Part shown: piece after piece, positions 1-38,181 of the stretch | Layout of the letters: each line of letters opens with the position of its first letter | Position numbering within the stretch: position 1 is the stretch's first letter | Source: an uncultured Cellvibrionales bacterium | GTDB taxonomy: Bacteria; Pseudomonadota; Gammaproteobacteria; Pseudomonadales; Cellvibrionaceae | Direction of reading: 5' to 3' | Assembly (NCBI GenBank): GCA_913020395.1 | Contig: CAJWCA010000004.1 | Location: forward strand, 1 to 38,181 | Length of the DNA: 38,181 bases | Notes under the pieces: generated by a model | What the model saw: only the letters and a program-made list of their open reading frames with translations | What the model was told of the DNA's origin: nothing | The model's database searches: none | Position numbers and translations under genes: made by a program

Positions 1-2
1 AA

Positions 3-443
3 AATTTAGCGAACTCGGAATTGCAACTCGGATCACTTATTGCCCGCGGGCTGAGCAACGAAGAAATTACAGAACACCTTCCTGCCTCCATCTCAACGAT
101 TAAAAGAGACATTTCCAGGTTAATGGACAAATTGGACATTAATCCCAGGCGACGTTCGATGCTGGCAACTCTGTTTAAAGAATACGACGCTTCGATGCAG
201 TCTGAAGATGTAGACAGGCAGTCCAGACAGATTCTCACCGAAGCCCTACCCGAACTTATCACGATGCTACATTATGAGCTTCAGGGTACCAACCAACGAT
301 TGGATAAAGTCATTGAGCTGTGGGAAGAGTTTATAGAGAGAACCTCGGATCAGGTAGCCCCTGCCGATGAAAGTACTGACACTGAAGGCACAGAGACTAA
401 CAGTAGTACTGCCGCGATCAGTACAGAAACCGAAAACTTATGA
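3..443 (+). CDS. LuxR-type helix-turn-helix protein, 5'-truncated by the window edge
   Basis: Frame is open to the window start (NLANSELQLGSLIARGLSNEEITEHLPASISTIKRDISRLMDKLDI); resembles the LuxR/GerE HTH (IARGLSNxEIxxxLxxSxxTVKxxxxxLxxKL). The listed TTG start at 21 is probably internal. Confidence 0.65.
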   Translation, partial: NLANSELQLGSLIARGLSNEEITEHLPASISTIKRDISRLMDKLDINPRRRSMLATLFKEYDASMQSEDVDRQSRQILTEALPELITMLHYELQGTNQRLDKVIELWEEFIERTSDQVAPADESTDTEGTETNSSTAAISTETENL

Positions 444-469
444 GCGCTGCGAAACCCGCAAGGCTGGCC

Positions 470-1951
470 TCAACGCGGATGTAACCAACCGGGTAAAAAT
501 CCATAGGGGTCTGTCTTTACATTTTTGTTAAAGGGCACCCCCGCGCGAGCCAGGCGCTTTTGCAAGTCTTCATTTTTACAATCATCAAACAAGTCAGTAC
601 AGCCACCCACAAACTCCCCATTGATGAAAATTTGCGGAAATGTATTCCAACCCGTTTTCTCACTCAGAGCCACTCGCATTTTACCGCCACGATTACCTTT
701 CTGATATTCAAGCGAGTCTAGATCTACCGAGCGATAGGAGATTCCGTATTCCGCCAAAACCTTACGAACGGACCAGCAAAATTCGCACCATTCCAGTGCA
801 AACATAACAACCTTATTATCCGAGTCATCCAGTATTGCAGCCACCGCTTCGACAGCATCGACATCCAGTTTCGGCTTGCTTTCATCATTAGCCGCTGTTC
901 CTGAGGAGTCAAACCGATAACCCGGCGTTGATCGAGACAGAGCCTCTTCCTCATCGTTCATTTCTGCCTCAACACCGTCAAACAGCGGCGTTGTTAGATA
1001 ACGCTCTCCTGTGTCTGGCAGCATGCAAAGAATCGAGCTGCCTTCGGGCACGGTTTCGGCTAAATTTAATGCACCAGCCAGCGTGGCGCCTGCAGAAATA
1101 CCCACAAAAATTCCCTCTTTTTGCGCCAGATCTTTTGCACATTGAAGTGAAAAATTCCCGTCGACGGGGATATAACCATCAATATGTTTCGACTGTAACG
1201 TCTGCTCTACCAGACTCGGGATAAAATCAGGCGACCAGCCTTGCATCAAATGAGGGCGAAAACTGGGGTGACTGCCTTTAACACTGCCGTCTGCGTTGCG
1301 CGCCTGAGGAATGTCGCTGCCCAAAAGCTGAGAGTTATCGGGTTCACACACCATAATTTTAGTGTGGGGGCTTTTCTCCTTTAACGCGCGGGAAACTCCA
1401 TTCAAGGTGCCCCCCGTTCCAAAACCACTCACCCAATAGTCCAATCCAATATCGGAGAAATCCTCAAGAATCTCCACCGCGGTTGTTCGTTCATGCATGC
1501 CAGCATTGGCGGGGTTGTCGAATTGTCGTGGTTGCCACCAACCAAAGGCCTCTGCAAGTTCCTCAGCCTTCTTAACCATACCTGTCCCTTTTTCGGATGC
1601 AGGGGTCAGCACTACCTTGGCGCCTAAAAAGCGAATCATCTTTCTCCGCTCGACACTAAAATTCTCTGCCATTGTGATCACCAGGGGATACCCTTTCTGA
1701 GCGCACACCATCGCCAAGCCAATCCCGGTATTGCCACTGGTGGCCTCGACGATGGTTTGCCCGGGCTGCAGCTCTCCACGTTGTTCAGCATCTTCAATGA
1801 CACCTAACGCCAGCCGATCCTTGACAGACCCCATTGGGTTAAAGGATTCCACTTTCACAAACACCTTCACCCCTTTTGGACCTAATTTGTTGATTCGGAT
1901 AACAGGTGTATTGCCGATCGTTCCTAGAATATTTTCAAATCTTGCTGACAT
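470..1951 (-). CDS. Cysteine synthase-family PLP enzyme with C-terminal glutaredoxin domain (fusion)
   Basis: N-terminal ~330 aa: IGNTPVIRI, NPMGSVKDR (PLP Lys), EATSGNTGIGLA, GFGTGGTLNGVSR, GISAGA, LPDTGERYL. C-terminal ~110 aa: VVMFALEWCEFCWSVRKVL...TFPQIFINGEFVGGCTDL (Grx CxxC, TxPQIF and GG motifs). Confidence 0.92.
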   Translation of the reverse strand: MSARFENILGTIGNTPVIRINKLGPKGVKVFVKVESFNPMGSVKDRLALGVIEDAEQRGELQPGQTIVEATSGNTGIGLAMVCAQKGYPLVITMAENFSVERRKMIRFLGAKVVLTPASEKGTGMVKKAEELAEAFGWWQPRQFDNPANAGMHERTTAVEILEDFSDIGLDYWVSGFGTGGTLNGVSRALKEKSPHTKIMVCEPDNSQLLGSDIPQARNADGSVKGSHPSFRPHLMQGWSPDFIPSLVEQTLQSKHIDGYIPVDGNFSLQCAKDLAQKEGIFVGISAGATLAGALNLAETVPEGSSILCMLPDTGERYLTTPLFDGVEAEMNDEEEALSRSTPGYRFDSSGTAANDESKPKLDVDAVEAVAAILDDSDNKVVMFALEWCEFCWSVRKVLAEYGISYRSVDLDSLEYQKGNRGGKMRVALSEKTGWNTFPQIFINGEFVGGCTDLFDDCKNEDLQKRLARAGVPFNKNVKTDPYGFLPGWLHPR

Positions 1952-1986
1952 TTTCGAATTCCTTTTTTCTATGAGACACCCCAGAA

Positions 1987-3444
1987 CTACAGATCGACTG
2001 CCGTGCTCAGCTGCCTACCTATATCAATGACTTGCGAGACCAAATTATCAACCTGCTGCCAATCAGTTCTGGCACCAATAAAACACGGTCGTATGGCCAG
2101 CTTTCCATCGAGTAAAGCAGTGCTGGGTAAACTTGTTCCCCTGCGAATTAATTCCCTGTGAATTCGTCGATTTAACACATTCAAATCGTCACAGTTTTCA
2201 TGTACATATCGAAAACAACATATCGACAAGCTGGGTTCCTGAAGCAATTCCAGATTCGCATGTTCCCGGACAAGTTCCGCAAGCGCCTTGGCCATCGCAT
2301 TGTGTCGACACACTCGTGCGCGCATGCCCTCCCTGCCAATTTCTTTCAGCATCGCCCAGACCACCGCTCCACGGCTCGGCGCTGACAACTCCAAACCAAA
2401 ATCACTGTAGGGAATACCCAGGCTGTCCATAGAGCTTTTGATAGGTTCATCTTCCGGGCAAGAGCCCTCCAGGTAGTCTGCCTCTTCTTGGGTGAACGCC
2501 CTCTGCAACAAATCGCGATCTTTCACATAACTTGCGCCAATGCCCACCGGCGCCCCCAACCACTTATGCGGGTCGACAATGACAGAATCTGCCAATTCCA
2601 CCCCCTTGAAGAGAGGCCTTACTACAGGGTCCAGAATGCCGGGCAGTCCGTAAGCTCCATCGACGTGGAACCACACATTAAACTCGCGGGCAATCTCCCC
2701 AATGCGCTGAAGTGGATCGATGGCACCGGTACTTGTACTCCCCGCATTGGCAACAATAGCCACCGGTAATAATTGTTTCTCTTTGTCTTTTAACAGTTGA
2801 TTGCGCAAGGCCTCAACTGACATGCGACCCCGGCTATCGACTGGAATAGCAACAACGGATCTTCGACCCAAGCCCAATACTGCCGCCGCGCGATGAATAG
2901 TATGGTGACTGGAGGCACTGGCATAAATTCTGCCTGGAACCGAAACGCCTTCGGCCGCGGGGTCAACGCCAATCCCTTCAAAAGCCCATTGCCTGGCAGC
3001 CCCCAAACACACGAGATTAGCCACAGAACCACCACTGCTGTAGACGCCTTTCATTCCATCCGGAAGCTCAAACATCTCCGCCATCCACTGTAGTGACAGT
3101 TCTTCAAGAAAATTGAACGCCGTCATACCCAGACGCTGGGGGGAGGCAACCGCTCCGCTTAATGAGGCCAGCAAACCGATGGAGGTTCCCCCAGTCGTAA
3201 TAAACGAAGTGCAGCCCGGTTTTGGAATCTGAGAGCCATTGGGGATCAAGTGCTCACCCATTAGTTCGATAACTCGGTCTGCACCACACCCCTCTTCTGG
3301 CAGCCCTCCTCCCAGTGCAGCCCGCCATTCATTGGCTTGCTGTACCGCGTCAGGATGCTCAAATTGCAAAAAGCGATCTAAATATTCACCAAGTTGATTC
3401 AAACGCTTTGTCAATTTGCCAATTTCAGCCCGTTCTTCATGCAT
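1987..3444 (-). CDS. Group II pyridoxal-dependent decarboxylase (substrate unknown)
   Basis: SGGSVANLVCLGAAR, HVDGAYG, DPHKWLGAPVGIG (PLP Lys motif), aromatic/glutamate/cysteine-sulfinate decarboxylase-like layout, 485 aa. Confidence 0.88.
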   Translation of the reverse strand: MHEERAEIGKLTKRLNQLGEYLDRFLQFEHPDAVQQANEWRAALGGGLPEEGCGADRVIELMGEHLIPNGSQIPKPGCTSFITTGGTSIGLLASLSGAVASPQRLGMTAFNFLEELSLQWMAEMFELPDGMKGVYSSGGSVANLVCLGAARQWAFEGIGVDPAAEGVSVPGRIYASASSHHTIHRAAAVLGLGRRSVVAIPVDSRGRMSVEALRNQLLKDKEKQLLPVAIVANAGSTSTGAIDPLQRIGEIAREFNVWFHVDGAYGLPGILDPVVRPLFKGVELADSVIVDPHKWLGAPVGIGASYVKDRDLLQRAFTQEEADYLEGSCPEDEPIKSSMDSLGIPYSDFGLELSAPSRGAVVWAMLKEIGREGMRARVCRHNAMAKALAELVREHANLELLQEPSLSICCFRYVHENCDDLNVLNRRIHRELIRRGTSLPSTALLDGKLAIRPCFIGARTDWQQVDNLVSQVIDIGRQLSTAVDL

Positions 3445-3478
3445 ATGAGCATCTCATTTTATTCACCGCTTGCGGCCC

Positions 3479-3844
3479 TTAAGCCAGGACCACACCACCA
3501 CTGGCTAGATATGCCATGGTTTTAGGTGCACCGGCGATCTCTGCGCCTTCGATGAGATCAGAGGGCTGAATGCCCTTAACAGTTGCACAAACCGGACACA
3601 ACCAGAGCACACCACCGTTTGCCACAAACTGTTCAATCAAATTGGATAGAGGTTCAAGCCCCTCGGACACCAAACCATCTGCCCCTCCTTTTACACACAA
3701 TTGAGCCGCGTCAGAAGTAATAAAAATGGCAGCTTCATGTTCTTTTGAGGCCGACACCGCCAAAATGAAAGAGATAGTCGCCCTCTCTAGGTGGTTAGCG
3801 CCTTCCTGGCAATTGATCAGGTATTTTTGTTTCGCCGTTGTCAT
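3479..3844 (-). CDS. DsrE/DsrF-like family protein
   Basis: 121 aa; GGVLWLCPVCATVKGI, AAIFITSDAAQLCVKGGA: typical of DsrE-like predicted sulfur-relay/peroxiredoxin-like proteins. Confidence 0.75.
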   Translation of the reverse strand: MTTAKQKYLINCQEGANHLERATISFILAVSASKEHEAAIFITSDAAQLCVKGGADGLVSEGLEPLSNLIEQFVANGGVLWLCPVCATVKGIQPSDLIEGAEIAGAPKTMAYLASGGVVLA

Positions 3845-4034
3845 ATCGATTTCCTCTCGTTATAGAATAGCTTGTATGCTGATATCGAGATTTATAGTAA
3901 GTCGGATTGACGTGAGCAGCTTGATGGCACTCTGATTTAAATCTGGAGAAAACCTGAAGATTAGTTTGAAGTCTGAGGATTTCAACAGCATAGTAGATTC
4001 AAATCTTGCTGCGAGCACTAACAAGGTCATCTTC

Positions 4035-5633
4035 ATGCGCTTTAGATTCAAACAATTCACTCTGGACACTGAACGTTTTGAGCTTCTGGACGAAGACGTG
4101 ATGCTTCACGTAGAGCCCCAAGTTATCGAGCTGCTAGCACTGCTAATCAAAAACCGCAGTCGACTGGTCACAAAAGAAGAGATTAATGAAACCGTGTGGA
4201 AGGGCAGAGTGGTATCTGACTCAGCGTTGAGCAGCCGTATTAAAACAGCGCGCCAGCTGGTGGGTGACAACGGCAATAAACAAGACCTTATTCGAACGAT
4301 ACACAAAAAGGGGTTTCGCTTCGTCGCTGAAGCCATTGAGCTGGACACAGACTCGGGGCGGCCTGAACTTCGCAAGACCAAGTCGTCGATTCAAGCGACA
4401 CACTCAGATGTCTATACGACCTCCAATGAGCACCCCGCCAAACCCGCAGTGGCGGTATTACCTTTTAGCAATTTATCAAACGATACAGAGCAAGAGTATT
4501 TCTCCGACGGTATCACCACTGACATTATCTCCCACCTCTCAAAACACCGCTGGCTGGACGTGACAGCCAGGAACACGGCGTTCAGCTACAAAGGAAAAAC
4601 CCTTGATGCTCGAGACATCGGTCGAGAGCTGAATGTGAGTTACATTGTTGAGGGTACCGTCCAGCGAGCGGGCAATCGCATTAGAGTTAATGTTCACTTA
4701 GTTGATGCCATTAACGGGCTGCAAAAATGGGCGGATCGTTACGACCGGGAACTCAGTGACATTTTCAACCTGCAAGACGAAATCACAGAGATCATTGTGG
4801 CCCGTCTTGAACCCGAAATCGGATTTTCTGAGCGCAACAAAGTCGTCAATTCCAGGCCAGCGAATCTCGATGCCTGGGATTGTTATCACCTGGGAATTTA
4901 TCATTTCTTTAAGTTTACCGGCTCAGGCAACCTCGAGTCGCAACGATTATTGCTAAAATGCCAGCAACTCGACGGGAGATTCGGCGAAGCCTACGCATGG
5001 TGGGCCTATGCCATCATATTAGGCATGGTCTATTGGGATACAAAACCCAGCCAGACCTCCCTAGATAAGGCACTTGCCGCCTGCGATCGAGCACTCGAGC
5101 TGGACGGTCAAAATGCCACCTTCTATATGTTGAAGGCCAGGGTATTGCTGGCAAGAAGGGAGTATTCTCACGCAATAGTTGAGAACCGCAATGCTATTCG
5201 ATTTAACCCTTCGTTGGCCGCGGCTTATTGTGGCCTTGGCGACTCTCTCGCCTATGAAGGTCGATACGACGAATCCATTCGCTATTTCGACAAGGCCATA
5301 ACATTAAGCCCCAACGATCCTCAACTGTGGGCATTTTTTACCTACGGCGCCCTGGTCCAACTATTCAGGCAAGATTTTGATGCAGCTCTGCAATGGGCAG
5401 AACGAGCCAGCAGTATTCCCAACTGCCAATATTGGACGATCGCACACAGGATGGTTGCCTACGCTTACCTCGGCGATCGGGAAAATATTGAAAGTAGTCG
5501 AACATTACTCCTAAAAGAACAACCTGGTTTTTCGCAGGCTTTTGCAAGAGAAAAGTTATTTTACTTAAAAAAACAGGAACAAATTGAACTCTACATAGAG
5601 GGGCTAAAGTTGGCGGGTATACCGGTTGATTAA
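4035..5633 (+). CDS. CadC/OmpR-type winged-helix transcriptional regulator with TolB-like and TPR regions
   Basis: N-terminal wHTH (LTKEEINETVWKGRVVSDSALSSRIKTARQLVGDNG..IRTIHKKGFRFVAE); VAVLPFSNLSNDTEQEYFSDGITTDIISHLSK; C-terminal TPR-like repeats. ATG at 4035 (MRFRFKQFTLD) preferred over the listed TTG at 3966. Confidence 0.85.
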   Translation: MRFRFKQFTLDTERFELLDEDVMLHVEPQVIELLALLIKNRSRLVTKEEINETVWKGRVVSDSALSSRIKTARQLVGDNGNKQDLIRTIHKKGFRFVAEAIELDTDSGRPELRKTKSSIQATHSDVYTTSNEHPAKPAVAVLPFSNLSNDTEQEYFSDGITTDIISHLSKHRWLDVTARNTAFSYKGKTLDARDIGRELNVSYIVEGTVQRAGNRIRVNVHLVDAINGLQKWADRYDRELSDIFNLQDEITEIIVARLEPEIGFSERNKVVNSRPANLDAWDCYHLGIYHFFKFTGSGNLESQRLLLKCQQLDGRFGEAYAWWAYAIILGMVYWDTKPSQTSLDKALAACDRALELDGQNATFYMLKARVLLARREYSHAIVENRNAIRFNPSLAAAYCGLGDSLAYEGRYDESIRYFDKAITLSPNDPQLWAFFTYGALVQLFRQDFDAALQWAERASSIPNCQYWTIAHRMVAYAYLGDRENIESSRTLLLKEQPGFSQAFAREKLFYLKKQEQIELYIEGLKLAGIPVD

Positions 5634-6121
5634 AAGATCAATACAAGAATGACAATCAGCACCAAAGAAATACCAACAAATTTATAAATTGAGCCTTTTG
5701 TCAGCCCCGCCGGCTGGCGACCCTTCTCTTCGAGTATCAATTTCGCCATCATGTCGTCGATGTCTCCTTTGCCGGGCTTTGTGGGATTCGCAGCATGAGC
5801 GACTGGACCGTCCCCTAACGCCGTGGTCGCCTGCGGTTTGAGCAAAGAGGAAGGAGTGGGTGTAGCTTCAGATAGAGTTGCAGATGTAGGTTTAGAAGCT
5901 GCTGCCGGAGAAGACTGCTTCGACACCTGCTGATCCCCGCGCTTCGATTTCGCCTCAAGAGGGGTTTCTTCCACACCCTCAGACTTGGCCTTAATTGCCT
6001 CGAGCAGTGCCAGCAATTCGATTCGATCGGGCTCGCTAATATATTGAAAAGCCTCATGATTGCTCGCTCGCAAGCTATAACTTCGACCATTAACGACTAT
6101 CTTAATTTCTGCATTTTCCAT
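5630..6121 (-). CDS. Hypothetical protein with low-complexity linker and C-terminal single TM helix (tail-anchored)
   Basis: Pro/Ser/Thr/Ala-rich middle; C-terminus SIYKFVGISLVLIVILVLIF is strongly hydrophobic; stop overlaps the convergent regulator's stop. Confidence 0.65.
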   Translation of the reverse strand: MENAEIKIVVNGRSYSLRASNHEAFQYISEPDRIELLALLEAIKAKSEGVEETPLEAKSKRGDQQVSKQSSPAAASKPTSATLSEATPTPSSLLKPQATTALGDGPVAHAANPTKPGKGDIDDMMAKLILEEKGRQPAGLTKGSIYKFVGISLVLIVILVLIF

Positions 6122-6270
6122 TGCAACTACCCAGTATTGAGATTTTTAATATCTTACCCATCTTAACGGAAAAAAACGGGATCTCCCACATCCGCACAAA
6201 AGACAATCACGCCACTAAAAGAACAGCACATGATAGTATTCAGGCGTCCCACCCATTTTGCAGACCCATT

Positions 6271-7488
6271 ATGAGCCCACAAACACAAAACACCCTTTAT
6301 CTGAGCGCGAACCAGGCCCGAAAAGTTATCCTGCTTAGCCAAGGAATACACAAGGAAAGCGCATTAGGTCGAGGCAAGGAGGCAGCCTTCAACGCAATCC
6401 TTAAACTCGGCTATATACAAATCGATTCCATCAGTGTGGTTCAACGAGCCCACCACCACAGTTTATGGAATCGCGCCGCAGGGTACCAAGCAGAGTTCCT
6501 TGACCAGCTTCAGGATGAAAAGCGTATTTTCGAATATTGGTCTCACGCGGCGGCCTACTTGCCAATGGTGGATTTCAAATACAGCCTTCCTCGCAAACAG
6601 GCCATTGCCCGAGGCGAGAAACACTGGTTTGATAAAAACAAAAAACTCACCCGGGAAGTGTTGGCCCGCATTCGCTCAGAGGGGCCGCTACAAGCCAAAC
6701 ACTTTGAACATAAACGAATCGGCAATACCGGTTGGTGGGATTGGAAGCCTGCAAAAAAGGCCCTGGAACAGCTTTTCATGGAAGGTGAACTCATGGTCGT
6801 CAAACGCCAGGGTTTTCAGAAGGTATACGACCTCACCGAACGCGTTTTACCCAGTGACGCTGACACAAAAACACCGGATACCGAAGATTATTATAGATAT
6901 TTGGTAACACGTTATCTGCGGGCCCACGGCATAGGCAAGCCGGAACACATGAGCTATTTACTGAAAGGCATAAAGTCTGACATTAACAAGCAGTGCCAGC
7001 AAATGCTTGAAGAAGGTCAGCTTATTCAAGTGCAAGTGAGCGATGCGCTGTATTACGCCCTCCCTGATGTACCTAATCTCATCAGCCAAAAATTAAGTCA
7101 AAGTAAAGTTAAAATTCTTTCGCCTTTTGACAATCTTCTGATTCAAAGAAAACGCACCAAAGAGCTATTTGATTACGATTATCAGATTGAGTGTTATGTT
7201 CCTGCGGACAAACGCAAATATGGATACTTTAGTTTGCCGTTATTATGGGGTCAAAATTTTGCTGGGAGAATGGATGTTAAAATGGATCGCGCAACAGGCA
7301 CCCTCAAACTACAAAATCTACACATTGAAACCCATGAACATGAAAACTTTCTTAGAGCACTTAAACCCGCACTATCCAAATTTCGAGTGTTTAACAAAGG
7401 TCAATCAATTGACTTGATTAGAATTACCAGCAATACAGGTAAACACAGTGAAAAAACACTCCGAACCTTGGCGTCTCGTCTGTTATAG
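6271..7488 (+). CDS. YcaQ/AlkX-like (HTH_42) winged-helix protein, putative DNA glycosylase family
   Basis: LSANQARKVILLSQG, LGYIQIDSISVVQRAHHHSLWNR, FEYWSHAAAYLP, ILSPFDNLLIQRKRTKELFDYDYQIECYVPADKRKYGYFSLPLLWG. ATG at 6271 is a better start than 6121. Confidence 0.82.
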   Translation: MSPQTQNTLYLSANQARKVILLSQGIHKESALGRGKEAAFNAILKLGYIQIDSISVVQRAHHHSLWNRAAGYQAEFLDQLQDEKRIFEYWSHAAAYLPMVDFKYSLPRKQAIARGEKHWFDKNKKLTREVLARIRSEGPLQAKHFEHKRIGNTGWWDWKPAKKALEQLFMEGELMVVKRQGFQKVYDLTERVLPSDADTKTPDTEDYYRYLVTRYLRAHGIGKPEHMSYLLKGIKSDINKQCQQMLEEGQLIQVQVSDALYYALPDVPNLISQKLSQSKVKILSPFDNLLIQRKRTKELFDYDYQIECYVPADKRKYGYFSLPLLWGQNFAGRMDVKMDRATGTLKLQNLHIETHEHENFLRALKPALSKFRVFNKGQSIDLIRITSNTGKHSEKTLRTLASRLL

Positions 7489-7518
7489 CCCATTCAAATA
7501 GCGGGCGTGGCCGTGAAC

Positions 7519-8364
7519 TCAGGCGCTTGTTTCACCTAAGCTTTCATTCTCTTGCAGCTTAGGTGAAACTACACGTTTCTTAAACAATGGCCACCATAGG
7601 TTGTAATACCAAGACTGTTTCATCGATTCAGGATTAGTTGTGCCATAACGCTCGGGAAGTGCTCCCCGATTAAATGTGGCTGTTCCAAAAATAACATCCC
7701 ATATAAACAACGTTTGTGCATAATTTCCCATTGGCACGCCATTTTCACCTAAACCATGGTGCGCCCTGTGCAGGTTGGGGGTATTCACCAACATTTCAAA
7801 TAGAGCAACAAATCGACGCAAACTCTTTTTGCGGTAAATCCGCTGGTCCCAGTGGGTGCCCGTATGCAACCAAACATTGTGGGCGCCAATAACGGCCGTT
7901 GACAACAGGGCTTCCTCCAGCAATCCGAGGTATACCATGAAACCCGTCCACCAGAACCCGGGCATCACCCAGAACCACATCCAGTTTTCACGGAAAGCGA
8001 TTGATACCTGATAGACAGTAGGCGTGTGATGAGTGCGGTGAAAGCCCCACAATCGAGGATGTTCGTGAGCGAGACGATGTAGCCAATAGTGAGACAAATC
8101 ATCGGGCAAAAATATTAATAGGAAACCCAGGAAGAAAGGCAGTTCCTGTAGACTGTTTTTCATTTCAGGCACAAGCAATGTCGCAAGGCCAAACACAATC
8201 AATACAATACTGCCTTTAATCAGGGGCAACTGTAAAAAGCTGAGCCCATCAACGAGCCACTCCGCGATTGGACGAGGGTGTCGCCTATAAATTCCGGCGA
8301 GAGACTCCCAGGTCAAAGCCAATAAAAACAGGCCGGTTACAAGCACTTCATCATAGTTTGGCAT
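7519..8364 (-). CDS. Sterol desaturase/fatty acid hydroxylase family membrane protein
   Basis: His-box motifs HYWLHRLAHEHPRLWGFHRTHHTP and NLHRAHHG; multiple TM segments. Confidence 0.88.
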   Translation of the reverse strand: MPNYDEVLVTGLFLLALTWESLAGIYRRHPRPIAEWLVDGLSFLQLPLIKGSIVLIVFGLATLLVPEMKNSLQELPFFLGFLLIFLPDDLSHYWLHRLAHEHPRLWGFHRTHHTPTVYQVSIAFRENWMWFWVMPGFWWTGFMVYLGLLEEALLSTAVIGAHNVWLHTGTHWDQRIYRKKSLRRFVALFEMLVNTPNLHRAHHGLGENGVPMGNYAQTLFIWDVIFGTATFNRGALPERYGTTNPESMKQSWYYNLWWPLFKKRVVSPKLQENESLGETSA

Positions 8365-8391
8365 AACTCTCTCCGATCATTGTTAACCCGA

Positions 8392-8411
8392 GCATTGGTG
8401 CACACCAATGC
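8392..8411. promoter_or_regulatory. Perfect 9-bp inverted repeat GCATTGGTG-CA-CACCAATGC between arsR-like gene and desaturase
   Basis: Read directly; lies in the 67-bp gap, 28 bp upstream of the desaturase start. Confidence 0.5.
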
Positions 8412-8431
8412 ACATTTAGGAGCAAAAAAAT

Positions 8432-8755
8432 TTAGCAACAGCCGAGCTTGATACATTGCCGAATGGATTCAACCAATAACTCAGACTTTTCCAGCATGAC
8501 ACTTCCGTTTAGGCGGTATACAACATGGCGCCCTTCTTTCTGCCCATCTAAAAGCCCCGCCTGCTTCATGGTGGCGAGATGTCTTGAAATAACCGAGCGA
8601 TCCTGGGGCATCTTCTCTGCCAGAGTACCGACATCACACGCACCCTGTAATACGAGTAGTTTCAGTATCTCGATTCTGGCAGGTTCCGCCAAAGCTTTGA
8701 CAAAATCATTGTCAATGTTTGTGAGGAGTTTATCGATCTGTTTTTCATTGCTCAT
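8432..8755 (-). CDS. ArsR-family transcriptional regulator
   Basis: FVKALAEPARIEILKLLVLQGACDVGTLAEKMPQDRSVISRHLATMKQAGLLDGQKEGRHVVYRLN; C-terminal LGCC. Start at 8755 (MSNEKQ) preferred to the listed 8857. Confidence 0.88.
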   Translation of the reverse strand: MSNEKQIDKLLTNIDNDFVKALAEPARIEILKLLVLQGACDVGTLAEKMPQDRSVISRHLATMKQAGLLDGQKEGRHVVYRLNGSVMLEKSELLVESIRQCIKLGCC

Positions 8756-8756
8756 G

Positions 8757-8778
8757 TGTGCATGATAATGCACGCATC
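8757..8778. promoter_or_regulatory. Candidate ArsR operator TGTGTGCAT-N4-ATGCACGCA
   Basis: Near-perfect inverted repeat (8 of 9 bp) abutting the arsR-like start codon and upstream of the divergent cyclase. Confidence 0.45.
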
Positions 8779-8893
8779 GGGGAATTACAAGTCCTCTTCC
8801 TTCTGCCTCTCCAAATCGACCAATATGGATGCGGGTCAAGCGTGCACCAGATTTCATGCACTCTTCCGTATTTCACCATTTGAACTACTATCA

Positions 8894-10768
8894 ATGATAA
8901 ACCCAGCCCAAAAAGAGCCTTGTCACTTGTCAGGATGGATGGCCAAAAAGAACGCCCATACCTTGAGCACCTCATTGCTGCTGGCGGTGTTCAGCTTTGT
9001 GTTATTAACCTTTGGGCCCTGGCCAAATGTCTTAGACAGATATTTCCAGGATGGCTTGATTAAAAAACGCGCCGCCCTGCATAAACCCTCGGAAGAGATC
9101 ATCGTTATCGACATCGATGATACCAGCCTGAGTGCTCTGGCGCCTGTTGTTGGCAAATGGCCCTGGCCAAGGTCGGTGCACGCAGAACTTTTGGAATACA
9201 TTTTAGCCCACAACCCTCGGGCAGTTATCTTCGACATTCTGTTTAGCGAGGAAGATCGTTTTCGCCCCGATGGCGACCGTTACTTCGAAGAAGTGATCGC
9301 CAGTCAAAACAATGTCTATCTGGCGGCACTGGAACAAACCCTGGTTAATCCGGCTCAGGCGCCTTTATTGGCTAGCTATCCGGCGAATGCCGGTATTGAA
9401 AAACACCCTGGGGCCAGTATCGCTCAAAGAGCTCAGTTACTTTTGCCGAAAGCGATTTCCAATGATTTTTGGCGCCTTGGCCTTATCAACCTGACCGCTG
9501 ACGACGACGGCCGCAGTCGTCGATACAAACTCTATCACGACTGGCAGGGCTGGAGAATGCCAACAATGGCGGCAAAAGTCGTTTCAGACCTCTCCGTCGA
9601 GTTGCCCAATACTGCCTCTATTCACATAGCATGGGCGGGCGCAGACGCCGTTAGCTTTTCACGTTTATCCTTTGCTACTTTATTAAGCCAAGCCAGAGGC
9701 GAACAACATGCGGTGCCAAAGGAGCTGCTACAGAACCGAATCATTATCATTGGCAGCACGGCCTCGGGCCTACACGACTTGAGAGACACACCTATCTCAT
9801 CTTTTCATCCCGGCTCTTTTATTCTAGCGTCCGCTCTCGACAATTTGCTGAATGGTGAGCAACTAGCGCCGCCACACAAGATTGCCAGTTTCACGGTGGG
9901 TCTTTTTCTACTCGCTTTTTGCTATCTGTTATTGACCCGGTTGTCGCTCGTGCCAGCGTTATGTGGGTCTGTTACAGCAATGATTGCCTTAGTGATTTAC
10001 AGCGCGTATTCGCTGATCCAACATGACCGTATTTTCTTAACCACACCCATCTTATGTTCAATCCTGATTTTGTTAACCGCCAGTGTTCTAACAATTCATT
10101 CCAAAAACCGCGCGCGTTACCAGACCCTCATAAACAAGTTTAAAAACCTGGTAGACCCCGAAGTCGTCAAACAGATACTGGAAACCGATAATCCTGAGAG
10201 CCTGCTTGCCAGTAAGAACTGTAAAATAACGGTTTTATTCTCCGATATCCGAGGCTTTACGCAACTTTCTGAATCGCGAGCACCTACGGAGGTTGTCAAT
10301 CTATTAAACCGGTATTTTGAATTGCAGCTTTCCACACTATTCGAGCATAAAGCGACATTAGATAAGTTTATTGGCGATGCAGTTATGGCTTTTTGGGGGG
10401 CTCCGATTGACTGCGATAATCAGGCTGAACTCGCTATCGCTGCCGCATTGGACATGATTGATAATCTTGAAAGTTTTAAGCAGCAATACGCTTATAAGAA
10501 TTTCGATATAGGCATCGGAATACACACAGGAGACGCCGTGGTAGGAATGGTGGGCACTCCTCAGCGCTATGACTATACTGCAATTGGAGACAGTGTAAAT
10601 GTTGCCAGTCGCGTAGAGGGTTTAACGAAAAACAGAGCAACACTGCTTGTGTCCGAAAGCACCATGTTAGAGACCAAGTCGCTATTTGAGTTCACCCACT
10701 GCGGCGAATTTCAAGTCAAGGGCAGATCAGAACCGGTCAATGTCTACGAGGTAAACAGGAGAGAGTAA
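8894..10768 (+). CDS. CHASE2-domain class III adenylate/guanylate cyclase
   Basis: N-terminal CHASE2-like region (IIVIDIDDTSLSALAPVVGKWPWPRSVHAELL), three TM helices, cyclase domain (TVLFSDIRGFTQLSE, DKFIGDAVMAFWGAP, GIGIHTGDAVVGMVGTPQRYDYTAIGDSVNVASR). ATG at 8894 preferred to 8756. Confidence 0.9.
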   Translation: MINPAQKEPCHLSGWMAKKNAHTLSTSLLLAVFSFVLLTFGPWPNVLDRYFQDGLIKKRAALHKPSEEIIVIDIDDTSLSALAPVVGKWPWPRSVHAELLEYILAHNPRAVIFDILFSEEDRFRPDGDRYFEEVIASQNNVYLAALEQTLVNPAQAPLLASYPANAGIEKHPGASIAQRAQLLLPKAISNDFWRLGLINLTADDDGRSRRYKLYHDWQGWRMPTMAAKVVSDLSVELPNTASIHIAWAGADAVSFSRLSFATLLSQARGEQHAVPKELLQNRIIIIGSTASGLHDLRDTPISSFHPGSFILASALDNLLNGEQLAPPHKIASFTVGLFLLAFCYLLLTRLSLVPALCGSVTAMIALVIYSAYSLIQHDRIFLTTPILCSILILLTASVLTIHSKNRARYQTLINKFKNLVDPEVVKQILETDNPESLLASKNCKITVLFSDIRGFTQLSESRAPTEVVNLLNRYFELQLSTLFEHKATLDKFIGDAVMAFWGAPIDCDNQAELAIAAALDMIDNLESFKQQYAYKNFDIGIGIHTGDAVVGMVGTPQRYDYTAIGDSVNVASRVEGLTKNRATLLVSESTMLETKSLFEFTHCGEFQVKGRSEPVNVYEVNRRE

Positions 10769-11253
10769 TGAAATCACTAATTGGGGCATTGCTCATCACA
10801 GCATTGCCCATCGTCACCCAGGCAGACCAGGCCGCTATCACATTGCGAGACACCTCCCTGCTGGCCGATGCCACGCAACTCTCTGCCACCATTACTCAGC
10901 TAAACAAAGATAGCCAGGTGATCTTGTTGGCGCGAAAAGGGGGATGGTACAAAGTAAAATCATCAGATCAGCAAGTGGGCTGGTTGCGAATGTTAAGTGT
11001 TCGCTTTGTTACCGTTGAAGAGGCACAAAAAGACTTTCTGGCTGAGTTAGTTGGCGAGGCAGCGCTAGTGGCACCCGCAAGCGGCGTGGCCACCGGCATT
11101 CGCGGTGCGACAGAAGAAAAGCTCGCAGAAAAGGACCATGATCCCTCTTCGGACTTAAAAAAAATCAAACACTATGTGCCAACGGAATCGGAGTTACAGC
11201 AGTTTGCCGAAGAAGGGGCGCTGACTGACCAGGAAATAGCTGATCCGGAATGA
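10768..11253 (+). CDS. Secreted SH3-domain protein
   Basis: Signal peptide; SH3b-like region ATLRDTSLLADATQLSATITQLNKDSQVILLARKGGWYKVKSSDQQVGWLRM; 1-bp overlap with the cyclase gene. Confidence 0.7.
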   Translation: MKSLIGALLITALPIVTQADQAAITLRDTSLLADATQLSATITQLNKDSQVILLARKGGWYKVKSSDQQVGWLRMLSVRFVTVEEAQKDFLAELVGEAALVAPASGVATGIRGATEEKLAEKDHDPSSDLKKIKHYVPTESELQQFAEEGALTDQEIADPE

Positions 11254-11299
11254 AGCCTTTGTGAGCAGTGATGCCTATCGTTTCCAAGAGGGTATAAAC

Positions 11300-12175
11300 A
11301 TGAACAGTATCAATTCGAAAATCGTTGTTATTAGCCTTCTTTTAGGCTTACTCACTGCCTGTGGCATGACCGTGCAAGGAATTGATGTGGGGCGCGTCAT
11401 TGGCGCTGGCAGCAAAGCCATGGACGTTGGCGAAAAAACACAGGAAGAAGAAATTGCCATGGGGCAAGAAACCGCCGAAGTATTAATGGCAAAAGTATCT
11501 ATAGCCCAGGACGATCAGTTACAGGCCTATGTCAACCGAGTAGGATACTGGTTAGTTCAGCACAGCAGTAGAAAGTCACTGCCCTGGCACTTTGTTGTGC
11601 TCAACAACCCCGCCGCCAATGCGTTTGCAGCACCCGGTGGTTATGTCTTTATCACTACGGGCATGATGGACAATATTCACAATGAAGCGGAACTGGCGGG
11701 TGTGCTCGCCCATGAGATAGCCCATGTTAGCGACAAACACTATCTTCATGCCCTTGAATCAAACTCTCGCTCGGGCCTGGTGACTGACCTCTTGGTACTC
11801 GCTCAACAATCCAGCAAAGACAAAGAAGAAAGAAGTTCAGAAAGCACTCGAATCACAGGACAATATGACAAAGTCGTTGCAGATGTATACAACCGCGGTC
11901 TCGATCGCGATGACGAATACCGGGCAGATAAATTGGGCGCTATCATTGCCGCGCGCGCCGGTTATGATCACTACGGTTTTGCATCAGTCTTACAAAATGT
12001 TGAAGGCGGAATGGTTAAAGGAAATTCTTTTCTCGGATTTTTGAAACGCCATCCAGACACTAGCAAAAGGTTGACAGCGCTCGAAGACACGCTGCTGTAT
12101 CTCGATCTTAATTCAGACAGTTACCGAGTGCTAGCCTCCAGGTACGCGGTGAATAGTCGTGTCACTCCCTATTAA
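11300..12175 (+). CDS. M48-family metalloprotease lipoprotein
   Basis: Lipobox LLGLLTACGM; zinc motif HEIAHVSDKH; EYRAD third ligand region. ATG at 11300 gives the signal peptide. Confidence 0.88.
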   Translation: MNSINSKIVVISLLLGLLTACGMTVQGIDVGRVIGAGSKAMDVGEKTQEEEIAMGQETAEVLMAKVSIAQDDQLQAYVNRVGYWLVQHSSRKSLPWHFVVLNNPAANAFAAPGGYVFITTGMMDNIHNEAELAGVLAHEIAHVSDKHYLHALESNSRSGLVTDLLVLAQQSSKDKEERSSESTRITGQYDKVVADVYNRGLDRDDEYRADKLGAIIAARAGYDHYGFASVLQNVEGGMVKGNSFLGFLKRHPDTSKRLTALEDTLLYLDLNSDSYRVLASRYAVNSRVTPY

Positions 12176-12188
12176 TAACGAATGGCAC

Positions 12189-14246
12189 TTAGAACAAATC
12201 ATTAGCCCGGTGAAGGTCGTAGTCACACACGTGATGTACCCATTTAGATGCTTTAGTTGCTTGCGGCAAGGTAAAGCCGTATTCCCGTCCATCCAGCGCT
12301 TTATAGGCCTGTGACTCTATAAATACTTTTACCACCGTTGGATCTACTATGCCGCGTTTGCTTTCAGACTCCAACACCGACAGAGCTCTCTCCAGTGGCA
12401 TTGCGGGTTTATAAGGCCTGTCTGAGGCGGTCAGCGCATCATAGATATCGCACACTGTCATAATGCGAGACTGGAAAGGTATTTTGTTGGCAGGAAGGTG
12501 CTGAGGATATCCGCTGCCATCCAATTTCTCATGGTGTGCACCCGCTATCGCGGTAACTCCCGCCAGCTTGTCAGTCCAGGGAATCAGGCTTAGAAAATCA
12601 ATGGTATGTTGAACATGGGACTCAATTTCAAGCCGCTCTTCATCACTCAGGCTTCCCCGAGTAATACTTAATGATTTAAATTCATGTTCCGATATCAAGC
12701 CGTGTAATTTGCCATGGCAATCTCTGACCAAGTGGGATTTGATTTTCTCCAGGTGTTCGAAACTACCTTCAGGCAACATACTCGGTTCATTTGCCTGCAT
12801 TATGATATCGAAATAATGTTCAAGCTGCTCACAATCAAGATGACACTGCTTTTCAATCTCCTGACGAAGCGAGGGGTTTAATCCACTTGTTGAAAGGGCT
12901 AGATTCAGCAGTTGTGTTAAGGACTGGTTTTCGATTTGGGACTTAGCCAGAGCTACTCGGTACCTTAATAATTCGCAACTGCCTGCAGACAACTTCTTGG
13001 CTTTGGTCAGAATGTGCTCGCGAACACCTACCTTGCCAAAATCGTGCAATAACGCCGCATAACGCAGCTCTCGCATCTGGTCTTCGTTAAACTTTATCTT
13101 TTTTAGCTCTGCGGTTTGCGAAGCATCAAAACTGGTGGCCACCGACTCACATAGATCTGCAACACGAAACGAATGCCCACTGGTTGTGGGGTCACGCCGC
13201 TCGATCGCAAAAACCGAGGCCTGTACAAATCCATCAAAGAGACTTTTAACTTCATCCAGCAATCGCCGATTTTCCATGGCAACAGCCGCCTGACTCGCCA
13301 TTGCCTGCAACAGAGACACTGAATCACTATCAAAAGAATGCACCTGAGATGGTGTGAGCGCTGGTACCGTTAGCTTTTGTTCGGGGTCAATTTTACGATT
13401 AATGTACTGCAAAACACCCACAATTTTGTGCTGCTGATCGATCATCGGCAACACCACCATATTGACACTTCTGTAACCCATTGCCAGATCGAAGGAGCGA
13501 TTAAATGTATAGGGGCTGTCCTCCGGTATTAGATAGGCATCATCAATGTTGAGCGTTTCACCTGTGATGGCACAGTAGGCTGCAATTGAGGATTTATTTA
13601 GGGCAATTCGCTGTTCTTTAAAAGGCACATCCATAGTGCTATTTCGGATCAGCTTGAATAGCAACACCGGCGAATCTCCGGTTTCATCAAGAAGAAATAA
13701 CGAGGCGGCATCACAGCCAACCAGCTGTTGGCCTTCGGTTAAAATCTTCGCAAGCAAACAATCAATGTCGGATTCTGCGGATAACGCAATTCCCACCCCA
13801 ATTAAACGTTCAAGGCCCTTGCCTTTGTTTTTCAACTGAACATCCAAAGACTGGCTTTGGCGATACAGATCCGTAAACTGAGATCCAAACTTCACAGCTT
13901 GTACCAGCAGATCCATATGGGGAGACTTCGGCAACAAGATAAGTTGACTGGCGTCAGGGAACTCTGCGGCGGCCTCTGCCAGCTCGTCGGGAATCAATAA
14001 GGCACATCCTTGTTTGATCCAACTTGCCAGATCATGACGATGCAGCAAACTTTGATCCAGGAGCACACAACTGTAAGATGAGCAGCCGGAATTGGTTTTA
14101 ATGAGTTTTGTTTTGATGCCTGAGAGACTCAGGGCTTCAATCAGGTGAATGTCAGCGTCTTGGCCGTGAGCAAGTAACAGCGACTGGTCACCCAGCGGTG
14201 GAGCCCTGCGTTTCGCGTCTCCAGTTTGATCGACCAAAGAAGGCAT
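12189..14246 (-). CDS. GAF-domain HD-GYP-like phosphodiesterase with inserted segment
   Basis: GAF region (LLDETGDSPVLLFKLIRNSTMDVPF...MASQAAVAMENRRLL); HDFGKVGVREHIL and HHEKLDGSGYP. Confidence 0.85.
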   Translation of the reverse strand: MPSLVDQTGDAKRRAPPLGDQSLLLAHGQDADIHLIEALSLSGIKTKLIKTNSGCSSYSCVLLDQSLLHRHDLASWIKQGCALLIPDELAEAAAEFPDASQLILLPKSPHMDLLVQAVKFGSQFTDLYRQSQSLDVQLKNKGKGLERLIGVGIALSAESDIDCLLAKILTEGQQLVGCDAASLFLLDETGDSPVLLFKLIRNSTMDVPFKEQRIALNKSSIAAYCAITGETLNIDDAYLIPEDSPYTFNRSFDLAMGYRSVNMVVLPMIDQQHKIVGVLQYINRKIDPEQKLTVPALTPSQVHSFDSDSVSLLQAMASQAAVAMENRRLLDEVKSLFDGFVQASVFAIERRDPTTSGHSFRVADLCESVATSFDASQTAELKKIKFNEDQMRELRYAALLHDFGKVGVREHILTKAKKLSAGSCELLRYRVALAKSQIENQSLTQLLNLALSTSGLNPSLRQEIEKQCHLDCEQLEHYFDIIMQANEPSMLPEGSFEHLEKIKSHLVRDCHGKLHGLISEHEFKSLSITRGSLSDEERLEIESHVQHTIDFLSLIPWTDKLAGVTAIAGAHHEKLDGSGYPQHLPANKIPFQSRIMTVCDIYDALTASDRPYKPAMPLERALSVLESESKRGIVDPTVVKVFIESQAYKALDGREYGFTLPQATKASKWVHHVCDYDLHRANDLF

Positions 14247-14263
14247 GATGTACTCGTTGAGTA

Positions 14264-14479
14264 TTATGTTTTTCGGGGCAGATCGTTAAGCATTTCCCGT
14301 CGGCAATGAATCATTTCTTTATAAGTCTGCATCATAGAGAAGTCGACGGTATCACCGACAAACTCTACATTCTCCATCTGCCGCTCTAAACTGACAATCT
14401 CCCTGATTAATTTCTCTTCTATAAAATAAGTGTTATTAAAATTAACACCGACATAACGTGCACGTGGATGTCTGGTCAT
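14264..14479 (-). CDS. Small hypothetical protein (71 aa)
   Basis: RBS-like AGGAGAG upstream of ATG at 14479; 17 bp upstream of the HD-GYP gene on the same strand. Confidence 0.5.
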   Translation of the reverse strand: MTRHPRARYVGVNFNNTYFIEEKLIREIVSLERQMENVEFVGDTVDFSMMQTYKEMIHCRREMLNDLPRKT

Positions 14480-14612
14480 AATGCTCTCCTGACTCTCCCA
14501 AACCCATTGGAAATCAAACGTTTAAGTCACTTCCGGGTTTATAAAGCGCGATTGGAATGAACCGCTAGTCTTAATAGCATAGTCGAAACCAGAAAAAGTG
14601 TTTCAATTAGCG

Positions 14613-15221
14613 CTATAGACGACAGCGAGTTGAGGGCGGATTTTTACCCTTCATGCGAGCGAAGAATTCCTCAGCAACTCTCAAGCCGGCATCAATGTCG
14701 TCACTGGGGGGAATAAGGGGGCCAAAAACCAATACTTTTCTTTCAAAGTCCCAGCCGATCAGCACTACAGGCACCTGGGTGGCCCGGGAAATATGTAAAA
14801 ACCCCGACCTTAATTGATTGACCTTACCGCGAGTACCCTCTGGAGCCATACCCAGAATCAAGCGTTCATTGTCACGAAATGACTTGGCCATGACATCGAC
14901 GACACCGTTATTTTGCTGTCGGTTAACCGGTATCCCGCCGAGACTTTTAAAGAAATAGTGAAAGGGTGGAATGAATAGCGTGTGTTTTCCCAGATATGAT
15001 ATTTTCACACCGAGCGCCATCACAACTGGCATTGCGACCACAAAATCCCAATTGGACGTATGGGGCCCCGCAGCGGCAATCAACTTCGGTTCATTGGGCA
15101 GGGAACCTTCAACGCCCCAGCCTCCCAGCATCCTCATAAGACACCGCCCCAAAGCACGACTGAAACGGTTTCCGTTGCGCGGAATCTGCTCGCCGATGTG
15201 AAATTCAGAAACGCTATACAT
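14613..15221 (-). CDS. PlsC-type (lysophospholipid) acyltransferase family protein
   Basis: HTSNWD (Hx4D) and MAPEGTRGK (EGTR) motifs. Confidence 0.85.
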   Translation of the reverse strand: MYSVSEFHIGEQIPRNGNRFSRALGRCLMRMLGGWGVEGSLPNEPKLIAAAGPHTSNWDFVVAMPVVMALGVKISYLGKHTLFIPPFHYFFKSLGGIPVNRQQNNGVVDVMAKSFRDNERLILGMAPEGTRGKVNQLRSGFLHISRATQVPVVLIGWDFERKVLVFGPLIPPSDDIDAGLRVAEEFFARMKGKNPPSTRCRL

Positions 15222-15405
15222 GAAATTACTCTACAAATTGGATGGCAGATAGTAGCGCTTTATATTGAAATTTCAATGGCTAGCGCCAACAGGCGGCAAT
15301 CAAATTGGCCGGCGCGATAGCTTTTTACAATATTGTATATAGTCCATTTTTCGAGCATAATGCGCGCCTGCCAAAACACGCAATTTGTTAACTTCTGGAT
15401 GTTAT

Positions 15406-15780
15406 ATGCGCATTATTCGTTGGATAGTTGGTTCACTCATTTTATTTTTCGATTGGATAACAACCCCCAAAGGTGTTGTAAGAGCAGCGGATGCCCAGAA
15501 TCAAATCGATAGAGACGCTCAAATGCTGACCCTCTATCAATATAAGTCTTGTCCTTTTTGTGTCAAAGTGCGGCGTTCAATGAAACGTCAGTCTTTGAAG
15601 ATCGAAACCCGCGACGCTAAGCGCTGCGACACAGCGCGGAATGAACTTCTAGAAGGTGGAGGCCGATTGAAGGTGCCCTGCCTGAAGGTCGTGGACAAAC
15701 AGGGCGACATACAATGGATGTATGAATCCTCAGATATTATTAACTTCCTTGAAGATAGGTTTCAGGCAGAGGCCGCCTGA
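15406..15780 (+). CDS. Membrane-anchored glutaredoxin-like protein
   Basis: N-terminal hydrophobic MRIIRWIVGSLILFFDWIT; LTLYQYKSCPFCVKVRRSMKR; RLKVPCLKV; C-terminal SSDIINFLEDRF. Confidence 0.82.
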   Translation: MRIIRWIVGSLILFFDWITTPKGVVRAADAQNQIDRDAQMLTLYQYKSCPFCVKVRRSMKRQSLKIETRDAKRCDTARNELLEGGGRLKVPCLKVVDKQGDIQWMYESSDIINFLEDRFQAEAA

Positions 15781-15789
15781 AACGCTTCG

Positions 15790-17457
15790 TCAATAACGCG
15801 ACGAACTTAATACAATATCTGCATCTTTCCAGGCGCGCTGAAAACGCGCCTCGATAACACTGGCAACACCCTCTTTTCCCTGAGCACTCAAGCTCTGCTT
15901 TAGTCCAAAAAGCGAATAGCCGTTTTCAGGGTTACGCCTCAAGTCTTCCCAGTAGACTACTTCCGCTTCCTCGGGCCTGCCAGCCTCCAGCAACACCGCT
16001 CCCAATAAGTGCCTAACGGGAAAATACCAGTCGGGCGGTTCGTTGTAGCGCAAGCCGTCTTCTAGTCGCACCGCTCTTTCTAAATGAGAAGCCGCACGGT
16101 TAAAGTCACCCTCAGCTGCCGCCAACTCACCCAACACTACTTCCTCTGCAATCGTTAACAGATTCCCCGCCGCACCAAAACCTATGTAGTAACCTTGATC
16201 GTCTGTTATTTTATTTCGTAGCTGTACCAGTGCGCCTAGCTCCTCCCTCGCTTTCGGCAAATTTCCTCCATGTAAATAAGCCAAACCTCGACCATAATGC
16301 CAGACACCGTTCATAAATAACGCGCTGTCTTCCGGCTTTGGATCCTCCAGCATAGCCTCCCATAAACCAAATCGCACGGTCACAAACATGGGCTGAGCAC
16401 GAAAGGCTTCATATAATCCCCAAGTGTTCCCACTGGCACCCGGTGGAATCTTGCCCGCTACTTTTTGTCCCGCTTCAAGCGCAGCTTTGCTGCGCCCCTG
16501 GAACATAGCCGACCAGACTTGGAAGTGGAGATTGTGCGGATAATACGCCAGAGGATAGAGCCCTTGTGCCCGACACTGGGTGATGTAACGCTCGTCCGCT
16601 TTCACCGCAAGGGCATTGGCTTTATAAGAGTCGGCGTATCGCCCAACTCTCATATAAATATGAGAGGGCATATGCACGAGATGTCCGGCGCCTGGCATAA
16701 GGCCACCGAGAATGTCTGCGCTGGCAACACCCAACTCTGGCCGGAATGCCTCAACCGTATGGATCAAGTAGTGGTGTGCGCCGGCATGTCGAGGGCTTCT
16801 CGCTATAACTGCTTGCAGTGTTTCCAAAATGATTTCTGTATGGGGTTTTGGCGAGCCATCTTTATACCAATAGTCCCAGGGGTTGGTATTCATGACTGCG
16901 GCGGCGTATAACGTTGCTGCATCGGAATCTTCTGGATAGCGCTTAACTAAAGAGGACATTGTTTCGACATAGGCGGCATCAAGAGCGGAACGGTCTGCCA
17001 CAACGCTTTCAGCGTAGCGCACCGCGAGTGCCTCAATATATGCCTTCTCTTTGGGCGACACTTTCTCTTTTAAGGCAAGGGCCTTCTGCATCGCCTGGTA
17101 AGCCCGGGGCACCACCTCGGACTGCATGGGGAGGTTTAAATTCGGGCCGAGCACCAATGCCCACCCCCAGTAGGCCATTGCATTATTCGGATCGAGTCTG
17201 GCGGCTTCTTTAAACGCTCTGAGTGCCTCGGAGTGATTAAAGCCATAAGTTAACCTTAAACCCTGGTCAAAAAATAGTTGTGAGCGAGGAACACTCGTAG
17301 TCACCTTAAAATGGTGTTTACCTAAACCCGACAGAACGGGAGCAATCGGTCCATCAGAAGCAAGCGGGTCGGCATTAAGTGCTTTTGGGTCGTGAATCTG
17401 GGCCGGTGCAACATTCGAAAATAGCACCAGGAAAATGCCAATAATCCGTATAAACAT
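15790..17457 (-). CDS. Secreted TPR-repeat protein
   Basis: Signal peptide (MFIRIIGIFLVLFSNVAPAQ) and TPR-like repeats (ALRAFKEAARLDPNNAMAYWGWALVLG...). Confidence 0.78.
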   Translation of the reverse strand: MFIRIIGIFLVLFSNVAPAQIHDPKALNADPLASDGPIAPVLSGLGKHHFKVTTSVPRSQLFFDQGLRLTYGFNHSEALRAFKEAARLDPNNAMAYWGWALVLGPNLNLPMQSEVVPRAYQAMQKALALKEKVSPKEKAYIEALAVRYAESVVADRSALDAAYVETMSSLVKRYPEDSDAATLYAAAVMNTNPWDYWYKDGSPKPHTEIILETLQAVIARSPRHAGAHHYLIHTVEAFRPELGVASADILGGLMPGAGHLVHMPSHIYMRVGRYADSYKANALAVKADERYITQCRAQGLYPLAYYPHNLHFQVWSAMFQGRSKAALEAGQKVAGKIPPGASGNTWGLYEAFRAQPMFVTVRFGLWEAMLEDPKPEDSALFMNGVWHYGRGLAYLHGGNLPKAREELGALVQLRNKITDDQGYYIGFGAAGNLLTIAEEVVLGELAAAEGDFNRAASHLERAVRLEDGLRYNEPPDWYFPVRHLLGAVLLEAGRPEEAEVVYWEDLRRNPENGYSLFGLKQSLSAQGKEGVASVIEARFQRAWKDADIVLSSSRY

Positions 17458-17601
17458 AAAACCTCCTTATTATGGGTGATGCCAGAGACAAAAAAGAATG
17501 CCTCCGAACGACAAGTTATCCCCACTCTACAACCATTGAAAGCTATTTCGAAATCAACTAGCATCCGCGGACCTCATCACCCATTCAACAAGGCTGCCAG
17601 A

Positions 17602-18231
17602 ATGAATGCCGAACAACTGTCTCGCAGATTCTCGCGAGCTGCCCTACCCTGCTTTTTCTTTGTCTCAACCCTCTTACTCAGCGCTTGCAGCAGCTTGCAG
17701 TGGAGCACCGCATGGTCCCTTCGTGGCCTGGAGCCAACAGAGCTCAACCCCAGTGTGGTTCGCCTGATGTTAGACCTGCCAAAGGGCGCCACCTTTGCCA
17801 ACGCCACCCTGAATATGCGCCTACAGTATCGAGATGAGGAAACGGCAATAGTCGATGAGGAATTTGCACTGGACCTCGTTTCATCTGGCCGGGATTTCGG
17901 TGCAGCTAGCCTCTCAAGACAACTCAAAAACCCCATCGTGATTCAGATACCCAGCACCCATGTGAAATCAGTCCTACGATTTCAGGACTTATTTCGGCAG
18001 GAACAAGTTGACCAACGAGGAGGTTCGGCCAGCTTTGGTTTTGGCTTTAAGTTTGACCCGACTTGGATCAACACATACTGCGAAACGGATGGGCGCCCTC
18101 TCACACTGAGCGCCTGGATTCTGGTTGATGAGCTACAAGGCTATCTGCCTTTGGTCGAAAACAGCTCCCTGGCCAAAATGCTGGACCAGCAATGGCAGGG
18201 CATATGCGGCGAACACATCACGGCGGAGTAA
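17602..18231 (+). CDS. Hypothetical lipoprotein
   Basis: Lipobox LLLSACSS after the ATG at 17602; no family recognised. Confidence 0.6.
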   Translation: MNAEQLSRRFSRAALPCFFFVSTLLLSACSSLQWSTAWSLRGLEPTELNPSVVRLMLDLPKGATFANATLNMRLQYRDEETAIVDEEFALDLVSSGRDFGAASLSRQLKNPIVIQIPSTHVKSVLRFQDLFRQEQVDQRGGSASFGFGFKFDPTWINTYCETDGRPLTLSAWILVDELQGYLPLVENSSLAKMLDQQWQGICGEHITAE

Positions 18232-18544
18232 TATGATCTGACAGCACGGCAATTTGAAAAGGAAACAATTCAGCTGTCATCACGCCACCCTGAACTGCAG
18301 GGTCCTCCCTCATCAGGTTTTCTGCCTCAGCAAAAGAGGCCGCACTTAAAACGACCAGACCAAAGGTCCCTTCATCTGCCGTTTGTGTTCTCCCGGCCAT
18401 TAATACCTGACCTTTACGTGCTCCTGCCTGTAAATATGCCACGTGGGCTGTGACGAGCGCGCCCTCATCTTCCGTGGGCCCCTGAGTGAGCATGCCCAAA
18501 CGCACAGGATGCAGGCGATAAAGGTATTGCGATTGATTATTCAT
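18218..18544 (-). CDS. YCII-related domain protein
   Basis: LYRLHPVRLGML...HVAYLQAGARKGQVLMAGRT...FAEAENLMREDP: YciI-like fold pattern. Confidence 0.72.
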   Translation of the reverse strand: MNNQSQYLYRLHPVRLGMLTQGPTEDEGALVTAHVAYLQAGARKGQVLMAGRTQTADEGTFGLVVLSAASFAEAENLMREDPAVQGGVMTAELFPFQIAVLSDHITPP

Positions 18545-18675
18545 GAATTTAAGTCCGAATGAGGTACGGGTAACACTTACAGACTAGCAAGCCCTATTGG
18601 CCGACAGCAGCTATCTGAGCTTTGAGTAAAACACAGGGATAGGGTTTCACTCTATTTGGTGAAAATATTACTGGT

Positions 18676-18697
18676 ATAATGTAAGCGCTTACATTAT
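18676..18697. promoter_or_regulatory. LacI-family operator O1: perfect 22-bp palindrome ATAATGTAAGCGCTTACATTAT, overlapping a TATAAT box (18675-18680)
   Basis: Read directly; core TGTAAGCGCTTACA matches the LacI/GalR operator style. Confidence 0.85.
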
Positions 18698-18867
18698 GCT
18701 GGTTTCAGCCCTTCTGATGAAAATGTATAGATCAAACTGAGCGGGGCCCGGGATAGGAAGGCTTCTTTCCGACAGAAAGAAATGAATCTAACTATTTGTT
18801 TTATATATAAATATTTTGCTAAATAAGGATTTCTGCGACAAGCCATATTCACTCATGGGCTGGCAGT

Positions 18868-18910
18868 TTGACAGTAATATACCAACATCGTAGTGTAAGC
18901 GCTTTCTCAC
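18868..18910 (+). promoter_or_regulatory. Promoter TTGACA-N17-TAGTGT overlapping second LacI-type operator GTGTAAGCGCTTTCTCAC
   Basis: TTGACA 18868-18873, 17-nt spacer, TAGTGT 18891-18896; operator core TGTAAGCGCTTTCT shares the TGTAAGCGCTT half of O1. Confidence 0.65.
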
Positions 18911-18964
18911 AGCTAAAAAGCATGAATACGCAAACGGTGGCAACCGATATTCACGACTACTAGA

Positions 18965-20341
18965 ATGACTGACACTATGACTATTTCATTGCCCACCACA
19001 TCCCCCCTCTGCTCTCCGTCTTTTGTCTACGGAGTTGCCACCTCGTCCTTTCAAATTGAAGGAGGCGCAAGTGAGCGCTTACCATCGATATGGGACACGT
19101 TTTGCGACACACCAGGTAAAGTATTAGACGGTTCCAATGGCGCTGTCGCCTGCAATCATTTTGAATTGTGGGAACAGGATCTGGATTTGATCGACTCTCT
19201 TGGCGTTGATGCCTATCGTTTTTCGATTTCATGGCCCCGTGTCGTCAATCAACAGGGGGAACTGAATCAAGCGGGCATTGACTTCTATATTGGTATTCTC
19301 GACCGCCTCAATGACAAAGGCATCAAACCCTTTGTCACGCTCTATCACTGGGACTTGCCCCAGCACCTTGAAGATAAAGGTGGCTGGCTGAACAGGCAAA
19401 CCGCCTACGACTTTCGCGACTATGTTGATGTTGTGACAAAGGCATTCGGGGAGCGTGTGCATTCCTACGCGACCCTGAACGAACCTTTCTGCTCGGCCTA
19501 CTTGGGTTACGAAGCAGGCATTCACGCGCCCGGGCTAGCCTGTAAAACCTACGGAAAAAAGGCGGCCCATCACTTGTTGTTAGCCCACGGCTTGGCGATG
19601 CAGGTGTTGCAGAAAAACAGCCCAAATACAGAGAACGGTATCGTACTCAATTTCACGCCGTGTTACCCCGAAAGCGATTCAAGCGCTGACCGGGAAGCGG
19701 CAAATATTGCAGATGCACATTTTAATGATTGGTATATTCGGCCCGTCATGACGGGAGTCTACCCAGATCTCATCGAACAATTGCCCAGCAGCGAGAAACC
19801 TGAGATTCAGCCTGGTGACATGGATATCATCAATCAGCCACTCGATTTTATGGGTGTCAATTACTACACCCGTGCCGTCTATCGCTGCGATGATGAACAC
19901 ACCTTTGTGCTGGTACCACAAGATGACGCACCAAAAACCGATATGGGCTGGGAAATTTATCCTCAGGCCTTTACCGATCTATTAGTCGATCTGCACAAGA
20001 GATACACCCTGCCTCCCATTTATATTACTGAAAACGGGATTGCAGAGGCAGATACGATGAGCCAAGGCGCTGTCAACGACAGGACCCGCACCGCCTACTA
20101 CAGCCAGCACCTCAATGCGCTGCACGCTGCCATTTTGCAGGGTGTTGATGTGGTAGGTTATTTTGCCTGGAGCCTTCTGGATAACTTTGAATGGGCCGAG
20201 GGCTACGAGAAACGGTTTGGCATTGTTCACGTAGATTACGATACTCAAAAACGAACAATCAAAGACAGCGGGCTCAGTTACAGCCATTTTATTAACCAAA
20301 GGGGGGACAGTGCGCCTATTAGCGCAAAAGAGCCATGTTAA
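18965..20341 (+). CDS. GH1 family beta-glucosidase
   Basis: FVYGVATSSFQIEGG, TLNEPFCSAYLGYEAGIHAPG (acid/base NEP), YITENG (nucleophile), GYFAWSLLDNFEWAEGYEKRFGIVHVDY. Confidence 0.95.
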   Translation: MTDTMTISLPTTSPLCSPSFVYGVATSSFQIEGGASERLPSIWDTFCDTPGKVLDGSNGAVACNHFELWEQDLDLIDSLGVDAYRFSISWPRVVNQQGELNQAGIDFYIGILDRLNDKGIKPFVTLYHWDLPQHLEDKGGWLNRQTAYDFRDYVDVVTKAFGERVHSYATLNEPFCSAYLGYEAGIHAPGLACKTYGKKAAHHLLLAHGLAMQVLQKNSPNTENGIVLNFTPCYPESDSSADREAANIADAHFNDWYIRPVMTGVYPDLIEQLPSSEKPEIQPGDMDIINQPLDFMGVNYYTRAVYRCDDEHTFVLVPQDDAPKTDMGWEIYPQAFTDLLVDLHKRYTLPPIYITENGIAEADTMSQGAVNDRTRTAYYSQHLNALHAAILQGVDVVGYFAWSLLDNFEWAEGYEKRFGIVHVDYDTQKRTIKDSGLSYSHFINQRGDSAPISAKEPC

Positions 20342-21663
20342 GCGTCCGAGAAAAAATTGCCTATGGGGTAGGAGACACGGCAAGTAACATCGTCTTTCAA
20401 TCCGTCATGTTATTTTTGTCCTTTTTTTATACGGATATCTTTGGCATTTCACCTGCGGTTGTCGGCACCTTGTTTCTGGTTGTGCGAATATTTGATGCGG
20501 TCACAGACCCCCTCATGGGCTCTATCATCGACAATACCGAGACACGCTACGGGAAATTCCGGCCCTACTTACTCTGGCTTGCCATTCCTTTTGGACTAAT
20601 TAGTGTATTGGCTTTCACCACGCCTGAGCTGTCAAACACCGGTAAAGTGATTTATGCCTTTGTTACCTACACGCTATTAATGATTGCTTATACCGCCATT
20701 AACATTCCCTATTCAGCCCTGGGCGGCGTACTCACCGCCAACCCCAAAGAAAGGGTTTCGGTACAATCTTACCGCTTTGTTTTTGGCATGCTGGGCGGGC
20801 TTCTGGTGACAGCCTTTACCCTTCCTATGGTGGACAAGCTGGGACAGGGCGACGACGCACTGGGCTATCAGCTCACCATTGCCGCTATGAGCACCCTGGG
20901 TGTGATTTTGTTTTTTCTCTGTTTCGCAGGGACTAAAGAACGCATCTCTCCGCCAAAAGATCAGGTGAATACCCTTAAGGGCAGCCTGGCCACACTCTGG
21001 AAAAATGATCAATGGCGCATACTCAGTGCTGCGGCTTTGTTTGTATTAATTGGCATGGTTATGCGGGGTACGCTAGCCATTTACTACGTGAAATATTATT
21101 TACAAAGACCCGATGACATCACTCTATTCATTACCATAGGTATGATTGGCAATATTCTCGGTTGCGCCCTGGCCCAACCGCTGTCCAAACGCTATTGCAA
21201 GGTAAAGGCTTATATCACTATTCAAGTGATCGCCGCGGCCCTTTGCATTGCCAGCTATTTTATCGGACCCTCGCAGTTTGTCCTGGCGCTCGCCATGTAT
21301 TTTATCTGGAGCCTGATTCTGCAAATGGGCACGCCGTTACTCTGGTCCAAAATGGCAGACATCGTGGACTATGGCCAATGGCTGTCGGGCACCCGCATAA
21401 CCGGCATGGTCTACTCCTCGGTCGTATTTTTTATTAAGATGGGGGTCGCGCTCGGCGGCGCATTCGCCAGCTGGCTGCTGGCCTATTATGCTTATGAAGC
21501 CAATACGGCCCTGACAGAGGAAACTCAGCAGGGAATTCTGATTTCGTTTACACTACTGCCCTCTATCGCCTTTATTTTGGTCGCCTTGATTATGCGCCGT
21601 TATACATTGAATGACGCCAGGGTTGAAGAGATCAACAGCGAATTAATGCTCTCTAATTCTTAG
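20335..21663 (+). CDS. GPH-type sugar:cation symporter (MFS)
   Basis: EKIAYGVGDTASNIVFQSVMLFLSFFYTDIFGI, RIFDAVTDPLMGSIIDNTETRYGKFRPYLLW; 12 TM pattern; overlaps the GH1 stop. Confidence 0.92.
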   Translation: MLSVREKIAYGVGDTASNIVFQSVMLFLSFFYTDIFGISPAVVGTLFLVVRIFDAVTDPLMGSIIDNTETRYGKFRPYLLWLAIPFGLISVLAFTTPELSNTGKVIYAFVTYTLLMIAYTAINIPYSALGGVLTANPKERVSVQSYRFVFGMLGGLLVTAFTLPMVDKLGQGDDALGYQLTIAAMSTLGVILFFLCFAGTKERISPPKDQVNTLKGSLATLWKNDQWRILSAAALFVLIGMVMRGTLAIYYVKYYLQRPDDITLFITIGMIGNILGCALAQPLSKRYCKVKAYITIQVIAAALCIASYFIGPSQFVLALAMYFIWSLILQMGTPLLWSKMADIVDYGQWLSGTRITGMVYSSVVFFIKMGVALGGAFASWLLAYYAYEANTALTEETQQGILISFTLLPSIAFILVALIMRRYTLNDARVEEINSELMLSNS

Positions 21664-21721
21664 GAAAGACAGGTCGAGGACACTCTCCGACGGCATGTAG
21701 GGACACTAGCACAGGTAAACA

Positions 21722-22738
21722 ATGGCTACGATATACGAAGTATCTAAACTCGCAGGCGTTTCGCTGGCAACCGTCTCACGGGTGATGAACCAGAGCCCCA
21801 ATGTCAGTGAAAAAACGCGGAAGAAAGTCAGCGCGGCCATGGCTCAGTTGGACTATCGCCCCAATTCAGTGGCCCAGTCCCTGGCCTCAAACCGATCAAA
21901 CTGTGTGGGTGTATTGGTCTCGGAGCTACACGGTCCCTTCTATGGCGCCATGATCGGTGGTATCGAAGGTGAGCTGAGAAAGGCCAATAAACATATCATT
22001 CTCACCGCGGGTCACAGTGATGAATCTCGCGAACGCGAAGGCATAGATTTTCTCATCAGTCGCAACTGCGACGCTTTGATCTTGCACGTTGAGGCCGTCT
22101 CCGATCGCTACCTGACTGAACTCAGCAAAGGCCGGATACCTATCGTTCTCATCAATCGCCTTGTGCCAGACATCGAAGACCACTGCCTTTTCCTGAATAA
22201 CGAACTGGGAGGTTACCTTGCCACTAAGGCCCTTCTGGACATGGGTCACAAAGACATCGCTTACATATCCGGCCCCCTGTGGAAATCCGACGCCAAAGAT
22301 CGATTTTCCGGACACAAGCGGGCACTGGCAGAGCATGGTTTGAGCTGTTCACCACAAACTGTTTTTGAGGGAGATTACCTCGAGAGCGGCGGTTATGAAG
22401 GCATGGAACACTTTATTAATGAAAAGCTCCCCTGCTCGGCTCTGGCCTGCGGCAATGACGAAATGGCGACGGGCGCCATGGCAAAGGCCCGGGAACACGG
22501 CCTGAACTTGCCTGCTGAACTCTCAATTATCGGCTTCGATAACGTGCTTTTCTCGTCTTACACTTATCCTAAGCTAACCACAATTAACCATCCCATCGAC
22601 GATATGGGTCACATCGCCGCTAAAGCGATTCTTAAATCTGTTTACAACATTAAACAGGATGTGATTCCCAAGGTTTTTGAACCTCGCCTAATTGCCAGGG
22701 ATTCGATCATACCTCTGGAATCAACGGATACGCTTTGA
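21722..22738 (+). CDS. LacI-family transcriptional regulator
   Basis: TIYEVSKLAGVSLATVSRVMNQSPNVSEKTRKKVSAAMAQLDYRPN; periplasmic-binding-like sensor domain. Confidence 0.95.
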   Translation: MATIYEVSKLAGVSLATVSRVMNQSPNVSEKTRKKVSAAMAQLDYRPNSVAQSLASNRSNCVGVLVSELHGPFYGAMIGGIEGELRKANKHIILTAGHSDESREREGIDFLISRNCDALILHVEAVSDRYLTELSKGRIPIVLINRLVPDIEDHCLFLNNELGGYLATKALLDMGHKDIAYISGPLWKSDAKDRFSGHKRALAEHGLSCSPQTVFEGDYLESGGYEGMEHFINEKLPCSALACGNDEMATGAMAKAREHGLNLPAELSIIGFDNVLFSSYTYPKLTTINHPIDDMGHIAAKAILKSVYNIKQDVIPKVFEPRLIARDSIIPLESTDTL

Positions 22739-23544
22739 GAAAGACTCTTGCGATTAGCTGCCTAATAGTCAGCGGTATTGGATTTGCAGACAGCGATGAG
22801 CATACACAAGGGCAGAGTACGTTTAACTGGCCCGGACAATACAAAGCCGCCGTCAGCCTCTCCTACGACGACGCACTCAACAGCCAACTAGACAATGTTA
22901 TCCCAGCATTAAATCGTTATGGTTTTAATGCTACGTTCTTTCTTACTCTCTCCTCTCCCACCCTGAAAACCAGACTCCCAGACTGGCGCGCCGCTGCACG
23001 CCAGGGACACGAGCTGGGCAATCACACGATCAATCACGGGTGTCGCGCGTCACTGCCCGGTAAAGAATGGGTGGCACCGGAAAATGACCTCGATCAGAAA
23101 AGTATCGCCGAAATTAGTCAGGAGGTGAAAAACGCCAATACGTTTTTACATGCGATTGACGGCGAGCAGATGCGCACCTTTACACCACCTTGCATCGACA
23201 TAATGGTAAAAGACGGCAACTATTTGCCCGCTGTCTCAGAGCAATTTGTGGGAATCAAGATGTTAGCGGCACCACCGGTCACTATGCAGAACTTTAAACC
23301 GCTGAACACTCCCACTTGGTTTCCGAGTGGCGTTTCTGGCGAGGCTTTAATTAACTATGTGTCGGACGCGGCAAGAAAGGGAACACTGGCAAGCATTACC
23401 TTTCACGGCGTGGGAGGAGACCACCTCCAGGTATCAAATCAAGCGCACAATGAGCTGCTGGAATATCTAGATAAACACCGAGAAACCTATTGGGTCGATA
23501 CTTTTCTCAACATCAGCCAGCACATTCAAACGCAGCAGAAGTAG
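22735..23544 (+). CDS. Secreted polysaccharide deacetylase (NodB/CE4-like) family protein
   Basis: AAVSLSYDDALNSQLDNVIPALNRYGFNATFFLT (DD), GHELGNHTINH (HxxxH), TFTPPC; TTG start in a TTGA overlap with the lacI-like stop; signal peptide. Confidence 0.85.
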   Translation: MRKTLAISCLIVSGIGFADSDEHTQGQSTFNWPGQYKAAVSLSYDDALNSQLDNVIPALNRYGFNATFFLTLSSPTLKTRLPDWRAAARQGHELGNHTINHGCRASLPGKEWVAPENDLDQKSIAEISQEVKNANTFLHAIDGEQMRTFTPPCIDIMVKDGNYLPAVSEQFVGIKMLAAPPVTMQNFKPLNTPTWFPSGVSGEALINYVSDAARKGTLASITFHGVGGDHLQVSNQAHNELLEYLDKHRETYWVDTFLNISQHIQTQQK

Positions 23545-23570
23545 GTCACGCACAACGCTGTGCGTGACCT
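23543..23570. terminator. Hairpin between convergent genes, likely bidirectional terminator
   Basis: AGGTCACGCACA-ACGC-TGTGCGTGACCT: 12-bp perfect stem, 4-nt loop, between stops at 23544 (+) and 23576 (-). Confidence 0.75.
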
Positions 23571-23575
23571 GGAAA

Positions 23576-25378
23576 TCACTTGCCTTTTACCGGCGCAACT
23601 GCAGCCTCTTTTACTGGCCCAGCTACTGTCTCAACGACAGCCCCTATAAATTCTTCCCGCACAGCCTTGGCGATGATAGTGGGCGGTAACAAACCTTGAG
23701 CCAATATGAAATTATTAAAGGCCAGGCGATCAAATTTATCCCCCAGAGCCAACTCCGTTTCAGCCCGCATTTGTAAAAGCCGAGAGTAGCCATAAAAGTA
23801 ACTGCCCGCCTGACCCGGCGCACGAATAGTATAACGATCAACCTCTTGTTTGGTCATCGCCTCTGACAACACAACTTCGTTCAATAAAAATTGCGTCGCA
23901 ACTTCGGGCGTTATTCTGCCCAAATTCAGCATCGGGTCTAACATTGCACGGGCAGCGCGCAATAAGCGATGCTGCAGGGCAATCATTTGACCTTCAAGTG
24001 GCTCGTAGGGGAGCATTTCAGCCTCGGCATAAAGTGCCCAGCCCTCCACATTAACGCTGTTAAAGGCGTAGTAGACTCGCGCCAGTGAAACACCGTTTTC
24101 AAGCATTGCAGAAAACTGCAGCTCGTGACCGGGCCGGCCTTCGTGCGCGCTCAATGTATAAGCCACGGCATCAAAATTGAAATCATCATAAACAGCGCCG
24201 GCACTCGCATTGGGATTGCCTGCTGTCAGAACAAACTGACCCATTTCTCCCTTGTTACCAATAAACGGTGGCGGCAGCATATGAGGGGCGGGCTGACTGG
24301 CAGACTCTGCCTCGGAGGCCAAACGCATAATCATGTCACGTTTTGGCAGGTCAACAATCTTATTATCTGCTATCGCTTTTTCCAGAATCTTATTAACAGA
24401 GCGGTAGTGAGACTCCAAATTGTCTACAGTGATGGGTTTTTCCTTGAGCAGACGTATAACATCGCGATAGTCGCTCACCTCACTGTCTTCGGCTGCTGCG
24501 ATCTGCAGCGCCAAAGCGTCCATCGCACCCCGGGTTTGCATAAAGCTGACTTTTGCATTCTCAATCAGACGCTCCGGGTCGATATCAATTCCCATGGTCT
24601 TAAGGCGATGGGCATAGAGTGGAGCGGGCAGAATGAACCCCTCTCGAGAGCGAGGCAGCACACTTACATTGAGCCAGTCAACATAGTCTTCCAACTGCAT
24701 TTCCAGTTGTGCCATGGGTTTTTCATACCCTGCGATACCTCTCTCTTTGAACAAGGCATTCAGGCCTTTAATGAAAGCGGGCACCCGTTCGATAGCCTGC
24801 ATCACACTTTCTCTATTTGGCCCGAGAAGTTGCTGGTCTCCCGCCTTTTGCTGAAACCTTTCCTTGGACTTCTCAGTGATGGGGGTTGAATCCGCGCCGC
24901 CTATATAACACTGAAGACGACTAAGTGCCGCTTGCTGTCGCTCGTCAGGTAATTGCGCGTCTAACAAGCGGCTTAAACCGGAAAAAATTTGGCGCGGCAC
25001 ATCTTCCCAGGGAACGAGATACTGCTCTTCCAGAGCCATACCGTCATTTGCCTGCTCAATGGCATCAATCAACAACTGAAGGTCTTGTTTGATATTTGAA
25101 TTAGTTTCTTTGCCTAAAGCTTTCGACAAAGTCGCCAAATTTTTGTTATTTGACGCCACCACTCGGGCCTCTAGATCGAGGCTTAAATCCAAGCAGCGTG
25201 CATCGAACTCTGCCATTCCCGTTGAGCTGGCAGTCTCAGGAAAAAAATCTGCATCAGAAACGAGAATTGCACGGGTATATTCATCACTTTTTTCAACCCA
25301 GTCGGATTTATTTGCCTGGGCATTAACGGCCAGAACAGAAAAACAGATGCTGGTCATGATTCGAGATATCGGTAACAT
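23576..25378 (-). CDS. DUF885 family protein (putative metallopeptidase-like)
   Basis: YTLSAHEGRPGHELQFSAMLE (HExxHE-like) motif; signal peptide; YRVSFRQ-like motifs absent but overall DUF885 layout. Confidence 0.85.
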   Translation of the reverse strand: MLPISRIMTSICFSVLAVNAQANKSDWVEKSDEYTRAILVSDADFFPETASSTGMAEFDARCLDLSLDLEARVVASNNKNLATLSKALGKETNSNIKQDLQLLIDAIEQANDGMALEEQYLVPWEDVPRQIFSGLSRLLDAQLPDERQQAALSRLQCYIGGADSTPITEKSKERFQQKAGDQQLLGPNRESVMQAIERVPAFIKGLNALFKERGIAGYEKPMAQLEMQLEDYVDWLNVSVLPRSREGFILPAPLYAHRLKTMGIDIDPERLIENAKVSFMQTRGAMDALALQIAAAEDSEVSDYRDVIRLLKEKPITVDNLESHYRSVNKILEKAIADNKIVDLPKRDMIMRLASEAESASQPAPHMLPPPFIGNKGEMGQFVLTAGNPNASAGAVYDDFNFDAVAYTLSAHEGRPGHELQFSAMLENGVSLARVYYAFNSVNVEGWALYAEAEMLPYEPLEGQMIALQHRLLRAARAMLDPMLNLGRITPEVATQFLLNEVVLSEAMTKQEVDRYTIRAPGQAGSYFYGYSRLLQMRAETELALGDKFDRLAFNNFILAQGLLPPTIIAKAVREEFIGAVVETVAGPVKEAAVAPVKGK

Positions 25379-25411
25379 TACTTTCCTCTTTTATTAGCGG
25401 GGCAAAAACCC

Positions 25412-27577
25412 TTAAAAATTTCCGGTTAAACTTAAACGCAAAATCCATGGAGAATCTCGTCGATTGGATTCTCGACCAGAGAGTGCGCCATTTCTATCGC
25501 CGTCATAAAATGACCGGCTGTTAACATAGGTAAATCCAAAGAAATCTTCCACTTCTACCTTGCCAGTCATGCCTGCAATATTCTTGTGCTCAACAAAAAG
25601 GCGGTGAGCCAAAGGCCAGAGATGATCATTGACCGAGATTTGATCCAGGCGGTAGCGCCTTTCCCCACTGTTTTCTTCAATTTCAATGCCCCACGCAATA
25701 TCTGTACTGGCAATGTCCTGACGAAAACTAACCCGGTAGTAAACGGGACGGTGACCGTTTTCCCGAAAATTCATCTCCCCTCCGGTAACCGGGTCGTCTA
25801 CACGGCTTTCGTGAAACCTCCCCAATAGGTCCAGCTTGGCGCCTTTGATACCAAACCGATCGAGGGCAACGGTTGCGCTAATATCAATACCCACTCGATC
25901 CAGTTGATCTAGATTCCCCCTGGACTCTGCGCCATCACCCAAGGGTACAAAAGAAATAAAATCTTCTATTTGTTCAACAAAAGCTGTAACAGTAAAAATA
26001 TCCGTTTCGCCGAAGCTTCTTTCATAGGCCAACTCCACGCGCCAGGTTTGATCGGGAACCAACTCAGTATTACCCCCATCATTAGTGCCCTCGTTAACGT
26101 TCTTCGAACTGGCAAAATCACTAAAACTCAACTGCCCTACTGTTTTTTCCAAACGCGTGCGAATGGTAGACTTCTCAGAAATCATTCCATTAAGCGCGAT
26201 AAAACCTTTGTAGCGCACAAACGAGTCTGAACGCTTGAGGTCCTCATTTTCCGCATCAACGGAAATCTTTGAATATTCAGAGGCCACAAGAGATTGTAAT
26301 GACCAACCTTGACGCAGGGGCCGTGAGTATTGAACGCTGATTTCCGCCCTGTCTTCGTTAACATCGACATCACTGCCGGCAACATCAAAAAATGCATAGC
26401 CTCCACCCGTGTCCTCCGCATAACGTGTCGAGGTTTTGAGCGTATTTTTTACCCCCTCAAGTGCAAATTCCAATGCATGATTTTTAGCTGGCTCGATCGT
26501 AAACAGCGTTCTTATGACGGCTTCAGTTTCCTTTGATTCGGTTTGCGATTGAAAAGAATAGTGGTCTCCGACGGTTTCAATTTCATCGAATTGGTTGTTT
26601 GGGAAATATTCCTCATAACGCCTAAGGCCTATGATCTTCCATGTGCCAACAGAAAACTTTTTCGAATAGTCCGCTCCGATTTCACGCTGATTATTCTCCT
26701 CTCTTGAGGCAAACAACACGGTTGAAGAAAGATCACCAAAAACATCCTGCCCTCCAGGGGGTTCAAAACGTTCGGAACCTTCCCGGTAGGTCGAGTTCAC
26801 ATTAGCACTAGACAGGTTTAGGTTGGCGGTCTGTCCGGCGTCACCCTGCCAGGACACGCCCAAGCCAAGCTCAAGGCCGCGCTCTGCATAGTTAGTTGTC
26901 TCGTCACGCAATTCCCAGAGAACACTCTCACCATCAAAGGCTTCTTCTACGCCCCAACTGGGGAATTCGTCGTTATAACGGTTGATACTGGCACTAAATC
27001 CCAGGCCGCTTAATTTTCCTGCCAATGAGAGTTCCGCGCCAAGATCCTTAGTGCCGTCCTCAAGCACATGTACTTTTCCTGTCCATGAGCCGCTGGCCTT
27101 GTCTGTCTCCTGATAAACAACATTCACAATGAGACCCGACTGACCCGCCAGCTCGGTGGAACCCTGCGTTAGAATTTCAATGTGTTTAATATTTTCTGCG
27201 GGTATGCGGGCCAGAAGCTCAAGAGGACCGCTGTCCTTGCTGCTCACCCGCTTTCCGTTCAATAATAAGTTTCCGGACCCCTGCCCCAACCCCCTGACGT
27301 CGTCTTGATTATTACCATTTCTGTTGCCCCCAATGAGTGTAAAGCCGGGGATCTGTCGCACCATATCACCCGCGGTTTGCGGGGCGTAACGGGAAAAGAA
27401 AGCGGGTGCATACACTACTCGACTATCCGTTGTCGTGACTAAGCTACGGGCCTCTTCGGCCCAAGCGCTATGGCTGACAATACATAAAACCGTCAGCACA
27501 GCAGACGCACTTGAGCGAAGCCCAGATAGGGCCATTGCCGCTGATGGTCTAAATGAAAATAGATTTAATAGCTTCAT
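25412..27577 (-). CDS. TonB-dependent outer-membrane receptor
   Basis: Signal peptide; plug motifs MVRQIPGFTLIGG, DVRGLGQGSGNLLLNGKRVSSKD, IPAENIKHIEIL; beta-barrel-like C-terminus ending in NF. Confidence 0.88.
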   Translation of the reverse strand: MKLLNLFSFRPSAAMALSGLRSSASAVLTVLCIVSHSAWAEEARSLVTTTDSRVVYAPAFFSRYAPQTAGDMVRQIPGFTLIGGNRNGNNQDDVRGLGQGSGNLLLNGKRVSSKDSGPLELLARIPAENIKHIEILTQGSTELAGQSGLIVNVVYQETDKASGSWTGKVHVLEDGTKDLGAELSLAGKLSGLGFSASINRYNDEFPSWGVEEAFDGESVLWELRDETTNYAERGLELGLGVSWQGDAGQTANLNLSSANVNSTYREGSERFEPPGGQDVFGDLSSTVLFASREENNQREIGADYSKKFSVGTWKIIGLRRYEEYFPNNQFDEIETVGDHYSFQSQTESKETEAVIRTLFTIEPAKNHALEFALEGVKNTLKTSTRYAEDTGGGYAFFDVAGSDVDVNEDRAEISVQYSRPLRQGWSLQSLVASEYSKISVDAENEDLKRSDSFVRYKGFIALNGMISEKSTIRTRLEKTVGQLSFSDFASSKNVNEGTNDGGNTELVPDQTWRVELAYERSFGETDIFTVTAFVEQIEDFISFVPLGDGAESRGNLDQLDRVGIDISATVALDRFGIKGAKLDLLGRFHESRVDDPVTGGEMNFRENGHRPVYYRVSFRQDIASTDIAWGIEIEENSGERRYRLDQISVNDHLWPLAHRLFVEHKNIAGMTGKVEVEDFFGFTYVNSRSFYDGDRNGALSGRESNRRDSPWILRLSLTGNF

Positions 27578-27775
27578 ATCTTAAAAATCGCTGCTCAGAA
27601 GCGGTTTATGTAATAGGCTTGCACTATAGGTAGCACAACATTCAGGGTCACCTGAAAATAGACAGGGCGAGCGCTATCATAGCCAGACCGTTTTGCACGA
27701 TGGCCAGTATAAATAGCGGGTTTAGAGAACATTGAGGGAAGCTGCGGTGGTTTTGTGCTCGCTCTACTTAATCAG

Positions 27776-28273
27776 CTAGAGCGTTAATTCCATCTTATAA
27801 TCGTCCATTACATACCCAGAACCAATATCGGCAACCACCTCTCCTGTCGTCACAAAACCCAGTCGAGTATAGGCGGCAATTGAACCCGCGTTGTCTTTGT
27901 TAACGGTAAGGGAGATTCGGCTTAGCTGTCTCTCTTTGGCCATGTCCATAATGGCTTTCATAGCCGCCCGGCCAACCCCACTTCCCCGCTCGCTGTCTAA
28001 CACATAGAGCTTGCTTAGAAAAAGTGTAGACTCAGACGGCTGAACGGCGAAATAGCCCAGCCCCCTGTCACCCTCCATCATTAGGTAATAAATATAATTG
28101 CGCTCTGTTATTTCTTGGGTAATGGCTGATTTGGAGTGAAAGGTGTCCAGCATATACTCCACTTGTTGCTCACCAATGATGCCAGTGTAGTGCTCGCGCC
28201 AGATTCTCTGAGCCAGCCCCTGCACACGCTCAATATCATTGCTTTCTGTGACAGGATGAAATTTGAGTTCCAC
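27776..28273 (-). CDS. GNAT-family N-acetyltransferase
   Basis: LYVLDSERGSGVGRAAMKAIMDMA...ISLTVNKDNAGSIAAYTRLGFVTTGE. Confidence 0.9.
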   Translation of the reverse strand: MELKFHPVTESNDIERVQGLAQRIWREHYTGIIGEQQVEYMLDTFHSKSAITQEITERNYIYYLMMEGDRGLGYFAVQPSESTLFLSKLYVLDSERGSGVGRAAMKAIMDMAKERQLSRISLTVNKDNAGSIAAYTRLGFVTTGEVVADIGSGYVMDDYKMELTL

Positions 28274-28360
28274 AGCGCTGTTTGCCCCTCATTAATACAC
28301 GTTTAGTCGAAATCGCCACTACGCTAATCGATTCCGGATTATGTTTCAATGAGTGCAGTG

Positions 28361-29569
28361 TCAGATCGACACTTGTTTCCAAGGTGCCTCTTTAAGTTCC
28401 CAGTTCAGCCATTCCATAAATTTCTCAGAGGGCATGGGTCGACCAAAATAATAACCCTGCCCCACATCACAGCCAATGGCCGCCACGAGCGATGCTTCCT
28501 CCTCATCCTCGATGCCTTCCGCAACCGACACAATGCCCATTTGTTTTGACAGGTTGATTGCCAGCTCAAATATCTTTTTTGCCCGCTCTTCCGCTCGCAG
28601 GCGACTGGTGAACTCCCGGTCAACCTTGAGCTCATTAAAGGGGACCTTCGAAAAGGTCTCCAGAGAAGAATAACCTGTACCAAAATCGTCAATCGAAAGG
28701 CTGAACCCCTTTATTCGTACTCTCGACATGATCATCAGGCTCTGAGCACTGAAGTTCAGACCATGGGACTCCGTTATCTCTAGAATAACTTTCGAGGGTG
28801 AGATGTCGTATTGTTTGGCCAGCGTGCTGATAAAGTCGGGAAACAGCTCATTGCGAATACAATAAGCTGAAATATTGATAGAAATGGTTAAATCCGGGCG
28901 CCCAAACGCTTTATAAGCCTTAAATGAGTGATTAAAGAGATATTCGTTAAACACCTCAATCAGAGAACAGTTTTCCAACTCATTAACAAATCGATCTGGT
29001 GTAATCACACCCTGCTCTGGATGATCAATTCTGGCGAGCACCTCTACGCCACAGACATTGCGGGTATTCAAGTCGATCTGAGGTTGAAACACACACTGCA
29101 GGTGCCCCGCCTCAACCAGGCGAATCACCTCACCGGGCCGCAGGTTCTCCACTTTTTCCCGGGGTGCCGCAGGCTGCTGCCCTTCAAGCTGCTGCTGGCG
29201 ATCTGCCGCATCCTGAATCAAAGAGGAGAGCTCATCGACGCTAAAGGGTTTGGCAATCGTGCTGACAATATTCAGACCACGCATTTTGCCTGCATATTGG
29301 GCGGTACTGAGAATGGAGGCGTGCTCTCCAGACATGAGAATAACCGGCACATTGAGGCACATTCCTGTCATGATGCCGATCGCCTGTGGACCATCAATGC
29401 CCTGCAGGTCCAACTCCATAAATATACAGTCGTAATCGCCTAAACTAATTTCAGCGATAGCCTTCTCAAAGGACAAAAAACAAGTCGCTTTTAGGCCAAG
29501 GTCACCACACAGTGTGCTTATTAGCTCACAAAACCCCTGGTTTCCATCGATTACAAGAATTCCCTTCAT
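28361..29569 (-). CDS. Response-regulator-like receiver + EAL domain protein
   Basis: Degenerate REC (ILVIDGNQ...DCIFMELDLQGIDG...VILMSGE...TIAKPF) and EAL domain (CVFQPQIDLNTRNVCGVEVLAR, EITES, IDDFGTGYSS, LKVDREF, AEGIED, GQGYYFGRP). Start at 29569 places AGGAG 9 nt upstream; the listed start is 29578. Confidence 0.9.
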   Translation of the reverse strand: MKGILVIDGNQGFCELISTLCGDLGLKATCFLSFEKAIAEISLGDYDCIFMELDLQGIDGPQAIGIMTGMCLNVPVILMSGEHASILSTAQYAGKMRGLNIVSTIAKPFSVDELSSLIQDAADRQQQLEGQQPAAPREKVENLRPGEVIRLVEAGHLQCVFQPQIDLNTRNVCGVEVLARIDHPEQGVITPDRFVNELENCSLIEVFNEYLFNHSFKAYKAFGRPDLTISINISAYCIRNELFPDFISTLAKQYDISPSKVILEITESHGLNFSAQSLMIMSRVRIKGFSLSIDDFGTGYSSLETFSKVPFNELKVDREFTSRLRAEERAKKIFELAINLSKQMGIVSVAEGIEDEEEASLVAAIGCDVGQGYYFGRPMPSEKFMEWLNWELKEAPWKQVSI

Positions 29570-29855
29570 TAAGTACATCTCCTGAAAACACCGACACCCC
29601 CTGAGTATAGAACGTCGGTGGAAGTGGCTAGGAACAAAATGCTATAAAGAACACACTCAAATACCCTCTGCCGTAGGCCAGAAAACCATAAATCTTGAAG
29701 GGGCTTTTAATAGTGGCCAGCTGGATCGAGCTGTCTAAACCCTCGGTTTGGAGGGTCAATTCTTGTCATTTTTTTCTAACTACTTTATTGTGCAGGGTGT
29801 TGGCACCCTGAAGAATCACCCTTCAATTAACCCAGTCACCCTCACTGACCCGCTT

Positions 29856-31715
29856 ATGGCTCTCAAATTACTGATCGGTTTTACCTGCTTGCTGATTTTC
29901 AACCAGAGCAATGCCGACGTCGCCACATCGCTCCGGGACATGGAACCTTCAATCTATACCAATGCTCAGCAAAGCCTGGACGATTTAGCCGTGTTGGAAA
30001 AAGACCTCGCCAATGCTCCGCCAGACAACAAAATCTGGTTTCATATACGCAAGGCGCAAGCGGAATTTCTGTTACTGCTGTTTGACCCAATGGCCAACTC
30101 ACTCTCAAAGGCCAATGCGCTGCTAACACCAGACAGCGATGAAGAGCTGAAGGTGCTTTTACTCTTTCTCAAGGGTCTTCACGCACAGAGCCAGGACTCC
30201 TTAACAATCGCCAAGGTGCGCTTTGTTGATGCACAGCGAAAAGCTGCAGCAGCAAACCTGGACCGCCTGGCGCTGCATTCAGCCGCGCAACTGGCATACA
30301 CCTATACAGTGCAAGACGACCACGAAAATGCACTTTTTGTTAATAATGACGCACACTTGAAAGCCCTGAGTAGTGGCGATCATTTCATGATTGCCAAAAC
30401 TAATTATGTCTATGGCGCCACCTTCCTCCAACTGAACCAATTCCAGCAATCCATCGACTACAACATTAAGGCGCTCGAGTTGTTCGAAACACTTGGGTAC
30501 CAACACCATATTTCTGAGGCCCTTCTCGGTATCGCAGCAGCTTATCGTTACTGGGGTAAATTTGATGAGGCCCTTAACTATTACTCCCGCTATCTAAAGT
30601 CCCTCATGTTTATTAAGAGCGAGGAGAGCAAATACCATGCCTATCATGGCATTGCCTCCACGCTGGCCGAAATGGGTAAATGTGCCGAGGCGCTCACTGC
30701 CATCGACCGCGCATTGTCAGCAAAATCACAACAGCTGGGGTGGGATGCCGAACTCTACAAGAAGCAGGCCTTATGTCACGTTGAACTGGGTAATACCGTT
30801 TCGGCAGACACATCCTTTAAATTGGCCCAAACACTCTATGAGATACTGCCAGACCTCAAAGGCACCGTCTGGGAGATAGAAATGCTCCGAGTAGAGGCGG
30901 AGGTTGAAAAGTCTAAAGGGCACCATAAAAAGGCGCTCGCATTGCTCACGGGGTACTACGAACAAACCATAAAACTGGAAGAAAAAAACCATTCTGGTCA
31001 ACTCCTGCGAGCAAGAGAGGCCCTCGAGAGCCAACGAAAAGACCTTGAAATTCAGCTATTGAAAGGTCAGCAGGAAACACAACGCCTTTTACTCGCGAGC
31101 GAAGATCGCGAAGGTTTTCACAAAAAAGTCATCGCATCCCTTTCTGCTGTTGCTCTTCTGCTCATCGGCTTATTAACGATTTCAGGATATCGAAACAACC
31201 GCCGCCTCCATGCGGCTTCGATTGCCGACGATCTATCTGGTCTTTACAATCGGCGCCATACCTTTGAGAGCCTTGAAGAAAAAATAAAATCAGGGAAAGA
31301 GACGTCAAGCCCATTATCCACACTCCTGGTCGATGTGGATGACCTTAAAGTTATTAACGATCTATACGGCTTTAACTCCGGCGACTCTGTCATTCACAGT
31401 GTGTCAAAGCTCTGCGCCGATTCAACCAGAGAATACGACATATTAGGCAGAACGTGCGGAGGAGAATTCTTATTTATTCTTCCCGACACCAGTCCGGATG
31501 ACAGCGAAAAATTAGCCCTGCAATTATTGGATACCATCAAGAAGAAGATTTTCATACTGCCCTCCGGGAAGACGATCAACATCACTGTCAGCATGGGAGT
31601 TTGCCACCAAAAAAATCCAGTGCTATCGGCAGGCGAGCTCTATCGCAGAGCCGACATAGCGCTTGCCCTATCCAAAGCGCAGGGAAAAAATAGACTTAAT
31701 ATCGCTGAGGGTTAG
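29856..31715 (+). CDS. TPR-repeat membrane protein with degenerate GGDEF domain
   Basis: Signal peptide after ATG 29856; TPR-like repeats; TM (KVIASLSAVALLLIGLLTISGY); GGDEF-type domain (DDLSGLYNRRH, LLVDVDDLKVINDLYGFNSGD, REYDILGRTCGGEFLFILPDT). Confidence 0.88.
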   Translation: MALKLLIGFTCLLIFNQSNADVATSLRDMEPSIYTNAQQSLDDLAVLEKDLANAPPDNKIWFHIRKAQAEFLLLLFDPMANSLSKANALLTPDSDEELKVLLLFLKGLHAQSQDSLTIAKVRFVDAQRKAAAANLDRLALHSAAQLAYTYTVQDDHENALFVNNDAHLKALSSGDHFMIAKTNYVYGATFLQLNQFQQSIDYNIKALELFETLGYQHHISEALLGIAAAYRYWGKFDEALNYYSRYLKSLMFIKSEESKYHAYHGIASTLAEMGKCAEALTAIDRALSAKSQQLGWDAELYKKQALCHVELGNTVSADTSFKLAQTLYEILPDLKGTVWEIEMLRVEAEVEKSKGHHKKALALLTGYYEQTIKLEEKNHSGQLLRAREALESQRKDLEIQLLKGQQETQRLLLASEDREGFHKKVIASLSAVALLLIGLLTISGYRNNRRLHAASIADDLSGLYNRRHTFESLEEKIKSGKETSSPLSTLLVDVDDLKVINDLYGFNSGDSVIHSVSKLCADSTREYDILGRTCGGEFLFILPDTSPDDSEKLALQLLDTIKKKIFILPSGKTINITVSMGVCHQKNPVLSAGELYRRADIALALSKAQGKNRLNIAEG

Positions 31716-31734
31716 AGGGGGTATAGACCGGAAG

Positions 31735-32829
31735 TTACGTCAACTCACTCTCCTTTGCCTGCTTTATTGCCTGTGCCCACAAGGTCTTAATCATCGACTC
31801 AGACAAGCCTTTGTCTTTCAGTAATTCTAAGGACTCCTGCTCATCCCGGGCGCCCTGGCTACACAACAACGCTGCTGTTCCCACCAACCGGCCATAATAA
31901 AGTGTTCGCGCTAGACTCCCCATTTTATTCACCGACGTTTTTTTTCTGGTCTGCTGTAAGGCCAGCAAAACGTCTTCGCCCAGTTTCCAATCCGTGGCTA
32001 TAAACTTGCTCACCTCTAAAGAGTGCGACTCAAAAACTTTAACGAGAAACAGTGGACTGAGTTCCGCATTAGAATGGGAACGTTGGAAATCCGCCGCCAG
32101 TCGAAGCAGCACGGTGTAGGAAATACTGGTCAACAGACTAAAAAAATGCGCAGAGAAACTATCATAACTGCCCGTAGATTCGGCATAATGCTTCGATGCT
32201 TCGGCCGCCAACACAGCCTGCGACCAATAGAAACGCGAGAAATCTTTAAATGCCCCTTCTGGCACATAAAATACAGGGTGCATGATTGTGGCGCTCATCA
32301 GCGATCTCAAACCCTGCTCGCCCAACAGCACAACCGCTCTTTCGATACTGTCAACCGCCTTAACGCCACTGCGATAATAGGAGCTATTTGCCATTTTTAT
32401 GACATTGCCGGTTAACACTGGATCTTGGCTCAGCACATTGGTCAGGTCTTTAACGCTGCTCTTATCGTCACGCATAATTCGCAACAACTGTGGCAGCAGC
32501 TGCGGCCTTCGCGGGAAATACTTTTCATTCTTAACGGACCTCGGTAATTCCTTTGCAATATTTTTTATGAGGGCCACCTGATTAGACGTCAATGGTTGCT
32601 GGAAATTTATCTCACCCAGTGCCAGTTGATACATCGCAATTTTTAAAGCCGTTGAGCGCTGGCACTGGAATACAATATCCTGACCGGAAGAGGTCTTTTC
32701 ATCTCGTTCGTTTTTCTTGTTATTGTTAGTTGGCACCTCCTTCTTTTGACGTTTTAGAATAAACACGCCTAAAGCAAACACTCCGAGAATGCCCCCTGCC
32801 AGTACTCCCCATTCACTTACCGTATTCAA
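31735..32829 (-). CDS. HDOD-domain protein with N-terminal TM helix
   Basis: LPQLLRIMRDDKSSVKDLTNVLSQDPVLTGNVIKMANSSYYRSGVKAVDSIERAVVLLGEQGLRSLMSATIMHPVF. Confidence 0.88.
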   Translation of the reverse strand: MNTVSEWGVLAGGILGVFALGVFILKRQKKEVPTNNNKKNERDEKTSSGQDIVFQCQRSTALKIAMYQLALGEINFQQPLTSNQVALIKNIAKELPRSVKNEKYFPRRPQLLPQLLRIMRDDKSSVKDLTNVLSQDPVLTGNVIKMANSSYYRSGVKAVDSIERAVVLLGEQGLRSLMSATIMHPVFYVPEGAFKDFSRFYWSQAVLAAEASKHYAESTGSYDSFSAHFFSLLTSISYTVLLRLAADFQRSHSNAELSPLFLVKVFESHSLEVSKFIATDWKLGEDVLLALQQTRKKTSVNKMGSLARTLYYGRLVGTAALLCSQGARDEQESLELLKDKGLSESMIKTLWAQAIKQAKESELT

Positions 32830-32874
32830 CCGCTGTCCTCCTTAACTTTTTTGATAATTTACCCAATGGCTACA

Positions 32875-34260
32875 TCAAAACGTTAGCGCAATCCTTACAC
32901 CTTTATTTTCAACAGACGTTCTGTCGCTGGCACTGAGCGACACTGACCCTCCGTGCGCGATCATCACCTGCCGTGTCAACGCCAAACCCACCCCAGAACC
33001 TTCCCTCTTGGTGGTAAAGAAGGGAACAAAGACTTTTTCAAGTATCTCCTCTGAGACCCCCGGGCCATTATCCACCACTTCCATCACAACATGACCTCGC
33101 CGATTTATCCGGGCACTCACCTTCACCTCAGCATCTATGCGCCCAGCAAGTGCCTGTTCCGAATTTCGCAGCAAATTGATCAACACCTGTTCTATCATGT
33201 CCCCGTCGACTTCCAGGCTTAACGTCTCCGGCTCAACCATCGTTGACAGGGTAATTCCCTGTGTCTGCCAATCCGCCGACACCAGACGGGAGACGCGGGA
33301 AAAAACTTCATCAATTTTCACAAGGCCTTTTTGGGGCGCGGGCAAACGAGTCAATCTACGGTAGCTCTGCACAAAGTTCATTAAACTGTCAGAGCGGCGG
33401 GCCACCGTATCGACCGCACTTTTTATATCAGTCAGCTCCTCCAACACCTGCTCAACACCTTCAGTTCCCTTTAGCGCCTCTACCTGCTTCGTCGCGTCTT
33501 CAACCAGGTCGGTAGTTGTTTTTGCCAGGGACGCCACCGGCGTAATACTATTCATAATCTCGTGGGTCAGTACACGAACCAAGTCCTGCCAGGCCTTGAG
33601 TTGTGCTCCGTCGAGTTCGCTCTGTATGTCCTGAAGGCTGATCAGCTTCTCTACTTGATGACCAAGCGTTATATTGGTGGACGCGACCGACAAACGTTTT
33701 TCAACATCGTCAACAACAAACGTCACCAAGTGTCGATCACCGGGAGACAGGCTTCCAATGTCATGTTTAAAATCCTGGCCAAACTGACCCAGATCTTCTA
33801 GATGGCCAACCTGCGTATTGCCAAATAAACGTCTAGCGGCATTGTTGTGGATATTTATCTCGCCATCATTCTGCAGCGACACCAGCGGTACTGGCACATG
33901 TTCAACCAGCGCTTTCAGGTGCCTGAGTTCCTGTTCCTGCTCTTGCCTGGACAAACGGAATCGCTCCATAATCTCCGATAAGGTCGACCCCAATTCATCA
34001 AATCCTGCACCCTCATTTTTCATTTGAAAACGTTGGCTAAAATCGGCGTAACGAGCCGCTTCAAAAAAGCGCGTCAGTTCCGCATTGGTTTTACTCACAA
34101 AACGTAATGCTTCAATGAGTTGTACGACAACCGCCAGTAAAACTATTAAAGAGAGTGTTGGATACGATCGCTGGCTGCTGATCCATACCAACGCCAATAA
34201 CGAAACCCCTAAAAGAACCACCCTCAGGGAGATATAAAAGGCAAAGCGCTTAAAGCCCAT
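32875..34260 (-). CDS. Sensor histidine kinase (NtrY/AtoS-like) with HAMP/PAS-like region
   Basis: WQDLVRVLTHEIMNSITPVASL (H box), LINLLRNSEQAL (N), VVDNGPGVSEEILEKVFVPFFTTKREGSGVGLALTRQVMIAHGGSVSL. Confidence 0.93.
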   Translation of the reverse strand: MGFKRFAFYISLRVVLLGVSLLALVWISSQRSYPTLSLIVLLAVVVQLIEALRFVSKTNAELTRFFEAARYADFSQRFQMKNEGAGFDELGSTLSEIMERFRLSRQEQEQELRHLKALVEHVPVPLVSLQNDGEINIHNNAARRLFGNTQVGHLEDLGQFGQDFKHDIGSLSPGDRHLVTFVVDDVEKRLSVASTNITLGHQVEKLISLQDIQSELDGAQLKAWQDLVRVLTHEIMNSITPVASLAKTTTDLVEDATKQVEALKGTEGVEQVLEELTDIKSAVDTVARRSDSLMNFVQSYRRLTRLPAPQKGLVKIDEVFSRVSRLVSADWQTQGITLSTMVEPETLSLEVDGDMIEQVLINLLRNSEQALAGRIDAEVKVSARINRRGHVVMEVVDNGPGVSEEILEKVFVPFFTTKREGSGVGLALTRQVMIAHGGSVSLSASDRTSVENKGVRIALTF

Positions 34261-35662
34261 ATTTTTCCATCCGCCGATAAAGTGCCGCTCGCGTCAAACC
34301 CAGGTCTTTTGCCGCATGGCTAATATTGTAGCGATGTAATTTTAACACTCGTGTAATGGTGCGTTGCTCCATTCTCTCCAGGTTGAAATCAGCAGACTCG
34401 GTTATTGCCCCATCCACTCTATCCTCCTGCGCCGCAGGATAGGTCAACTTAACTTCAGCGGGCGTCAATTGAAGATCAGACACCTCCAGCTGCGGTCCAT
34501 CGGCGAGAATCACCGCTCTTTCAATGGCGTGCCTCAATGCCCTGATATTTCCCGGCCAACTGTATTCACGAGAAGCCTGAAGTGCCATTGGCGACAGGCC
34601 TTTAACCGACTTGCGGTATTTACGGGCATAGAAACCGGCGTAGAATTCTGCAATCTCTTCAATATCGTCAGGTCGATCCTTCAGTGGCGGCAGATGTATC
34701 TCCACGGTATTAAGGCGAAATAACAAATCCTGCCTGAACAGTGTCTCATCCTGCAATTTCTGTCGTGGCACATTAGTGGCGGCAACAACTCTGACATCAA
34801 TGGCAACAGGCGAATTGGCGCCAAGGGGCGTCACTTCCCTTTGCTCTAGAATAGTTAACAATTTGGCCTGCAAGGAAAGCGGAATGTTGCCAATTTCATC
34901 TAAAAACAAGGTGCCGCCATTAGCCGCTTCCAAACGACCCACCCGGTCTTGCTGAGCACCCGTAAACGCCCCTTTTTTGTGACCAAACAATTCCGATTCA
35001 AACAGGGATTCCGACAGGGCACCCAGATCAACGGACATAAAAATCTCTTCGCTGCGCTGACTTTGCCGGTGAACATCGCGGGCGGCCAATTCCTTTCCCG
35101 TGCCGTTTTCACCGAGAATAAGCACATTGGCATCGGTGGGTGCGGCACGTGTGATCATCTCACTCACATCGCGCATTGCCTTGGAACACCCCAAGATTGG
35201 CTGAGCTGAAGCGCCGGAGACCTCTGCCAGTAGTTTATTGCTCTGTTTAAGGTGCTCCGCCTCAGACCGGGTCGCCCTCAATTGAGTTGCAGAGGAGAGC
35301 GTGGCTACGACCTTTTCGTTTTGCCAGGGTTTGGCGACAAAGTCTGTTGCACCATATTTCATCGCCTCGACCGCAATATCCACTCCACCGTGGGCCGTGA
35401 TCATTACCACCACTGCATCGGGGTCAATTGACATGATCTTTTTCAACCAGAAGAAACCCTGCTCGCCCGTGCTTTCGCCAGGCGAAAAATTCATATCCAG
35501 TAAAATCGCATCAAATCGACTGGCGGCCATTAACTCGGGGATCGCCCCGGGCGTTGAACACGTCACGACCTCCGCAAAATGTCGTTTCAGCAATAATTTG
35601 CCCGCCATTAGGATGTCTTCATCGTCATCAACGATGAGTACTCGCCGTTCTTTTTGTGTCAC
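34250..35662 (-). CDS. Sigma-54-dependent response regulator (NtrC family)
   Basis: REC (LIVDDDEDIL..ILLDMNF), AAA+ (GENGTGKELAARDVH, GAFTGAQ sigma-54 loop, GTLFLDEIG), C-terminal Fis HTH (NISHAAKDLGLTRAALYRRMEKYGL). Confidence 0.95.
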   Translation of the reverse strand: MTQKERRVLIVDDDEDILMAGKLLLKRHFAEVVTCSTPGAIPELMAASRFDAILLDMNFSPGESTGEQGFFWLKKIMSIDPDAVVVMITAHGGVDIAVEAMKYGATDFVAKPWQNEKVVATLSSATQLRATRSEAEHLKQSNKLLAEVSGASAQPILGCSKAMRDVSEMITRAAPTDANVLILGENGTGKELAARDVHRQSQRSEEIFMSVDLGALSESLFESELFGHKKGAFTGAQQDRVGRLEAANGGTLFLDEIGNIPLSLQAKLLTILEQREVTPLGANSPVAIDVRVVAATNVPRQKLQDETLFRQDLLFRLNTVEIHLPPLKDRPDDIEEIAEFYAGFYARKYRKSVKGLSPMALQASREYSWPGNIRALRHAIERAVILADGPQLEVSDLQLTPAEVKLTYPAAQEDRVDGAITESADFNLERMEQRTITRVLKLHRYNISHAAKDLGLTRAALYRRMEKYGL

Positions 35663-35689
35663 CGGAATTCCCTGAAGCTATTAAAGAGT

Positions 35690-35751
35690 CTGTTCATTAT
35701 CGTACAGCCTGTGTTCGATTTCGTACACCCTCACTGTTCACTATCGGACAG
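35690..35751. promoter_or_regulatory. Three phased 18-bp repeats, candidate UAS sites for the NtrC-family regulator
   Basis: 35690-35707 CTGTTCATTATCGTACAG; 35711-35728 GTGTTCGATTTCGTACAC; 35734-35751 CTGTTCACTATCGGACAG. Confidence 0.78.
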
Positions 35752-35801
35752 ACCCGAGAAGAAACATTAAAATATACAGCAAAAACAATAACTTACGGTT
35801 G

Positions 35802-35817
35802 TGGCACGGGTTTTGTA
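35802..35817 (+). promoter_or_regulatory. Sigma-54 (-24/-12) promoter TGGCACGGGTTTTGTA
   Basis: TGGCAC-N5-TTGTA; GG and GT separated by 10 bp; one mismatch from the TGGCAC-N5-TTGCA consensus. Confidence 0.75.
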
Positions 35818-35878
35818 ATGTATTTGGCAAGTACGCATTTTAACGGATGAACAATCCACCCAGGCAGAGCAAAAGATA

Positions 35879-37195
35879 ATGGCTAGTATCACCAACCTTG
35901 AAAAAGTGACTGACACTGTTTCCCAGCCTACACAGACACCCGGCATGGATCGAAAAATTGAAAAGCGGGGCATTGGCAAGCGCAACAAGATGATAGTCGG
36001 CGTATTGGGTGCAGCCCTTATTGCCTACCTGACGCTGGGGCAAATGTTCCAGGGACGCAGCATGACCGTCAACGGCCAACGACTGTCTATCGCGACGGTC
36101 AAGGCAGGCACCTTTGAGGACTTCATTCCTCTTCGAGGCCGAGTGGCTCCACTGAAGACCGTTTATCTCGATGCAGTACAAGGTGGCAGAATTGAAGAAA
36201 TATTGCTGGAAGATGGCGCATTGATCACTGTGGGGCAACCCATTATTCGCCTCTCAAATTCCGACCTTCAACTCAGCGTCATGAGCACTGAGTCCCGTGT
36301 TATGGAACAGCTAAATGCGATGCGTGACCAGGAGTTACGCCTGGAACAAAATCGACTGGGACACAAACGGACACTCGTCGACCTGAACTACAACATTCGG
36401 AAACTTAGCAGAGACCTCAGCCGTCAAAAAGAGTTGTTCGACAAAGGCCATATCTCGCTCGCCGAGTACGAAGATTTTGTTGACCAGGTGCAATACTACA
36501 AAGAAACAAGAGATGTCACGCTGGAAAGCCAGTCTTCAGACGAAAAGCTAATGGCCTCTCAACTCCAGTTTTTTCAAAGCAAAACTATCGCGATGGAAGA
36601 AAATCTGGCTTTTGCCCGCAAGAGCCTGGACGAGCTGAATGTGCGCGCCCCAGTCGCTGGCAAGCTCTCGGGTTTTGATCTCGAAATTGGACAAAATATT
36701 ACCCGCGGTACCCGTATCGGCCAGATCGACAACCCCGACTCTTTTAAATTGGTGGCCAATATTGACGAATTTTATCTTGGGCGCGTGGATTTGGAGCAGC
36801 CCGTAGCTTTAACTCACAATGGCAAGCCCTACCTCCTAAATGTCGCAAAAATATATCCCGACGTGAAAAATGGTCAGTTTGAAGTTGATCTTCATTTTAA
36901 TGGCGAGATGCCAACAGGTATTCGTCGCGGTCAGACCATCCAGGCGAAGCTGACCCTGGGAGATGCCAACCAGGCAAGATTGATCCCAAAAGGCAACTTC
37001 CTCCAGGAAACCGGTGGTCAATGGCTGTTTGTGATGAACGCCGAAGGCACAGAGGCGCTACGACGCGAAGTTCGCCTGGGGCGTCGCAACAATGAATTTG
37101 TAGAAGTTTTGGAAGGTTTGGATGCCGGTGAAAAAGTCATTGTGTCCTCATATTCAACGTTCGAAGAAATGGATCGTGTTCAACTTAGCCAATAA
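35879..37195 (+). CDS. Membrane fusion (HlyD/MacA-like) periplasmic adaptor
   Basis: N-terminal TM; FIPLRGRVAPLKTVYLDAVQGGRIEEILLEDGALITVGQPIIRL; coiled coil; VRAPVAGKLSGFDLEIGQNITRGTRIGQID. Confidence 0.88.
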   Translation: MASITNLEKVTDTVSQPTQTPGMDRKIEKRGIGKRNKMIVGVLGAALIAYLTLGQMFQGRSMTVNGQRLSIATVKAGTFEDFIPLRGRVAPLKTVYLDAVQGGRIEEILLEDGALITVGQPIIRLSNSDLQLSVMSTESRVMEQLNAMRDQELRLEQNRLGHKRTLVDLNYNIRKLSRDLSRQKELFDKGHISLAEYEDFVDQVQYYKETRDVTLESQSSDEKLMASQLQFFQSKTIAMEENLAFARKSLDELNVRAPVAGKLSGFDLEIGQNITRGTRIGQIDNPDSFKLVANIDEFYLGRVDLEQPVALTHNGKPYLLNVAKIYPDVKNGQFEVDLHFNGEMPTGIRRGQTIQAKLTLGDANQARLIPKGNFLQETGGQWLFVMNAEGTEALRREVRLGRRNNEFVEVLEGLDAGEKVIVSSYSTFEEMDRVQLSQ

Positions 37196-37231
37196 TTTAT
37201 TAACAGACATAGTTAGATAAAGGAAAACACC

Positions 37232-37915
37232 ATGTTAAAACTACACAACCTGTCCAAAGTTTACCGCACAGACGAAGTGGAAACGGTCGCCCTGAATGAA
37301 GTTAATATCGAAATTGAAAAAGGTGAATTTGTTGCCATCATGGGGCCTTCTGGGTGCGGTAAATCAACATTGCTGAATATCATAGGAATGTTAGATACAC
37401 CCGCAAGCGGCCAGTATCATTTTGGTAATCAGGAAATATCATCGTTAAATGAAAGCAAACTCAGTAAAGTCAGAAAACACAACGTGGGTTTTATTTTCCA
37501 AAGTTTTAATTTAATCGATGAACTATCTGTTGAAGAGAACATTGAACTCGCCCTACTCTACCACGAGATTCCCGCATCGGAACGAAAAGAACGTGTTCGC
37601 AAGGTAATGGACAAAGTGGGCATTGCGCACCGGGCAAAACATATGCCGGGTCAATTGTCGGGCGGACAGCAACAACGCGTGGCGGTCGCCCGCGCCGTAG
37701 TTGGCAATCAATCCCTTATTCTGGCAGACGAACCCACCGGAAACCTGGACAGTGCCCACGGCCAGGAAGTGATGGAAATGTTACAGGCACTGAATGAAGA
37801 GGGCACCACTATTGTTATGGTCACCCACTCCGCCGCCCATGCAGACTACGCCCGTCGCACAATCAATTTATTTGATGGACAGGTAGTTACCGAAAGCCTG
37901 CGCGCAGCGTCCTAA
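37232..37915 (+). CDS. ABC transporter ATP-binding protein (MacB/LolD type)
   Basis: Walker A GPSGCGKST, signature LSGGQQQRVAVARA, Walker B LILADEPTGNLD, H-loop VTHSA. Confidence 0.95.
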   Translation: MLKLHNLSKVYRTDEVETVALNEVNIEIEKGEFVAIMGPSGCGKSTLLNIIGMLDTPASGQYHFGNQEISSLNESKLSKVRKHNVGFIFQSFNLIDELSVEENIELALLYHEIPASERKERVRKVMDKVGIAHRAKHMPGQLSGGQQQRVAVARAVVGNQSLILADEPTGNLDSAHGQEVMEMLQALNEEGTTIVMVTHSAAHADYARRTINLFDGQVVTESLRAAS

Positions 37916-37940
37916 GAAGATCCGAAAGGAGGAGTGAATC

Positions 37941-38181
37941 ATGTTTTCAAGTTACATAAAACTGGCAATTCGAAACCTGCAAAAAAACAGGCTCTATGCC
38001 GCGATTAATGTATTTGGCCTGGCTATTGGCCTGACGGTCTACCTGATGGGGAACATACTGGGTAGTTATGAAAATAATCACGACAGCATGTTTAAGAACC
38101 GCGACCGAACCTACACGGTGGGCGCAGAGTTTAGCCCTGATGCCAACATCGGAGTATCGGGCACCGACGGCGTTCAAAGTG
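37941..38181 (+). CDS. FtsX/MacB-type ABC transporter permease, truncated by window end
   Basis: Not in the ORF track because it runs off the edge: MFSSYIKLAIRNLQKNRLYAAINVFGLAIGLTVYLMGNILGSYENNHD...; AAAGGAGG RBS upstream. Confidence 0.85.
   Translation, partial: MFSSYIKLAIRNLQKNRLYAAINVFGLAIGLTVYLMGNILGSYENNHDSMFKNRDRTYTVGAEFSPDANIGVSGTDGVQS

Follow-up and report, generated by a model that had tools for sequence, protein, structure and literature searches.

A response-regulator gene (34250-35662, minus strand) and an adaptor gene (35879-37195, plus strand) are separated by 216 bp, within which lie three palindromic operators, an IHF-like site and a -24/-12 element; these very probably form a sigma-54-dependent enhancer promoter activating an exporter operon. 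Because many related bacteria share this layout, sequence data suffice to assign the regulator, the operator code and the one operon under its control. We have high confidence that the observation is real and functionally interpretable.

According to the proposed mechanism, a membrane kinase (32875-34260) would sense a signal and phosphorylate the response regulator (34250-35662), which would then bind two or three TGTNCG-N4-CGNACA palindromes as dimers and oligomerise. IHF, at about 35783-35795, would bend the DNA loop and thereby allow the regulator to contact RNA polymerase-sigma-54 at 35802-35817, and the opening of this promoter would switch on the adaptor-ATPase-permease exporter operon. 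Such a scheme follows the general behaviour of bEBPs, which bind upstream activating sites and loop DNA with the aid of IHF (PMC7175178).

Genes of the Two-Component System and the Exporter

The window, which is the whole 38,181-nucleotide stretch of DNA that was analysed, makes up a complete contig in a draft assembly of 402 contigs. A sensor histidine kinase gene (32875-34260, minus strand), recognized by its HATPase_c domain (Pfam) and by an H-box motif, LTHEIMN, in its translation, shares 11 bp with the regulator gene, and kinase orthologs adjoin the regulator gene in relatives as well. The regulator possesses the domain order of group I (response-regulator) bEBPs, namely a receiver (Response_reg, residues 8-122), a sigma-54 AAA+ domain (Sigma54_activat, 156-323) and a Fis-type HTH (HTH_8, 428-468), all above the Pfam gathering score, which bears out the first-pass annotation's description of the adjacent gene as encoding a GAFTGA-containing activator of the NtrC family. 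D12-D14 and D56 are invariant in an alignment of 17 proteins, and both the phosphoacceptor aspartate and the GAFTGA loop that characterize group I bEBPs are present. The solved structure with the best score to the regulator, 4l4u, is also an NtrC-family regulator. No NCBIfam model names the protein, the best matches (AtoC, NtrC, ZraR and PEP_resp_reg) being far below their cut-offs.

On the other side of the gap, the adaptor gene encodes a periplasmic protein of HlyD/MacA type, which is DarC-like and is matched by HlyD_3 (Pfam) and, above cut-off, by RND_mfp (NCBIfam). It is followed on the same strand by a gene for a DarD-like ABC ATPase of MacB/LolD type (37232-37915, ABC_tran in Pfam) and by the start of a gene for an FtsX/MacB-type permease (37941-38181), which is open at its 3' end because the window is one whole contig and the contig ends there. 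The rest of the permease gene is carried by a congener, G001, which shares 90% identity in the adaptor, 95% in the ATPase and 96% in the permease start, and a domain search of complete permease orthologs found MacB_PCD and FtsX domains, each twice. By homology, these three genes are a putative exporter ('efflux') operon. Beyond the kinase gene, 29748-32829 is occupied by two genes, one of TPR-GGDEF type (a diguanylate cyclase) and one with an HDOD domain (Pfam); they probably lie outside the exporter module, since G001 has other genes downstream of its kinase.

Operators, Promoter and IHF-like Site in the Window

The first-pass annotation had reported three 18-bp palindromes starting at 35690, 35711 and 35734, and these positions proved exact, all three fitting the consensus that it gave. 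Operator 1 (CTGTTCATTATCGTACAG, 35690-35707), operator 2 (GTGTTCGATTTCGTACAC, 35711-35728) and operator 3 (CTGTTCACTATCGGACAG, 35734-35751) are centred at about -129, -108 and -85 from the predicted transcription start, i.e., they are dyad sites within the range of about 80-150 bp upstream, and they show helical phasing across orthologs. They are the only exact matches to TGTTCNNNNTCGNACA within 38 kb. A weight matrix trained without the window's genus ranks them first to third in 38 kb, with 23.7, 20.1 and 19.5 bits, while the next-best score in the window is 7.2 bits and 0.005 sites of operator strength are expected per 38 kb. Operator 2, at 23.7 bits, is the best match to the family consensus; operator 1 is kept in orthologs, and operator 3 is optional in the family, about ten relatives having a counterpart 23-24 bp beyond operator 2. 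The spacing had been described as about two helical turns, which holds for the 21 bp between sites 1 and 2, but the 23 bp between sites 2 and 3 amount to about 2.2 turns, which gives the third site a poorer phase. The assembly of G001 breaks exactly within the triple operator, and the end of its contig C22 and the start of its contig C21 both carry the repeats.

A TGGCAC-N5-TTGTA promoter, also reported earlier, was confirmed at 35802-35817 on the plus strand (TGGCACGGGTTTTGTA), 51 bp past the end of site 3 and 67 bp from its start, with transcription predicted to begin at about 35828. Nowhere else in the window is TGGCACNNNNNTTGYW matched exactly, and when one mismatch is allowed the number of matches is at chance level. 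Compared with TGGCAC-N5-TTGCW, its -12 element deviates by GT in place of the usual GC at -13/-12, and most orthologs are closer to the consensus. The form TTGTA is common to the window, G001 and G032 (loci L010 and L080), a recurrence which indicates that GT for GC is tolerated and retained. The genome possesses rpoN, detected as one Sigma54_DBD match on contig C96.

Between the operators and the promoter lies an IHF-like site, AAACAATAACTTA (35783-35795, plus strand), which is absent from the first-pass annotation. It has one mismatch to the IHF consensus, WATCAANNNNTTR. The match in the window is non-significant alone (p 0.08), and the congener G001 carries an exact one, AATCAATGGCTTA. In most loci, WATCAANNNNTTR or a one-mismatch form of it starts 17-19 bp upstream of the TGG, while G033, G058 and the clades around them have the site reversed, at 30-31 bp. 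When one value per genus was compared with mononucleotide shuffles, the combined p for an IHF-like site at a fixed position was 8e-8. An IHF site between activating sites and promoter is a common, though not a universal, element of sigma-54 enhancer promoters. As well, ihfA was found in the genome.

Conservation of the Operators and Target Range

Orthologous loci were collected by whole-genome searches with the regulator and cover more than 20 genera, with regulator identities of mostly 50-86%; loci from Sphingomonadales, Massilia and Pelomonas, among the matches listed, were added from a named collection of contigs. At the loci examined at length, the kinase-regulator pair is divergent from the adaptor-ATPase-permease genes, and the intergenic regions carry TGTNCG-N4-CGNACA palindromes, of which the first pair is 21 bp apart almost everywhere and an optional third follows 23-24 bp further on. 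Exceptions to the first-pair spacing are Massilia (24 bp), Pelomonas (23 bp) and the class of loci represented by G173 (L173, 22 bp), and in G155 the middle palindrome has been lost, leaving two that are 44 bp apart.

The presence of the operator pair follows the relatedness of the regulator. A strict pair is located upstream of 19/20 regulators with at least 60% identity and of 11/23 with 50-60%, and this frequency falls to 1/18 at 45-50%, 2/21 at 40-45% and 0/67 below 40%. Within single genomes, a pair with at most one mismatch marks this locus in 11 of the 12 genomes that were searched, the pair of the remaining one, G033, having two mismatches. The sole other pair of this quality among the 12 genomes is a single-mismatch match in G399, which contains a GTTCGAATCC stretch that seems to resemble a tRNA T-arm. 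Pairs with two mismatches are about as frequent in these 12 genomes as matches to a reversed control pattern, giving no sign of a wider regulon. Thus, the genome-wide search with the 18-bp motif that had been recommended to define the regulon, once run, yielded essentially no target beyond this locus, and the regulator appears dedicated to one operon, because near-exact operator pairs mark essentially this locus only. Exact single-site matches at C45 and C116 were dropped as targets because they lie inside long open frames.

These data bear on the question of which protein the palindromes serve. Many regulators use palindromes of such a general kind, and the sites might belong to another, unlinked transcription factor, e.g., a repressor, with the adjacent regulator binding elsewhere. 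We regard this as quite improbable, because the operator pair stands upstream of the close orthologs of the regulator and is absent upstream of its paralogs, occurs almost nowhere else in each genome, and keeps a helically phased distance to the sigma-54 promoter. Moreover, the Gram-positive LexA box, CGAAC-N4-GTTCG, has its half-sites the other way round from the GTTCG...CGAAC found here, and a LexA-type box was rejected on this order. The earlier proposal that regulator, operator and target can be assigned from sequence is strongly supported by the near-uniqueness of the operator pair in 12 genomes, together with the additional IHF-like site and the presence of rpoN and ihfA.

Helical Phasing of Operators and Promoter

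Across the orthologous loci, palindrome 2 and the -24 element are separated by about 57, 67-70, 78-80 or 89-92 bp, with no values in between, and these classes differ by about one helical turn; the congener G001 has 90 bp, the same as the window. For 20 genus-level values, Rayleigh R is 0.82 at a period of 10.5 bp and 0.90 at 11.25 bp, and 0 of 5000 uniform draws were as strong, a p-value that is optimistic because the loci share ancestry. Four loci have a single strong palindrome; for these, a position 21 bp on was taken for the second, by which the phase is hardly altered. It is the stepwise change from one distance class to the next that constitutes the evidence of phasing. With conserved pairs and promoter, a phased distance and an operator that tracks the regulator, the layout is that of an NtrC-family upstream activating site with a sigma-54 promoter, as had been put forward.

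The same geometry helps to decide which of the two divergent genes is served. The operators begin 27 bp from the start codon of the regulator gene in the window, and 18-100 bp from it across orthologs, so a bound protein would sit on or near the regulator promoter, and the sites could mainly control the regulator gene by auto-repression or auto-activation, with control of the exporter being secondary. This reading is very improbable, since stepwise spacing is kept to the exporter promoter, whereas no such constraint is seen on the distance to the regulator start, and neither a sigma-70-like nor a sigma-54-like promoter stands out on the regulator strand of 25 orthologs. The suggestion in the first-pass annotation that the sites may also autoregulate the divergent regulator gene therefore agrees with the 27-bp geometry, but found no counterpart in a detectable promoter on that strand, and autoregulation beside the activation of the exporter operon is possible on geometric grounds.

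Least credible of all is that an ordinary sigma-70 promoter drives the exporter and that the -24/-12 match is fortuitous, since the off-consensus TTGTA of the window, which would speak for it, recurs in G001 and G032, the 9/12 sigma-70-like match at 35745-35773 is at about chance level, and an aligned -24/-12 element, picked by score alone, is present at phased distances from the operators in 27/34 orthologous regions, while 1% of shuffled regions score as high.

A Second Exporter Module with a Different Operator Code

The same genome carries a second exporter module on contig C95 (L041, G000:C95, 1-6960), the regulator of which is 41% identical to the one described above. Its genes are arranged on one strand in the order kinase-side gene, regulator, permease, ATPase and adaptor. 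Upstream of the adaptor gene, we found a sigma-54 promoter, TGGCACGGTTTTGGCT, an IHF match, TATCAATCACTTA, which was read by eye and is exact, and the palindromes TTCCCGCTGGCGGGAA and TTCCCAGCAGTGGGAC, which are of the type TTCCC-N6-GGGAA and, in this genome, about 22 bp apart as judged by eye. The module architecture thus seems to be general, with an operator code that differs between paralogous modules, which suggests that modules within one genome are insulated from each other by their codes.

Relation to Known Systems

Similar to the systems of NtrC, ZraR and AtoC (PMC7175178), the present one combines a regulator of receiver-AAA+(GAFTGA)-HTH type with paired palindromes, an IHF-like site and a -24/-12 promoter, but its operator sequence and its target are different, and its regulator stays far below the NCBIfam cut-offs of that group. 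The exporter shares its composition of adaptor, ATPase and FtsX/MacB_PCD permease with the darobactin exporter DarBCD and with MacAB-type tripartite pumps, and the closest curated names for its genes are those of the darobactin exporter subunits. All of these remain below cut-off, with 225 of 450 bits for DarC and 282 of 375 bits for DarD in the window, and 99-125 of 700 bits for DarB in the ortholog permeases, which places the operon outside DarBCD. Unlike in DarBCD and MacAB, the permease here is of a duplicated type of 800-835 aa, and no gene for a peptide precursor came to attention in the neighbourhood.

Sigma-54 has been proposed as a controller of the cell exterior (PMC3162934), and a survey from 2025 reported sigma-54 promoters to be enriched before FtsX-like permeases (COG0577), which was termed the first evidence of such a link (PMC12316311). 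In that survey, permeases of this class are predicted to be under sigma-54 control in Gammaproteobacteria, Opitutia and Bacteroidia; neither upstream activating sites nor IHF nor a divergent regulator is mentioned in its main text, and the operator code, the phasing and the one-target wiring are added here, so that its suggestion of sigma-54 control over FtsX-type exporters gains a concrete case. A search of the open-licence literature found no description of the regulator-exporter pair.

The mechanism is classical sigma-54 enhancer activation, while the operator code is newly readable and the phasing evidence is unusually clear. On balance, we are inclined to see in these loci a widespread, undescribed module of Gamma-, Alpha- and Betaproteobacteria, and possibly of Bacteroidota, in which an NtrC-type two-component system would control a single exporter of FtsX/MacB type by means of an operator code of its own and a rigid geometry of operators, IHF site and promoter, with paralogous modules insulated by their codes (TGTNCG-N4-CGNACA versus TTCCC-N6-GGGAA). 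Activator, operator and target could be assigned from sequence alone for a two-component family to which none of the curated models gives a name above its cut-off. Moreover, distances which change only in steps of about one turn provide a clean demonstration, by natural variation, of how helical phasing enters into the action of enhancers. With the conserved cis code, further genomes can be searched for this module, and one can ask which envelope stress or peptide triggers it.

Two further observations were made in relatives. In locus L081 (G155), a 284-aa membrane protein of another type is located in the adaptor slot, at about 9400-10600, while the ATPase and the permease are kept, as are the sigma-54 promoter and operators 1 and 3. 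Finally, the Bacteroidota loci L090, L093 and L087 (about 4 kb) carry single or loosely paired TGTNCG-N4-CGNACA palindromes upstream of regulators with about 50% identity, hinting that the operator code may extend to a second phylum.
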